Positions 1 to 64,000 of a stretch of DNA of 64,000 bases are shown piece after piece. Below the pieces are notes generated by a model that was given only the letters and a program-made list of their open reading frames with translations, was not told where the DNA came from and searched no databases. Origin of the DNA: Candidatus Woesearchaeota archaeon CG10_big_fil_rev_8_21_14_0_10_37_12 (lineage in GTDB: Archaea; Nanobdellota; Nanobdellia; Woesearchaeales; ARS49). The stretch is taken from positions 28,416-92,415 of the forward strand of contig PCYA01000007.1 in the NCBI GenBank assembly GCA_002762795.1. The letters are read 5' to 3'. Both the position numbers and the translations under genes were made by a program. Every line of letters begins with the position of its first letter. Within the stretch, counting starts at the first letter, position 1.

Positions 1-420
1 ATTTGCAGGAGGTTTAATCTCACCTGTCACAACATAAGGTTGAAACGCTGCAATATCTGCAATCGTAAAATCAACAGTAGGATTCCACCTCGCCACTACA
101 GGGTATCTTTTAATTGGAGTATAACCAAGCTTACTATGGATCTTTGCAAACTCCTTCCACGTTTCAATGTAATCAAGCTGTTTCTTTGCAGGAGACTTGC
201 CAATAAAATGAAAACCGCCAACACACATACTATCCCCACAAACATCTGCTTGTTTTACTGACCAGAAAAATCGATTGCAGTTAGAACAAGTATATCTGGC
301 AAAACCTTTTTCTTTTAATGTTTTAATAGGATAAAACTTTTCAGGATGCTTTCCTGCATCCTGCAATACACTTTGTTTTAACGGATCTTTTGCCATCTTA
401 AAGAGAGGAAGTTTGATCAT
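1..420 (-). CDS. alaS: Alanyl-tRNA synthetase, archaeal type, N-terminal part (runs off window start)
   Basis: Reverse-strand translation MIKLPLFKMAKDPLKQSV...ARYTCSNCNRFFWSVKQADVCGDSMC...RYPVVARWNPTVDFTIADIAAFQPYVVTGEIKPPAN matches the archaeal AlaRS N-terminal motifs; absent from the ORF track because it has no stop in the window. Confidence 0.95.
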   Translation of the reverse strand, partial: MIKLPLFKMAKDPLKQSVLQDAGKHPEKFYPIKTLKEKGFARYTCSNCNRFFWSVKQADVCGDSMCVGGFHFIGKSPAKKQLDYIETWKEFAKIHSKLGYTPIKRYPVVARWNPTVDFTIADIAAFQPYVVTGEIKPPAN

Positions 421-453
421 CTGGCTTTATACTTTTCGGTGATGTCCTCTTGT

Positions 454-685
454 CAGGAATTGTCAAAAACCGCTCGTCATAAGCGAGCAACATGATGCGA
501 TAGCAGTATCCTTTACGTTATAGAACAAGCGGTTTTTGAGCATGCTCGGAATGCTACTCGCTCCAGTAAACCGCTTGTGTTGTATCATGAGTAGCATTCC
601 GACATGCCAAGAATAATTCATAGTGACAATTCCTGAACACAATCATAAACCCACATAAATAATTATGATTGTGTGGGTTTATGAC
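454..685. repeat. Paired-hairpin element (family C, copy 1, with internal insertion)
   Basis: CAGGAATTGTCA...TGACAATTCCTG-aacac-AATCATAAACCCAC...GTGGGTTTATGA. Confidence 0.85.
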
Positions 686-763
686 GCTTTAAAACTCGCC
701 TATGGTTCTTAATTTTGAAAGCCAACGAGAAGTAGGAAGTGATCAGTCAACAGTTTGCAGAAA

Positions 764-1441
764 TTAATCTTTCCGCAATTCCACTTCAAGAGATTTGTAT
801 TGGTCTTGCGTTGGAATAGCACGCTCAGTAATAGGTGATGTTGTCTGCTCTTGCAGTTGTTGTGGATTATCAACCCCAGCATACATTAAACCCATCAAGC
901 CAACAGAACCTGCAACAAGAACTCCTGCAATTGCACGCTTGACACCAGATGTTTGACGCTTGACAAACCCAGGATAAGTTTTTCTTTGACAATCACCCAG
1001 CCCCATAAGATCATTGCCAACATCAATCGCATAACCAGAAATCAAACCAACAACAGTACCATACACTGCACTGCTTGCTACTGCCCATTTAAGAGTTTCA
1101 GGATTTGTTTCTCCTGCCCAGAATCGATATAATCCATATGCTACTGGCACACTAAACAAACCTCCATAAACAAAATCATGCGCGCCCTGAATAAATTCTG
1201 AAGATTTTTGCGTAATACCAAGCGATCTTTTTGATAAGTCTCTTCCTTTCACAAACAACCAATTAAGTCCCAAATAACTCCAGCCAGTTATACCTAATCT
1301 TGAGTCTATCGATTTTTCATCAGTCATCCCAACAACAAACAATTCATTTGCAGCAAATAATGGATTTACAACTGACAAACCTGCTGTTGTCTCTACAATA
1401 TGCTTTCTTGCACCATCAATAATACGCGATCTTAAACTCAT
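764..1441 (-). CDS. Membrane protein resembling AlaE-type L-alanine exporters
   Basis: 225 aa; layout like AlaE (N-terminal VVN..., central GM...SRL, C-terminal AVYGTVVGLISGYAIDVGNDL); tentative. Confidence 0.5.
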   Translation of the reverse strand: MSLRSRIIDGARKHIVETTAGLSVVNPLFAANELFVVGMTDEKSIDSRLGITGWSYLGLNWLFVKGRDLSKRSLGITQKSSEFIQGAHDFVYGGLFSVPVAYGLYRFWAGETNPETLKWAVASSAVYGTVVGLISGYAIDVGNDLMGLGDCQRKTYPGFVKRQTSGVKRAIAGVLVAGSVGLMGLMYAGVDNPQQLQEQTTSPITERAIPTQDQYKSLEVELRKD

Positions 1442-1502
1442 AATGTTTCTCCTTGCGAGAATATTATAAACCTTCTGAGAAAAAAATAAGAAAGAAAGTA
1501 AA

Positions 1503-1675
1503 GGGAACTTTGAAAAACTATTGAAATTGAGTCAAAGCACTAAAAAAGCCAAGCTTTTTGGTGCGCCGAAAATCACAATTTTCGAGCGTTCCCTAAGCCA
1601 ACTTTGAATACCGACGACAAAAAGCATAGGGCGTTCACGCCATTGACCAAAAAACTGATTAATTCAAAGTTGCCT
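1503..1675. repeat. Paired-hairpin element (family A, copy 1)
   Basis: gggaactttgaa...ccaactttgaataccgacgacaaaaagcatagggcgttcacgcc...aattcaaagttgcct. Confidence 0.85.
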
Positions 1676-1698
1676 AAAAAAAAGTTAAAAAAAAGAAA

Positions 1699-2649
1699 TT
1701 AATTGTTCATTCTCGTAAAGCCGATAATAAGGCCAACAACAACAAGAAGTGCAACCAAGATTAACAAGATAACCTCTAATGCTCTTCTTACTGAATTCTT
1801 TGCTGCTGGTTCTTCAACTGACTGTTCAGTCATATTAGGCTGTTCCTGTACAACAACTACTGGCTCTGGAGCAGGCCTGCAATCTTCATTTTCAAGCACT
1901 GTGATCTGACCATTTGCAGAAGTTCTGTCATGACCTTCATTGTATGCAACATCAACTTTAACCTCATACACACCAGGATCAGCACATTTTGGCAAAGGCA
2001 AAAAGTGTTCAGCACCTTCGTCTTCTTCGCCAACTTCCACTTCTTCAACATACTGAGTATCTGACAAACCAAGTTCAGGCACACTTACTGTAATTCTAAT
2101 ATCATCTTCATCGCGTTGACCTCTATTTTCAACACGAACAGAAGCAAGTAAAGCTTCTCCTGCTCTTATTGCACTGCCTGGCTTTAGAACAACATCTTCA
2201 ATTGTTATCCAATGACGTTCAGTGTTAATCCGCAAGTCATAAGTAAATATTCTGTTCAAACTGTTTCTGTCAGAAATATCTACACGCAACTTATAAGAAT
2301 CAACATCAACATCCTTTGGAAGTGAAAGTTGCAATCTTCGTACGTATGTTATGCCTGCATCAAGATCAATAGGACCAATTGAATCTCTGATTGGACGAAC
2401 ATCATCAAACTCATAACCAGAAATAAATGCTGTGACAATAACATCATCAACATTTTCTGTGCTTTCAAGCTCAAGTCTAAGCTCAAAATTTTCATTTCGC
2501 TCAATATCCAAGGTATTGATACCAAATGGTTCAACATCAACGCCATCAATCTCTGCACTCTTAATAAACACCGGAATTGTAGCGTCTGAAGCAGCAGAAA
2601 CTGCGACTAAAGATACCAACAACAACATCATAACTGTAAATGCTTTCAT
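1699..2649 (-). CDS. Secreted/membrane-anchored protein with CARDB-like beta domains
   Basis: Start at MKAFTVMMLLLVSLVAVSAA (signal peptide), beta-rich ectodomain, C-terminal TM segment. Confidence 0.7.
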   Translation of the reverse strand: MKAFTVMMLLLVSLVAVSAASDATIPVFIKSAEIDGVDVEPFGINTLDIERNENFELRLELESTENVDDVIVTAFISGYEFDDVRPIRDSIGPIDLDAGITYVRRLQLSLPKDVDVDSYKLRVDISDRNSLNRIFTYDLRINTERHWITIEDVVLKPGSAIRAGEALLASVRVENRGQRDEDDIRITVSVPELGLSDTQYVEEVEVGEEDEGAEHFLPLPKCADPGVYEVKVDVAYNEGHDRTSANGQITVLENEDCRPAPEPVVVVQEQPNMTEQSVEEPAAKNSVRRALEVILLILVALLVVVGLIIGFTRMNN

Positions 2650-2889
2650 TACTTTCCCCCCATGGATCGTTACCACTTGCTGAACATAACACATATTTAA
2701 AGTTTTCTAATTTTGAGTATCGTAAAGTGATAAAGAACTTTAATGAGGGGAAAGTAGTCATTAAATTGGGACGAAATCAGTAAACAGTATTTATGTGCAG
2801 TAAACTGAAAAATAACTTCTGCTTACTGTTTACTTCTTACTGCCTACTTTTTCAGAACATTTATAATTAATCCATCATGCCACAACAAC

Positions 2890-4629
2890 ATGATCAGACA
2901 ACCCATAGTAGCAATGATGGGCCATGTGGATCATGGCAAAACAAGCTTACTAGATGCAATTAGAGGAACTGCTGTAGCAGCAAAAGAAAGCGGAGGAATT
3001 ACCCAAGCAATAGGAGCAAGCATCATCCCAAGCGAAACACTCAAACGTGTATGCGGCAAACTTATAGAGCACATAAAATTAACAATACCCGGTCTTCTCT
3101 TCATAGATACCCCTGGACACGCCGCATTTGTCAACCTACGAAAAAGAGGCGGCAATTTAGCAGACATTGCAATTGTAGTCATAGACATCAACGAAGGATT
3201 CAAACCACAAACAAAAGAAAGCATAGAGATATTAAAAAACTCAAAAACACCATTCATAATAGCAGCGAACAAAGTTGATCTACTAGGCGGATGGCAAACC
3301 AAAGGACAAGGATTCTTACAAGAATACGCACAACAAAACGAACGCGTTCAACAATTATTTGAAACAAAATTATACGAAATAGTAAATTTACTTTATGAAC
3401 AAGGCATACAAGCAGACAGATTTGACAGAGTAAGCGATTACACAAAACAAATAGCAATAGTACCTGTAAGCGCGAAAACAAGAGCAGGGATACCTGAGCT
3501 ATTAATGGTATTAACAGGATTAGCACAAAAATATCTCGAACAAAATTTGCGCGTAACAACAGGACCAGCAAAAGGAACAATTTTGGAAGTAAAAGAACAA
3601 AAAGGACTCGGAACAGTATTAGACGTAATAATCTATGACGGACAATTACACGTAAATGATAAAATAGCTGTTGCAACAATAGACAAAATCATTGAAACAA
3701 AAATAAAAGCACTCTTCCAACCATCAGAAAAAACAGAAATGCGAGAAAAAAACGCAAAATTCAAACCAGTCAAACAAGTAAGCGCTGCAACAGGAGTCAG
3801 AGTAGTAGCACCAGGAACAAGCGAAGCATTATCAGGAACACCAATTATTGCGCTTACACAAGACAATGAACAAGCAAAACAAGCGCTCAAACAAGAAATA
3901 GAAGAAATATTCATAGAAAATGACGAAGAAGGAGTCATAATCAAAGCAGACGCTCTAGGAAGCTTAGAAGCACTCACAACACTACTACGAGAAAAAGGAA
4001 TACCTGTACGCAAAAGTGGAATAGGGCCAATAACAAAAAAAGACATTTCTGATGCAGAAGCAACAAAAGAAAAATATCCGCTTTATGGAGTCATTCTTGC
4101 ATTTAACATACCAAAACCAGAGTTTCCCACAAGCACACACATCATTGTAAACGATGTTATTTACAAAATAATAGAAGATTACGAAACATGGAGAGATGCA
4201 CAACAACTCGCAACAGAAACCGTAGCGCTAAGCACACTAGTTAAACCATGCAAAATACAATTACTCAGAGGATATGTTTTCAGACAAAATAATCCCGCAA
4301 TCGCAGGCGTGGCAGTATTAGAAGGCACACTCACATCAAAAACACCACTTATGAAAAAAGACGGAACATATCTGACAACAGTAAAAGGCATACAAATAGA
4401 ACAAAAAAACGTAGACGAAGCAGAAAAAAACAAAACACCAGCATGCAGTTTCCCAGGAATAACAATGGGAAGACAGTTACAAGAAGGAGACATCTTATAC
4501 AGCGCCATATCAGAAGAACAATTCAGACAATACAAAGAATACAAACAACACCTAAACGAAGAACAAAAAAATCTACTTAAAGAGATTGCAGAAATAATGA
4601 GAAAAAACAACCCAATGTGGGGAGTATAA
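2890..4629 (+). CDS. infB: Translation initiation factor aIF5B (IF-2 like GTPase)
   Basis: GHVDHGKTSLLDAIR, DTPGHAAF, NKVD motifs; 579 aa archaeal length. Confidence 0.97.
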   Translation: MIRQPIVAMMGHVDHGKTSLLDAIRGTAVAAKESGGITQAIGASIIPSETLKRVCGKLIEHIKLTIPGLLFIDTPGHAAFVNLRKRGGNLADIAIVVIDINEGFKPQTKESIEILKNSKTPFIIAANKVDLLGGWQTKGQGFLQEYAQQNERVQQLFETKLYEIVNLLYEQGIQADRFDRVSDYTKQIAIVPVSAKTRAGIPELLMVLTGLAQKYLEQNLRVTTGPAKGTILEVKEQKGLGTVLDVIIYDGQLHVNDKIAVATIDKIIETKIKALFQPSEKTEMREKNAKFKPVKQVSAATGVRVVAPGTSEALSGTPIIALTQDNEQAKQALKQEIEEIFIENDEEGVIIKADALGSLEALTTLLREKGIPVRKSGIGPITKKDISDAEATKEKYPLYGVILAFNIPKPEFPTSTHIIVNDVIYKIIEDYETWRDAQQLATETVALSTLVKPCKIQLLRGYVFRQNNPAIAGVAVLEGTLTSKTPLMKKDGTYLTTVKGIQIEQKNVDEAEKNKTPACSFPGITMGRQLQEGDILYSAISEEQFRQYKEYKQHLNEEQKNLLKEIAEIMRKNNPMWGV

Positions 4630-4714
4630 AAGTTCAGAGCAGAGAGTTAAGAGTATAGGCAAGCAATTTACAGCGAAGTAATAGGTTTGAAGTACGAAAT
4701 TGAGGTAAAAAATA

Positions 4715-5179
4715 ATGAAAGATAAGTATTCATTCATGGCAAGCAAAGAAGTCAAACAATTCCTCAAATTAATTAATGATCAATATGGAATCCTTCCAAA
4801 ACAAATAAAAGAAAATGCACTCGTACTTGGCAAAGAAAAAATTTACTTGATAACAAGAAGCATTGATAACATATCACTTGAAAATTTACGAATAAACAGC
4901 ATTGGGCTATACATTGCAGAAGTCAAAGCAAACGAACAAATAAGACTGAGCATAGAAGGAAGCCAATTAATAGGACCAATTGCGACAAAGAACGTTTGTG
5001 AAGTGAATGAAGAACAAATGAAAGAATGGATTCAAGGAAAAGATATAGAAATGACAGGAGATTATTCAGGATTCGTTATCATCAAATACAAAACAGATCA
5101 TTTAGGATCAGGAAAATACAAAGACGGAATGATTTTTAATTACGTTCCTAAAGCGAGAAGGTTGGTGCAAGTGCATTAA
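4715..5179 (+). CDS. PUA-like RNA-binding protein resembling the C-terminal domain of NOL1/NOP2/Sun rRNA methyltransferases
   Basis: 154 aa; ...SGFVIIKYKTDHLGSGKYKDGMIFNYVPKARRL. Confidence 0.65.
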   Translation: MKDKYSFMASKEVKQFLKLINDQYGILPKQIKENALVLGKEKIYLITRSIDNISLENLRINSIGLYIAEVKANEQIRLSIEGSQLIGPIATKNVCEVNEEQMKEWIQGKDIEMTGDYSGFVIIKYKTDHLGSGKYKDGMIFNYVPKARRLVQVH

Positions 5180-5264
5180 GCCAAGCATATTTCTATCTTT
5201 TTTTTCCAGTTAAGAGATCATGCGCTTTTTGAATAAGATATGCAATATTTTCTCCTGGATGCTC

Positions 5265-5690
5265 TTAAACTTTAAATTCTATTGAAACCTTGCCACGTGC
5301 ATAAATAGCGTTTACTGACATGTCCCGAATAGTTTTCAATTCAGGACATATTGCTGCATTTAAGTTCTTAATAGTAACAGACCAAGGTGTACAAAAAAGC
5401 TCAACATAGTCACGTGCTTCAGCGTCTGTCATGACTTTTCGATAATCTGGGTGAGATCCCATTGCTCCACGAGGAGAAATTCCACCACCTGAGCTAACCA
5501 ATCCTGCGCACGTTCCATCGGCAGAAACAAAATAAGGTATGAATAAATAAAAATTCGCACGAACGTTGCTTGCAGTTTCTGTGTGTACTTCATCTCTAGA
5601 AGAAATATTGCAAAAAATTCTTTCCAAATCACGCGGCACGCTTTCCACACGATCTAGCCATGCGCGCATTATTTCGTAATCGCTTCTCAT
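5265..5690 (-). CDS. Hypothetical protein
   Basis: 141 aa ORF in an otherwise empty interval. Confidence 0.55.
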   Translation of the reverse strand: MRSDYEIMRAWLDRVESVPRDLERIFCNISSRDEVHTETASNVRANFYLFIPYFVSADGTCAGLVSSGGGISPRGAMGSHPDYRKVMTDAEARDYVELFCTPWSVTIKNLNAAICPELKTIRDMSVNAIYARGKVSIEFKV

Positions 5691-5731
5691 TTTTTACCCG
5701 CCACTCATAAAAAAGATTAATCGCTAAATAA

Positions 5732-5853
5732 AGAAAAACGCACTATTCCCCGACCTGAAGGTCGGGGTATTTTATCGTGCGTTTTTCTACTTGCAAAGTT
5801 CGCCCTAAAGGGCGGGGTATTAAACCCCAGTGCAAAGTCCGCGAACTTTGCAA
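5732..5853. repeat. Compound palindromic element (two nested hairpins)
   Basis: AGAAAAACGCAC...GTGCGTTTTTCT enclosing CCCCGACCtgaaGGTCGGGG, then TTGCAAAGTTCGC...GCGAACTTTGCAA; near-identical copy at 63915-64000. Confidence 0.9.
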
Positions 5854-5923
5854 TAAATATTTATCTGCAAAAGAACAAGCGAAATACGATACATTTAATA
5901 AAGAAAAGCACATATTGCGTTTT

Positions 5924-6448
5924 ATGCGCAAAAAAAATAACCAGTCCTATATCCCGCAATTCATTTACAAAGAACCATACAATTTCGATAACTACGACAA
6001 AAAACTACTCAAACAACTTGATATTGATTCCCGCCAACAACTATCAGAATTATCAAGAAAAATCGGACTTTCAAGAGACGCTATACGAAATCGCATTAAA
6101 AAACTCATCAAGAAAGATGTTATTTCAGCATTCAAACCAATCTACAACCCTCCTACCATGGGTTATCCAATTGTAAATTATGTCTTCATTTCAATCTCCA
6201 ATCCAAGTGAAGAAAAAGAAAAACAATTTCTTAAACACCTCCAAAACAATAAACACGTAACTTATGTTGCAAGCCTCATAGGCAAATGGGATTTCATCAT
6301 CGACATCATGGCAGAAAACCAAGGACACTTTGATATAATACTTAAAAAAATCAGACATCAATTTCATGAAATAATAAAGGATTATGAAGTATACGGTGTT
6401 TTACAAGAATACAAATACGAAGAACTCGGAAGACTAGTTTATGATTAA
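5924..6448 (+). CDS. Lrp/AsnC family transcriptional regulator
   Basis: LLKQLDIDSRQQLSELSRKIGLSRDAIRNRIKKLIKKDVI HTH followed by RAM-like domain; ORF-track start 5777 lies in the palindromic repeat, so ATG 5924 is preferred. Confidence 0.85.
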   Translation: MRKKNNQSYIPQFIYKEPYNFDNYDKKLLKQLDIDSRQQLSELSRKIGLSRDAIRNRIKKLIKKDVISAFKPIYNPPTMGYPIVNYVFISISNPSEEKEKQFLKHLQNNKHVTYVASLIGKWDFIIDIMAENQGHFDIILKKIRHQFHEIIKDYEVYGVLQEYKYEELGRLVYD

Positions 6449-6475
6449 ACAAGAAAATATGTCATTTACAATAAA

Positions 6476-6937
6476 TCATATTAACCAAATTTTATCACCA
6501 ACAAAATGCACAGTCTTTAACACTTTTCCAGAATCTTTTTCCCGCATTTCTTCAGCAGAGAATAATGCCTGCGCAACTGCCAATGGTTTATTGTGCGTTT
6601 CATCAACAACAACCACACACTCATTTTTTCGTATTCCCTCATCAAACATTGTAATTCCCGGGCGCATGACATCTGCACCATTTGCTACAAACTTCACAGC
6701 ACCCATATCAACAGTTACTTTTTTCAAAAAATTATCAGTTAATAAGAATTTTAGTGTTGGGACAAGCAGATCATTCACGTAGAAAAATAATGGTTGATCT
6801 TTAACAATTAATTTAACACTATTTTTCTCAATTAACATAACATTATCTTTTTTACCAAAAAAGGAAGCTCTGCCAAACTGACTCTCGATTTGCTGATTTA
6901 ATTCATCAATATCACGCTTGCTGAGTTGTTTTTTCAC
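6476..6937 (-). CDS. PUA-domain RNA-binding protein (MCT-1/Tma20-like)
   Basis: ADVMRPGITMFDEGIRKNECVVVVDETHNKPLAVAQAL. Confidence 0.85.
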   Translation of the reverse strand: MKKQLSKRDIDELNQQIESQFGRASFFGKKDNVMLIEKNSVKLIVKDQPLFFYVNDLLVPTLKFLLTDNFLKKVTVDMGAVKFVANGADVMRPGITMFDEGIRKNECVVVVDETHNKPLAVAQALFSAEEMREKDSGKVLKTVHFVGDKIWLI

Positions 6938-7001
6938 TTTACAGAACGAGTTCTTTATTCGCCTTTATACTTTTTGGTTATATGACTTACTTTGATTTAT
7001 T

Positions 7002-8291
7002 TCAGAAGTTTTTAAGCAAAGCTAACTGCTTTAGATGTTGACCTCTTGCACATCGAACCATTTCTGGCTTTAACCGATACGTATTATCTGCGTGCCCTGC
7101 AGTAACTAAACCCAAAACATTTTTTACTGTTGCAAGCGTGTCTTCTCGTTCTTGTAAATGCACTGACCTTTCAAGTTCTTCTGGACTTAACCTTATTGGC
7201 ACAACACTCGGAGCAGACATTGCTTCATTAAGCAAAATATGTGCAATGTTTCCATAAGTACTATTTCCCGCTCCATCAAGCCAAACATGATACGTTACTG
7301 CAACACCTGCCCCTGGTTGTATCGCTACCTCAACACCACTCACTCCACTTTTCATCGTAGTTGCTCTCACACCAGAAACATGCAAATTAACAACAGGTTG
7401 ATACCTATACATGCCTGCGACATTCAACGCATTCTCTGCTCTAACAACCGCATCAGGTTTGATTATACAATAATCAGGATTAAAAAAAGGTTGATCATCT
7501 TTCCAAGCTCGTAAACGCGCATCAAGATCCATACCACCTGCTGCTAAAACAAGATTTGATCGCCCCATCTCCACTGGCGTTGCAACAATTGAACACCCCC
7601 TAAAATACCTCTCAACTGCTTCAGTTACTTCTTCGTGCGTACCGAACCTTCCAGCAGCACCCAACCTATATGCAATAGCAAAATTATTGAACCCTGTAGC
7701 TCGTTCTGATTCAAAAATATCATCATCAACTTTCAAGCGAGGATTACCTGTTAACTTTCTCATAAATTCTAAGAATCCCTTCTCCTCATAAAACCCCGGG
7801 CCAAGCGGTTTAGAAGCTGATATTGTTCCTGCATTATTCACCAAATTATCTGCCCTTTGCACATTCAACGAAGGATCAAGAACACGATCATTATTAAAAT
7901 CACGATTTGTTTGCAAAATCCCTGCAATTACTTCAGGAAGCTCACCAAGACCCATGCAATGCGTTGCATTGTGATGCTTAATTGTAGACTGATAGCTCGG
8001 CCGTATAACTCTTGGATCTCCATTTCCAGAGGTCAGAACATTACCAAACAAATCCATAACAACTAAACAACGTTTTGTTGGATCAACTTTAGAAGGATCA
8101 ATTAATGCAGGAATATATGATGCTGTTGCACCATACGCCATATCCCACGCAACACGATCAATTAACTCTAATTTTTCATTAGTAATACCCATATCCGCAA
8201 GAGTCAAAGGGGCATTTGGACCACGACTCGAAATGAAACTTCCTTTTGTTTCTCGCAAATACATTACCGCTTCTGCTAATTTTTCTGCCAT
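7002..8291 (-). CDS. GlsA-family glutaminase-like protein
   Basis: SxxK motif QSTIKHH, NNAGTIS, SERATGFNNFAIAYRL, YFRGCSIVATPVEMG, MKSGVSGVEVAIQPG, LDGAGNSTYG all align with GlsA motifs; start at MAEKLAEAV. Confidence 0.85.
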   Translation of the reverse strand: MAEKLAEAVMYLRETKGSFISSRGPNAPLTLADMGITNEKLELIDRVAWDMAYGATASYIPALIDPSKVDPTKRCLVVMDLFGNVLTSGNGDPRVIRPSYQSTIKHHNATHCMGLGELPEVIAGILQTNRDFNNDRVLDPSLNVQRADNLVNNAGTISASKPLGPGFYEEKGFLEFMRKLTGNPRLKVDDDIFESERATGFNNFAIAYRLGAAGRFGTHEEVTEAVERYFRGCSIVATPVEMGRSNLVLAAGGMDLDARLRAWKDDQPFFNPDYCIIKPDAVVRAENALNVAGMYRYQPVVNLHVSGVRATTMKSGVSGVEVAIQPGAGVAVTYHVWLDGAGNSTYGNIAHILLNEAMSAPSVVPIRLSPEELERSVHLQEREDTLATVKNVLGLVTAGHADNTYRLKPEMVRCARGQHLKQLALLKNF

Positions 8292-8350
8292 TTTTTCAGT
8301 TTTTAACACCAAGCAAATAATATATAAAGCTACCTTTTTGATTTTCCAAC

Positions 8351-9247
8351 ATGATAGAACAATTTGAAACAGGAAAAGACCTTGACAGGAAAGAATGGGA
8401 TCAATACATTGACACTTTGAAAACAAAAACAAAACCTTCTACTAAAGAAGAAGTAAAACAAGCACTTGTTGAAGCAATTAAGAACAGAATTCATGACCAA
8501 AAATTCGGCGTTTTATTAAGCGGAGGAGTGGACAGCAGTTTAATCACAACAGTACTCAAAAAATTTACTGACAATTTTATTTGTTACAGCGTTGGATTTG
8601 AATATCATCTTCAAAATGAACAACATACTGTCTGGCAAAACACAGACTTAGGACCAGCAAAACACTTAGCAGAACAACTTGGCGTTAAATTCAAATACAA
8701 AATATTCAGCCAGAAAGAAATTGAAAAATTGATTAAAAAAAGCGCACAAATCATGAACAATCCAGATCTTGTTAATATTAGTGTAAGCAGCGTAATACTT
8801 GCTGCCGAGGAACTTGCAAAACAAGACGGAATTAATGTTTTATTTGGTGGGCTTGGCAGCGAAGAAATATTCGCAGGATATCAACGACACCTACAAGCAG
8901 AAAACATTAATGAAGAATGCTGGAAAGGACTCAAAGGAAATCTGCACAGAGATTTTGCACGCGATAACTTACTTGGCAAAACACTCGGACTAACAGTACT
9001 TGTTCCATTCTTGGACGAACAAGTTATTCTTACTGCAATGGGCATTCCAGGCGAACAGAAAACAAACAACACCTGCAAAAAAATAATCCTGCGAGAAATT
9101 GCAGAAGAACTCGGAGTGCCAAAAGAAAACGCATGGCGAAAAAGACTAGCTGCACAGTACGGAAGCGGATTTGACAAAGCATTAGAAAAAATAGCAAAAG
9201 AAAAAAAGATGAATAAAACAGAATACATAAACAGCATACTACCTTAA
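8351..9247 (+). CDS. Asparagine synthase-like ATP-pyrophosphatase domain, no N-terminal glutaminase domain
   Basis: FGVLLSGGVDSSLI, LFGGLGSEEIFAGYQRH, GLTVLVPFLDEQVI; starts about 50 residues before the PP-loop. Confidence 0.9.
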   Translation: MIEQFETGKDLDRKEWDQYIDTLKTKTKPSTKEEVKQALVEAIKNRIHDQKFGVLLSGGVDSSLITTVLKKFTDNFICYSVGFEYHLQNEQHTVWQNTDLGPAKHLAEQLGVKFKYKIFSQKEIEKLIKKSAQIMNNPDLVNISVSSVILAAEELAKQDGINVLFGGLGSEEIFAGYQRHLQAENINEECWKGLKGNLHRDFARDNLLGKTLGLTVLVPFLDEQVILTAMGIPGEQKTNNTCKKIILREIAEELGVPKENAWRKRLAAQYGSGFDKALEKIAKEKKMNKTEYINSILP

Positions 9248-9270
9248 CTTAACTTTAACAAACATCACTT

Positions 9271-9487
9271 CAAATGAACCTCAACAACATCACCATCAAA
9301 TATCACTATTTGAGTCGTGCCATAAGTGGGGTATTCGCTACGCTCAACCCCACGATAAACTTAAACTTTAACACAAAAAAACACCCCCGACCCACAACAG
9401 CCAACAACCATCACTTCAAATAAAAATCCCAACCGCCCCAAGGAGCGGGGTATCATAACAAATGAACCTCAACAACATCACCATCAA
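9271..9487. repeat. 29-nt direct repeat of the DRG gene 3' end flanking palindromic elements
   Basis: caaatgaacctcaacaacatcaccatcaa at 9271-9299 and 9459-9487; GTGGGG...CCCCAC palindrome at 9326-9353 and a GGGGTA hairpin at about 9431-9452 in between. Confidence 0.9.
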
Positions 9488-10550
9488 CAAGCTCTTTATC
9501 TAAAGTTTGGAATTGCTGACCATCAAACTTTGCAGACTTTCCCCAAACCTTTGCAAAACGGAACTTCCTCACGAAATCCTTATGAATCTGCTGACAAACT
9601 TTTCTCAAAGTAACAGGCTTTGTCAAAATTAAAGGAACATCCAAGTCAGGCTTCTTGTTAATTTCCTTCAAAAAAATACGCGCGAAATTAAGCGAATCAT
9701 AAATTCTATCTTTCAACTCAGCAATACCTTTGCCCTCTTGAGCACTTACAAAAACTGAATTTGGCAAACTATCTCTAAGCTTTTTAAGCTGAAATCCATC
9801 AACAAGATCCATCTTTGTAACACAAACTAATGCAGGCAAATATTTTTTATTCCCATCAATCGCATCAATAAAACCATCAATATCAATCTTATCACGAATA
9901 ACCACATCAGCATTCGAAACTTTAAAATCCCTCAAAATAGCCTCCATTGTTTCCATATCAATATCAGGCAAATCAACAGTACTATGAATATTTAATCCAC
10001 CTTTACTCTTTTTTGTGATCTTAACATCCGGCTTTTGTTTATTTACGCGCACACCAACATCATACACTTCTTTTATCAATGCAGGATAATGCTCAGGATG
10101 AGTAGCATCAACAACAAACAAAATCAAATCAGCATTGCGCGTTAATGCCAGCACTTCCTTGCCCCTGCCCCTACCATACGCTGCACCAGCAATAATACCC
10201 GGAACATCAAGAACCTGGATACGCGCATGCTTATAATTCAAAGTTCCAGGAATACAATCAAGAGTTGTAAACTCATACGCTGCAACTTTGGACTCTGCAC
10301 CAGTTAAAGAATTAAGCAACGTTGACTTACCAACACTTGGAAAACCAACAAGAATAACAGTACCATTTCCAGTTTTTCTAACAGCAAAACCTTCACTCGC
10401 ACCTTTCCCAGCAGCCTTTTTCTCAATCTTCTCACGAAGTTTCGCAATCTGACTCTTAAGCAAACCAAACCACTTCTCAGTAGCTTTATTGTATTTTGCC
10501 TTCGACATCTGATCTTCAAGCTCCTTAATTTTTGCATGCTCATCAGCCAT
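9453..10550 (-). CDS. DRG-family GTPase (Obg-like, TGS domain)
   Basis: VGFPSVGKSTLLNSLTGAESKVAAYEFTTLDCIPG, DVPGIIAGAA; TGS-like C-terminus; start MADEHAKIKELEDQ. Confidence 0.95.
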   Translation of the reverse strand: MADEHAKIKELEDQMSKAKYNKATEKWFGLLKSQIAKLREKIEKKAAGKGASEGFAVRKTGNGTVILVGFPSVGKSTLLNSLTGAESKVAAYEFTTLDCIPGTLNYKHARIQVLDVPGIIAGAAYGRGRGKEVLALTRNADLILFVVDATHPEHYPALIKEVYDVGVRVNKQKPDVKITKKSKGGLNIHSTVDLPDIDMETMEAILRDFKVSNADVVIRDKIDIDGFIDAIDGNKKYLPALVCVTKMDLVDGFQLKKLRDSLPNSVFVSAQEGKGIAELKDRIYDSLNFARIFLKEINKKPDLDVPLILTKPVTLRKVCQQIHKDFVRKFRFAKVWGKSAKFDGQQFQTLDKELVDGDVVEVHLL

Positions 10551-10603
10551 AAAACACAGAACAGAACCAAAGGTATAAAAAAGTATATTTATTTCCCCTA
10601 CAA

Positions 10604-11113
10604 ATGATGTGGATAAATGTGCTTTACCAAATAAGCAGAAATATCGCAAGTGCATTCATTATCGTATTTGCAGGATTTGTTCTAGCCAAACTCCTTGGGA
10701 AACTCACCAAAAGAATACTTGCAGAAGCAGAACTTAACAGAATACTCAAAAAAACAGGATTTAAACCAATAAGCAACAAAATCGCAAAAACAACAGAATA
10801 TCTTATTTATGCCCTCACCATACTTTTTGCATTACAACAACTTAAAATCACAACAATAGTACTAGGAATTTTGCTTACCATAACAATATCAGTAATTATT
10901 TTTTCAATCATACTAACATGTAAAGACTTCCTACCCAACTATTTCGCAGGATTTACTGTTAAAAAAAAACTTGCCAAAAAAATAGGCAAACATATTACAA
11001 TCGGAAACGTAAAAGGAACACTTCAACACATCGGAATCGTAGGAAGCACCATACAATCAGATGAAAAATATTATGTACCTCACAAATACACTCTAACAAA
11101 AATAAATCTTTAA
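10604..11113 (+). CDS. MscS-like / mechanosensitive-type membrane protein
   Basis: Three TM segments, KDFLPNYFAGFTVKKKLAKKIGKHITIGNVKGTLQHIGIVGSTI. Confidence 0.65.
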   Translation: MMWINVLYQISRNIASAFIIVFAGFVLAKLLGKLTKRILAEAELNRILKKTGFKPISNKIAKTTEYLIYALTILFALQQLKITTIVLGILLTITISVIIFSIILTCKDFLPNYFAGFTVKKKLAKKIGKHITIGNVKGTLQHIGIVGSTIQSDEKYYVPHKYTLTKINL

Positions 11114-11349
11114 CAACCTTCAAGCAAACTCACAATATTAAGCAATTGCATTCTAGTATATGATTGCACATTGATATCTTCTGTTACAGTTTCAAGCTCC
11201 TGCAATGCCCTGCTAACCTTCAAAGACTTCTCACATTCTTCTGCCAACAATTTAATCGTAGAAGTTGCTTTCAAACGCACACTCTTTGGCGTACTCGTAT
11301 CTTCCTCTAATTCTTTCAATGCTGTAATCACTTGTGTTAATTCATCCAT
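11110..11349 (-). CDS. UPF0147 family protein
   Basis: MDELTQVITALKELEEDTSTPKSVRLKA helical small archaeal family. Confidence 0.85.
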   Translation of the reverse strand: MDELTQVITALKELEEDTSTPKSVRLKATSTIKLLAEECEKSLKVSRALQELETVTEDINVQSYTRMQLLNIVSLLEGC

Positions 11350-11353
11350 ACTA

Positions 11354-11671
11354 TCATTCCCCCTTGGCTGCAACAATATCATCACGCAATTTCTTACTCT
11401 TATCTTTTATACTTTTCTCTTGTTTTTCAAGAGTATCAATACGAAGCGTTAAAACATCTTTTTTTCCGTTAAGCTCCACTTCCAAAGATTTTTTATCAGT
11501 ATTAACCATAATTCCGCCAATCAACTTAAATGCGTTAGAAGAATCTGCAATCTCCTTCAAAGCACTCTCTACCTCAAACAACTGAGCCTGAAACTGCTGT
11601 TTCTGCATATTAATGGCTTGCACGTTCTGCTCTAACAACTGCAAGCGCTGCATATTTTCTTGTGAACTCAT
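11354..11671 (-). CDS. pfdB: Prefoldin beta subunit
   Basis: Coiled-coil prefoldin with KLIGGIMVNTDKKSLEVEL. Confidence 0.9.
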   Translation of the reverse strand: MSSQENMQRLQLLEQNVQAINMQKQQFQAQLFEVESALKEIADSSNAFKLIGGIMVNTDKKSLEVELNGKKDVLTLRIDTLEKQEKSIKDKSKKLRDDIVAAKGE

Positions 11672-11672
11672 T

Positions 11673-11810
11673 TTAAACTGCACGAACTTTTGTAGTTACA
11701 GATCGAGACTTATACAAAACTTTACTTCCACAATATGGACAGCGAACACGCTTACCCATCATCTCAGTACCAATTTTCTTCGCGCACAAAAAACATGTAT
11801 ATTTTACCAT
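11673..11810 (-). CDS. rpoP: DNA-directed RNA polymerase subunit P (Rpb12-like)
   Basis: 45 aa MVKYTCFLCAKKIGTEMMGKRVRCPYCGSKVLYKSRSVTTKVRAV; below the size cutoff of the ORF track. Confidence 0.93.
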   Translation of the reverse strand: MVKYTCFLCAKKIGTEMMGKRVRCPYCGSKVLYKSRSVTTKVRAV

Positions 11811-12109
11811 TAAATATCTTCCTCAACCTTAGATTTAAATCTTAACTCTGGCACTTCGGCAACAATCTTAACAGCCTTTTCACCAAAGATTGTACGAGCA
11901 CCTACCGTATATGCCCTGCCTGTAAAAACAGCAGAACATTTAGCACATTTCCAAATACCTGCAGCAATACGAGAAACCTGCTTTCTAGAACAATACAAAC
12001 ATGTTTGTTTTTTCTTCTGTTCAATTTCTATTTTAGCAAACTTATGCTTTACAGTACGACCATACCTTGGTCCAAAACGCTTTGCAGGTCCCAATCCTTT
12101 CTTAGCCAT
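11810..12109 (-). CDS. rpl37ae: 50S ribosomal protein L37Ae
   Basis: MAKKGLGPAKRFGPRYGRTVKHKFAKIE...CLYC...WKCAKC. Confidence 0.95.
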   Translation of the reverse strand: MAKKGLGPAKRFGPRYGRTVKHKFAKIEIEQKKKQTCLYCSRKQVSRIAAGIWKCAKCSAVFTGRAYTVGARTIFGEKAVKIVAEVPELRFKSKVEEDI

Positions 12110-12199
12110 AAACAGAAAAAACTACAGTCTCTTTAAAAATGTTGCGCTGGCAATCTCCATCAGCAAAGCTTTATAAATCGCCTCGGCAGAATAAAAGAC

Positions 12200-13300
12200 A
12201 TGAGCACAATAACTGCAAACCAAAGATACCATCTCAAAAAATTCATCAAAGAACTAGATTCACACAGTGCAAGACACACAGAATTTGTAACAGTATACGT
12301 TCCAGCAGGATATGATATTATCAAAATAATCCAACACTTGGCACAAGAGCAGGGAACAGCAACAAACATCAAAAGCGCATCAACACAAAAAAATGTAATA
12401 TCTGCATTGGAAAGAATGATACAACACCTACGATTATTCAAGCAAACACCACCAAACGGTCTGGCTGTATTTGCAGGAAACGTTGCAAGCTTTGAAGGAA
12501 AATCAGACGTAAGAGTCTGGAGCATAGAGCCACCAATACCAATCAACACAAGAATATATAGATGTGACAAAAACTTCCAAATAGAACTCCTACAAGAAAT
12601 GCTCAACGTCAAAGAAGCATTTGGATTAATAGTCATAGACGCACGAGATGCACACATAGCCTTGCTTAAAGGAAAAGCAATCCTACCATTAATTGCAACA
12701 CACTCACACGTGCCAGGAAAAATGCGAGCAGGAGGACAAAGCAGCGTACGATTTGCACGAAACAGAGAAATCGCAGTGAATGAACACTTCAAAAAAGTTG
12801 CAGAATACGTCAAAGAACAATTCCTAAACATGGAAGGCCTCAAAGGCATACTACTCGGAGGACCAGGACCAACAAAATACCAATTCTTTGATTCAGGACA
12901 TATCACAACAGAAGTAAAAAAGAAAATCATTGCGATCAAAGACTTAAGTTACACAGGAGACTTTGGCTTAGAAGAACTACTTGAGAAAAGTCAAGACACA
13001 CTCGCAAAAGAAGACATCGCTGAAGAAAAAAAATTAGTCAGCAAATTCCTTGAAATGCTTGCACGAGAACCAAACAAAGTAGCATACGGACAAGCAAACG
13101 TACGCAAAGCATTAGACATGGGAGCAATAGACAAATTATTACTATCAGAATCCCTTGACGAAAGCCTAATTGATGAATTTGAGTCACTCGCCAAAAACTT
13201 CTCAACAGAAACAATCCTCATATCAACAGAAACACGAGAAGGAGCACAACTTCGAGATATTGGAAAAATAGGCGCGATTTTAAGATATCCCATCGCATAG
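12200..13300 (+). CDS. prf1: Peptide chain release factor aRF-1
   Basis: NIKS motif, GGPGPTK, aRF1 domain order. Confidence 0.95.
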   Translation: MSTITANQRYHLKKFIKELDSHSARHTEFVTVYVPAGYDIIKIIQHLAQEQGTATNIKSASTQKNVISALERMIQHLRLFKQTPPNGLAVFAGNVASFEGKSDVRVWSIEPPIPINTRIYRCDKNFQIELLQEMLNVKEAFGLIVIDARDAHIALLKGKAILPLIATHSHVPGKMRAGGQSSVRFARNREIAVNEHFKKVAEYVKEQFLNMEGLKGILLGGPGPTKYQFFDSGHITTEVKKKIIAIKDLSYTGDFGLEELLEKSQDTLAKEDIAEEKKLVSKFLEMLAREPNKVAYGQANVRKALDMGAIDKLLLSESLDESLIDEFESLAKNFSTETILISTETREGAQLRDIGKIGAILRYPIA

Positions 13301-13403
13301 TAAAGAGTTTACCTTTTACAGTAAAAGCAGGAAAGACAACCAATCGGCTTGCGCCATACAAAAAAATTAAAGCCAAAGGAGAAACACTCCTCTTTTTAAG
13401 AAG

Positions 13404-14060
13404 ATGAACATACTACAACACGCATATGACGAATTGTTTCCAGAAGATAATAACACAAAAATTCTAGAGCTAACATATAACGGCAGATTCAAAGGATACA
13501 ATGCAAACATACGCATGACAAAATCCCACATCACAGTTAATGCAAGCAAAAACTGGAAAGACGTAAGCCACGAAATACAAAAAGGACTATGCCAAGAACT
13601 CTTAATGAAATTATTCAAAACAAAAAAAACCACCATACAAATGGAACTCTACCACAACTTTATCAGACAGCTTGCAAACGTTGCACCAAAAACACAAACA
13701 CACTCAATTCTCGAGCAAAGCTTTCAACGCATAAATGACCAATTCTTTGCAAACATGATGGAGCAACCAAATCTGAAACTTGGCAAAGGAATAAACAGAC
13801 TAGGAACATATGATTACACAAGCAATACAGTAACAATTAGCGAAAATTTGTTGAGCAATGATTTATTGCTTGATTACGTCATGTATCACGAACTATTACA
13901 CAAAAAACACCAATATAAAGGGAAAGCAGGAAAAAGAACAAGACATCACACAAAAGCATTCAAAGAAGATGAGAAAAAATTTCCGAATCACGCTAATTGC
14001 GAGAAAGAACTTGAGAATCTGGTAAGAAAAAACAAACAGAAAAAAAATTGGTTTTTTTAG
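13404..14060 (+). CDS. SprT/WSS1-like zinc metallopeptidase-domain protein
   Basis: VMYHELLHKKH (HExxH) near the C-terminus. Confidence 0.7.
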   Translation: MNILQHAYDELFPEDNNTKILELTYNGRFKGYNANIRMTKSHITVNASKNWKDVSHEIQKGLCQELLMKLFKTKKTTIQMELYHNFIRQLANVAPKTQTHSILEQSFQRINDQFFANMMEQPNLKLGKGINRLGTYDYTSNTVTISENLLSNDLLLDYVMYHELLHKKHQYKGKAGKRTRHHTKAFKEDEKKFPNHANCEKELENLVRKNKQKKNWFF

Positions 14061-14119
14061 TAAATGGTTTGATGTAAGAATTAGGAAGTTATAAATAATA
14101 ACAGAACATTCTAAAAAAT

Positions 14120-15451
14120 ATGAAAAAAGCGGTGTTATTAATCTTACTTATTTGCGCAGTAACTGTAACAGCACAAGACTGGCAACAATGCCACGACCAG
14201 TGCATGCAGGACCTGCCAGAACTGCAAAATTGCTTTGAACCAAACAGAATGACTGAATGCCATCAACTGCTCAGAGAATGTGTGGAGCGAAAATGCGGAC
14301 CATTACCAAACCCAACACTTGATTCAACAATAACTGCACCAGCACACACAGCTCCCGTACCTCCTGCAAGCCTGCCAACCCGACCCTCTCAAACAGGGCA
14401 AGCAAATCAACAAGACCCTGCATGCTATGAGTCCTGCAAATTACACCAGTATTATGAAAACTGCATCTCTCCAGGAATAGGAAATGAACAATACTGCCAA
14501 GAAAATTACCTTGAACCGTGCATTCAAAACTGCCCTGTAATCAATGTTATGCCCCCTACACATGCTGCTATTCAACCAATACCTGCAGTTACTGTACCAA
14601 TCCCAAACAATCAAGACAAATACTCAATACGCAATTATGAACTAGAACGATGCCATCAAGAAGCACAACAAGAATTAATTAAATGTGTTGATGACGGACA
14701 AGACAAATATACTTGCCACGAAGAAAACAGAATACTTATGCGAAACTGCGCAGAAAAACACCTGCCAACATCTACTGTTGGACAAGCAATACGACCACCA
14801 AATATGATACCTCCAGGGCAAGAAATATCTGCAGAAAAAATTCAACAAATAAACACCTGCCAAAAACCCTGCAAAGGAAAATATGAAACTTGTATTAAAT
14901 CAGGAACAGATGCAATGGACTGTAAACTTCAAGCAATGTCATGTTTCAATTTATGTACAGGCGAAACAAACAGCTTGCCAGAAGATGATTGCAGCAAACA
15001 ATGCATGACTACTCTCGATCAATGCCTGCTCAATGGAAAAAACATGAATGAATGCGAACACGAAATGCAACCTTGTTTTACTGCTTGTGAAAACAACCAG
15101 GAGAACATACTTACGAGAGAAACCATATCTTCGGAAACAAAAACAAATATCGCACCAAAACTTCTTGCATTTGTTTTGAAACTCGAAGAAATGAGAATAA
15201 ACCTAGAAAAAAGCCAAGACAAAATTGAACAAATAGCTGATTATTATCAATCAAAAGAAAATAATGAAAAAGCAACAACATACGAAGCCGCAGCGAATGC
15301 TCTTGAACAACTCATACAACAAGCAGACGATCTTAAACAAGAAATATCAAACAATCTTGACAAACCAGAAACACTAATACCAAACCTTAAAAAAGAAATA
15401 GAATCGTTACACGGAGGATTGCGCGATGTTGTCCAAATACTTGTTGCTTAG
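14120..15451 (+). CDS. Secreted cysteine-rich protein with about five CxxxC-type repeats
   Basis: Signal peptide; repeated helical Cx3C ... Cx3C pattern, then a C-terminal coiled-coil. Confidence 0.75.
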   Translation: MKKAVLLILLICAVTVTAQDWQQCHDQCMQDLPELQNCFEPNRMTECHQLLRECVERKCGPLPNPTLDSTITAPAHTAPVPPASLPTRPSQTGQANQQDPACYESCKLHQYYENCISPGIGNEQYCQENYLEPCIQNCPVINVMPPTHAAIQPIPAVTVPIPNNQDKYSIRNYELERCHQEAQQELIKCVDDGQDKYTCHEENRILMRNCAEKHLPTSTVGQAIRPPNMIPPGQEISAEKIQQINTCQKPCKGKYETCIKSGTDAMDCKLQAMSCFNLCTGETNSLPEDDCSKQCMTTLDQCLLNGKNMNECEHEMQPCFTACENNQENILTRETISSETKTNIAPKLLAFVLKLEEMRINLEKSQDKIEQIADYYQSKENNEKATTYEAAANALEQLIQQADDLKQEISNNLDKPETLIPNLKKEIESLHGGLRDVVQILVA

Positions 15452-15617
15452 TTTTTTCTTGCTTCTCCTTGTTGGTTGTTCAACAGAACCATCAATAACA
15501 AATGAAAAACAAGCACAAAAAGAAACACAAAAAATAGCAGATGACATTGCAGATGCAAGCGCGACAGCAGAAGAGCTAGAAACATTAAGCAAAGATCTGG
15601 AAAAACTTCTTGAGTAA
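15426..15617 (+). CDS. Small lipoprotein
   Basis: MLSKYLLLSFFLLLLVGCSTEPS lipobox; overlaps the 3' end of the previous gene by 26 nt in another frame. Confidence 0.65.
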   Translation: MLSKYLLLSFFLLLLVGCSTEPSITNEKQAQKETQKIADDIADASATAEELETLSKDLEKLLE

Positions 15618-15674
15618 CTCCTTAAAAGAAGTAAAAACAATAGATTTTTAAACGCGCTTTCTTAGCAAAAACAC

Positions 15675-16268
15675 ATGGTCAGAATATTCGCAGCAGGAGA
15701 TTTTCACGGAGATAAAAGCATCGCTGCAAAACTTGCAAAACAAGCAGTAGATGAAAACGCAGACGTCATCGTACTTAACGGAGATATTGTAGAAGACCAC
15801 AAACCAGAAGGCATCGTGCATTACTTCATTAAAACAGGCAAACCAGTATTTCTAGTGCCAGGAAACCACGACTGGCTAGCAACAGACTTTCTTGCAGCAC
15901 AATACAACGCCACAAATCTGCACGGCAAACACCACAAACAAGAAAACGTAAGCCTGCTTGGTTGCGGCGGAACAAACGCAGGAATACATTTGCTCACAGA
16001 ACAAGAAATTTATGACACAGTACAAGAAGTAAACAAAAATGCAAGCGGGAAAAAAGTACTCATTACACACATTCATCCAGCAGGAACACTCATGGAAAAA
16101 TTCTCACAATGGGTGCAAGGAAGCACAGGACTAAGAAAAGCAATAGAAAAAATACAACCAGATTTTGTTATCTGCGGACACGTACACGAAGCAGAAGGAA
16201 TAGAAGAAAAAATAGGCAAAACAACTGTTATCAATGTTGGAAAACAAGGCAAACTGATTGAATTATAG
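15675..16268 (+). CDS. Calcineurin-like metallophosphoesterase
   Basis: GDFHGD, LNGDIV, GNHD, HIHPAG, GHVHEAEG. Confidence 0.93.
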   Translation: MVRIFAAGDFHGDKSIAAKLAKQAVDENADVIVLNGDIVEDHKPEGIVHYFIKTGKPVFLVPGNHDWLATDFLAAQYNATNLHGKHHKQENVSLLGCGGTNAGIHLLTEQEIYDTVQEVNKNASGKKVLITHIHPAGTLMEKFSQWVQGSTGLRKAIEKIQPDFVICGHVHEAEGIEEKIGKTTVINVGKQGKLIEL

Positions 16269-16289
16269 TAAAAAGTTCACAGCAGGAAA

Positions 16290-16940
16290 TTACGCGCTAA
16301 ACGGCTTCAACAAATTTTTTAACTGATCAGAAGAAATTTCTTTTAACATCTGAACAAATCTTTCTCTATCAAAATGCCTGCAAAGCTCTTCAAAACAGTT
16401 TGCATACTCATCACATTTTTTACCATTATGATCAGCATAATAAAACGCCTTGTTTGCCATTTGGCTATGCAAAAAAACAACTAAACCTTCATCTAACTGT
16501 TCATCATCAAAAAAAATATCATTCTGTTCAAGCACGTGATGAATAACCTGATGCAACTGATGATGAAACTTTTGAGAATTTTTTAGCAAAAATTTCTCTG
16601 AGAGTTTCAAACTTGGCAAAGGATATGTACCTGTTAACTCATGCGCAATTATTTTCTCATACGCTTTCTGCAATGTTTGCCAAACATTTTTATTATTACG
16701 AATAGAATAAACCTGCTCATTAAAACCCACAAGCAAACCAGTATCACGAGATACTGCTGCTGTTAACAATTTCTCAACATGCTGCATATCAGATAACTTA
16801 ATAGTGGTATTCAGACATGTAAAATCTCCAAAAACAGTTAATTCCTGTTCACTCAACACTTCAGAAAATCTAACAGGTGCATTTAATCCTGGAAATAAAT
16901 CACAAAGCAAGTGAACTCTGCCAAAAACCTCTTTACGCAT
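16290..16940 (-). CDS. Hypothetical protein
   Basis: 216 aa ORF. Confidence 0.7.
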   Translation of the reverse strand: MRKEVFGRVHLLCDLFPGLNAPVRFSEVLSEQELTVFGDFTCLNTTIKLSDMQHVEKLLTAAVSRDTGLLVGFNEQVYSIRNNKNVWQTLQKAYEKIIAHELTGTYPLPSLKLSEKFLLKNSQKFHHQLHQVIHHVLEQNDIFFDDEQLDEGLVVFLHSQMANKAFYYADHNGKKCDEYANCFEELCRHFDRERFVQMLKEISSDQLKNLLKPFSA

Positions 16941-16978
16941 AAAAACAAAATAATTCCTGCGTATATAAATAATTTGGC

Positions 16979-17488
16979 CTATCTTTTACCATACTTCTCA
17001 AGATTCAAATAAGCATCCACATTATGCTTCAAAACATTCAAATCATCAAGCAACTTCTGCTGAAAACCACTAATATACGGTGTGTAAACATATTTTTCAA
17101 ATGTCGTACGAAGAACATAATACAAAGGCTTCATCTCCCAATGATGCTCATAATCAGTTTCCAGAAGACCTTCAAAAGTCATCACAACTTCCCCTTCCTG
17201 CAGTTTTACTTTTTTACCATCACGCTCAACAACAACATCCTTCAAATCATTAAACTGCACATAAAACCTGATTATACTTTTAACATAATCAGAAAACTTC
17301 TTGAACGGCTCATTTTTAAGCTCAACAAACTTGCCATCAGCAGTAACACTCTCAACATGACTTTTTTCAACAGGATTATACCCTTTATCAGAAAGCCATT
17401 GCTTATACACACCATAAAACTCCTTTGTAGAAAACAAACCCTTGTAAACAACCTTATTCTTCCCAACAGCAATAAACCTTTCAGCCAT
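16979..17488 (-). CDS. Hypothetical protein, local paralogous family
   Basis: Shares RDGKKVKLQEG...G(L/V)LE(T/L)D pattern with the next two genes. Confidence 0.7.
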   Translation of the reverse strand: MAERFIAVGKNKVVYKGLFSTKEFYGVYKQWLSDKGYNPVEKSHVESVTADGKFVELKNEPFKKFSDYVKSIIRFYVQFNDLKDVVVERDGKKVKLQEGEVVMTFEGLLETDYEHHWEMKPLYYVLRTTFEKYVYTPYISGFQQKLLDDLNVLKHNVDAYLNLEKYGKR

Positions 17489-17994
17489 CAGACAACCTCT
17501 GCACCAAGCTCTGACTTAATCAAATCCATCACCTCAATTTCTGTATCAAGCACCATATCATCCCAAAAATCACCAATCTTATATTTAATAATATAGCTCC
17601 TATAAAAATTATCAAGAGCTTCCAAAAACTTGCTTCCAGAAAAACGATTCTGCCAATCAAGCTCAAGAACACCCGCAATCTCAATATTAACAGACCCCTC
17701 TTGAAGTTTAACTTTTTTGCCATCACGAACTAACTCTATATCCCTCAAATAAAAAAAATGAAGAATAATATCAATATGCATCTTAACATACCCTGTAACT
17801 TTTTTTTCACCATGCATTTCTACCTGTCTCTCAATACCTTCAGGCTTTGGAAAATTCTGCTTATACTTAGGAATATGAATAGTACTAAAATTATTCTCAA
17901 CATACCAATTCTGAACAGATTTAATCACCTTTTCAACATCAAAAAAACCCCTATGTTTTGCATAAAGAGTAGGAGTGTTGCTTTTATGAGCCAT
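17488..17994 (-). CDS. Hypothetical protein, local paralogous family
   Basis: LRDIELVRDGKKVKLQEGSVNIEIAGVLELDW. Confidence 0.7.
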   Translation of the reverse strand: MAHKSNTPTLYAKHRGFFDVEKVIKSVQNWYVENNFSTIHIPKYKQNFPKPEGIERQVEMHGEKKVTGYVKMHIDIILHFFYLRDIELVRDGKKVKLQEGSVNIEIAGVLELDWQNRFSGSKFLEALDNFYRSYIIKYKIGDFWDDMVLDTEIEVMDLIKSELGAEVV

Positions 17995-18058
17995 ACTTAC
18001 AACAATAGAAATATTACTTATAAAGTTAGTGGTTAGAAATTCACAACAGGCAGTATAA

Positions 18059-18132
18059 AGAAAAACGCACTATTCCCCAACCTGAAGGAAGAGGTATTAA
18101 ACCCATCTACAAAGTTCTTGCGAACTTTGCAA
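18059..18132. repeat. Degenerate/internally deleted compound palindromic element
   Basis: agaaaaacgcactattccccaacctgaagg...ttcttgcgaactttgc; related to 5732-5853. Confidence 0.8.
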
Positions 18133-18162
18133 TAATAAAAAATTGATAATATGAAAAGAGCA

Positions 18163-18786
18163 TCAAGTAAAATCCCTCTTCAAATAATACTCTCCGCCTT
18201 CTTTTTCCGGCATAAACGTTGTTAATTTGAAATGATCCATAATAATATCCCTGAATTTCATAGAGTCCTGAAAAACAACACTCTTATGCATCACAAACTG
18301 ACGCGCAATGCTTCTCTTATAAAACAACTCCCACCAATTTTTAAAAATCGAATTAGACCAAGTCTTATCATAATCAAGAACCAAAATACCAGAACACTCA
18401 AGCTCAAACTCACTTCTTTTTGTCTTCACTTTCTTACCCTGATACATAATCTCCGCATCCTTCAAACCAAGCAATTTAAAATCCAAATCCATAAAATACC
18501 TAAACAACTTACTCTTTGTATTCTCAGGTGCTTTCTCAAGACGCCACCAAAAATGAACCTCCTTACCAATAGGAGTATCTTTATCAAAATAATACACCTC
18601 AGGAAACTCTCTCTCATCACGATCAGCCCAACCATTCTCAACAGCCCAATCATGCAACGCTTTATACAACTGAGAAAGATTATACACATCCTGCAAAGTA
18701 ACTTTCCATTTTGCAACACCAACCTGTGCAGGGTAATCAGAATGCCTGTGCTTTTGAGGATTACCATACTCTTGTTGATACGCCAT
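18163..18786 (-). CDS. Hypothetical protein, local paralogous family
   Basis: LKDAEIMYQGKKVKTKRSEFELECSGILVLDYDKTW; start MAYQQEYG. Confidence 0.7.
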   Translation of the reverse strand: MAYQQEYGNPQKHRHSDYPAQVGVAKWKVTLQDVYNLSQLYKALHDWAVENGWADRDEREFPEVYYFDKDTPIGKEVHFWWRLEKAPENTKSKLFRYFMDLDFKLLGLKDAEIMYQGKKVKTKRSEFELECSGILVLDYDKTWSNSIFKNWWELFYKRSIARQFVMHKSVVFQDSMKFRDIIMDHFKLTTFMPEKEGGEYYLKRDFT

Positions 18787-18825
18787 AAATAACATTAAAG
18801 CATCATACTTTATAAACATAACGCG

Positions 18826-20031
18826 GTGAACAAAAACATGCTCATTGGAATCATAGGAAAAGCAAACGTAGGAAAAAGCACATTCTTCAAAGCACTCACA
18901 CTAGCAAACGTACTCATAGCAAATTATCCCTTTGCGACCATCGAACCAAACAGAGGAATGGCTTTTGTAAAAGTAAACTGTGTATGCAACGAATTCAACA
19001 AACAATGCAATCCAAGAACAGGATACTGCACAGGAGACAAAAGATACGTGCCAGTAGAAATAATAGACGTAGCAGGACTAGTACCAGGAGCTCACGAAGG
19101 AAAAGGAAAAGGAAACCAATTCTTAGATGATTTACGACAAGCAGACGCTTTTTTACACGTTGTAGATATCAGCGGAAGTGCCAACGAAAAAGGCGAACCC
19201 TGCAATCCTGGCAGTTATGACCCTGCAAAAGACATTGAATTCCTAGAAATAGAATTAGACATGTGGATACTAGGCATTCTAAAAAAAGGCTGGGACAGAC
19301 TCGTAAGACAATTACAACAAGAACATGAAAACACCATACGCGCAATCACCAAACAACTATCAGGATTAAACGTAACAGAAACAATCGTAAAAGACGCTAT
19401 TAAAAAAATAGGCATGAACGCTGAAAAACCATCTGAATGGACAGGCGAGCAACTAAAAAAACTTGCACAAATAATCAGAAAAGAAACAAAACCCATGCTC
19501 ATTGTTGCAAACAAAATAGATATTCAAGGAGCAAAAGAAAACTATGAACGCTGCAAAAAAATGTTTCCTGAGTACACAATAATTCCTGCAAGCGCAGAAT
19601 CAGAACTCGCATTAAAAGAGGCAGCACAACACAACCTCATAGAATACCATTCAGGAGAAAACACTTTTAAAATAATTGGTGAACTGACCGATAAACAAAA
19701 AAATGCACTTGAGTACATACAAAAAAATGTATTAGACATATGGCAAGGAACAGGAGCACAAGAAGCAACAAATTCTGCTGTTTTTGACCTGTTAAAATAC
19801 ATTGCAGTATTTCCAGGCAGCGCCAATAAACTTGGAGACAGCAAAGGCAACATACTACCAGACTGCTTTTTATTGCCTGGAGGAAGCACGGCCCTTGATT
19901 TTGCAAACCACATACACACAGACCTTGGAAAAAATTTTATTGCCGCAATAGATGTACGCACCAAAAGAAAAATAGGACGAGAAACACAACTCAAAAACAG
20001 AGATGTAATTGAAGTGCTGGTGAGCAAGTAG
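18826..20031 (+). CDS. ychF: YchF-family GTPase/ATPase, archaeal type
   Basis: GKANVGKSTFFKALT, NYPFATIEPNRG, DVAGLVPGAHEGKGKGNQFLDDLRQAD, TGS-like C-terminus. Confidence 0.95.
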   Translation: MNKNMLIGIIGKANVGKSTFFKALTLANVLIANYPFATIEPNRGMAFVKVNCVCNEFNKQCNPRTGYCTGDKRYVPVEIIDVAGLVPGAHEGKGKGNQFLDDLRQADAFLHVVDISGSANEKGEPCNPGSYDPAKDIEFLEIELDMWILGILKKGWDRLVRQLQQEHENTIRAITKQLSGLNVTETIVKDAIKKIGMNAEKPSEWTGEQLKKLAQIIRKETKPMLIVANKIDIQGAKENYERCKKMFPEYTIIPASAESELALKEAAQHNLIEYHSGENTFKIIGELTDKQKNALEYIQKNVLDIWQGTGAQEATNSAVFDLLKYIAVFPGSANKLGDSKGNILPDCFLLPGGSTALDFANHIHTDLGKNFIAAIDVRTKRKIGRETQLKNRDVIEVLVSK

Positions 20032-21255
20032 TCAAACATCAATAATCCCCAAATATTGATCAACCATAACCTTTGCAACAACCCTATTCTTCCCAAAATG
20101 CTTAGCGCGATACAATGCAGCATCTGCTTCTTTAATCAGCTTTTCTTTCTGCGCAGAACTATTCAAACAAGTAATCATACCAATACTTACTGTTAACGGG
20201 CAAACACGCTCAACTTCTTTGCGAATATCTTCTGCAACAGCCTGAGCAGCCTGGGGCTCAATTGCAGGAAGAACTACTGTAAACTCTTCACCACCATAAC
20301 GACAACAAATGCCAGAATCTGAAACAACTGTTCTTAAAACATCTCCGACCTTTTTAAGCACTATATCCCCTTCAGGATGGCCTTTGGCATCATTAAATTT
20401 TTTGAAGTCATCAACATCAATCATTAACACGCTAATTGACTTTTCACTTTCGCGCAAATTTTCAATTACTCTCTCTAACCTTTCTGTCAAAGCAGAACGA
20501 TTAAATAAACTTGTAAGAGTATCAGTAACAGCAGATGTTTGCACTCTCTCAAGCTGGTCAAGACGCTGCAACAAATTTGTAAATTCTCCTAAAATTATTG
20601 TAGCACGATCAAACTTATTGTGCTCTGCAAATAATACCACAATACCTAGCAGAACTTTATTGTGTAAAACAGGAAAACCTGCAACAAACTTCGGGAGATT
20701 GTTAAGTTCTTTTAAACCCTGAAATAACACATCAGAAGAAACATCACGAGAAAAACATGCTGTTTTTGATGAACGAACCTGTGCTAACACTCGTTGAATC
20801 ACTAACTGCATTGGTTGCGAACATTTCAAAAAAGAAGCATGAATATCATTCACTGAAAAGAAAATATTGCTCAAATTAAAGGTACGAACAAGAAAATCAC
20901 TTGAAAGCTCAATCAAGTGTTTTATAGAGAGTGCTCTGTTTGCAACCTGATTAAACACTTGAATAAGCTGCGAATCAGATAATTCTTTTGTTAATGATAA
21001 TTCATACTTTGCAGCAACAACTGCCTGCTGAATGCATGCTTTAATAACTGAATCATATTCTGGTTTCCACCCAGTAAAACCTTCTTTGTCAGCAAACGGA
21101 CCAACTACAACATCATCCAATAAAACATACTTCGCAGACTCAGGAATGTTATCAAACACTTTGCCATAATCTTTTTTCTGCGTTTTAACAGCAGTATTAA
21201 ACTGCTCTGCCAAATGATTCAAAAGAACATCCCAAATACCTGTGTTAAAAGACAT
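20032..21255 (-). CDS. GGDEF-domain protein with N-terminal sensor region
   Basis: TDTLTSLFNRSALTERL...IDVDDFKKFNDAKGHPEGD...CCRYGGEEFTVVLP...ADAALYRAKHFGKNRV; start MSFNTGIWD. Confidence 0.92.
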   Translation of the reverse strand: MSFNTGIWDVLLNHLAEQFNTAVKTQKKDYGKVFDNIPESAKYVLLDDVVVGPFADKEGFTGWKPEYDSVIKACIQQAVVAAKYELSLTKELSDSQLIQVFNQVANRALSIKHLIELSSDFLVRTFNLSNIFFSVNDIHASFLKCSQPMQLVIQRVLAQVRSSKTACFSRDVSSDVLFQGLKELNNLPKFVAGFPVLHNKVLLGIVVLFAEHNKFDRATIILGEFTNLLQRLDQLERVQTSAVTDTLTSLFNRSALTERLERVIENLRESEKSISVLMIDVDDFKKFNDAKGHPEGDIVLKKVGDVLRTVVSDSGICCRYGGEEFTVVLPAIEPQAAQAVAEDIRKEVERVCPLTVSIGMITCLNSSAQKEKLIKEADAALYRAKHFGKNRVVAKVMVDQYLGIIDV

Positions 21256-21416
21256 AATTAACAGAGAATATTTGCTGGTTAAAAAAGTTTTAGTTAAAAA
21301 AAGTAAGCCGTAAGCGATAGACAGTAAGCAGAACGTAAAAACCGGTTGCATACTGTTTACTGCATAATGTACACCACATAGAGAAAGCTTTATAAAGAAT
21401 GGTTTTTCCCATTAAA

Positions 21417-21528
21417 CTGGACGGCCATAGGAGCCGGGTTCCACCCAGACTCATTCGAACCTGGCAGTTAAACCGGCTTCCGTAGCAACGTGTACTCCGT
21501 TTCGGGGGAAACTCGCTAAGCTGTCCAC
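21417..21528 (+). rRNA. rrf: 5S ribosomal RNA (ends approximate)
   Basis: GGACGGCCATAGGAGCCGGGTTCCACCCAGACTCATTCGAACCTGGCAGTTAAACCGGC...GCTGTCC; terminal helix ggacggc/gctgtcc; upstream TTTATAAAG. Confidence 0.93.
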
Positions 21529-21559
21529 CTTTTCTTTTAATAAATGGTAAGAAATAAAA

Positions 21560-22573
21560 CTACAATTCCACAATCACATCATTCGTCTTAGGATCAATAT
21601 CTTTAATCACCTTATGACCTTTTAGCTTATCTTTCATATCCTGCAAAGACATTTTTTCTTTCCCTTTTTTGAGATGATCTAACAACTCCTGCAACTCCTG
21701 GAAATGCTCATACATAAAATCCCCCTTCACCTGACAATCAGCAGCTTCCTCTTTCAACTTGTTTACAGTCGCCGATTGTTTTTTAATCACATCCGACAAT
21801 TTTGCGTTCTTCTTATCAAAAGCAGACAATTGTTTAACTTCTTTCTTTGGAACGAACTCAAACGAAGAATCAATAAGACTAGAAAAAGACTCTGCAGGTG
21901 CTCCAAGTTCTTTGTACTGCTCAAGTTTTATCGGGCTAACTAAACCATCACCATACTTTATTGGACTAAATTTCTCATCAATAAGCGACTGATATGCTTG
22001 GTAATTACCACCTCGTGCGATAATTTCTTTTGCCAACAAACTCCCAAAACCAAACTTTGCCAAATATCTCTCATCATCTCTAATTTCTGAAGCTTCTAAT
22101 TTGAACAAATTGCGTTGCTCAGGAGGCAACACATATTGTTTCCCCCTTCTTATTTCGCGATCTTTCCATGCGCGCTCTTCACGCGCAGCAAGAACTTTCT
22201 GATCATTATCTGTTAAAATTATGTTTCCGTTGCCAAACAATTCAACAAACAAAAAGAACAGTTCATCTTTTGTCTGCCAAGTAAACTTTACAATTCGCTC
22301 GCTTCCAATTTGTTCTATCATTGTAAGCTTTTTACCTACTATGCGCTTACGCAATGATTGACACAACCCTGAAAGTTTTTCACCTGCCTCTGGTTTGTAA
22401 GCTGTTAACCAAATAAGATCCTCTTTAACACGAATCATAAACTTACCAACAGAAGAAAGATAAACAACCAACAACAAACCACCTTCATCATACACCTTCT
22501 GCAAACGCGCATTTACACATTGCTGCAACTCCTGCACAAGAAACCTCACATCCAGAAAATTAAGCTCCTTCAT
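21560..22573 (-). CDS. NFACT-N (RqcH/FbpA-like) protein lacking the NFACT-R domain
   Basis: MKELNFLDVRFLVQELQQCVNARLQKVY...VELFGNGNIILTDNDQKVLAA; ends after the coiled-coil region. Confidence 0.85.
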   Translation of the reverse strand: MKELNFLDVRFLVQELQQCVNARLQKVYDEGGLLLVVYLSSVGKFMIRVKEDLIWLTAYKPEAGEKLSGLCQSLRKRIVGKKLTMIEQIGSERIVKFTWQTKDELFFLFVELFGNGNIILTDNDQKVLAAREERAWKDREIRRGKQYVLPPEQRNLFKLEASEIRDDERYLAKFGFGSLLAKEIIARGGNYQAYQSLIDEKFSPIKYGDGLVSPIKLEQYKELGAPAESFSSLIDSSFEFVPKKEVKQLSAFDKKNAKLSDVIKKQSATVNKLKEEAADCQVKGDFMYEHFQELQELLDHLKKGKEKMSLQDMKDKLKGHKVIKDIDPKTNDVIVEL

Positions 22574-22685
22574 CCACATAGCAATTACACATTTGGTTAA
22601 AAAGGTTTCAGTTTGAACTGCAGACAGTAAACAGTATGCAGTAAGAAGCACACAGTAAAGAGTTTAGAGTTAAAAAGTTGAAAAA

Positions 22686-24413
22686 TTATTTTTTCTCAAG
22701 CAAGATCTGAATAATAGACGCGTACGCAGGCCTTGTAACAAACACTCCAATGGTTAATGCAAGAATTGTTGTCAATGCAAAACCTTTCAACAAACCAGCA
22801 CCAGCAAAATACAACGGAAGCATAGCAACAACAGCAGTAAAGTATGCACTAAAAATAATGAAAAACGCTCGCTTAATACCTTCCTTCCAATTATGAGCTG
22901 CATACTGGCCCCGCCTTAATGTTTCATCAGTAATCACAATCTGATGATTCACACCAGTACCAACCGCAATAATAATACCTGCAATAGCTGCCAAATCAAT
23001 ATTCCAACCAATTAACGCTGCCAAAGACAATGTTAAGAAAATTTCAGCAGCAGCACTGAGAGCAAGTGGAATTGAAATAAGCAGTTTTCTATACACAATA
23101 AACAACATCACTGCAACACCCAACAAGCTGAGTGCACCAATAAGCAACGCATTATTTACAAACTCTTTACCAAGCGTGGGAGAAATCGTATCGATACGCT
23201 CAATTTCAAGCTTAACAGGAAGAGACCCTGTACTCAAAACAGTCTGCAACTGCTTCATATTCTCAAGAGCCGCCTCAATAGCACCCTCTTCACTAATCGC
23301 GTCTCCGCCACCAGTAATTGCAATATCAGTTACTGCTCGACCTTTCAAATCAGGAGCAATACTCAAACGATCAACTTCAGCATCATCAAGATACAACACC
23401 AACTGATCAGACAAGCTCGTACCAACAACCTTCAAATTACCTGTTAAACGAGCCTGACGCTCTGCAGCTTCAGGAGACAAAGTAATTGAGAACATAAAAC
23501 CACAATTCCAACCCTCACCAGAACGCGTACATCCCCTATTAGGATCAAGACCAGAACACTGAGAACTCCTGCAAACATATGTAATATCTTTACCACCAAC
23601 AAAAACAGTTTCATTTGCGATTTTTGCCTCAAATTTACCTTCTTTACCTAACAACTGCCTCGCATCATCATCAGAAGCCCCAGCAAGTTCAACCAAAATA
23701 TACTGATTCCCGCCACCAAGAAAATCAGGAGTGTCTGAAACAGTTGTAACAAGCACGTCACTCAAACCAAAAACATTCAAACGCTCCTTTAATGTATCTG
23801 CAACAATACTCAAAGTTTCATCAGAAATATTTTCAATAGGACGCAACAAAACTCTCGTGCCACCCTGCAAATCAAGACCCTTTCTCAAATTCGTATTCGG
23901 TGCGTCCTGCAAACTAAACCCAAGAGGTTCAATACCAATCAACTCTTTCAAAATAATCGGCTGTTCAACTTCTTTTGTAAACGTTTCATTAACTAACACA
24001 ACAGAACCATTAACAGTCTCATTCACTTGCCTAGTTTCATTAACCTCAACAAACTCTGTTTCGTTTAATTCTGTGACATTATATTTTGGACGAACAACAA
24101 GCGTGTAGGAACCTCTGTTAGTTTTTATTGAAACAGTATCATTCGGCTCGAGCAAAGAAGATTGCTGATAGAATTCCTGTACGTCAGCAACAGGACGATT
24201 ATTCACTGCAATAATTCTTTCCCTTGCCATCGGAGCCAATGTTGCCTTTGGAGGAATAATTCCAGCAAGCTCTGCACTACTATTTTTCTGAATACCTTTA
24301 ATCGAAACTCCTTCATTCCAAGGATTAGGGTACAAGGCAAACAAACCAAGAATTAAGAAAATCAACAAAACAATAACTCTGAAATTCGTAAGAAGCTGCT
24401 TAATTTTGCCCAT
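22686..24413 (-). CDS. secD: Protein translocase subunit SecD
   Basis: DLQGGTRVLL, P1 domain, six-TM C-terminus with GWNIDLAAIAGIIIAVGTGVNHQIVI. Confidence 0.95.
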   Translation of the reverse strand: MGKIKQLLTNFRVIVLLIFLILGLFALYPNPWNEGVSIKGIQKNSSAELAGIIPPKATLAPMARERIIAVNNRPVADVQEFYQQSSLLEPNDTVSIKTNRGSYTLVVRPKYNVTELNETEFVEVNETRQVNETVNGSVVLVNETFTKEVEQPIILKELIGIEPLGFSLQDAPNTNLRKGLDLQGGTRVLLRPIENISDETLSIVADTLKERLNVFGLSDVLVTTVSDTPDFLGGGNQYILVELAGASDDDARQLLGKEGKFEAKIANETVFVGGKDITYVCRSSQCSGLDPNRGCTRSGEGWNCGFMFSITLSPEAAERQARLTGNLKVVGTSLSDQLVLYLDDAEVDRLSIAPDLKGRAVTDIAITGGGDAISEEGAIEAALENMKQLQTVLSTGSLPVKLEIERIDTISPTLGKEFVNNALLIGALSLLGVAVMLFIVYRKLLISIPLALSAAAEIFLTLSLAALIGWNIDLAAIAGIIIAVGTGVNHQIVITDETLRRGQYAAHNWKEGIKRAFFIIFSAYFTAVVAMLPLYFAGAGLLKGFALTTILALTIGVFVTRPAYASIIQILLEKK

Positions 24414-25299
24414 GCTTTGCCTCCTTACGTTCAATATACCAACGCAAAATACCTGCGTTCTGGAACCAAGTGAAAATAAGATCAAACAACAAACCTATGA
24501 ACACTATCAACATAATCTGCCTAATTGTGTCTGACTGAGTAAATACCAAACCTATAAACACAGCAATAATTGCTGTGCCAGTCATTGTAACTCCTGTCTT
24601 CATAGCACCAAGGATACGCTCCAACAAACCACCTTCATTTTTTCTTTTCAGAACTCTTGACGTTAACAAAATATCACTATCAACAGAATAACCAATCAAC
24701 ATCAAAAACGCAGCAATACCAGCAGTACTTAAACGAACACCAAGCAAATTAATAACTGCAAGCGTACAAATAATATCAGACGCAGCAGCAAGAATAACAA
24801 ACGAAGACGGAACAACAGAACGGAAAGTAATAAACACCACAACAGCCATTGCAATAAAAGCAAAAATCACTGCTTTAATCGTCTGAGAAAAGAATTGGTT
24901 ACCTAGCGCTGAACCCATATTCTCAACCGTAAACTCGCCCTCTCTTAATGCAATGCCTAACTGTGGCAAAAATGCCTGTATTTCTTCAGAAGGCACATCT
25001 GCTGCCTCAATAATCAAAGCCTTAGGATTCCCAGCTTCAGTAATCTCACGAACTGCAATGTCACCTGAAGGAAAACGCTCCGCTAACTGATGCTCTACAT
25101 CCGACATGACAAAATGCTTATCAACAGGAACAGTCAAAGTTAACCCACCTTTTAACGAAACACCCTTATCAATAAATTCCCCTGTAGTAGCATATGAAAC
25201 CAGAAGTAAACCTATACAAAAAAACAATACCAAGAAACTAAACACAAGCAATTTCTTATACTGCTTATCATAAACATTTAGCAAAAATGATTTTATCAT
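24400..25299 (-). CDS. secF: Protein translocase subunit SecF
   Basis: GVSLKGGLTLTV, GYSVDSDILLTSRVLKRKNEG; overlaps secD start. Confidence 0.95.
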   Translation of the reverse strand: MIKSFLLNVYDKQYKKLLVFSFLVLFFCIGLLLVSYATTGEFIDKGVSLKGGLTLTVPVDKHFVMSDVEHQLAERFPSGDIAVREITEAGNPKALIIEAADVPSEEIQAFLPQLGIALREGEFTVENMGSALGNQFFSQTIKAVIFAFIAMAVVVFITFRSVVPSSFVILAAASDIICTLAVINLLGVRLSTAGIAAFLMLIGYSVDSDILLTSRVLKRKNEGGLLERILGAMKTGVTMTGTAIIAVFIGLVFTQSDTIRQIMLIVFIGLLFDLIFTWFQNAGILRWYIERKEAKHGQN

Positions 25300-25348
25300 T
25301 AACCCACCTAAAAATGAGACTAAGCAGGGCTTTTTAAATGTTTCTTAA

Positions 25349-26587
25349 CTATTTTGAAAAAACCGTCCTTTCTTTTCCCTGATACTGCGAACCTAATACT
25401 TTAGAACCATACGGGCGCTCCACACCATTCGGAAAAAAGAACACCTGACCAAAACCAAGGATATCACCAGGATGAATAACTCTGCCAGTAAGCCACTTAG
25501 GCTGACGAGAAAAACCCCCCTCATAACCAGGATCAACCAAACCATCAGTCAGACCAATAACAGATAAATTACGCAAACCATCTGCAAAACTCGCTAAATG
25601 AGCAAAAGACCTATCAACAGGCTCCCCTGTAAAACCATACAAGTTATCCCAAAAACGAATAGCAACATGAGGAGACAATTTTAATTGCTCAACAGTCTCA
25701 ACAACAACATGATCTCTGTTTTCAACTCTGTACCCCCTGCATATATCGATCGGCTCAACAACATCACCAAGTTCGTCTCGCTTGTTAAAATCAATAGGCT
25801 TGTCCAATTTCTTCATTCTATACGCAACATTACTTGCGTGCACAACAAGCCGCCCACCACGAAACTCTGCATTAGGAGAAACAGACAAATAGCCCTCTTT
25901 AACAAGCAACGCAAACTCTCTTCGCGTACTAACCTCTACACCCATATCAAGCGAACGCACTAAACTACCACGCTCTGTTTCTTTACAACCATCAAATAAA
26001 TGTTCAAGAGTAGGAGCAACATCCTGATAAGGCTCAACAAAAACAAACATTTGCGCAAAACGATCACCATAACTTAACTGAACAGGATTAGGACCAAAAT
26101 TACCCACATCAAACTGCAAACCATCTGCAGAATTAAAGACAATATTTGGAGGACAAACAAAACATCCCAAACGCCTCAAACTACTCCTCGCTTCAATAGA
26201 AGGCAACAAATATCTCCCATCAAAACCACGCACAGAAAGCTCACGATCAGTCGTATAATCAGACTGGCGTCCAGGTTCAAACTCGATCTGTTCTGTCAAA
26301 ACAACAGTTGACCTCTGACCAGGAAGCAACACCGGACCACGAGAAATACAATCACCAAACCCTCTACTAAGCGGCTCCAAACCTTCAACTTCCTTAAACT
26401 TCAAATCAATAGTAACAGGCTGAATCCTGCAATCATCTGACAAATCTAGTGCAGGCGTAAAAGACATCAAACCAGCATTGATTGCTTGTCTCAAACCTCT
26501 ATCAGACAATATTCTGCGTCTATCTCCCACACGCCCATATTTTCTCGATTCCCAATCTTTATCTAACGGACTTGGCAACTTTATCAT
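25349..26587 (-). CDS. Tandem dCTP deaminase/dUTPase-fold protein
   Basis: IQPVTIDLKF, IEARSSLRRLG in first half; VDPGYEGG, HPGDILGFGQVFFF, PYGSKVLGSQYQGK in second half. Confidence 0.8.
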   Translation of the reverse strand: MIKLPSPLDKDWESRKYGRVGDRRRILSDRGLRQAINAGLMSFTPALDLSDDCRIQPVTIDLKFKEVEGLEPLSRGFGDCISRGPVLLPGQRSTVVLTEQIEFEPGRQSDYTTDRELSVRGFDGRYLLPSIEARSSLRRLGCFVCPPNIVFNSADGLQFDVGNFGPNPVQLSYGDRFAQMFVFVEPYQDVAPTLEHLFDGCKETERGSLVRSLDMGVEVSTRREFALLVKEGYLSVSPNAEFRGGRLVVHASNVAYRMKKLDKPIDFNKRDELGDVVEPIDICRGYRVENRDHVVVETVEQLKLSPHVAIRFWDNLYGFTGEPVDRSFAHLASFADGLRNLSVIGLTDGLVDPGYEGGFSRQPKWLTGRVIHPGDILGFGQVFFFPNGVERPYGSKVLGSQYQGKERTVFSK

Positions 26588-26638
26588 AACAAAACTTTCA
26601 AAAAAATAGATTTAAAATTGTTTGCACTTATTAGTTAG

Positions 26639-26900
26639 AATAAAAATCCCACCGGAGCAGAGCTCCGGGGTACAACAAAAATCAAAGATTTTTGTGTACA
26701 GCAAAAAATACTTTTTTCGCGTACAGAAAACCTCAAGGTTTTCTTGTACAAGAAAATTCCTCGAATTTTCTTTGTATTTTTAAACTTCATCGGGAAAAAT
26801 CATATCGCAGCAGAGCTGCGGGGTACAAGAAAATCTCAAGATTTTCTGTACAGGAAAAGCAGGGCTTTTCCTTGTATTCGACCCAACATTTGAAATAAAG
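26639..26900. repeat. Hairpin array with GTAC-type linkers
   Basis: ccggagcagagctccgg-GGTAC-...aaaaatcaaagattttt-GTAC-...gaaaacctcaaggttttc-GTAC-gaaaattcctcgaattttc...; 26814-26900 identical to 36524-36610. Confidence 0.9.
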
Positions 26901-26934
26901 GAAATCAGTTTGATTTCCTAACTCAAAAAATGTT

Positions 26935-27474
26935 TCACATTATTTTGAGTAAAGAGAACAACCCCTGATACACCTTCAAACCATCAAAAAACGGCAAAGG
27001 CAACATATTGAAAATAAACAAAAACAAATTGATCTGCTTAGTCACATACAAAATAAGAAACGTCTTTTTCTTCAATTTCTTTTTCTTTAAAATCGCCCAT
27101 GATGCCACAAACAATACCAGGTTTAATGCAGGACCTGCAAACGCGATCAAGCCAGAAGCACCAGGAGTTGCCTGACCATGAATACTCACATACGCAGGCA
27201 CGAAAAAGATAAGACCTGGGCTGATGAATTTCAAAACAACTCCAATCCCTAACCAAGTATACGCAGCATTAAACGTTGCCTGCAAACCAAAAAACATCGC
27301 CGCAAACTTATGCGCAAGTTCATGAAAAATAATTGCCGGAGCAGTCACCAAACACGCAAACTTAAACGCCTCTTTTGCAGAAGTATCATGACGCTTAAAA
27401 ATATCCATAAAAATAAAACCAACTACAACAATCATAATTATTGCATCAATTAATTCCCTGATTGAGAAAAGCAT
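26935..27474 (-). CDS. Site-2-protease-like (M50) membrane metalloprotease
   Basis: FHELAHKFAAMFFG HExxH in TM; NMLPLPFFDGLKV. Confidence 0.9.
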   Translation of the reverse strand: MLFSIRELIDAIIMIVVVGFIFMDIFKRHDTSAKEAFKFACLVTAPAIIFHELAHKFAAMFFGLQATFNAAYTWLGIGVVLKFISPGLIFFVPAYVSIHGQATPGASGLIAFAGPALNLVLFVASWAILKKKKLKKKTFLILYVTKQINLFLFIFNMLPLPFFDGLKVYQGLFSLLKIM

Positions 27475-27575
27475 GCTTTTATTTTATGAGGATGGTATAA
27501 AAATATTGTGATATGAGTTTGCAGTTCACAGTTAGCAGTATGAGGTAAGAAACAAACAGAAAAAAGCTCCAAATA

Positions 27576-28487
27576 TCACACTTGTTTTGTCGGCACAAAA
27601 AAATTTCTGAACGCTTGATCAAGCTTAAACAAAACATGCTGCATTGATTCCTTTGTAACCTGCTGACTCAAATGAGCACCAGCAGCAAAAGACTTACCTC
27701 CACCATCAAATAATTCAGCAAGCAAACGCAAATCAAGATCACAATCATCACGCCTTCGCATCACAAAACGACCATCTTTAAACAACACAACAGCTACATC
27801 AACACCCGCATGACCATCCAAAATTTTCTGACACGCATCAGCAGAAGACAAAACAGCAAGTGACCTTGCAAAACCAAAACGATAATTTACATACGATTTG
27901 ACATGTAACGAACCAAGCAAAACCTTAAACGCCTCTTCTTTTTTCGCAAAATATTCTGCATGAACCTTCTCAAATTGATCAGACCAAAACACACCACGAG
28001 ACAACGCATTTAACAACAAAACAGGATCATATTGTGCAGCAATCAAATCAGACAATTTTAACGCTCGCTCATCCTGAACCTGCCAAAACTTCACATCACG
28101 CGCCAATAAAGCAAGACTCTTTGCAACCGAATCATTAACTAAAAAACGCTGCTGAACAAGCTCAGCAGTACAAAGATTATCTCTTGCTTTATCAAACAAC
28201 TTCACAGGAGGAACAACAGAATTTTCATCGTACGCACACCAATACACTAACTGATTCTTCTGAACAGCTTTTTCGAGCAAAGGCAAATGACTAGGAGAAA
28301 CAGAAACATCCAACACGAAAAATAACTTACCAGAATCCTCTGCCAACTCTTCAAGCTCATCCTGCAAACTCTCAGGATGCAAAAAACCACCAAAAACAAC
28401 AGGCAGATTTGACAAATTTGCATGACGAAAAATAATCGCAGCAGCAGCAACACCATCAAGGCATTCAGAACAATATACTGAAATCAT
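27576..28487 (-). CDS. DHH-superfamily-like protein with degenerate catalytic motifs
   Basis: SECLDGVAAAAIIF (DGV box), FFVLDVSVSP, C-terminal GGGKSFAAGA (DHHA1 GGGH-like). Confidence 0.75.
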   Translation of the reverse strand: MISVYCSECLDGVAAAAIIFRHANLSNLPVVFGGFLHPESLQDELEELAEDSGKLFFVLDVSVSPSHLPLLEKAVQKNQLVYWCAYDENSVVPPVKLFDKARDNLCTAELVQQRFLVNDSVAKSLALLARDVKFWQVQDERALKLSDLIAAQYDPVLLLNALSRGVFWSDQFEKVHAEYFAKKEEAFKVLLGSLHVKSYVNYRFGFARSLAVLSSADACQKILDGHAGVDVAVVLFKDGRFVMRRRDDCDLDLRLLAELFDGGGKSFAAGAHLSQQVTKESMQHVLFKLDQAFRNFFVPTKQV

Positions 28488-28568
28488 ACTAAAAAAAATA
28501 TACAATTCACCTATAAAATCATTATTAGTGTGCAGTAGACAGTTAGCAGTTTACATCCAGAATTGGCA

Positions 28569-29228
28569 TCAAGACATAATTTTGTACCACTGGAACAACA
28601 ACCGATCAACAGGCTTCAACAAATCTAATTCTGGTCCAGACAAAGTAATACAGTGATTACTTAAATTTACAAGCGTTTCATTAGAAGTATGCAAATAAAT
28701 CACACTCTTTCCAAAATCACCACAAGTTACAATAGGACGATCAACACAAGCATCAGTCACATTTTTCGTGCAAGCCGCTTCAACAGAAACATTCAACGCG
28801 CGCACCATATGCAACGTGAGTTCTGAAACACCCAGCGCCAAATACTTAAAATCATCATACTCAGACTCAGGATCAAACGTTATGTACACAGGCATTTTCA
28901 CAAAACCTGAAAACTTACCAACTACTGGCACATCCTGAACTTGTTCAGGATTAAAACGAAAAGGAGCTTCGTAAGGCTGATCATCAAGCTCAATAGTAGT
29001 TTGCCACATACCACCAATCTGCTCAAACTTAAAATAATTATATTCTACTGTCGGAAGCGTTGGAGCAGAGTCATCAAAACCAAAAAACAAAAAACCAATA
29101 ACTACTAACAGCACAACTCCTGCTACAACACTGAAAATAATTGTTTGTTTAGATGCTTTGTACTCTTCCTGCTGCTCATCTTCTTCCTGTTTTAAGTCAT
29201 CAAGTTTATCAATATTTTTACCAGTCAT
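28569..29228 (-). CDS. Single-TM membrane protein, unknown
   Basis: Cytosolic acidic N-terminus + TM + ectodomain; overlaps neighbour by 4 nt. Confidence 0.75.
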   Translation of the reverse strand: MTGKNIDKLDDLKQEEDEQQEEYKASKQTIIFSVVAGVVLLVVIGFLFFGFDDSAPTLPTVEYNYFKFEQIGGMWQTTIELDDQPYEAPFRFNPEQVQDVPVVGKFSGFVKMPVYITFDPESEYDDFKYLALGVSELTLHMVRALNVSVEAACTKNVTDACVDRPIVTCGDFGKSVIYLHTSNETLVNLSNHCITLSGPELDLLKPVDRLLFQWYKIMS

Positions 29229-29794
29229 TCCATAACACCCAAGATAACATATAACAAACGTTCTGACTGTCTGTACAAGTCATACGCATCAACAGCAGAA
29301 ACCAAAATACAATTATTGCTTGCAGAAATGCTTGATTCATTTGCTTCCTGCAACTGAATAACTGGCTGATATTCTGTTGCATTCACACATGTGCGCATTG
29401 GTAATGAAGAATTTTCGGACGTAACTGCGCGCTCAATTAACTTTTGATCAGCTAAACGGAACTCTAAAGAATACTGCACATCACCAAAAAAATCAGCAAG
29501 AGAACTTGCATCATCATACGTTATCGTATAAATTGGCGCATTCAGCAATGCTTTTGTTTCATCACTCACATCAACATAATCCAAGTCTCCTGGGAAAAAC
29601 AAAAAACCATAATCTTGATTGTTAATTTCTGTTATGTACTGCTGCACACCATTTTGTGTTATCGGCCTGAATGAGAACTCACCATATACCAAATCGCTCG
29701 CTGTAGGAGAAGTATAATACGCAACAAAACCAAAAACAGAAGATACCATAATAAACGCAAAAAACAAACCGATTAATGCTTTCTTTTTATCCAT
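29225..29794 (-). CDS. Single-TM membrane protein, unknown, possible paralogue of the adjacent gene
   Basis: N-terminal TM + ectodomain with CV..NCI pattern also present next door. Confidence 0.75.
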   Translation of the reverse strand: MDKKKALIGLFFAFIMVSSVFGFVAYYTSPTASDLVYGEFSFRPITQNGVQQYITEINNQDYGFLFFPGDLDYVDVSDETKALLNAPIYTITYDDASSLADFFGDVQYSLEFRLADQKLIERAVTSENSSLPMRTCVNATEYQPVIQLQEANESSISASNNCILVSAVDAYDLYRQSERLLYVILGVME

Positions 29795-29928
29795 GTAATA
29801 GTTGCGTTAACACTGGTTTAAAAGCATTGCGAAAAATAGAAAGTCAAAAATAAAGAGTTAAGAGTACATATCGGAAAGCATAAAATAAGAGGCAACATTT
29901 AATAAAGATAAAACCATACAACAGAAAC

Positions 29929-30087
29929 ATGAAATGTGAAATCTGCAAAAAAACACTAGGAGAAACATTTCTTAAGAAAATTATTGGCACACACATAAAA
30001 GACGACAAAGGAAAAATGCACACTGTTTGCCACGAATGCCAGAAGAAACTGCAGGGCAAAGAAGCTATTCTGAAAGAATTGAAATAG
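29929..30087 (+). CDS. Small zinc-finger-like protein
   Basis: 52 aa MKCEICKKTLGETFLKKIIGTHIKDDKGKMHTVCHECQKKLQGKEAILKELK; two CxxC; missed by the ORF size cutoff. Confidence 0.75.
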   Translation: MKCEICKKTLGETFLKKIIGTHIKDDKGKMHTVCHECQKKLQGKEAILKELK

Positions 30088-30152
30088 ATAATTGATTAAC
30101 GAAAACCTTAAATGGATCATTTTCTGATAAACATGTATAAAGAGGTGTAATC

Positions 30153-30701
30153 ATGGTTGATGAAAAATTAAGAAGAGACATTCTTGACCAAGCTGCAAAC
30201 GTAACTACGCAAATCTGGAGCAGAACCGTAACAGACTTTATGACTGTTCCAAAACTATTACACGCAGATGCAACAGGAAAAGCAGAAACTATGGGCAAAA
30301 AACCACCATGGAGCAACTGCAACATACAACGAAACGCATTTACATTTGACCCAACAGCCAAAACAATAACCATCATCATAAAAGCAGACTGTGCAGGCGC
30401 AGGATACAGCGACACATTCAAAATACGCATTGAACTAACAGAAAAAGCAGGACAAGTAAACAAATTACCTGTATCAGGCAACTGGTTTTTTGAAACAACA
30501 GGAACAAGCGTGCAAGGAAGCCAAAACAGCGGAAATATTGAAGAGATAATCTATGCATCAGGATTATCAGACAACAAATTAGCAACAACAACAAAAAAAC
30601 TATTCGACAACACAATAAAACCATTACTCACCAAAGCAATGTCAGACAGAGCAGGATACAGACTATTTGGCGTGCAAAGAGCTTTGCAATTAAGTGCTTG
30701 A
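30153..30701 (+). CDS. Hypothetical protein
   Basis: 182 aa ORF. Confidence 0.7.
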   Translation: MVDEKLRRDILDQAANVTTQIWSRTVTDFMTVPKLLHADATGKAETMGKKPPWSNCNIQRNAFTFDPTAKTITIIIKADCAGAGYSDTFKIRIELTEKAGQVNKLPVSGNWFFETTGTSVQGSQNSGNIEEIIYASGLSDNKLATTTKKLFDNTIKPLLTKAMSDRAGYRLFGVQRALQLSA

Positions 30702-30810
30702 ACTTTTTGTTTTTTATTCTGAAGAAGTTTCAATGAAAATCCACAGAATGTCGTAAACTACCACGATGCGCAGGAGAAGTTTTTAATAAGCCAACCACTA
30801 TTTTTTTCTT

Positions 30811-31428
30811 ATGGACGTGTACGTTGACTTCACCCAAAATTGGTTTAATCATCCAGATGAAAAAGTACGAACTCAGCTAGTTGAAAAGCTAAAAGAAAAC
30901 CTGCTGGAAATTTATAAAAACGATCTAGATAATAAAATTAACAGACTCAGAAATCTTAAGCTTACAGGCATTTTTAAAATTGATAAATTTGGAAATGAGT
31001 GGAGCGAATGCATTAGATGTTATGAAGATGGCAGATTTATTTCAACCGTTGTTCTCTGTGGTGCAATAGCTGAAAAAATTACTTGCGATTTAATTGAGGA
31101 AGCCAATATTCATATAAATAATAGTAAAATGACAAGAGAGCAAAAAGAGGGATTTTTTAGTTTAACACAAAAAGAAAGAATTAATCTATTGGCAGATTTT
31201 AAGATTCTTTCACATGAAGTTGCTGGTAAATTACAGCAGATAAGAGATAAACGAAATGATTACATACATCCAGAGAAGAAAAAGCCAATAAATTCGGAAA
31301 CTGACTCAAAAAATATGTTGAACTTATTAGAGAGTATTCTTAAAAAATTATATGAATTAGTACCCGAATCAGGTCAATTAACAAACATTAACCAACCACT
31401 GAAATTAAATAGAGAAAAAGTTGAATAG
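30811..31428 (+). CDS. HEPN-like protein (DUF4145-like)
   Basis: All-helical, C-terminal IRDKRNDYIHP (RNxxxH HEPN motif); compositionally distinct from neighbours. Confidence 0.65.
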   Translation: MDVYVDFTQNWFNHPDEKVRTQLVEKLKENLLEIYKNDLDNKINRLRNLKLTGIFKIDKFGNEWSECIRCYEDGRFISTVVLCGAIAEKITCDLIEEANIHINNSKMTREQKEGFFSLTQKERINLLADFKILSHEVAGKLQQIRDKRNDYIHPEKKKPINSETDSKNMLNLLESILKKLYELVPESGQLTNINQPLKLNREKVE

Positions 31429-31557
31429 GTAAACGCAAGAACATATTTTTGGCTTTAAGCCATTTTGGCTCGGCTTCAAGATTTGTATTTTATCGTCGCT
31501 AAAAAATGTGTAGGAGTTACATTTTTTCGCACGCACAGATGTTCGCACAAGAAGATG

Positions 31558-31935
31558 CTATTTTCCCGTATACCCAAATATCTTATCATATGTTGGGTGA
31601 TCTACGATTTCGAATATTACGCTGATGATTCTTATTTCATCACCCGCAACGTAATATAATAGTCTCCAGAATTGTGAGAGTTCCATGCGAAAGAGGTTTG
31701 GCAGGTCTTTGTATTCTTTTGGCCAGAGTTTGTGAGCAACAACTTGTCCTGCGAATGGGTTTTGTTTGAGGTTGGTAATTGCTCTGTGTATACTGTCAAG
31801 CAGCTGTCTGTCTTCTTTTGGTGGTGTTTTGCCTAGTGCTTCGTAGGAATTAACTGTTTCTTGTAGTTTTGTTATTGCTTCGTTTGCTGTTCCTATTGTT
31901 TGCACTATTTTTTGTTTGTCTGCAAGTTTTACCAT
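31558..31935 (-). CDS. RelE/ParE-superfamily toxin
   Basis: NLFRMELSQFWRLLYYVAGDEIRIISVIFEIVDHPTYDKIFGY. Confidence 0.85.
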   Translation of the reverse strand: MVKLADKQKIVQTIGTANEAITKLQETVNSYEALGKTPPKEDRQLLDSIHRAITNLKQNPFAGQVVAHKLWPKEYKDLPNLFRMELSQFWRLLYYVAGDEIRIISVIFEIVDHPTYDKIFGYTGK

Positions 31936-32201
31936 TGTTTTCCTTTGCTGAGAATTGCTCGAATGTCTTCTTTTGGCATGAAAATCCAAACCATACCATT
32001 AGGAGTGTATTCGATCTTTCCACTCTGTTGCAAATAAGAAATAACCAATTTAAGCGTGTTATGGTTCACTTGGCGAGGTAGCCTACGTTTAAGCTCGGCC
32101 ATGCTAAGCACTTCTTTCGCTTCCTTAATCACATTCTCAACCATGAGAATAGTATCGAGTGTTGGGCTGTGCGTTTCTGGTTTTTTGAGTAATTGCGGCA
32201 T
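31929..32201 (-). CDS. Winged-helix antitoxin of the adjacent toxin
   Basis: SMAELKRRLPRQVNHNTLKLVISYLQQSGKIEYTPNGMVWIF; overlaps toxin start by 7 nt. Confidence 0.8.
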   Translation of the reverse strand: MPQLLKKPETHSPTLDTILMVENVIKEAKEVLSMAELKRRLPRQVNHNTLKLVISYLQQSGKIEYTPNGMVWIFMPKEDIRAILSKGKQW

Positions 32202-32306
32202 TGAAAATCACCTAAAAATTTACTTATTTGTTCATAATTGATACAAATATATAAACTTTCCTCTTTTTCACAACAAGCAAAGAATTTTAACAACCCTTCA
32301 TCATAA

Positions 32307-32390
32307 GCCTCCGAAGGGAGTTGCACCCTCGACCTGCGGTTCTTTCACAATGTTACGAAACCGCCGCTATAGCTACTAAGCTACGGAGGC
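32307..32390 (-). tRNA. tRNA-Thr (CGT) with probable ~12-nt intron at 37/38
   Basis: Acceptor GCCTCCG/CGGAGGC, D arm GCT/AGC, anticodon stem GCGGT/ACCGC with a 19-nt loop TTCGTAACATTGTGAAAGA, T arm GAGGG-TGCAACT-CCCTT. Confidence 0.85.
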
Positions 32391-32438
32391 AAAATAATTT
32401 ATAGTTTGTAGTCAGAAGGTCTTTTTTAAAACTTGCTC

Positions 32439-33902
32439 TTAAAAATAAGTATTCTCAAAAGTAACTTCTTTAGATCTTCTGCCAAGATAACTCATGACCA
32501 TCGCAGTTCCTGCAGTTACCAGTGTTGCAAGTGCTACTGCCTCACCAACAGGACCTGCATACGCTTGCTGCAAGGCATCAAAATCAACAGCATTCATTAA
32601 CTCACCTACTTGCGCCGCAACTTGGGCTTTCTGCGCAACAATTTGTTCCATGCCATCACGCAATTGCTCAACACCTGAGTGCAACAAATCATACCCTTTT
32701 TGCGCAGCTGTTTTAGCTGCCTCATCAACACCTGCAGCAACAGCTGCTTGTTTCACATCAGCTGCCTGCATCGCTGCTTGATACACTGTATCTTTTGACA
32801 ACCAAGTAGCTGTTTTTAATTGTGTAAGATCAGTTTGCAAACCATCTTCTAACAGTGTTAACAAAGACTCATACTTTTGCTGAACACTTGCAACAGCCCC
32901 TGTAACTTTTGAATTCGCTACTGCACCCATTGTTAGCGCTGCTGCTAAACCAACAGCTGCTGCAGACTTATTATACCCTTTTGCACTCACTGCACGCACA
33001 ACAAAATATGTTGCAACAAGCGCGCCAACACCATACATTGCAGCATCAGCAGAATCTGCAATTACTAAATTCACATAATTTGAAATCTCTGCAGGAAGAT
33101 CTTTTGCTGCAGCTAAACGATCAATAATTGCCTGCCCATGCTTTTCAAAAACACTTTTTGTTGTTGTAAGCTCATTTGCTGCAGAAACTAATTTCCCATA
33201 CAAACCTTCAAGCTCAGTTTGTAAACGAGGGAGCTCGTCCCTATTTTTTATTCGTACTAATTTACCAAGTTTGTCAAGAATGCCAACAAGATCTGCATTA
33301 AGCGGAAGCTCTTGACCAGTTAACGCAGTATCAAGATAATTTGTTGCATTTTGCACTGCACTCACAACTCTTTTTGCTCCATCAACAACAGAGCCGCCTG
33401 CATCTCGAGAAAACTCATCAACTGCACCGCTTAGCTCTGATGTTTTTGGCGTTCCAAATAAAGACGAAACACCATCAACTAAATTTGTCAATGTACCTCC
33501 AGTTACGTCATCAACTAATCTTCCTGCTTCACGAGTTCCTTGCAACACAAATCCTGTTCCTTCACCAACTACATCAAACGCATCAGCAACCGCTTGTTTA
33601 GAAATACCTTCCTGCACTTCCAACTTTGTTCCTGCTAATGCTTGCGCTTCATCTCTTAACACTGCAGCATTATGTGCAAATTGCTGCACTGCACCATTTG
33701 CTTGTTCAGAAACAGGAACTCCTAACTGAGCAGAAACATCCCGAATAACCGCGTCTAAAGTAATTGCTGTATCAGCTGATTGTGCTGCAATTTGTTCTGC
33801 TGCAAACTCTTGTGCTTTGCCCACTAAAGAGCCTTTAACTGCGAGACCTGCAACTGGTAAACTTGCAACTACTGCTGCTTCGACGATGTTTATTTTTTTC
33901 AT
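32439..33902 (-). CDS. Large Ala-rich helical membrane-associated protein, unknown
   Basis: 487 aa with N-terminal hydrophobic segment and C-terminal TM segments. Confidence 0.75.
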   Translation of the reverse strand: MKKINIVEAAVVASLPVAGLAVKGSLVGKAQEFAAEQIAAQSADTAITLDAVIRDVSAQLGVPVSEQANGAVQQFAHNAAVLRDEAQALAGTKLEVQEGISKQAVADAFDVVGEGTGFVLQGTREAGRLVDDVTGGTLTNLVDGVSSLFGTPKTSELSGAVDEFSRDAGGSVVDGAKRVVSAVQNATNYLDTALTGQELPLNADLVGILDKLGKLVRIKNRDELPRLQTELEGLYGKLVSAANELTTTKSVFEKHGQAIIDRLAAAKDLPAEISNYVNLVIADSADAAMYGVGALVATYFVVRAVSAKGYNKSAAAVGLAAALTMGAVANSKVTGAVASVQQKYESLLTLLEDGLQTDLTQLKTATWLSKDTVYQAAMQAADVKQAAVAAGVDEAAKTAAQKGYDLLHSGVEQLRDGMEQIVAQKAQVAAQVGELMNAVDFDALQQAYAGPVGEAVALATLVTAGTAMVMSYLGRRSKEVTFENTYF

Positions 33903-34072
33903 ATCTCTGTTACCACTCGACTTTTTTAATTAATTGTCGTCGTTATTTTGCCACAATCAACCAATAAGATAGTTCATAGTTTCACAATATTTAAATGTTT
34001 CTTTTTTAATCACTTTGGAAGGACTAATTTCTTTCTACAAATGTTTAAAAACTTTCCCCTGAATAAAAACAC

Positions 34073-34132
34073 ATGCCACGCATAGCAATAATCAGAAAAG
34101 AACGCTGCAATCCACAAGGATGCGGAGGATAC
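34073..34132 (+). pseudogene. Duplicated 5' fragment of the ABCE1 gene
   Basis: 60 nt identical to 34424-34483, then diverges into hairpin-rich sequence. Confidence 0.9.
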
Positions 34133-34294
34133 ACTTCAAACTTTTCAAAAAAGTTTGATCAAAACGCTCATTACACTTCGTTCAAGAAACAATTCATAAA
34201 ATATTCACTTCGTGAATATGTTTATTACTTTTCTTTCACTTCGTGCGATCTCGCGACAGATACCTTCTGTAAATCAAAACCAATCAACAACTAA

Positions 34295-34383
34295 CGGAAG
34301 ACACAAGCAAATTATATACTTGTTATGTCTTCCGAACTTTAGTTGCGGGAAAATTCATAATTAACTTTTGTCCGCAACTAAAC
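34295..34383. repeat. Paired-hairpin element (family B, copy 1)
   Basis: CGGAAGACACAAG...CTTGTTATGTCTTCCG-AACTTTA-GTTGCGG...CCGCAACTAAAC. Confidence 0.85.
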
Positions 34384-34423
34384 TGACAAAAGCATTAAAA
34401 ACCTTAATTTTAGCCAAATTAAC

Positions 34424-36166
34424 ATGCCACGCATAGCAATAATCAGAAAAGAACGCTGCAATCCACAAGGATGCGGAGGATACCTTTGCGCCAGAGTGTG
34501 CCCTATCAACATGGAAGGACAAGACTGCATAGTCAAAGGACCAGACACAAAACCAATAATAAACGAAGAATTATGCACAGGCTGCGGCATCTGCCCAAAC
34601 AGATGTCCATTCGATGCGATAGACATTATCAATTTACCGGATAAACTCGAACATCCAATACACAGATACGGCAGAAACGGGTTTCACCTCTATTCACTAC
34701 CAACACCTGTTTTTGGAAAAGTCGTAGGCATAGTAGGCAGAAACGGCATAGGAAAAAGCACTGCAATCAAAATCCTGGCAGGAATCATGAAACCAAACCT
34801 AGGAAAAGATGAAGAAGCAACCTGGCAAAAACTTGTTGAACATTTCAAAGGAAAAGAAGCACAAACCTATTTTGAAGCAGTAAGAGACGGAAAAATAACG
34901 GTCTCGTATAAACCACAACACGTTGAAATGATCCCAAAAACAACAACAGGAACAGTCAAAGAATTATTAAAAAAAGTAGATGAACGAAACGCATTTGATG
35001 AAGTAACAAAAACACTAAATCTTAACAAAGTATTAGACAGAGACATAAAACAAGTAAGTGGAGGAGAATTACAACGAATTGCAATAGCTGCAACAGCACT
35101 TCGCAAAGCAAACTTTTACATTTTTGACGAACCAACATCATATTTAGACATCAAACAAAGAATCAACGTAAGCAAATTCATCAAAGAGCTTGCAAACGAA
35201 CAAACAGCAGTACTTGTTGTTGAACACGACTTAATTATTCTTGATTACATGACAGACCTCCTGCATATTACATACGGAAAATCAGGAAGCTACGGAATAG
35301 TAAGCCTGCCAAAACAAACACGCACAGGAATGAACACATACTTAGAAGGATACATCAGAGACGAAAACATGCGATTCAGAGACAAGAAAATAGAATTCAT
35401 CGCAAGACCGCCAAGACCGATAAATAAATTGATACTAACTGAATGGAAACCCATGGAACTTAAGTTGGGAGATTTTAAATTAAATGTTAGTGAAGGAAAG
35501 ATAGGAAAAAGCACAATCATAGGAGTAGTAGGAGAAAACGGAATAGGAAAAACCACCTTTGTCAAAGCACTCGCAGGAGAAATAACAACAAACGAAAAAC
35601 TCAACAATATCACCGTAGCATACAAACCACAATACTTACAAGACGAAAGCGATGAATTCGTAAACAGCTTTCTCGTAGAAGCAATATCAAAATACCAGAC
35701 CCAATTAATTGAACCACTTGAATTAAAACATTTACTCAACAAACCATTAAAAACATTATCAGGAGGAGAACTACAACGCGTTTACATCGCAAAATGCTTA
35801 AGCCAAGAAGCAGAACTTTTTTTATTAGATGAACCAAGCGCTTACTTAGACATCGAGCAAAGACTAACACTAAGCAAAGTTGTAAGAGACTTAGCAGACC
35901 AACGAGATGTCAGCATTCTTATTGTTGACCACGATCTTTTGTTTTTAGATTACATATCAGACAAGATAACTGTATTTGAAGGAGAACCAGCAAAACAAGG
36001 CAGCGTAACAGGACCATTTGAAATGGAACAAGGAATGAACAAATTCTTAACAAGTTTAAACATTACTTTACGAAGAGACAAAGAAAGCAAAAGACCACGA
36101 ATCAACAAAGAAGGAAGTGTTTTGGACAGAGAACAACGAAGTTCCGGGAAGTTATATTATGGGTAA
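34424..36166 (+). CDS. ABCE1 / RNase L inhibitor ribosome-recycling ATPase
   Basis: N-terminal 4Fe-4S motifs (CNPQGCGGYLCARVCP, CTGCGICPNRCP), two Walker A/ABC signatures (SGGELQRIAIA, SGGELQRVYIA). Confidence 0.97.
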   Translation: MPRIAIIRKERCNPQGCGGYLCARVCPINMEGQDCIVKGPDTKPIINEELCTGCGICPNRCPFDAIDIINLPDKLEHPIHRYGRNGFHLYSLPTPVFGKVVGIVGRNGIGKSTAIKILAGIMKPNLGKDEEATWQKLVEHFKGKEAQTYFEAVRDGKITVSYKPQHVEMIPKTTTGTVKELLKKVDERNAFDEVTKTLNLNKVLDRDIKQVSGGELQRIAIAATALRKANFYIFDEPTSYLDIKQRINVSKFIKELANEQTAVLVVEHDLIILDYMTDLLHITYGKSGSYGIVSLPKQTRTGMNTYLEGYIRDENMRFRDKKIEFIARPPRPINKLILTEWKPMELKLGDFKLNVSEGKIGKSTIIGVVGENGIGKTTFVKALAGEITTNEKLNNITVAYKPQYLQDESDEFVNSFLVEAISKYQTQLIEPLELKHLLNKPLKTLSGGELQRVYIAKCLSQEAELFLLDEPSAYLDIEQRLTLSKVVRDLADQRDVSILIVDHDLLFLDYISDKITVFEGEPAKQGSVTGPFEMEQGMNKFLTSLNITLRRDKESKRPRINKEGSVLDREQRSSGKLYYG

Positions 36167-36177
36167 TTATTTTCTAC

Positions 36178-36300
36178 AGGAAACTTTGAATAACTATAAA
36201 AATATAGTCAAAGTTTCCTAAGGCAATTTTGAATATCGACGACAAAATTGAAAGGCGTTTAACGCCCAACACCAAATAAGCGACTTATTCAAAATTGCCT
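36178..36300. repeat. Paired-hairpin element (family A, copy 2)
   Basis: AGGAAACTTTGA...TCAAAGTTTCCT then AGGCAATTTTGAAT...GGCGTTTAACGCC...ATTCAAAATTGCCT. Confidence 0.9.
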
Positions 36301-36362
36301 ACAGCAATGGATTACAATCAATACGAAAATTCCTACAACTCCAATAAATAAAGAAATTGCCT

Positions 36363-36672
36363 GAAAACTCGCTATCCCTGCAGCAAGCTGACGGGGTATT
36401 ACGCGAGTTTTCTCGGCACTAAAAAACCACCGGGTTTTTGGTGCCCTGAAAATAAAAAGTATTTTCATGGCTTCGCCGACCAGCAATTTCAGTCTTTCAA
36501 AGTTGGTGCAGATAACCGCAGCAAGCTGCGGGGTACAAGAAAATCTCAAGATTTTCTGTACAGGAAAAGCAGGGCTTTTCCTTGTATTCGACCCAACATT
36601 TGAAATAAAGAAAAACGCACGATAATTTTCCTTGTATTAAACCCCTCTACAAAGTTCTTGCGAACTTTGCAA
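36363..36672. repeat. Cluster of palindromic elements (hairpin array plus GGGGTA elements)
   Basis: GAAAACTCGC...GCGAGTTTTC around TATCCC..GGGGTATT; cactaaaaaaccaccgggtttttggtg; 87-nt identity to 26814-26900; agaaaaacgcac...cgaactttgc remnant. Confidence 0.88.
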
Positions 36673-36711
36673 TAAAAATGTTTTTATAGTGCGCACAAAA
36701 AACATTCTGCA

Positions 36712-38337
36712 ATGAAAAAAGACAAAGAAGTGTTTGCACTATGGAAAGAGATCAATCCAGTAAGTGCATTTGGTGCAGGACTCAAAGAAAACGCAGGAAC
36801 ACTCTGGATATCCTCCTCTGCAAATATTAAACACGCACTTTTGCGTATTAAACAATTAGAAAAAAACGCAGATCCTGTCGCGAAAAAATTTCTTAACTGC
36901 ATAAAAACAAGCATTTTATTTGAAGAGCCACAACACCCACCTAATCAAATATTAAGCGCATATTTTACGCACCTGACTATCGAAGGAATTAACGAAAAAC
37001 ACGTTTTGCAGCTCGCTGAACAAGGAATCAGCTTATTAGGAGTACAAAAACATTTATGGGAAAAAAAATGGCCAATAGAATTGCAAATATTCACAGCACA
37101 AGAATGCTCAGGAGCAAAAGCAATTCTTGACACCATCAAAAAACAATGCAAAAAACAAGAAACAAAAGACGCCATAACTGCTTTGCAAAAAAGAATTGAC
37201 AACTGGAAAGAAAACATTACAAAAATACAAATAAAAAAAGGAGATTTTAACGAACTTTTTTCCCTGTTAAAAAAGAAAGCAACACTACAACGAAAAAACA
37301 TCTACAACAAACTCATCACAACACTTTACGACCACACAGAAACACCAGAACAAATAGAAAGATTAGCTCTGAGTTGGGTAGACAAAGAATTGCCGGTTTT
37401 CAAAACAATCGTAAAAAAACTCTCTCAAAAATACAAGTGTAAAGCAACTGTTGAATCAATAAGCGAAATGCTCAAGAAAAAACAAGCAGTAAAAACAACA
37501 GACTTGTTGAATATCATCGCAACAGTGCGCAAAAAATTACAACCTGTCGCAGAAAAAGAATGGGTACAAATTACACCAAAATACGATGTGCGATTAATCG
37601 AAACGCCTTCATATTTAACACCCTTCTTACCAACAGCAGCAATGGATTTATTCGGAACATTAAGCAACAAACCGTTCTGCCTATACTTTGTTACAACAGA
37701 CAAAACAAAAAGCCCAATGAGTGACATTCCAGATTTAGTACAAACTACCATTCACGAAGAATACGGACATTGTGTTAACCTGATGAACAGTGCAGTTAAT
37801 ACTAAGAACAGAATTATTGAGAAAATAAGCTCCTCATTAGAAATACCACTCACAGAAGGATTATCCTTTTTCAGAGAACTCGAAGGCTTAAGCACTTTTA
37901 AAAAAATACGCGATACTGGTGCAAAAAACAAAGAAGAAAAAGTACTCGTCAACGAAATAGAAAAACACGTTCCTTTTGAAGAATTCGTATTAGGAGTATC
38001 ATTTGTAGTATATCAATGGCGAATGGTACGCTTTCTTCGAGCAATAAGCGACGTGCGTGTCAATACAGGAAAGCAAAAATACCCTGCATTTATTGAGTGG
38101 GCGCATAAGAAAACTGGTCTTAGCAAAAAATTAATCTTTCACCAGACCTTCTTTTTCCAAGAAATGCCCGGATACGCGCCAAGCTACAGCTTATTTGGAC
38201 AGCAATTAAAAAAATATCAACATTTAGCAATGAAAAAAGGAATCAGTCAGAAAGCATTCAATACTTATGTTGCGGGCAGAGGATTTCCAGCACGAAGCGT
38301 GTTTGAAAAAGAATTAAAAAAGAAATTCAAGATTTGA
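36712..38337 (+). CDS. Zinc metallopeptidase-like protein (DUF885-like)
   Basis: TTIHEEYGHCVNLMNS (HExxH), distal E in LTEGLSFFRELEG, RAISDVRVNTG. Confidence 0.65.
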   Translation: MKKDKEVFALWKEINPVSAFGAGLKENAGTLWISSSANIKHALLRIKQLEKNADPVAKKFLNCIKTSILFEEPQHPPNQILSAYFTHLTIEGINEKHVLQLAEQGISLLGVQKHLWEKKWPIELQIFTAQECSGAKAILDTIKKQCKKQETKDAITALQKRIDNWKENITKIQIKKGDFNELFSLLKKKATLQRKNIYNKLITTLYDHTETPEQIERLALSWVDKELPVFKTIVKKLSQKYKCKATVESISEMLKKKQAVKTTDLLNIIATVRKKLQPVAEKEWVQITPKYDVRLIETPSYLTPFLPTAAMDLFGTLSNKPFCLYFVTTDKTKSPMSDIPDLVQTTIHEEYGHCVNLMNSAVNTKNRIIEKISSSLEIPLTEGLSFFRELEGLSTFKKIRDTGAKNKEEKVLVNEIEKHVPFEEFVLGVSFVVYQWRMVRFLRAISDVRVNTGKQKYPAFIEWAHKKTGLSKKLIFHQTFFFQEMPGYAPSYSLFGQQLKKYQHLAMKKGISQKAFNTYVAGRGFPARSVFEKELKKKFKI

Positions 38338-39097
38338 TTTTTCTAACAAATGTCAAAAAACCTGAATGGCCAATGCCAGAATTATTTGGTCGTAATCGTT
38401 TATTATCGATCGCCCATGGACGTTCAATAAGCTCAACTGTTTTGACATAATATAATTCATCTTGTTTATGTACTTCTTCAACGAATTTTTGTACCTGAGA
38501 AAGTTGAATCGAGTAATTAACCAAAAACCCGCCAACTTTTAGAGCTTTTGTTGCATACTTTACTGCATGCCAAGGCTCAGGCAAATCAAAACATACAACA
38601 TCGACATTTTTTTCATCAATACCTTCGTACAAACTTGCTTTCTTAAGCACTATATTTTTTGTACTTGTTTGCTTGATATTTTCTTCAGCAGTTTTTATAC
38701 AATCATCTCTGATTTCATAACTTATCACTTGCTTTGCAACATTTGCCAACGCAATAGCCAACGCAGCGGAACCAACACCACCCTCTACGACAACAGAATC
38801 CTTGTTGATACCAGTCTCAGCAATAATTGCGCCAATATCTTTCAAAGGAATCGTCTGCGCAAACTTTTTTAGATTTTTGTGTACGTCAATAAATGATGCA
38901 TCAAAAATAATGAACTCCTGATCTTTATCTGTTTTAATAACCACTCCTGACTTTTGAAGGTCTGCTTTTTTTATCATTCCGTAAAATGTTGGAAAATCCT
39001 TTGACAACTCATCTACGAAATACCGCTTTTCTTTGCTTACGGTACGTTCTTTGTCATCAACAACTTCACGTTTTTCACGATGAATGAGAATTTTCAT
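38327..39097 (-). CDS. trmI: tRNA (adenine-N1)-methyltransferase TrmI-like
   Basis: VVVEGGVGSAALAIALA SAM motif, VDVVCFDLPEPWHAVKYATKALKVGGFLVNYSIQLSQV. Confidence 0.9.
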   Translation of the reverse strand: MKILIHREKREVVDDKERTVSKEKRYFVDELSKDFPTFYGMIKKADLQKSGVVIKTDKDQEFIIFDASFIDVHKNLKKFAQTIPLKDIGAIIAETGINKDSVVVEGGVGSAALAIALANVAKQVISYEIRDDCIKTAEENIKQTSTKNIVLKKASLYEGIDEKNVDVVCFDLPEPWHAVKYATKALKVGGFLVNYSIQLSQVQKFVEEVHKQDELYYVKTVELIERPWAIDNKRLRPNNSGIGHSGFLTFVRKIKS

Positions 39098-39174
39098 ACA
39101 ATGACTACAAAAATGAGTGTTTAAAAACTTTTACAATGGACTTTGCAAGAAATCGAACAAATAGTTGCGAATGT

Positions 39175-39257
39175 CAAGAACTGTCAAAAATAATTCATAA
39201 TTGTGACAGTTCTTGAACACGCCAAAATTCAGCTATTAAAATAACTGAATTTTTAGC
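39175..39257. repeat. Paired-hairpin element (family C, copy 2)
   Basis: CAAGAACTGTCA...TGACAGTTCTTG-aacac-gccAAAATTCAG...CTGAATTTTtagc; related to 454-685. Confidence 0.85.
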
Positions 39258-39345
39258 GTTTCAAATATAATAAATTGCTAAATTATTCTATATTTAAGGC
39301 AATTTACTATAGAAAAAGAAAAGAGAAAAGAAAAAAAGGAAAAAA

Positions 39346-39774
39346 TTATCGCCTTTTGCCGCTGCTTGCAAACGCCAAAGAAAGCAAACCAGCCAAATAT
39401 GCAAAGTTTACTGCTGTGTTTCCACCGCCTGTGTTCATCACCAAAATTTCTCTCAAAGATGCAATCACATTTGGAGCATCACCAAGCTTAAACGTTGAAA
39501 TCAACGCTACCAAAATGAACACTGCCAACACGAGACTTACCAAAGGTGTCTTGTAATTAAACAACAATGCGAGACCGCCCAAGACTTCTATAATGATTGC
39601 CAAATATAGCAATGGCGCTCCAAGACCTGCACCAAACAAGCCTTCAAACATTCCGCGAGCCATCGACAGGCCCAAAATTTTATCTAAACCAGCCACCAAA
39701 AATGCAACACCGAAAAAAATGCGCAAAACAGTGGGAGCATGGCCTTTGTTTTTTTCAAACCAACTCAAAACCAT
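39346..39774 (-). CDS. DoxX-family membrane protein
   Basis: RIFFGVAFLVAGLDKILG, IIEVLGGLALLF four-TM pattern. Confidence 0.85.
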   Translation of the reverse strand: MVLSWFEKNKGHAPTVLRIFFGVAFLVAGLDKILGLSMARGMFEGLFGAGLGAPLLYLAIIIEVLGGLALLFNYKTPLVSLVLAVFILVALISTFKLGDAPNVIASLREILVMNTGGGNTAVNFAYLAGLLSLAFASSGKRR

Positions 39775-39875
39775 ATGTATCTCCTCCTTTTGATTAATAC
39801 TTCTTCCAGAGCGTTTCTATTATAAGAACTTTGCCATAAGTTATTTAAATCAACTATTAGCCGTGATTTAACAAT

Positions 39876-39980
39876 GCAGAGGTCGCCAAGCGGCTAAGGC
39901 AAGAGGCTGCAATGGAAAAACGAGCAAAACTTACGTTTTGCAGGTCCCTCTCATCGGGAGTTCGAGTCTCCCTCTCTGCT
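39876..39980 (+). tRNA. tRNA-Cys (GCA) with a likely 33-nt intron at 39913-39945
   Basis: Acceptor GCAGAGG/TCTCTGC, D arm GCC/GGC, anticodon stem AGAGG/CCTCT, loop CTGCAA^C after removing tggaaaa...caggt, T arm GGGAG-TTCGAGT-CTCCC, U73. Confidence 0.88.
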
Positions 39981-39981
39981 T

Positions 39982-40434
39982 ATGAAATATCGCACATTGA
40001 CTTTATGCCTTACAATTTTTGGCATTCTGCTAACAAGCTACTTAACTTACGCACACATTACTGCTTCAACTCTTCCCTGTCCAGCTAACGGAACAGCAGG
40101 ATGCGATACAATTATCGCATCTCATTACGCAAAACTTCTCGGCATTCCTGTAGCCATGTATGGTTTAGCAGCATATCTGCTAATATTTTTTCTTGCATGG
40201 AAGAAAAAAACAAGATATGTTTCATATGTTGGACTCATCGGAGTATTTGCAGCTGGTTATTTTAACTGGATAATGTTTGGCGTTTTACAACAAATCTGCT
40301 TATGGTGCGAAGCATCACACCTAACAATGAGTTTATTATTCTTAACGAACGCTCCCTGGAAATGGTCCAGGACACTCGTATTATTTGTTCTTGCACCAAC
40401 ATTTGGTGTGCTTATTTCCGTGCTAATAGCTTAA
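39982..40434 (+). CDS. Vitamin K epoxide reductase (VKOR) family protein
   Basis: Four-TM protein, GCDTIIASHYAKLLGIPVAMYGLAAYL, CLWC motif. Confidence 0.93.
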   Translation: MKYRTLTLCLTIFGILLTSYLTYAHITASTLPCPANGTAGCDTIIASHYAKLLGIPVAMYGLAAYLLIFFLAWKKKTRYVSYVGLIGVFAAGYFNWIMFGVLQQICLWCEASHLTMSLLFLTNAPWKWSRTLVLFVLAPTFGVLISVLIA

Positions 40435-40895
40435 TACTTCCTCAACAAATCAGCAGACGCAGCACCAATAGCAGCAGGAAAACTCACTGCTATGATTAAA
40501 CGAAACGCATCTCCTGGAAGCAAACCAGAAAACAACCCATAAATGTAAAGCAAAAGTGATGCAACTATTAATGCAATAACATAATACACAACAATACGCT
40601 TTAACCAAAATTGACCAAACTTACGCTCATGTTTATTCTCCACTCTCCTATAACCGATAAAATAAATCTCTGCACTTACAATAAGAACTGTTGCAATTAC
40701 AATCATAAAAATATTCCAAGACTGTAAACCAAGACCAACCCTGAACAACAAACCCTTCATTACAAACGTAAAGCCAAAAAACAACGCGCCAAAAAACGCA
40801 GCAATAACATGAGATGCGTCAAAATGTTCAGGAACTTTTTTTAACAAAGATTTGATGTCAGCAATATCTCTCGATAAATAATCACCTTTTTTCAT
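40431..40895 (-). CDS. Integral membrane protein (possibly DUF2391-like)
   Basis: Four predicted TM segments. Confidence 0.7.
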   Translation of the reverse strand: MKKGDYLSRDIADIKSLLKKVPEHFDASHVIAAFFGALFFGFTFVMKGLLFRVGLGLQSWNIFMIVIATVLIVSAEIYFIGYRRVENKHERKFGQFWLKRIVVYYVIALIVASLLLYIYGLFSGLLPGDAFRLIIAVSFPAAIGAASADLLRKY

Positions 40896-41001
40896 AAATC
40901 CTGTTTTAGTTATGTGCTATAAATAAATTTCCCTACGAAAGACATTCAACAAATACCCAAACAAAGTCAGATTCCCAAAAGGAAGAACACGATAAACTAA
41001 C

Positions 41002-41231
41002 GGGAACTTTGAAAAACTATCTTAATTGAGTCAAAGTACTAAAAAAGCAAAACTTTTTGGTGCGCCAAAAATTTGTAAGACAAATTTTTAGCGTTTCCTA
41101 AGCCAACACTAAAAAACCAAGGGTTTTTGGTGCCAGAAAATCTCTGATTTTCTTGGGCTTTGAATATCGACGACAAAAATCATAGGGCGTTCACGCCATT
41201 CACTAAAAAACTGACTAATTCAAAGTTGCCT
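41002..41231. repeat. Paired-hairpin element (family A, copy 3, with hairpin insertions)
   Basis: gggaactttgaaaaactat...ggctttgaatatcgacgacaaaaatcatagggcgttcacgcc...aattcaaagttgcct. Confidence 0.85.
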
Positions 41232-41233
41232 AA

Positions 41234-41324
41234 CGGAAACGCTAATTAATCGGTAAAATGTTGTTAGCGTTTCCGAACTTTAATTGCCGCAAAAATCATC
41301 TAAAATTTATCTCGGCAATTAAAC
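41234..41324. repeat. Paired-hairpin element (family B, copy 2)
   Basis: CGGAAACGCTAA...TTAGCGTTTCCG-AACTTTA-ATTGCCG...CGGCAATTAAAC. Confidence 0.85.
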
Positions 41325-41369
41325 CATACATTTAAATAAGATCCACCCAGTAAGCAATATTGAGTGAAG

Positions 41370-41576
41370 ATGGACAAAAGACTATTAAATGAATATCCTG
41401 CATTATATGATTGTATTGCTAGCCCAACAAGACCAGAAGACAGAAAAAGATGGATAGCAGGCGAACCATACCAGCCAAGAAAGCCACTTATACTTGGATC
41501 AACTGCAGAAGATACGCGTCGTGACTTAGTTCGCAAGGCAAATGAAGGTTATTCTATAAATATGGAACGAACATAA
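41370..41576 (+). CDS. Small hypothetical protein
   Basis: MDKRLLNEYPALYDCIASPTRPEDRKRWIAGEPYQP; upstream TATA-like tttaaataag. Confidence 0.55.
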   Translation: MDKRLLNEYPALYDCIASPTRPEDRKRWIAGEPYQPRKPLILGSTAEDTRRDLVRKANEGYSINMERT

Positions 41577-41636
41577 ATAATTGTTGCTTACTAAAACGAC
41601 GCAAGCTTTTTAAAACAGCTTTTAACTTGCAGTCTC

Positions 41637-44492
41637 ATGACTGTAAACTTTCACGAAATAGCCAAAAAATGGCAAAAAGAATGGGCGACACAAAAAACTT
41701 TCGAAGCAAACGCAGATACAAGACCAAAATTCTTCTTAACAACACCATACCCATACGTAAACGGACTGCTTCACATCGGACATACCTATACCTATATGCG
41801 CGTAGATGCAACTGCACGATACAGAAGAATGCTCGGCAATAATGTCCTGTTCGCATTTGGATTTCACGCAACAGGAACACCTATCGAAACAGCTGCAAAA
41901 CGCGTACGAGAACGAGAAGAAGGGCAGCTTAACACACTAAAATTAATGGGTTTTACAGAAAAAGACTGGAAAAACTTTGAAGACCCACTATACTGGATAA
42001 GCACATTCTCAAAAGAAGCAAAACAAGATCTCAGTAATTACGGAATGAGCATTGATTGGAGACGCGAATTTATCACAACAGACCTCAACCCACATTACGA
42101 CAAATTCATACGCTGGCAATTTAATAAGTTGAAAGAAAAAGAATACGTTATCAAAAGCAAACACCCAGTAGTCTGGTGTCCATCATGTAACGCACCAACA
42201 GGAGACCACGCACGAAGCGAAGGAGAAGGAGAAGGACCAAAAGATTTCATATGGGTAAAATTCCCAGTTGAAAACTCAGACTTAATTCTAATGGCAGGAA
42301 CAACCAGACCAGACGCACTTTATGCAGAAAAAACACTCTGGGTAGACCCAACAGCAGAATATCAAATCGTCAACGTTCAAGAAGAAAAATGGGTAGTGGG
42401 CAAAGGAACCCTCAACAAAATAGAACAACACGCAATTACATGCAAAGAAGAAGGAACAATCAAGGCAGAAGAACTTATTGGTAAAAAAGTAAAAGGAGCT
42501 GTGACTGGAGAATCATTGTATATCTTGCCAGCAAGCTTTATTGATGCAAACATGGGCTCAGGACTTGTTTACTCAGCACTCGAAGACCCCTTTGACTACA
42601 TGGAAATGAAACACATACAAGAAGATAAACAACTCCTGAGAAAATACAATTTAGATGCAGACGAGATGAAAAAAATCCAACCAAAATCAATTATTTCTGT
42701 AGAAGGCATGGGCGATGATATTGGAAAAGAAATGTGCACAAAATTCAACATTACTTCATACGAGGACAAAACGAAACTTGAAGAAGCAAAAGCAGAAACA
42801 AACAAACTTGTATTCAGAAAAGGAATAATGAAAAAAAATTGCGGCAAACACGCAGGATTAACAGTATCAGAAACACAAGAACAACTCAAAAAAGAACTCG
42901 TGGAAACTGGCAAAGGAATAATGTTTTACGAACTTACTGGAAAAGTCATATGCAGATGCCTCACAGACTGCCACGTTAAAATTGTAGACGACCAATGGTT
43001 CTTAGCATACGGAAACAAACAATGGAAAGAACAAGCACACAAATGCATCCAACAAATGAAACTCTACCCAGAAAAAGTCCGCGGACAATTTGAATACGTC
43101 ATAGACTGGTTAAAAGACTGGGCATGCACGAGAGAATTTGGACTTGGAACAAATTTACCATGGGAAGAAAAATGGAAAATTGAGAGTTTGAGTGACAGCA
43201 CGATTTATACATCATATTTCACAATCGCTCCACAATTAGAGAAGTTACCTGTTGAGAAAATCAATGATAACTTCTTTGACTATCTTCTGTTAGGAAAAGG
43301 AAATGCAGATGCCATTGATATTGATAACAAAATAATTGAAGAAATTAAACATGAATTTGAATACTGGTACCCATTTGATTTCTACAACAGTGGCAAAGAC
43401 TTAGTACAAAACCACTTCGCATTTCTGATTTTTAATCACGTAGCAATATTTCCAGAAAAATACTGGCCAAACGGAATCAGCACAAACGGATACGTCAACA
43501 TAAACAAACAAAAAATGAGCAAAAGCAAAGGCAACTTCAAGGTCTTACGCGATCTTGTTAAAGAATTCGGAGCAGATGTTGTACGCATCGGCATATTATC
43601 AACAGGAGAAGACCTCAACGACGTAGACTGGGACAGCGAACTTGCAGAAAGCATGAAAAACAAACTCGGCCAATGGTATGATTTTGCGATTGAAAATTAT
43701 CAAGAAATAAGTAAAGAGTTACGTGTGAAAAGTTCAGAGAAAAAAGAAATAGACAAATGGATGGAACACCAACTGCACAAAATCATCAAAGAAACAACAC
43801 AAGCAATGAACGAAACACTATTCAGAACAGCCATCACAAAAGGATTCTTTGACTTACAAAGACACCTGAAATGGTACCAAAAAAGAACTGCAGGAAAAAT
43901 GAACGCTGCACTAGTAGCTGAAATAATCGAAGCGCAAACACTCATGCTACAACCATTCACACCACACTTATGCGAAGAAATCTGGCAAAAAATCGGCAAA
44001 CAGGGATTCATTAGCCACACACACTGGCCAACATACGATGAAAACAAAATCAACCCAGAAATAGAACAAACAGAAACACTAATGATACAAATTATTGACG
44101 ATATAAACCACGTATTAAAACTTGCAAAAATAGACAAACCAACAAACATAACTTTTTTTGTTGCAGAAAACTGGAAGTATGACTTGTTTAAAAAAATTCA
44201 GGAATTGATTAAGGAAACAAGAGATATCAAACAAATCATGCAAAGCGTGACGGCAAACCACAAAGAACACGCAAAAGAAAGCGCAGGGCTTGTACAAAAA
44301 ATTGTAAAAGATCCCAGCAAACTACCAGCGCATGTGAGTGTGCAAGATACAGAACATCAAAATTTAATCGATGCAACAAAATTCTTAAAAGAACATTTCA
44401 GATGTACAATCAATATTGTTAAAGAACAAGAAAGCAAAGAATCGAAAGCGAAACAAGCAATGCCGGGCAAGCCTGCGATATTGGTTGAATAA
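41637..44492 (+). CDS. leuS: Leucyl-tRNA synthetase (archaeal type)
   Basis: PYPYVNGLLHIGHTYTY, QKMSKSKGN, 951 aa. Confidence 0.96.
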   Translation: MTVNFHEIAKKWQKEWATQKTFEANADTRPKFFLTTPYPYVNGLLHIGHTYTYMRVDATARYRRMLGNNVLFAFGFHATGTPIETAAKRVREREEGQLNTLKLMGFTEKDWKNFEDPLYWISTFSKEAKQDLSNYGMSIDWRREFITTDLNPHYDKFIRWQFNKLKEKEYVIKSKHPVVWCPSCNAPTGDHARSEGEGEGPKDFIWVKFPVENSDLILMAGTTRPDALYAEKTLWVDPTAEYQIVNVQEEKWVVGKGTLNKIEQHAITCKEEGTIKAEELIGKKVKGAVTGESLYILPASFIDANMGSGLVYSALEDPFDYMEMKHIQEDKQLLRKYNLDADEMKKIQPKSIISVEGMGDDIGKEMCTKFNITSYEDKTKLEEAKAETNKLVFRKGIMKKNCGKHAGLTVSETQEQLKKELVETGKGIMFYELTGKVICRCLTDCHVKIVDDQWFLAYGNKQWKEQAHKCIQQMKLYPEKVRGQFEYVIDWLKDWACTREFGLGTNLPWEEKWKIESLSDSTIYTSYFTIAPQLEKLPVEKINDNFFDYLLLGKGNADAIDIDNKIIEEIKHEFEYWYPFDFYNSGKDLVQNHFAFLIFNHVAIFPEKYWPNGISTNGYVNINKQKMSKSKGNFKVLRDLVKEFGADVVRIGILSTGEDLNDVDWDSELAESMKNKLGQWYDFAIENYQEISKELRVKSSEKKEIDKWMEHQLHKIIKETTQAMNETLFRTAITKGFFDLQRHLKWYQKRTAGKMNAALVAEIIEAQTLMLQPFTPHLCEEIWQKIGKQGFISHTHWPTYDENKINPEIEQTETLMIQIIDDINHVLKLAKIDKPTNITFFVAENWKYDLFKKIQELIKETRDIKQIMQSVTANHKEHAKESAGLVQKIVKDPSKLPAHVSVQDTEHQNLIDATKFLKEHFRCTINIVKEQESKESKAKQAMPGKPAILVE

Positions 44493-44524
44493 CTCAAATA
44501 ATCACTTGAGTTTTAGAACACGAC

Positions 44525-45637
44525 TTAATACGTGCTACTAAGAGGAACAAGCTTTCCATCTCTAAACACCGAAATGCCATATTTAACTCCCTGCGGATCA
44601 CCACGCTCATCAAAAACAAACGAGCCAATAACACCTTCATACGGAGGCATCTCATACAACCAATTCTTCATACACTCCGCATCAACTCCACACACACCCA
44701 TAGCCTTGGCAACAACATACACACGATCATACGAAGAAGCAACACAAAACGCACAAAAGGGAATCTTTCCTGTTTGTTCCTCATACGCATCAAACAGCTT
44801 TTGTGCTTTCGCGCTACTCTCATCAACAACCCCTGCAGTACCGTAAATCACAATTCCCTCCAAAGCAACAGGATCATCTTCAGGACGAGCCGCCTCAAAA
44901 CCACGATTACCAAACAACGGAGTAAGACCAAGCTCCTTCGCCTGTCGCGCAATTATAATGCCAGTCTTCCCTGAATCAACATTCAAAAAATACGCATCAG
45001 GAGCAGCCTGTTTCATCTTTGACAAGTACAGACGAAAATCAACCTCATCAATAGTATAACTCTCATCAGAAACAATAACTCCCCCTGCCTGTTCAACAAA
45101 ACGAACAAAATCAGCTCTCAATGACTGCGCAAAATCATTCTGCGCACTTAAAATTGCAACATCTTTAACCTGCTGGCTGAACAAATAATCAACAAGATCT
45201 TTTGTATTATCAACAGGATTAGTCCTAAAAGCAAAATCGCCAGCATCACTAAACACACTGCCGGATGTAACTGCAGACATCAAAATAACCTTATTCTCCT
45301 CAGCAATCGCTGCAGCAGACATGCTTGTTCCTGTACAAGTAGAACCAAAAATTACATTCACGTTATCAACAGCAATTAGCTTTTGTGCAGAATTTGTTGC
45401 CTTTTTATTATCACAAGCGTCATCCTCCCAGATGACTTCGAGACGTTTGCCGTTTACTCCACCTGCCTCATTTATTTCACTAATTGCAATATCCAAGCCG
45501 ATCCTTTCTTCCTGACCAATAACGGCCAGATTTCCTGACAATGCTGCGATTGCACCAACTTTGATTGTGTCCTCTTGAACAGACGAACAAGAAGCGACAA
45601 AAAATAACATCAAAATCGATACAGTAATCGTTTTCAT
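44525..45637 (-). CDS. Branched-chain amino acid-type ABC substrate-binding lipoprotein (Peripla_BP_6)
   Basis: MKTITVSILMLFFVASCSS lipobox, IKVGAIAALSGNLAVIGQEERIGLDIAISEINEAGGVNGKRLEVIWEDD. Confidence 0.93.
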   Translation of the reverse strand: MKTITVSILMLFFVASCSSVQEDTIKVGAIAALSGNLAVIGQEERIGLDIAISEINEAGGVNGKRLEVIWEDDACDNKKATNSAQKLIAVDNVNVIFGSTCTGTSMSAAAIAEENKVILMSAVTSGSVFSDAGDFAFRTNPVDNTKDLVDYLFSQQVKDVAILSAQNDFAQSLRADFVRFVEQAGGVIVSDESYTIDEVDFRLYLSKMKQAAPDAYFLNVDSGKTGIIIARQAKELGLTPLFGNRGFEAARPEDDPVALEGIVIYGTAGVVDESSAKAQKLFDAYEEQTGKIPFCAFCVASSYDRVYVVAKAMGVCGVDAECMKNWLYEMPPYEGVIGSFVFDERGDPQGVKYGISVFRDGKLVPLSSTY

Positions 45638-45690
45638 AGTCACCGACCCTCTTCAGAATACTTGTCTGGACTGCTATATTAAATCTAGCC

Positions 45691-45703
45691 GTCGGAAAAC
45701 GAC
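45691..45703. promoter_or_regulatory. Candidate TrmB operator palindrome GTCGGAAAACGAC
   Basis: Intergenic between divergent SBP and TrmB genes; related palindrome in the paralogous pair at 63078-63091. Confidence 0.65.
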
Positions 45704-45746
45704 GTTAAACGAAAGATTCAAAAAGAACGCACACAAATAAAACACC

Positions 45747-46472
45747 ATGGAAAAAGAACTCAAAGAATACGGACTATCAGACAACGAAATCACAGTCTAT
45801 CTGGCACTACTGAAAACAGGAACGAGCACTGCAAACAGAATCGCAAACTTGACAGGAATGAAGCGTAGCACAACATACGATGTTCTTCGATTACTTGTAG
45901 GCAAAGGCATAATAAGCACGCACATCAAATCAGAAACACACCGATTTGAATGCTCACCGCCAAAAAAACTCGTCGAACTACTCGAAGAGAAGAAAGAACT
46001 TATCGAACAAATCATTCCGCGCCTTGAAACATTACAGAAAAGCATCCCAAAGCAAAGCAGCATCAAATTCTTTGAAGGAAGAAAAGGAATCTGGAACATA
46101 CTTGAAGACATATTCTCAACAGGACAAGACTTTATTTTTTACGGAAGCAGAAAAGAAGCACTCAACGCGTTAAAACATTATCCTGAAAATTTCAGCAAAA
46201 AACGAGCTTTAAAAGGCATGCGCGTCAGATCAATACTTGCAGAAGAAGACAGAAAAGACCCAACAATGCACTCAGCAGAAATACAAAAATATACAACAAT
46301 AAAATATCTAAAATCATTCGACAAAATAGAAGCAAACACTTTCATCTACGGAGAAAAAGTCGCATTCATGAGCTCAGGAGAAGAATTATTAGGCATCGTT
46401 ATTGACAGTCCTGCCGTATATAAACAACAAAAGAAACTGTTTGAAATTTTATGGAAAATTGCGGAAAAGTAA
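45747..46472 (+). CDS. TrmB-family transcriptional regulator
   Basis: LKEYGLSDNEITVYLALLKTGTSTANRIANLTGMKRSTTYDVLRLLVGKGII. Confidence 0.92.
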   Translation: MEKELKEYGLSDNEITVYLALLKTGTSTANRIANLTGMKRSTTYDVLRLLVGKGIISTHIKSETHRFECSPPKKLVELLEEKKELIEQIIPRLETLQKSIPKQSSIKFFEGRKGIWNILEDIFSTGQDFIFYGSRKEALNALKHYPENFSKKRALKGMRVRSILAEEDRKDPTMHSAEIQKYTTIKYLKSFDKIEANTFIYGEKVAFMSSGEELLGIVIDSPAVYKQQKKLFEILWKIAEK

Positions 46473-46536
46473 AAAGTGAGCGGACACGTCAAAGACTTAC
46501 GCAAGTTTTTTAAACGCGTCTAGATTATGATTTCCT

Positions 46537-46686
46537 ATGACTCAAGAAATGATACAAATACCAAAAGCAGAATATGAACGCTTAAAATCAAGAGTTCAAA
46601 TTTTAGAAAAAATTGAATGGAAAATAGTAGGAGAGTTTAAGGAAGCACTCACAGATCTAAAAGCTGGAAAATTTATTGAGTGCTAG
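46537..46686 (+). CDS. Small antitoxin-like protein
   Basis: 49 aa MTQEMIQIPKAEYERLKSRVQILEKIEWKIVGEFKEALTDLKAGKFIEC; below the ORF-track cutoff. Confidence 0.6.
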   Translation: MTQEMIQIPKAEYERLKSRVQILEKIEWKIVGEFKEALTDLKAGKFIEC

Positions 46687-47008
46687 TTTTTTCAATATCA
46701 CCATACAAATCATATGCGTACTTCTTGAAAGCTGGAAATAGAAATTTTATTTCATCAATTGTTTCCTGCTGATATTTTTTGTTGCTTACATTCACAAGAA
46801 GAACAACTTGAATTTCATCATAAACTAGAAAATAAATGCGTTTGCCTCCAATTTTCTTTTCTCTGAAGAAGGGATAACTCAATGGTCTACCAAACGTGTT
46901 GCCTTGTTTTAACTCATTGATGAACGTTTCTAACTCTTCCAGTTCAATTTTGTCAAGCGATTTCTCTGCTACCTTCTTGAACTTTGGTGATTTGAAAACT
47001 CTGAACAT
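46673..47008 (-). CDS. RelE-like toxin domain protein
   Basis: FKSPKFKKVAEKSLDKIELEELETFINELKQGNTFGRPLSYPFFREKKIGGKRIYFLVYDEIQVVLLVNVSNKK. Confidence 0.75.
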   Translation of the reverse strand: MFRVFKSPKFKKVAEKSLDKIELEELETFINELKQGNTFGRPLSYPFFREKKIGGKRIYFLVYDEIQVVLLVNVSNKKYQQETIDEIKFLFPAFKKYAYDLYGDIEKTSTQ

Positions 47009-47065
47009 ATCATCTTTTATACACATAAATAATATATAAAATATACTTTTAAGAAAAAAAAAAGC

Positions 47066-47336
47066 GAGCGGACACGCCCAACAATGAGCATACACTCACT
47101 AAAAAGCAACCTTACACACTTCTCCGTTCCGCGACCCAGAAGACATTGAGAACTCCAGTTAGCGCTGCTTCCTTCCGGACCTGACGCGATTCCTACAGCC
47201 ACAATCCAACTGGACAGAACATCGTCGTCCTGCATAAGACTTTCCAGCAAGATGCATACCGCTTCTTGAGCTTCGATTCCAAGTAAAGCCCGTTCAAGGT
47301 TACAGGAGAGGGCTGGCCTCCCAATCTAGTCCGCTC
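47066..47336 (-). ncRNA. Signal recognition particle (7S) RNA, ends approximate
   Basis: Reverse strand carries GTCAGGTCCGGAAGGAAGCAGCGC (helix 8 signature); terminal complement GAGCGGAC/GTCCGCTC. Confidence 0.93.
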
Positions 47337-47441
47337 AGTCATATTTCACAATTCAAGGTATTTAAAACTTCTGTTAATTCTCTTTTGTTGTCTTTTACGG
47401 GTGGCAAAAGGTTTATAAATGGGCTGTTTTGGATTATTTGC

Positions 47442-48470
47442 ATGAGTGAAACATTAAAGTTAGCATCGTTACGAGAAGCTAAAGTTCGCCTTGCGACTCC
47501 TACAGATGCAGAAGCAATCGCGGAAATTTTCCAGCAAACATATGGAGACAGATACCCGTTTAAAGAATATTACGATCCAGAAAGATGGACTGCAATGCTT
47601 GCTGAGACTGGCGCAGTAAGTTTTGTAGCAGAATTTCAAAAAGAGATTGTTGGACACGGTGGTTTATATTTTTCTGACACAAATCCCGTAGAATTCAGAC
47701 GAACTGCAATCAAACCAGGAGCGCGTGGAGAACGCACATCATACAAACTACTCAGACAAAGACAACTCCACGCGCTAAGCAAAGGACGCGCTGTGTTTAC
47801 AAGCGAACTCGTAACATCACACATAGGGTCACAAAAAACATTAGAAAATGAAGGCTTTTTACCTGTTGGTATTCTGTTTGGCATATATGCTGACATGTTT
47901 GGCGTTGGACAAAAAGAAACAATTGTGCCCCATTATTGGGACCCATACGGAAAATTACGAAACGATGAAGAAAGAAGAATTTATGTTCCAGACAGTGCAC
48001 GAGAACTTGTAGATTATGTATGCGCATCAATGCAATTACCTCGCGCAATATCAGAAGGAGATGCCTTGCCATCACGAGGAACAACACGCATTAACAGAAA
48101 GACAGACGTGATCAGTCACAGAGCATCCATTATTACTGAAAGTCCAGGAACACGAGGAGACTTAGAAGCACAACTAAGAACACAAACGGACATCCTTGAA
48201 AGAGAAGGTGCTACGTACATTCATGCAGATGTTAACCTACAACACGTCTGCGCACCCGACGTTATAAACGCACTAGAAGAATTTGGCTACTTTCCAGCAG
48301 CATACTTGCCTGCTTTTGAAGGAGGAGAAGCAACTACTGAGCGCGTAGATGTACTACGCATGACTAAAATAACTAACTCAATTGATGAGAAATTATTGAA
48401 GCTTACACCAAAAAGCCGAACTCTTGTAAACACTGTAGCTAAGCATAAAAATTTCCAATATGCTACTTAA
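47442..48470 (+). CDS. GNAT-like acetyltransferase, long form
   Basis: VRLATPTDAEAIAEIFQQTYGDRYPFKEYYDPERW; paralogue of 48654 gene. Confidence 0.8.
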   Translation: MSETLKLASLREAKVRLATPTDAEAIAEIFQQTYGDRYPFKEYYDPERWTAMLAETGAVSFVAEFQKEIVGHGGLYFSDTNPVEFRRTAIKPGARGERTSYKLLRQRQLHALSKGRAVFTSELVTSHIGSQKTLENEGFLPVGILFGIYADMFGVGQKETIVPHYWDPYGKLRNDEERRIYVPDSARELVDYVCASMQLPRAISEGDALPSRGTTRINRKTDVISHRASIITESPGTRGDLEAQLRTQTDILEREGATYIHADVNLQHVCAPDVINALEEFGYFPAAYLPAFEGGEATTERVDVLRMTKITNSIDEKLLKLTPKSRTLVNTVAKHKNFQYAT

Positions 48471-48653
48471 GATAAATATACAAAAGAAAATTTTATAAAT
48501 AAAACACTTTTTCTTCTTTCTATGAAAACAAATTATGTGAGCGGAAACTGTTTGGTTCACATAATTTGCATTATTTGGTAATACGTTCCCATCATTAGCT
48601 AACTTCTCAGGGAACGTAACACAAAACATGAGCAGTTGGCGGAGTGAAGAAAA

Positions 48654-49679
48654 ATGGCAAAAAACGGAGTAACAGTACGAGAAGCAACACCAGAAGACGC
48701 AGAAGCAGTAGCAACAGTATTCAGAGCAACATACGGAGACAGATACCCATTTCCGCAGTTTTACGACCCTGCAGCACAACGAGAAATGATTGCGGCACAC
48801 GGCATAGAAAGTTACGTTGCAGCGAACGCAGACGGGACAATAATCGGTCATGGCGCATTAATACTTCATGAATACAAACCAGCAGAATTTGGAAGAACCG
48901 CAGTACATCCAGACGCGAGAGGACTTGGCGTGTTTCACAAACTCATCAATCACAGACAAGCAGCAGGAGTTGATGAAGGACACAGATACTTCACAACAGA
49001 AGCAGTTACTGGAAGCATTGGCTCACAAACAGGACTAGGAAGCAACGGATTTGTCGGCGTAGGAGTAGAGGTAGCTAAATATGCAGATTTATTTGATGTT
49101 GGTACTGGAAAACCTTACAAAGAAAGCACTGTTGTCATGGTATGGGACCCGCACAGAACACTAGCACGGAGCGAGAGCAGAGCAGTTTACGCAGGATCAG
49201 CACGCAACCTAGTAGATCATACACGCGAGAAATTGCACGTTGCACGATATCATGGAACGCCTTACGGATTGCCAGAAGAAGGAGATTTCTCACTTACTTT
49301 TGGAGAAGTTGATTACGTAAGCAACAAAGTTGCTTTACAACTCCAAGGAGTTCCCAATAGATCTGAACTTGCAACATCACTGAGAAAAATAAATGAAAGA
49401 CTACAAGACACTGGAATAAATTATATAGAATTAGACCTCAATGCAGAAGATCCCGTAACACCTGCAATCATGCGCGAATTTGAAGAAAACGGATTTTTCC
49501 CAGCAGCATTTATTCCGGGATATCTTGGCGAACGTGAGAATAGAAAAGATGTTATACGAATGACACGCTGCACAGGACCAACAGATGAAAGAAAAATACA
49601 ACGAACACCAGAAAATCAAATTGTACTGGACATTGTGATGGCACATACAAACTGCCCATTGGAATATAGAATGAGGTAA
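48654..49679 (+). CDS. GNAT-like acetyltransferase, long form
   Basis: VREATPEDAEAVATVFRATYGDRYPFPQFYDPAA...AVHPDARGLGVFHKLINHR. Confidence 0.82.
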   Translation: MAKNGVTVREATPEDAEAVATVFRATYGDRYPFPQFYDPAAQREMIAAHGIESYVAANADGTIIGHGALILHEYKPAEFGRTAVHPDARGLGVFHKLINHRQAAGVDEGHRYFTTEAVTGSIGSQTGLGSNGFVGVGVEVAKYADLFDVGTGKPYKESTVVMVWDPHRTLARSESRAVYAGSARNLVDHTREKLHVARYHGTPYGLPEEGDFSLTFGEVDYVSNKVALQLQGVPNRSELATSLRKINERLQDTGINYIELDLNAEDPVTPAIMREFEENGFFPAAFIPGYLGERENRKDVIRMTRCTGPTDERKIQRTPENQIVLDIVMAHTNCPLEYRMR

Positions 49680-49713
49680 GAAGTAGGATGTTAAAAGCTG
49701 GAGGTATGAGGTA

Positions 49714-50724
49714 ATGAAAAAATATGATTATTATGAAGATGTAAGTTTTTTGATCGGCAAAACAGACAAAGAAGCAATCCTGCTATTAAAAAAACCAAGC
49801 GTGTTTAAAATTACAGGCAAAGACAACAGCAAAGCTGTCCTTGTTTCTACATTAATACACGGACACGAAATATGCGGGTTCCGAGCATTTCTGAAAGAAA
49901 TTAATTCAAAACCTGAATATCCCCTAGACGTTTATTTTGCAGTCGGCAACGTCCAAGCAGCACAAATAGAACCCTTGTTTAGCAACAGATTAGTACCAGG
50001 CGGACAAAACTTCAACAGAACATGGATAAAGGAACCAAAAACAGAAATGGAACAATTAAGCTTTGAACTGTTTGAGTTCTATAAGACTTTACCACTTGTC
50101 GGAATACTTGATTTGCATTCATTCACTGCAACAGACACCCTACCACACGGCTTTTTACCTGACACAAAAGAAGAAACATTAAAACTTGCAAACAAACTCG
50201 CAAACTACGGATTTGTCACAGACAGCAACCTGGGAGCAATGATAGAACTAACAACAGACATAGCACCATCCCTCGTCATAGAATGTGGAACAAACGGAAG
50301 CAAAGAAGCAGACGAATACGCATTTGAAACATTACACAAATTTTTCAAATTAACGGGTGTTGAAGAAGGAAACGTTGAAGATGTAAACAAAGGAGTATTT
50401 GTTAACATGACAAACGTTAAAATCAAATCGGCTGTAACTGTTGTCTGGGCAGACGAAAAACAAGATGCGCAACTAACAATACGCTCAGACATTAGTAAAT
50501 TGAATATTACTGAAGTCAAAGCTGGAGAGTTTTACGGCTGGGCAAATACCCTTGATTTGTTTGTAATTAAAAACAAAGACGGCTTGCAAAATGTTGAAGA
50601 TTGGTTTGAGCTAAAGGATGGCAAAGTGTACATCAAACAAGACGTTGTGCCAAACTTAATGTCAGCAAACGAAAAAATTGCTAAAGAAAGCGGGTTTTAT
50701 TTTTTTAAGCGATGGGAAAAATAA
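49714..50724 (+). CDS. AstE/aspartoacylase-like zinc hydrolase (M14-related)
   Basis: STLIHGHEICGFRAF, VGNVQAA, NFNRTW, GILDLHSF. Confidence 0.85.
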   Translation: MKKYDYYEDVSFLIGKTDKEAILLLKKPSVFKITGKDNSKAVLVSTLIHGHEICGFRAFLKEINSKPEYPLDVYFAVGNVQAAQIEPLFSNRLVPGGQNFNRTWIKEPKTEMEQLSFELFEFYKTLPLVGILDLHSFTATDTLPHGFLPDTKEETLKLANKLANYGFVTDSNLGAMIELTTDIAPSLVIECGTNGSKEADEYAFETLHKFFKLTGVEEGNVEDVNKGVFVNMTNVKIKSAVTVVWADEKQDAQLTIRSDISKLNITEVKAGEFYGWANTLDLFVIKNKDGLQNVEDWFELKDGKVYIKQDVVPNLMSANEKIAKESGFYFFKRWEK

Positions 50725-50749
50725 AAAAGAAAAAAAAAGAAAAAAGATT

Positions 50750-51007
50750 ATTCTTTGGGCAAGCCAACAAGAAGCATGGCATCACCAGAACCCACATCAA
50801 TGTACTCCCATGCTGCACGTTCTTCATCAGTTCTGGGCTTCGGAGTTTCATCCTGCCCATACTGCTCGTTTAGGATCTTGTATGCTTGCTCGTACGTTGT
50901 CTGGTTCAAGTAGTCCGTAAGGGTATCCTGCAGTGTATGATGCTTTAAAGCAGTCTGCTATTTCTTCAACATCGTTAATTGTTGCTCTTCGTAGTTTCCA
51001 TTTTGTC
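50750..51007 (-). pseudogene. GNAT N-terminal fragment with a second overlapping reading frame (probable frameshifted remnant)
   Basis: MTKWKLRRATINDVEEIADCFKASYTAGYPYGLLEPDNVRA...AG* in one frame; ...DEERAAWEYIDVGSGDAMLLVGLPKE* in another. Confidence 0.5.
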
Positions 51008-51094
51008 ATGTTTTTGTATTTCAAGCGATTTATTTTTAAAGCTTCTGGCAGGTTTGACGTAAATTTTATATATTTTGACAATATTTTGTCATTT

Positions 51095-51739
51095 ATGACA
51101 TCAATAGCGCAACAAGTTTGGAGTGTAATTGAAAAGGATGTAATTATCAAACGTGCAATAGAAAGAGGCGTTGTAAGCTCAAAAAACCTAGCTGTATATC
51201 TGTCTAAAAAAGGAGTGCATGCTAGTTCTGATGCAATAATTAGTGCAATACGCCGTTATAACCCGTCAAAGACTGATGCTGCGTTTGAAAAGGCGAGAAA
51301 AGTCATTGGCAAGTCTGAAGATATTCGTATTACAACAAATATTATTGAGATTGCAGTTGAGAAAACAGAGCAAACACAACAACTGTTGCAAAAAGCAATT
51401 TCGCTTGTTGATTATAATAAGGGCGATGTTTTGTTAATGATTCAAGGAGAGAAATCTATTAAGGTGATTATTAATGATAAAAATAAAGAAAAAATAATGA
51501 ATTTGTTTTCTAAAAAATCAATTATTCATATAGAAAAAGATCTTGCAGAAATCAATATTCAACTTTCAGATGAAGCAGTCAAAACTCCGGGCATTGTTGC
51601 AACACTTACAACAGAATTAATGGTTAATAATATTCCCATGTTTGAGATTATGAGTTGTGTTCCTGAGTTGTTGTTGTTTGTTAAGAAAAAAGATGTTGTA
51701 AAAGCGTATGAGCTTTTGTTTAAATTGTGCGGGCAGTAA
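51095..51739 (+). CDS. ACT-domain-like regulatory protein with N-terminal helical/HTH region
   Basis: MTSIAQQVWSVIEKDVIIKRAIERGVVSSKNLAVYLSKKG...VKTPGIVATLTTELMVNNIPMFEIMSCVPELLLFVKKKDVVKAYELL. Confidence 0.75.
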   Translation: MTSIAQQVWSVIEKDVIIKRAIERGVVSSKNLAVYLSKKGVHASSDAIISAIRRYNPSKTDAAFEKARKVIGKSEDIRITTNIIEIAVEKTEQTQQLLQKAISLVDYNKGDVLLMIQGEKSIKVIINDKNKEKIMNLFSKKSIIHIEKDLAEINIQLSDEAVKTPGIVATLTTELMVNNIPMFEIMSCVPELLLFVKKKDVVKAYELLFKLCGQ

Positions 51740-51935
51740 GATTTATTTTCGAAAATATAACAGGAAACTTTTATATATTACTTGCTAAATCAAAAAGAAC
51801 ATGTTATCTAACGCTGAAAAACAAAACAATGTTCTTCTATCCAGTGTTAGCTTTAATTTTAACTTTTTTGAATAGTTCTGTCGTGCTTTTACGGCAGTTG
51901 TGGTTAAGAAATAGATAGAAGAATGGAGGACGAAA

Positions 51936-51986
51936 ATGAAACAAACCGAGGTTAAAGCAGGATCTGCTGGTTGCCTTTTCTGTTAG
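51936..51986 (+). CDS. Candidate micro-ORF (16 aa)
   Basis: GGAGG six nt upstream of ATG; MKQTEVKAGSAGCLFC. Confidence 0.3.
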   Translation: MKQTEVKAGSAGCLFC

Positions 51987-52013
51987 TGCAATCAGATTAG
52001 CAGGGTGGTCGCA

Positions 52014-52613
52014 ATGACCAATTTAACAGAATTAACAGTAGCTCAGTTAAAAGAGCGAATTAGAGAAAAAGGTTGGCGTATTTGGGAGTTGCCTCCTAAA
52101 GATGAACGTCCTAAACCAATGATGGATTTGGCAATTACTGTTTGTCATTCTATTTGTGAAGCTGCGTTTGAAAAACCGTTTCCCTACGAGGGTATTGATG
52201 GGAGAAACCGTGAAGCAGATAGCACGATGATTTTCTCGCGAGACGGAACAGGTTTTGTTGCGTATACTGTGAATAATCGTGTTGATCTTGAGGATGGAAC
52301 TTGTGTGAATTATATGAACACAGCAATGATTGTTCCAAGCGAGCGCGGAAATGGCCTGTATGATTTGCTGAATGCATTGCGCGCAAAAGTAATTCTTGAT
52401 GCTGAAGTGTTGATTACAAGAACGCAAAATCCTCGTGTGTTTGCAGGAATGAGGCGTTTGTGTGATGCAAGGGGATATAAGTTACACCATGGTGCAGCAT
52501 ATTCTTCGCGCGCTAGAAAACTCGTCAATGGTGTTGCTGCAAGAATGGAACACCCTGAAACAGATGAATATCTTGTTCAGCGTGGTGTTTATTTGGGCAG
52601 GGAATTAAAGTAG
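52014..52613 (+). CDS. GNAT-like protein
   Basis: NTAMIVPSERGNGLYDLLNALRAKVIL; ATG 52014 downstream of the track's GTG 52005. Confidence 0.6.
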   Translation: MTNLTELTVAQLKERIREKGWRIWELPPKDERPKPMMDLAITVCHSICEAAFEKPFPYEGIDGRNREADSTMIFSRDGTGFVAYTVNNRVDLEDGTCVNYMNTAMIVPSERGNGLYDLLNALRAKVILDAEVLITRTQNPRVFAGMRRLCDARGYKLHHGAAYSSRARKLVNGVAARMEHPETDEYLVQRGVYLGRELK

Positions 52614-52627
52614 AAGTTGACAGCAAA

Positions 52628-53473
52628 GTGGTAGGCACAGGAGCAGTTGTCTTTACCGATAACGGAAGACGAGCAGAACTTGGAAGAGCATGCATTCATC
52701 CAGATTATCGCGGATTACGAAACGGAAACGGAAAAGGCGCATTTAGCGAACTCATTGCAGAAAGAATTACTCACGCACTAGAACAAGGAGCACAAATAGT
52801 ACACTCAACAGGCGTCACATCACACCCAAAAACACAAGCAGGATTAGAAGAAAATGAATGCAGAGCACTTGCACTTGAACAAGGAAAATACGCTGTTCTT
52901 TACGATCCCGAAAATGGGCAACGAGAAACGAGCTTAGAAATGGTATCCTTAGCAAGCCCAGTATTGAAAAGAAGAGGGCTTGTTACAATTCCAGAAGATG
53001 CAATAACACTTGTTGAATACATTATTGGGAGTGCAAATGCGCCGATTGAAATAAGAACACCTTCAGGAGTTTATCATGGGGCAGCAATCACTGCAAGCTA
53101 CGATCCCATATCACAACATACCTTATTTTTTGTAGTTCCAGGAAACAAACCACTTACTGAAATCCTGACACGAATAAATAGCGCTGTTGCAAAAGATACT
53201 TATGTGCAAGTCAAAATTTCAGCAGTAGAAGGAGTAGCAGCGCCAATACACCATGCACTTGCAGAGCTAGGATTCAAAGCAACAGGCTTTCTTCCCGGCT
53301 GGATTAAACGCGGACCATTCATAGACGATGCGTTAGTTATGGAACGAACAAATGTTGGTCTTGACGCAGGAAAAATACACTTACTGGGCAGCGCGCGAGA
53401 ACTTGCACGAAAAGCAGGATACAATATTGTACAGTATGCGAATGGGACAAAACCTGAATTGTCACGAGCATAA
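52628..53473 (+). CDS. GNAT-like protein missing the N-terminal ~60 residues of its paralogues
   Basis: GRACIHPDYRGLRNGNGKGAFSELIAERI aligns with the second part of the 48654 protein; only a GTG start is available. Confidence 0.6.
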   Translation: MVGTGAVVFTDNGRRAELGRACIHPDYRGLRNGNGKGAFSELIAERITHALEQGAQIVHSTGVTSHPKTQAGLEENECRALALEQGKYAVLYDPENGQRETSLEMVSLASPVLKRRGLVTIPEDAITLVEYIIGSANAPIEIRTPSGVYHGAAITASYDPISQHTLFFVVPGNKPLTEILTRINSAVAKDTYVQVKISAVEGVAAPIHHALAELGFKATGFLPGWIKRGPFIDDALVMERTNVGLDAGKIHLLGSARELARKAGYNIVQYANGTKPELSRA

Positions 53474-53506
53474 ATAAATTTATACTCATTCATCTTTCTG
53501 GCTTTT

Positions 53507-54100
53507 GTGAAACCCACATTACACTTTATAGGAACAGGAACACCAGAAACAAGAGGACAGCTAAACGAAGGAGGATTCATTCTACAAACAAATTATGCCT
53601 TGCTGTGGATAGACCCGGGACCAGGAACAAGCCAATGCAAACTAAAATTACGACAACCAGATGCTTGCATTGTAACTTCTCATGAACGCGGACATGATGC
53701 AGACTTAATTAACGCAAAAGAAAATGTCACTGAAAGCAAAAAAGTTGCAAGCGTAGAATTAATCAAAAAAGAATCAGGCTGGAAGATCAAAACACCAGAT
53801 GGAACAATCAGCTACATTACTGGAAAAATAAAACTCATTGATACGAAACAATACGCTGCAGATACCATCATCTTTTTTGCACACGGACAAGAAGAAGAAA
53901 TAATAACAAAATTAAAACCAAAACTCACCATACTAACAGGTCATACAAAAGAACTTCTCAAACGAGGACCGCTGTATTTCGCAAGAGAACTACAGAAAAA
54001 AACAAAAGTACAAACAATAGCTGCACAAGACAATACAACTGTTGATTTGAACACGTACTCTGGAACTGCGGAACAAAAAGGGCTTGCAAAATTTGGCTAA
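53507..54100 (+). CDS. Metallo-beta-lactamase-fold-like protein with altered motif
   Basis: LHFIGTGTPETRGQLNEGGFIL...LLWIDPGPGT...IVTSHERGHDADLI; GTG start. Confidence 0.6.
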   Translation: MKPTLHFIGTGTPETRGQLNEGGFILQTNYALLWIDPGPGTSQCKLKLRQPDACIVTSHERGHDADLINAKENVTESKKVASVELIKKESGWKIKTPDGTISYITGKIKLIDTKQYAADTIIFFAHGQEEEIITKLKPKLTILTGHTKELLKRGPLYFARELQKKTKVQTIAAQDNTTVDLNTYSGTAEQKGLAKFG

Positions 54101-54954
54101 ATCAACGTAAGCAAAAAACCAAGCAAACAACCAACAGTCAAAAAAGGCATTGCAGGATAAAACCTATCTTTCTCACCAATATATAACAAGAACAACAAGC
54201 CGGCAGAAGCACCAACTGTAACTAACACTGCATCAAAAAAACCAGTAGCGGCAAGAACAGCCCCAGAAAAAAACAATGGAAACGCAATATCGCCACCACC
54301 AAGCACTGCAATTCTTACTTTTTTTGAAATTGTTTTTACACCTTTCTTCGGACGCTTAATACGCTCATAAGGAATCAACAAACCAGCAAACAAACCAGAC
54401 TTTGTCTGAAACTTTGCAAGTTTAACCATATGCTTACTCTTCCAAACAGCATACGCATCATACAAAGAAACACCCAAAAGGAGAATAAATGCGTACAAAA
54501 CATTCAGCATCGGAACAAAAATAGCAGCAAGACCACCATACAAAAACAACTCCGAAGCATTATGCACCCACACATTCGGACGAAAAACCTTCCAGAAAGC
54601 GATCACGAAAGCCAAAACAAATGCAATCACATCTCCAAAAAACGCAGCAAATGCAAACCACAAACACAACAAGGCAGCAAGAAAAAACCAAGCTTTCCAA
54701 ACAAACATTTTCTTAAAATGCATAATAACAAAAATAAGCCCAGTACCAAGTAAAATTGCAGCAAGCAAATACCACACACTCATCTGCGGCTCAACATCAG
54801 GACGCTCAAACTGAACACCCGCAACCTCAGGCAATGCCACCCACTCTTCACCAACAGCAACAGGCAAATATGCGCTAACTATCACCAAACCAAACAATTG
54901 AGCAAGCAAAAACAAACCAAACAAAAAATAAGATACACGCAAAGAATGTTTCAT
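54097..54954 (-). CDS. Presenilin-like intramembrane aspartyl protease
   Basis: YDAYAV, GGGDIAFPLFFS, PAMPFL motifs. Confidence 0.94.
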   Translation of the reverse strand: MKHSLRVSYFLFGLFLLAQLFGLVIVSAYLPVAVGEEWVALPEVAGVQFERPDVEPQMSVWYLLAAILLGTGLIFVIMHFKKMFVWKAWFFLAALLCLWFAFAAFFGDVIAFVLAFVIAFWKVFRPNVWVHNASELFLYGGLAAIFVPMLNVLYAFILLLGVSLYDAYAVWKSKHMVKLAKFQTKSGLFAGLLIPYERIKRPKKGVKTISKKVRIAVLGGGDIAFPLFFSGAVLAATGFFDAVLVTVGASAGLLFLLYIGEKDRFYPAMPFLTVGCLLGFLLTLI

Positions 54955-55004
54955 TGAACCAAGAAGAACAAACGTTTTTATAAAGCTACTGGTACAAATA
55001 ACTC

Positions 55005-55454
55005 ATGAAACTCGTACACAACATAACAATCACTGTTTTCGTAAAACCAGAAGAAGACAAAGAAGAAATAAAAAAAAGACTCATTGAACTGATTCCGTTT
55101 GACCTTGCTGAACAAAAAATCAAAATAGAAGAACAAACAGCACAAGGATTCAACGAACGCAAAATAAAAATATACACCGTGCACCTGAAAAAAACAACAC
55201 ACACAAAACAATTTCTGAAAAATTTTCTTAACTTGTTAAACGAAGAACAAAAAAAACTATTAATTGCACAAAAAGAAAGCAGACTAGACGAAGAATGCAA
55301 TTTCTTCATACGCATCGAAAAAGAAGCTTTGGCAGAAAAACAAAAAATCCAATTAACAGAAGGAGGAAATTGTTATCATATCAGGCTCAGCGTAGCTGCA
55401 TTTCCAAAAACAAGAGAAAATGCGCTTAAAATAGTTGATAACTTATTCAGCTAA
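55005..55454 (+). CDS. RNA-binding protein, COG1325-like (exosome-associated type)
   Basis: VHNITITVFVKPEEDKEEIKKRLIELIPFDL; divergent from presenilin gene. Confidence 0.8.
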   Translation: MKLVHNITITVFVKPEEDKEEIKKRLIELIPFDLAEQKIKIEEQTAQGFNERKIKIYTVHLKKTTHTKQFLKNFLNLLNEEQKKLLIAQKESRLDEECNFFIRIEKEALAEKQKIQLTEGGNCYHIRLSVAAFPKTRENALKIVDNLFS

Positions 55455-55593
55455 GCACTATTAAGAAGAATACTCAACCCCGAAAAAAAGAATCAATGTA
55501 AAACATCCGTATTTTTTTACTTTTGAGTTCATTCTTCAATGTACTAAAAATACATACTGTACATTTATAAAAAGAAACTATTTCTAAACTAGC

Positions 55594-56016
55594 ATGGATC
55601 GCGCAGAACATGCAGTACTCGTTCTTGTTATTGCGGTAGCAATTATTGGAATAGGCATAGCAATCACAAGCGAACCAAACAAAACATCAATCACACAATT
55701 CATTAACACTCAAGAACTCCAAATTCCCAGCACATACACAATACCAGAAACAACATGCACATGCCGCGTACACACCAGCATCCTCTACCAATGTTCATCA
55801 GAACTGTCGCACTTATTCAACGTTGCAAACCAACAATTTGCCAGCACGACTTGCCCAGATAATTGTCAACAGTGGTGTGAACAAACATGGAAGGAACAAA
55901 CAACAAACGAAGCAAAAGACTACCAACAACACATCAAATCATTCTATGGCACCTATGGAAAACAAAATTGCCCGTTATTGGTAAACGTAACAACCATACA
56001 AGGAACCTGCCAATAA
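55594..56016 (+). CDS. Membrane-anchored Cys-rich small protein
   Basis: MDRAEHAVLVLVIAVAIIGIGIAI TM, then eight or more Cys. Confidence 0.7.
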   Translation: MDRAEHAVLVLVIAVAIIGIGIAITSEPNKTSITQFINTQELQIPSTYTIPETTCTCRVHTSILYQCSSELSHLFNVANQQFASTTCPDNCQQWCEQTWKEQTTNEAKDYQQHIKSFYGTYGKQNCPLLVNVTTIQGTCQ

Positions 56017-56059
56017 ATTTATATACAATTAAATCAACAAAATTCAAAAAGAGTTGAAA

Positions 56060-56818
56060 ATGGAATTCACAGAAAAAGCAACATTAGGAGTAATACTAAT
56101 CGTAGCTATCGTAAGCGCTATATTCTTATTCACAACAAAAGCAGACATAGGAGAAGCAAAAAGAAGTATTGGTTACGATCAATTCCAAAAATCAAATTAT
56201 CAGCTTCCACCACAAGAAACAACATATCAAAAAACAACTTACACTTCAGACTCAGATTACCATATTGATTCTACTGCTGACAAATCAACCAAGCGTTTTG
56301 ACTACAAATCGAAAACAGAACAAGAAACAGGAATATATTATATCGACAACACAAAACAAACAAACGGCGGACAAGAATGCGTATGCTCCTATGCAGTTGT
56401 ACCTGTATTCCACGATTGTCCGAACACCGGAGGAAAATCCTTAACTCTAGAACCTGACCCAGGAAACATCATGAAAACAAATTATCCGCCACCATCAGCG
56501 TGCATGGCACAGTGTAATGACAAAAAATCATCTGATGATAGCAAACTTGATGGAAATTGCTACACTCATTGTCAAAAAAGACTTGCAGAAGTAGTAAACA
56601 ATAGAGGAGAGTATGACCGAGTAATAAATAATTGGGATTGGAATATGAATTCTTTAAAAGATGCTGCCAGCAAGTCTAATACAGATATCACTAGCTGCAA
56701 AGATTATCCATTACGCGGCAGTTTCCAGCGAGCAAAAAAAGACAACAAACAATGGTATGTTTACCCTCTTTGCGGTAGCCCTTGCGGAGACAGCCAAAGC
56801 ACTGCAGTAACAACATAG
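56060..56818 (+). CDS. Membrane-anchored Cys-rich protein
   Basis: MEFTEKATLGVILIVAIVSAIFLFTTKADIGEA; N-terminus related to the 58031 and 59888 genes. Confidence 0.75.
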   Translation: MEFTEKATLGVILIVAIVSAIFLFTTKADIGEAKRSIGYDQFQKSNYQLPPQETTYQKTTYTSDSDYHIDSTADKSTKRFDYKSKTEQETGIYYIDNTKQTNGGQECVCSYAVVPVFHDCPNTGGKSLTLEPDPGNIMKTNYPPPSACMAQCNDKKSSDDSKLDGNCYTHCQKRLAEVVNNRGEYDRVINNWDWNMNSLKDAASKSNTDITSCKDYPLRGSFQRAKKDNKQWYVYPLCGSPCGDSQSTAVTT

Positions 56819-56837
56819 TTCAAGAATTTACTTCTCA

Positions 56838-56882
56838 AATAAAAATCCCAACCACTGCAAGCAGCGGAGTATCATAACAAAT
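56838..56882. repeat. GGGGTA-type hairpin element (single)
   Basis: caaataaaaatcccaaccactgcaagcagcggagtatcataacaaat; cf. 9419-9463. Confidence 0.75.
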
Positions 56883-56928
56883 CAAGTAACAAAAAACATA
56901 TAAACACCTACTTCTCAGCAAAAGCATA

Positions 56929-57138
56929 ATGGCAAAAAAGAGAATCATTAAAAAAGGAAAATTACAATACACCCCACTCAAAGGAAGCTTTCTTGCCACA
57001 AGCATAATAGGCTTTTTGTTCAGCGCAATACTCCTGCCAAAATACTCGATAACATGGGCATTCACCTTTGCAATCGTATTCGTACTAATGTTTATTGCAA
57101 GCATGATAAGCATGAACAGAGCAGAACCGGAGTTATAA
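56929..57138 (+). CDS. Small two-TM membrane protein
   Basis: 69 aa, two hydrophobic segments. Confidence 0.7.
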   Translation: MAKKRIIKKGKLQYTPLKGSFLATSIIGFLFSAILLPKYSITWAFTFAIVFVLMFIASMISMNRAEPEL

Positions 57139-57139
57139 A

Positions 57140-57985
57140 ATGAAAAAAACATTATTAATACTGTTAATTTTAGGAATAATTATAGCATGCGGAGAAAAAG
57201 AAATCCCGCCAGCACAAGAAGATCTTGTTGAACTGGAAGAAATAACAACACCAGAACAAATAACAACAGAAACACCCACAGAATCAGAACAAAAAGAAAA
57301 ATCAGAGCAGGAAGAACCAAAACAAAAAGAAGAAATACCACAAGAAACCCAAACAGAAATAATCATAGAACAAACAAAAGAAATAACGCCAGTTATAAAA
57401 GACCTACTTAAACGCACAGAAGAAAAACTTACAAGTATGCAATACCTTTACGGAGGAACAGAAACATCTAATTTATTTTTAGACACTTATCAAGTCAGAG
57501 GAAACAAAATAAAAATCAAAAAATATGAATCAGATAGATACGTACGTGAGGGAGAATTTGACACGCAATATATCCACGAAGGAATAGCCTGCTGCGAAAA
57601 ACTCAGCAGATGCAAAAGTCACAACACGGACAACACCAACAAAAAATTTGAATTAGGAGAAATCTACACTCCAAAAACACCAACAGACTGGATAAAAGAA
57701 ATAACAAACGATGCAAAAGTATTAGGACAAGAAGTATTTGACGAACGAAGCGTCACACACATAAAATACGCTAACAATGGACGAACAACAGAAATGTGGC
57801 TCGACAACAGCTACGGAGCACCACACAAAGTAACAGTAACAGATAGCAATGATAACTTAATTACTTACCGATTCAACGATCTAACATTCAACAGCCTCAA
57901 AGACAAAGACTTTGAAGCACCATGCAAAAACTTCGAAGCATACGTACCAAGCGAACCACCAGAAAACAGAAGCGCCAGTATTTAG
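57140..57985 (+). CDS. Lipoprotein with Glu/Thr-rich linker
   Basis: MKKTLLILLILGIIIACGEKE lipobox. Confidence 0.8.
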   Translation: MKKTLLILLILGIIIACGEKEIPPAQEDLVELEEITTPEQITTETPTESEQKEKSEQEEPKQKEEIPQETQTEIIIEQTKEITPVIKDLLKRTEEKLTSMQYLYGGTETSNLFLDTYQVRGNKIKIKKYESDRYVREGEFDTQYIHEGIACCEKLSRCKSHNTDNTNKKFELGEIYTPKTPTDWIKEITNDAKVLGQEVFDERSVTHIKYANNGRTTEMWLDNSYGAPHKVTVTDSNDNLITYRFNDLTFNSLKDKDFEAPCKNFEAYVPSEPPENRSASI

Positions 57986-58030
57986 TAAACTTAAATTAAA
58001 AAAATCATAACCCTAAAAAAAAGGTGAAAA

Positions 58031-58417
58031 ATGCACATGACAGAAAAAATCATACTCGGAGCAGTACTACTAGTAGCAGTACTCGGACTCGCATTTATTT
58101 TCACAACAAACGCAAATATAGGACAAGCAGCATTCGAAAAACAAATATGGTCTGCTGATAAGGTCCAATACACACAACAAACATCTATCACAGACAAAGA
58201 AGCAGAAGAAAGGGAAAGAAAAAACAAAGAACGTAAAGAAATAAAAGAACGATTTATAAAAGATGCTAAGGCAAAAGGACTTGAAGTGGTAGATACTTGT
58301 ACTGCTGATTGTAGAATGGGGATGTGTGCTTTGCGCGCGATAGACAATAAAGGAACTATTGTTAAACGCTTAAATGGTCGCTGCTCAAAAGATTGTAACT
58401 GTAATATACTTGTTTAA
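58031..58417 (+). CDS. Membrane-anchored Cys-rich small protein
   Basis: MHMTEKIILGAVLLVAVLGLAFIFTTNANIGQAAFEK; 5' end nearly identical to the 59888 gene. Confidence 0.75.
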   Translation: MHMTEKIILGAVLLVAVLGLAFIFTTNANIGQAAFEKQIWSADKVQYTQQTSITDKEAEERERKNKERKEIKERFIKDAKAKGLEVVDTCTADCRMGMCALRAIDNKGTIVKRLNGRCSKDCNCNILV

Positions 58418-58440
58418 TCCGATTAACACTTAAAAAAACA

Positions 58441-59760
58441 TCAAAACAATTCTTTTTTCTTTTCCTCAATAATACCAGGAGCACTACCACCATGCCAAGA
58501 AAACCTTGGACGAACTCTCATAGGATAAACACGCTCATTCACATCATCAATAGCCAAACACGCACCAGGAATTCTTGGCAAATCCTCCAACGCCTGATCA
58601 AGACCAGCACGCAAATAACTCTGCATCAAATTACCCAACGCATCAGTATCAATCTTAGCCGTAAGCCTATGAGACAAAATAACATCAGACTGAGTCATCG
58701 CATCAGTATGAATCTTACCAGGCTGCTGCGTAGCTAAAACCAATGCAATGCCGGGTTGACGACCTTCTCTTAATAGTGTGATTAATGCGTTTGAACTTGT
58801 TGTCTTGCCTTCTGACGGAATGAATTCATGCGCTTCATCCAACATCAACCAACACATCGGCATATCTGATGTAACTTGCTCTTCTTCCAAAATATAATGA
58901 GTTGCTTTTTGAACAGAAGCAAACTCTTCTTCTTTTCTTGCCTTCATACGCTCTGTAAACAATTTCATACTCACCAAACCAGTCACCAAATGCTTAATAC
59001 GCCACCCATTCGGCATCACCGCATAAGCACTCAAATCAAGAACAGTAATTTGCCCTGGCTTTGCCAGATCTTTGACAGGTGTTGCTTTTATCGAGAAAAG
59101 ACCCCATTGCTCAACAGTCATAAACCTGCTTTTTGCAGCGTTTTTTACTGTTAATTTTTCTATTTCATCTGCCTCAATTGACTTAATAATATCAGATATA
59201 CTGTATTGCTTTCCTGTTTTCTGCAACAAAGTAATAATTCTCTCAATAAAAATTGCCAGTGGATCTGAAAACTGAAGCTCGAAAGTTGTATTCCAATCCT
59301 CTGGCGAGAGTTCTGCGGGGTTAAGCGCAAATGGAACATCCGTAGGAATGCCCTGTTCTTTCCACTTATCAAAAAAACCAATAGGAGTATAAATTTTCAC
59401 ATCAATTGCTTTACCAGACAGACCCCATTCTTTCAAAAGCGCCGAATCCTTATTGTTCGGATATTTCATCGTCCAATAAATACCCATCGTATCAAACAAA
59501 ATAACACACAATTTTTTTCTTAATTCTTCTTGAAGTGTAGCAATACCCTCTGCGATAACCCCTAAACTATACGACTTGCCTGAACCTCTCTTGCCAGCAA
59601 CAAACACTACATGCGCTTTATTCAAATCCAAATAAACAGGTTGAGAAAGTGCAGTAACAGCACCCATCTTTACATAATGCTTACCCAATAGAACAGCTCC
59701 ATTATTACCAAACTTCTCCTGCTCAGCCTTACTCCTTCCAAGAATAACTTCGTACACCAT
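58441..59760 (-). CDS. HerA-like (DUF87) ATPase
   Basis: VFVAGKRGSGKSYSLGVIAEGI, MLDEAHEFIP, LATQQPGKI. Confidence 0.9.
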   Translation of the reverse strand: MVYEVILGRSKAEQEKFGNNGAVLLGKHYVKMGAVTALSQPVYLDLNKAHVVFVAGKRGSGKSYSLGVIAEGIATLQEELRKKLCVILFDTMGIYWTMKYPNNKDSALLKEWGLSGKAIDVKIYTPIGFFDKWKEQGIPTDVPFALNPAELSPEDWNTTFELQFSDPLAIFIERIITLLQKTGKQYSISDIIKSIEADEIEKLTVKNAAKSRFMTVEQWGLFSIKATPVKDLAKPGQITVLDLSAYAVMPNGWRIKHLVTGLVSMKLFTERMKARKEEEFASVQKATHYILEEEQVTSDMPMCWLMLDEAHEFIPSEGKTTSSNALITLLREGRQPGIALVLATQQPGKIHTDAMTQSDVILSHRLTAKIDTDALGNLMQSYLRAGLDQALEDLPRIPGACLAIDDVNERVYPMRVRPRFSWHGGSAPGIIEEKKKELF

Positions 59761-59887
59761 CTTTTTAGTTCACAGTTAACAGTATGAAGTAAACAGTAAG
59801 AAAGAAGTATAAAAAAGTATGCAGCGAAATGTTTAAATAAAAGAAAAGACTCAAGTTACACAAAAGAGGTATAATAAGAGGTAAAAA

Positions 59888-60450
59888 ATGCACATGACAG
59901 AAAAAATCATACTCGGAGCAGTACTACTAGTAGCAGTACTAGGAATAGCATTCATATTTACAGCAAATGCAAATGTAGGACAAGCGGCATGGAAATTCCC
60001 GAAATACACCTCCCCCCCCCTAATTTACAGCAAGAGCAGTTAGCATCAATTACACAAAAAAATGCACAAGTGGAAATAACAAGTCAAGCAAAAAGCGCGG
60101 ACTACGTTGAAAAAGAATATCAAGGAGAATCTGAAATGTTTGATAAAAACGGTCAGTCATATCTTATATCTATCCCGCGTGAAGGACAAACCAGTAAATT
60201 CCCGCGTGAAGAACCAACAATTGTTTCTAGCCAATACTTTACAGAAGACCCTTGTAACAGCAAAAAAACATGTGATGGAACAAAATGCGAAGGAAAACAT
60301 ATAACCATAAAAAAATATAGCGATGGAAAAGAAACAAGAAGCGTACAAACTTTTAAAGGATACTGTAGCAAGTATGCATATACTCGCAGCTTTGACCGGG
60401 AATACCTGGGCAGTTGCACTTGTGTTACTCCAGTTGAGCATACGACTTAA
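59888..60450 (+). CDS. Membrane-anchored Cys-rich protein interrupted by a C9 tract (frameshift or phase-variable)
   Basis: Frame from 59888 gives MHMTEKIILGAVLLVAVLGIAFIFTANANVGQAAWKFPKYTSPP; after C9 (60012-60020) the long ORF is in another frame (NLQQEQLASITQ...). Confidence 0.75.
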
Positions 60451-60501
60451 CACTCGGACAGTTCGCTAGTTCAGTAAAGCGTGTTTTAAAAAAAATGCGC
60501 A

Positions 60502-60906
60502 TTATTTTTTTATTAAATTTTCATAATCATGCGCCTGCTGCCACAAGCCAACAATATTATCTTCTGTATCCTTGAAGATAAGAAATTTACCTGCTCTGAC
60601 ATCAGTTGTTGGCGTGATGATAGTACCGCCTGATTGCTTAATTTTTTGTTCATATGATTCAATGCTTTTTACAAAGAAATAAGAAATAGGTCCTACATTA
60701 ACTGGTGTTTGTTTGAACTTTTCACGCTCTTCTCTGCTAATAAGACCTGCCCTTGAATCCTCTCCTTCATCAAGCATTACATAGTCCATAGGAATGGGAA
60801 GTTTTTTTCCAGACCAATGAAAGACTTGCTCATAGAAGCTTTGTGCTCTCTGTATATTGTCAACAGGGATTTCTAAGTGAACATAGGGATTTATTTGCTT
60901 TTTCAT
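60502..60906 (-). CDS. VOC-family (glyoxalase-like) protein
   Basis: YVHLEIPVDNIQRAQSFYEQVFHW...GGTIITPTTDVRAGKFLIFKDTEDNIVGLWQ. Confidence 0.9.
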   Translation of the reverse strand: MKKQINPYVHLEIPVDNIQRAQSFYEQVFHWSGKKLPIPMDYVMLDEGEDSRAGLISREEREKFKQTPVNVGPISYFFVKSIESYEQKIKQSGGTIITPTTDVRAGKFLIFKDTEDNIVGLWQQAHDYENLIKK

Positions 60907-60996
60907 TCTATTAACACCATCTCACCATTCTGCACTTGGAAAATTCTTTCCAGTTTATCACAAAAATTTATAAAGCAATCAAACTTAGTTCAGCAT

Positions 60997-61200
60997 ATGA
61001 CAACAATAACAATACAAAAAGAAAAACTAAGCAAAGTCCTTGAAGACGTAGAAGTTCTAATACAAGACGTAAGTGAACTTGTAGATCAAAATATGCTTGT
61101 TAAGCAAAGAATTGCAAATATACAAAAAAGTCCCGAAGCATATAAAACGGAAGAAGAATTAGACACCTATTTGAAAAAAAGAGGAGTCAACATTGAATGA
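60997..61200 (+). CDS. Antitoxin-like protein
   Basis: MTTITIQKEKLSKVLEDVEVLIQDVSEL; overlaps the toxin gene by 8 nt. Confidence 0.75.
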   Translation: MTTITIQKEKLSKVLEDVEVLIQDVSELVDQNMLVKQRIANIQKSPEAYKTEEELDTYLKKRGVNIE

Positions 61201-61486
61201 ATGGAACATAAAAAATCACCCTGCCTTTTTCAAAGACCTTGACAAATTAGACACCAAAATTCTAGAGATATTTTACAAAAAGAAAGAAAAAATTAAAGAA
61301 AACCCTGTGCGTATCAAACATCTGAGCGGAGGAACAAACTGTTACCGAGAAGCAATAACTGATAATATCAGACTCATTTATTATGTCGAGAAAAACACCA
61401 TCTGGCTCCTCACAATAGGACCGCATGATGAATCATATAATACTTATTTGAAAAGATTGCATAAATTAAGAGAAAAATTACAATGA
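61193..61486 (+). CDS. RelE-family toxin
   Basis: FFKDLDKLDTKILEIFYKKKEKIKENPVRIKHLSGGTNCYREAITDNIRLIYYVEKNTIWLLTIGPHDE. Confidence 0.88.
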   Translation: MNEWNIKNHPAFFKDLDKLDTKILEIFYKKKEKIKENPVRIKHLSGGTNCYREAITDNIRLIYYVEKNTIWLLTIGPHDESYNTYLKRLHKLREKLQ

Positions 61487-61513
61487 TGAATTAAGTTCTT
61501 CTTTATTTTTTCT

Positions 61514-61903
61514 TTAACTCATCATAATCAGAAGCTTGTTGCTACAAGCCAATAATATTATCTTCTGTGTCCTTGAAAATAAGAAATTTGCCTGCTCTTA
61601 CGTCAGTTGTTGGCGCGATGATGGTACCGCTTGCTTGATTTTTTGTTCGTATGCTTCTATGTTTTTTACAAACAAATAACTAATGGGGCCAATATTCAGT
61701 GATGTTTGCTTGAACTCTTTTCTCTCTTCTCTACTTATTAGGCCTGCTCTTGACTCCTCGCATTCATCAAGCATAACATAGTCCATAGGAATCGGAAGTT
61801 TCTTGCCTCTCCAATGAAATACTATCTCGTAAAAGCTTTGCGCCCGTTGCATGTTATCAACAGGAATTTCAAGATGAACATAGGCGGTTATTTTCTTTTT
61901 CAT
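61514..61903 (-). pseudogene. Decayed copy of the VOC-family gene
   Basis: 4-nt deletion near 61624-61635 and TGG-to-TAG change relative to 60502-60906. Confidence 0.85.
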
Positions 61904-63018
61904 TGTATCAACACCATCTTTCCATTTCGCACTTGGAAAATTCTTTCCAGTTTATTAGATGATCCTTTTTCATTAATTGAAACAATTCCTGCAGCGCCTT
62001 CAAAGTTTTGCACTTTGTACATTGCTTTACTGATTTTTTTAGGGTCATCAGAACCTGCAATCTTGATAGCTTCTGCTAAGACCATCACTCCATCGTAGCC
62101 GAGAGCGGTGAAAATTAACAACTCTGGTTCTTTGTTGTATTTTTGTTTGTACTTTTCAGCTAATAATTTATATTGTAGAGCATCCTGTACAAACAATTGC
62201 GTTGTATACACACCTTCACTTTCTCTTGGAATGATATTAATTACATCTTCGGTGAATCCATCTCCTGTTGTCACGATGCCATCAAAACCAACTTCATACA
62301 CTTGTTTGAAAAACTTATCCCAATTCGCGGCAACAGGAGCATATAATGAGTCAGCTCCTTTTGCTTTCAAAATAATAGAACGGAAATCAGTTTCATCAAT
62401 CGCAGCGCTTTCTTTAATAGTTATTTGTCCACCCAAGTCTTTAAATCGCTTTTCGAAACTCAAACTTATAAGCTGAGACCAATCATCTTCATGATACACA
62501 ATTGCGGCTGTTTTAACATTTTGCTTAATCAAAAACTCAGCCATTTCTCTGCCAGCCGCTTCTGTCTGAAAACCGATACTAAACACATGATTTCCTACCT
62601 TCTCTATTTCTTCATTTGCATCCCATAATACAATCAATGGACGTTCATTTGTTTCAAAAACAGTACTTGTTGCTTTTGCAGTATTCCACACACCAACTAA
62701 ACCAGCAGATACATCATCAACTTCAATTAACTTCTGAGCTACTGTAGTTGCTTTGACTAAATTAAATTGATCATCTTCATAAATAATCTTGATCTGCTTC
62801 CCAAGGATGCCACCATTTGCGTTCAATTCATCAGTTGCCAACACGATACCTTCACGCATCGCATCAGCAATAAAAGAAATATCAGAACCAGTCAAAAACA
62901 AACTTGCACCAATCTTTATTTCATCATCTGCTGTTACTGCAGCCGTTATACTTCTATCACTCACACAACCTGCCAATACAAGCATAGCTAACGCTAACAA
63001 TATCAATAGTTTTTTCAT
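61900..63018 (-). CDS. Branched-chain amino acid-type ABC substrate-binding lipoprotein (Peripla_BP_6)
   Basis: MKKLLILLALAMLVLAGCVSD lipobox; IKIGASLFLTGSDISFIADAMREGIVLATDELNANGGILGKQIKIIYEDD. Confidence 0.93.
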   Translation of the reverse strand: MKKLLILLALAMLVLAGCVSDRSITAAVTADDEIKIGASLFLTGSDISFIADAMREGIVLATDELNANGGILGKQIKIIYEDDQFNLVKATTVAQKLIEVDDVSAGLVGVWNTAKATSTVFETNERPLIVLWDANEEIEKVGNHVFSIGFQTEAAGREMAEFLIKQNVKTAAIVYHEDDWSQLISLSFEKRFKDLGGQITIKESAAIDETDFRSIILKAKGADSLYAPVAANWDKFFKQVYEVGFDGIVTTGDGFTEDVINIIPRESEGVYTTQLFVQDALQYKLLAEKYKQKYNKEPELLIFTALGYDGVMVLAEAIKIAGSDDPKKISKAMYKVQNFEGAAGIVSINEKGSSNKLERIFQVRNGKMVLIQ

Positions 63019-63077
63019 AGTCACCACCCGAAATATTATAAAATTCTAATAGGCGCACGTATTAATAACTGTTAGTT

Positions 63078-63091
63078 GTCGTTTTTCCGAC
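63078..63091. promoter_or_regulatory. Candidate TrmB operator palindrome GTCGTTTTTCCGAC
   Basis: Reverse complement GTCGGAAAAACGAC is nearly the same as 45691-45703. Confidence 0.65.
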
Positions 63092-63127
63092 AACAAATTT
63101 AAATAGAGGGGATGCTGCACATCTTAC

Positions 63128-63847
63128 ATGAACACCGAAAACGTACTCAAAGACCTTGGATTATCAGATGGAGAAACAAAAGTTTATCTTGCACTTTTGA
63201 AAATTGGCACTTCAACTGTTGCACAGCTTAAAGAAGAATCGCGCCTACACAGAACAACTATCTACGATTTTATTGAAAAACTCCTGAATAAAGGACTTGT
63301 TAGTTATGTTATCAAAGGGGGCGTTAAATATTTCTCGGCAGCACCGCCAAAACAACTCTTTGACCTTCTCAAAGAAAAACAGGAAAATTTGCAAACCGTT
63401 CTTCCAGAACTTACCAAGCTTGCAAATTTTGAAAAACCAGACGTTAAGGTAGAAGTTTACAAAGGAACAGACGGATTCAAAACCGTTGCAAACGACATGC
63501 TGCGCAGAAAAGGAGAACTCCTCTCCATAGGAATAGACGAATCAAAATTCAAAGAACGCTTCCCATACATCATGGAACAAATATTCAAAAAAGAACAAGA
63601 ACTTGGAATGACAGAACGAAATCTTGCAGCAAAAGGAACGCAATTCATATATCCATACCCAAACCTGCACTACAAATACATGCCCAAAGAATTCTTCAGT
63701 CCAACACCCATGATCATTTATGATAATAAAATTGGTATTTTTCTCTGGGAAGCAAACACACAGTTACTTATAGAAAACAAAGAACTCGCAAATGCGTGGA
63801 AGAAATACTTTGAATACTTCTGGAAAAAGGCAGATAAGACGGCGTAG
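63128..63847 (+). CDS. TrmB-family transcriptional regulator
   Basis: LKDLGLSDGETKVYLALLKIGTSTVAQLKEESRLHRTTIYDFIEKLLNKGLV. Confidence 0.92.
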   Translation: MNTENVLKDLGLSDGETKVYLALLKIGTSTVAQLKEESRLHRTTIYDFIEKLLNKGLVSYVIKGGVKYFSAAPPKQLFDLLKEKQENLQTVLPELTKLANFEKPDVKVEVYKGTDGFKTVANDMLRRKGELLSIGIDESKFKERFPYIMEQIFKKEQELGMTERNLAAKGTQFIYPYPNLHYKYMPKEFFSPTPMIIYDNKIGIFLWEANTQLLIENKELANAWKKYFEYFWKKADKTA

Positions 63848-63914
63848 TCATAATCGTTTCATCGGCGGCCGCTTTGACTTCACCTCAAAAAAAACGTACA
63901 CAACTTTTAAATAA

Positions 63915-64000
63915 AGAAAAACGCACTATTCCCCAACCTGAAGGTCGGGGTATTTTATCGTGCGTTTTTCTACTTGCAAAGTTCGCCCTAAAGGGCGGGG
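63915..64000. repeat. Compound palindromic element, near-identical to 5732-5817 (truncated by window end)
   Basis: agaaaaacgcactattccccaacctgaaggtcggggtattttatcgtgcgtttttctacttgcaaagttcgccctaaagggcgggg. Confidence 0.9.

Follow-up and report, generated by a model that had tools for sequence, protein, structure and literature searches.

The window (the whole stretch of 64,000 nucleotides that was analysed) belongs to a woesearchaeal genome of 1.35 Mb that is 99% complete, and on its plus strand it holds a 255-bp element (26645-26899) in which two arrays of short hairpins are carried. The element is bordered on the left by AATAAA (26639-26644), the presumed IS200-type target site, and it closes on the right with a second AATAAA (26894-26899), a right end common to other copies. 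Across the element, one GC hairpin precedes four A/T hairpins, and beyond a spacer a further GC hairpin precedes two more A/T hairpins, all given here on the plus strand. The left terminal GC hairpin (CCGGAGC-AGA-GCTCCGG, 26652-26670) is followed by GG(TA) and then by array 1 (26673-26774), which is composed of HP1 (26673-26696; CAACAAAAATC-AAA-GATTTTTGTG between TA dinucleotides), HP2 (26699-26721), HP3 (26724-26746; CAGAAAACC-TCAA-GGTTTTCTTG) and HP4 (26749-26774). To the right lie the 5' arm of the right-end outer stem, CTTCATCGGG (26785-26794), the right-end GC hairpin CGCAGC-AGA-GCTGCG (26806-26823), which is followed by GGG, and array 2 (26826-26874), a pair of hairpins, or doublet, formed by gamma (26826-26848) and delta (26851-26874). 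A second gamma-delta doublet of the window, with an outer stem of its own (TTTCAAAGTTGG...CCCAACATTTGAAA), was located on the same strand at 36520-36609.

An earlier reading made from the sequence only had listed these hairpins and their GTAC linkers at 26639-26900, and all of them were present there. The hairpins are real, but the single run that it described is two arrays, each adjoined by a GC-rich hairpin within the one element. Its near-constant linkers were likewise found; they appear conserved because every module has the form [C...palindrome...G] flanked by TA dinucleotides, and the apparent conservation is thus a consequence of the module form. Folded as single-stranded DNA, the array stretch reached -60.1 kcal/mol, compared with -23.0 +/- 3.5 kcal/mol in 200 shuffles (z -10.7). 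Arrays of perfect hairpins, defined as at least two perfect hairpins with a stem of at least 7 and a gap of at most 10, numbered 29 in 464 kb (the 64-kb window and 20 sampled stretches, 400 kb, of the same genome), whereas ten Markov shuffles gave 0.7 on average. Dispersed repeat made up about 4.8% of the 464-kb sample, and about 60 matching stretches were found in the host genome by BLAST with the array region. The array is therefore not confined to one locus, and pairing is kept between copies and between genomes, so that neither uniqueness nor random divergence without pairing, the two outcomes named beforehand as speaking against a structured array, was found.

Empty elements, about 105 bp long and sharing these ends, were identified at three loci (L018, L020 and L021). 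Their first part reads AATAAA-AATCCC-[GC hairpin]-GGGG-TA-TTTTTAAA and the remainder [outer stem: spacer, GC hairpin, GGGG-TA-TTAGA]-GAAATAAA; the right-end GC hairpin of the window copy is present in all three. The outer-stem arms are CTTCATCGGG/CCCAATGAAG in L021 and TTTCAAAGTTGG/CCCAACATTTGAAA in L011. In the window copy the 3' arm is CCCAACATTTG, which comes from another subfamily than the 5' arm CTTCATCGGG, and the window copy is therefore a chimera. The same carrier architecture also occurs in other genera, where the sequences of the outer stem differ and its pairing is kept: with arms set by hand, 85 of 89 positions were Watson-Crick between genera, and 0 of 10000 permutations were as good.

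AATAAA stood at the left of all 26 copies that the pattern search recovered from the fetched stretches of this genome, while the sequence further left differed; because AATAAA belonged to the search pattern, this figure is a description and not a test. Independent support for the boundary was provided by the relative G003, in which two identical autonomous copies (L220 and L237) at different loci with unrelated flanks have AATAAA on both sides and share the right end GGAATAAA. A 19-base piece of the left GC hairpin, GGAGCAGAGCTCCGGGGTA, had at least 117 matching stretches, and among those listed were Woesearchaeota, Nanoarchaeota, Pacearchaeota, Nanohaloarchaea, Thermoplasmata, Treponema-type spirochaetes and others. 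This piece is located at both ends of the tnpA element L129 and beside tnpA in L127 and L164. The Y1_Tnp genes of these three loci matched PF01797 with E values of 1e-30 to 1e-34, and the L129 protein matched the solved HUH IS200/IS605 transposases 2ec2, 2f4f and 2vhg.

The window element thus combines near-terminal palindromes resembling autonomous IS200/IS605 ends with boundaries at a short target, which were seen in L220 and L237 as well as in its own copies. These tnpA-linked hairpin ends and AATAAA boundaries, together with the empty copies and the same architecture in other genera, mark the locus as a non-autonomous element of the IS200/IS605 type, as PATEs are in Haloquadratum. Judged from its sequence it is a transposase-less IS200/IS605-type derivative, a statement of descent and not of present mobility. 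It has been reported that the PATEs (palindrome-associated transposable elements) of Haloquadratum walsbyi are likewise transposase-less IS605-type derivatives with near-terminal palindromes and without target duplication, and that small repeats of that organism named SMR-A, the mobilisation of which is not known, insert preferentially within PATE palindromes, much as the hairpins here are found within carrier ends (PMC3119063). However, SMR-A repeats are about 110 bp long with prominent terminal inverted repeats (PMC3119063), whereas the inserts here are nested, GTAC-linked double hairpins of about 50 bp whose stems are largely genome-specific.

Other repeats were noted during the survey. A second AATAAA-bounded family with nested palindromes, AATAAAGAAAAACGCAC...CCCCGACCTGAAGGTCGGGG...GTGCGTTTTTC, occurs at positions 5727 and 63910 of the window and in L023, L024, L065, L076 and L077, and some of its copies contain doublets. 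More AATAAA-bounded palindromic elements with GC hairpins lie at 9419 and 56838 of the window and in L027, L028 and L083, several of them with the tail CATAACAAAT. Many loci (L065, L068, L075, L076, L078) contain a composite palindromic repeat of larger size, CAAGAACCACCCGTC...GACGGGTGG...ATGAAGC...GCTTCAT, whose loops occur in either orientation. Treponema and Spirochaetaceae records (L103-L219) contain a large number of copies of the GGAGCAGAGCTCCGGGGTA hairpin with TATTAAACCAGACTTTCGAATAA, often at contig edges.

The TAA of AATAAA forms the stop codon of an ORF in 6 of the 26 carrier copies, the left end with its A-run, GC hairpin and T-run is terminator-like, and the fold is very stable, all of which would agree with arrays selected as RNA, either as bidirectional terminators or as 3'-end stabilising hairpins at gene ends. 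However, the majority of copies lie away from stops, and the window copy is placed between two minus-strand ORFs, upstream of the ORF starting at 26587. Stems vary among genomes and empty copies are common, which also does not favour such selection, and AATAAA targeting alone accounts for the copies at stops. The Rfam scan of the window matched only SRP RNA, 5S rRNA and tRNAs, with none at the array; a known RNA family was thus rejected, and the likeness to modular structured RNAs that had been proposed from the sequence received no positive support. Selection as RNA is in our judgement very unlikely.

At the foot of every hairpin a single extra base is left unpaired, either on the 5' side (type L) or on the 3' side (type R). 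In array 1, HP1 (extra 5' A; its homologue in L002 was also typed L by script) and HP4 (type R by copy comparison and the typing script) are the left and right halves of an outer doublet, while HP2 (type L, imperfect here) and HP3 (type R, extra 3' T) are those of an inner one; in array 2, gamma (L) and delta (R) were typed by script as an LR doublet. When arrays were typed by script over all loci, 22 read LR and 3 read LLRR in 12 genomes, and since copies inside one genome are not independent, the 12 genomes are a fairer measure than the number of arrays. All 25 completely parsed arrays obeyed LR or LLRR with 0 violations. Only two other patterns were met, namely RR, which is the right half of the window array with its imperfect HP2, and LLR, which was cut off by Ns. 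The rule in all completely parsed arrays indicates that the unit is a mirror-symmetric doublet and that arrays are nested or tandem doublets; the single hairpin, which had been taken as the unit before, is less favoured by the data than the two-hairpin pair.

Comparison of copies showed [C...G]TA modules cleanly present or absent at GGGG-TA. At site 1 no modules are found in L018, L020 and L021, two in L010 and four in L009 and in the window; at site 2 there are none in L009, two in L010 and in the window and four in L014. At both sites the difference between two and four modules is the same inner pair, HP2-HP3, which is present or missing inside two different outer doublets; L010, for example, is without HP2 and HP3, and L009 has HP2. 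Copies thus differ by TA-delimited gain or loss of modules, presumably by gain rather than loss.

The pattern GGGTAC-hairpin-GTAY was found in 20 of 292 genomes of the order, with up to 26 matches per genome, while a reversed-pattern control gave near zero. The stems of these matches were mostly genome-specific. In the contexts inspected, several matches were verified as doublets between a G-rich hairpin foot and TTaAACCC, and some were not doublets. Many of the 26 matches in the relative G050 were identical, which suggests a recent spread of the carrier in that genome.

A different setting was observed in the relative G016, where tandem doublets, read by eye as LRLR, split two tRNA-Ser genes (L093:1250-1620 and L094:1330-1690) at GGATA^TCCCGG. 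The third hairpin encloses in its loop a complete second tRNA-Ser with the same anticodon. The outer and inner tRNA-Ser of L093 have different acceptor stems that both still pair, and the outer one may therefore not be a mere pseudogene. In L094 (1330-1450) the D-arm region of the outer tRNA-Ser has a hairpin-bearing insertion, flanked by the 8-base repeat GTCGCATA.

In L012, L013, L017 and L025 (family B), homologous modules occur in the same order with CA/TG linkers. These linkers alternate as GCAC, GTGC, GCAC, GTGC, each of them one transition from GTAC, and they are complementary to both neighbours. The GCAC/GTGC alternation was likewise seen in G036 loci with other stems. Since family B keeps the same four hairpins with CA/TG linkers, strict TA insertion is not universal, and strict TA duplication for every array was rejected as a general rule.

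The linkers also bear on a possible role of a DDE transposase of the IS630/Tc1-mariner type, for which the doublets would be ultra-short MITEs with ends TA-CA...TG-TA and with TA as the target duplication. TA is indeed found on both flanks of TA-type arrays, of whose search TA was a part, and the tRNA-Ser insertion reads as a clean TA duplication in which GGATA-TCC has become GGATA[C...G]TATCC. DDE_3 is carried by 8 of 59 relatives, and in L051 of G050 an IS630-like (DDE_3) gene is located about 0.7 kb from a doublet array. However, DDE_3 had no match in this genome or in the array-bearing G057, G058, G016, G036 and G042, long terminal repeats are not shared, and the family B linkers are CA/TG. 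Furthermore, a length of 50 bp leaves very little room for a paired-end complex. A MITE origin is thus considered unlikely.

Y1_Tnp (PF01797) had no match in this 99% complete genome and is present in relatives such as G003. The TnpB zinc-ribbon was not matched in this genome either, and a TnpB-linked RNA at the right end of the element was rejected for this reason. Y1 was not associated with arrays, being found in 8 of 20 array-pattern genomes and in 106 of 292 genomes overall, and around the Y1 genes in the fetched loci the array script found no TA-type doublets. The missing transposase matches in this genome have to be weighed against the frequent loss of repeated IS copies from assembled genomes.

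Among stems with several copies, the loops were exact reverse complements in 23 of 112 equal-length pairs, and 16 of 18 stem families had a reverse-complement loop pair; the loop of HP4, for example, is CTC in the window and GAG in L009. Arm homogenisation with spacer inversion has been described as a signature of template switching (PMC8604942). Quasipalindrome evolution by template switching predicts perfect arms and inverted spacers, both of which are seen here, but it has been described for single hairpins and not for nested arrays (PMC8794818, PMC8604942). Template switching probably maintains the perfect stems.

The strongest rival of a mobile origin extends such processes to the modules themselves, which would then have needed no transposase and would have grown, shrunk and been reshuffled only by replication slippage, by recombination between near-identical arm bases (TACARGAAAA) and by template switching inside IS200-type relics. 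It agrees with the widespread inversion of loops, the linker-proximal bases that arms have in common, the linkers complementary to both neighbours, the chimeric nature of the window copy itself and a genome without a transposase match. However, slippage should also yield single-hairpin changes, LL, RL and odd arrays, whereas complete arrays were only LR or LLRR, and a doublet array interrupts two tRNA-Ser genes of G016 outside any recognised IS200 end. With the pair rule and the tRNA insertions speaking against it, growth by replication only appears doubtful.

The earlier suggestion of folded recombination sites came close, in that the array lies in hairpin ends of the IS200/IS605 type, where Y1 acts on folded single-stranded DNA, and its units resemble REP doublets. 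Like REP, REPIN and BIME sequences, which are associated with RAYTs (TnpA-REP), relatives of IS200 TnpA, they have an inverted-hairpin doublet as the unit (the LR pairs of the completely parsed arrays), a 5' tetranucleotide tag, an irregular hairpin foot, an extragenic location and a tendency to cluster (PMC3116915, PMC8266576, PMC3733652). The tag of REPINs is GTAG or CGTC, whereas here it is GTAC (GTGC/GCAC in family B) and is shared by neighbours. Unlike REPINs, the units here nest in each other's centre and their stems vary freely, in a genome without a RAYT or Y1 match. It has been reported that the E. coli TnpA-REP requires the GTAG tag and a stem bulge, and that with GTAC in place of the Marinomonas tag the cleavage shifts to GA/GT sites (PMC8266576); GT borders the doublet units here. 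The cargo works like REPINs but is not counted among them, since the tag is not GTAG and a cognate RAYT (Y1 transposase) was not matched in this genome. Fungal mitochondria also have double-hairpin elements, very short palindromic repeats of two hairpins that are thought to be mobile and whose enzyme is not known; these are organellar, and the likeness is one of shape alone. A nested bracket grammar with shared GTAC tags was not found in the open-licence papers searched. The nested GTAC-linked doublets are thus apparently an undescribed variation on known bacterial hairpin parasites, and for them the earlier statement that no standard feature class fits exactly holds, while the carrier is of an already known kind.

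The carrier ends match tnpA elements, the TA differences between copies are clean and pairwise, complete arrays read LR or LLRR, stems are largely genome-specific and loops are inverted. For these observations we prefer a reading in two layers, with a probability of roughly 0.55, in which REPIN-like GTAC-tagged doublets were inserted at the ends of an IS200-type carrier and were afterwards reshaped by template switching. The carrier would be a transposase-less IS200/IS605-family derivative inserting beside AATAA(A), at times at a stop codon, and when mobile it would have been moved in trans by a Y1 (HUH) TnpA acting on its folded single-stranded DNA ends. The cargo unit, about 46-52 nt long, would begin with a left hairpin that has GTAC as its 5' tag and a single extra base on the 5' side, continue with GTAC and end with a mirror-image right hairpin. 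Doublets would be acquired whole at the G-TA that forms the base of the IS200 terminal hairpins, and subsequent doublets would enter earlier ones through their central GTAC; such nesting would place GTAC between all hairpins while allowing the stems to diverge. Switching of the template from one arm of a hairpin to the other would keep drifting stems perfect and flip loops. Because the units are REPIN-like in form and bordered by GT, Y1-type single-strand insertion of doublets at G-TA is favoured, and by analogy an enzyme of the Y1/RAYT type may have moved them. Speaking against this are the occurrence of Y1 genes without regard to arrays, the fetched Y1 loci in which no TA-type doublet was found, the CA/TG linkers of family B and this genome with no Y1_Tnp, TnpB zinc-ribbon or DDE_3 match.

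Tentatively, the double hairpins of about 50 nt with GTAC might instead be an independent minimal mobile class in DPANN archaea, occurring in many genomes, inserting at G-TA with a preference for folded IS200-type ends and, like balanced brackets, for each other's centre, having fully exchangeable stems and depending on a novel enzyme or replication process. We regard this as possible, and continue to prefer doublets inserted in an IS200-type carrier. LR pairs nested like brackets provide a simple, testable grammar for hairpin arrays that otherwise resemble noise, and they suggest REPIN-like biology in Woesearchaeota-type archaea. The arrays are also a natural case of a conserved tag with a free stem, which bears on how hairpins are recognised by Y1 enzymes and on the question whether perfect hairpins can be kept up by template switching alone. 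Should the doublets turn out to move on their own, few of the mobile DNAs known from prokaryotes would be as small.
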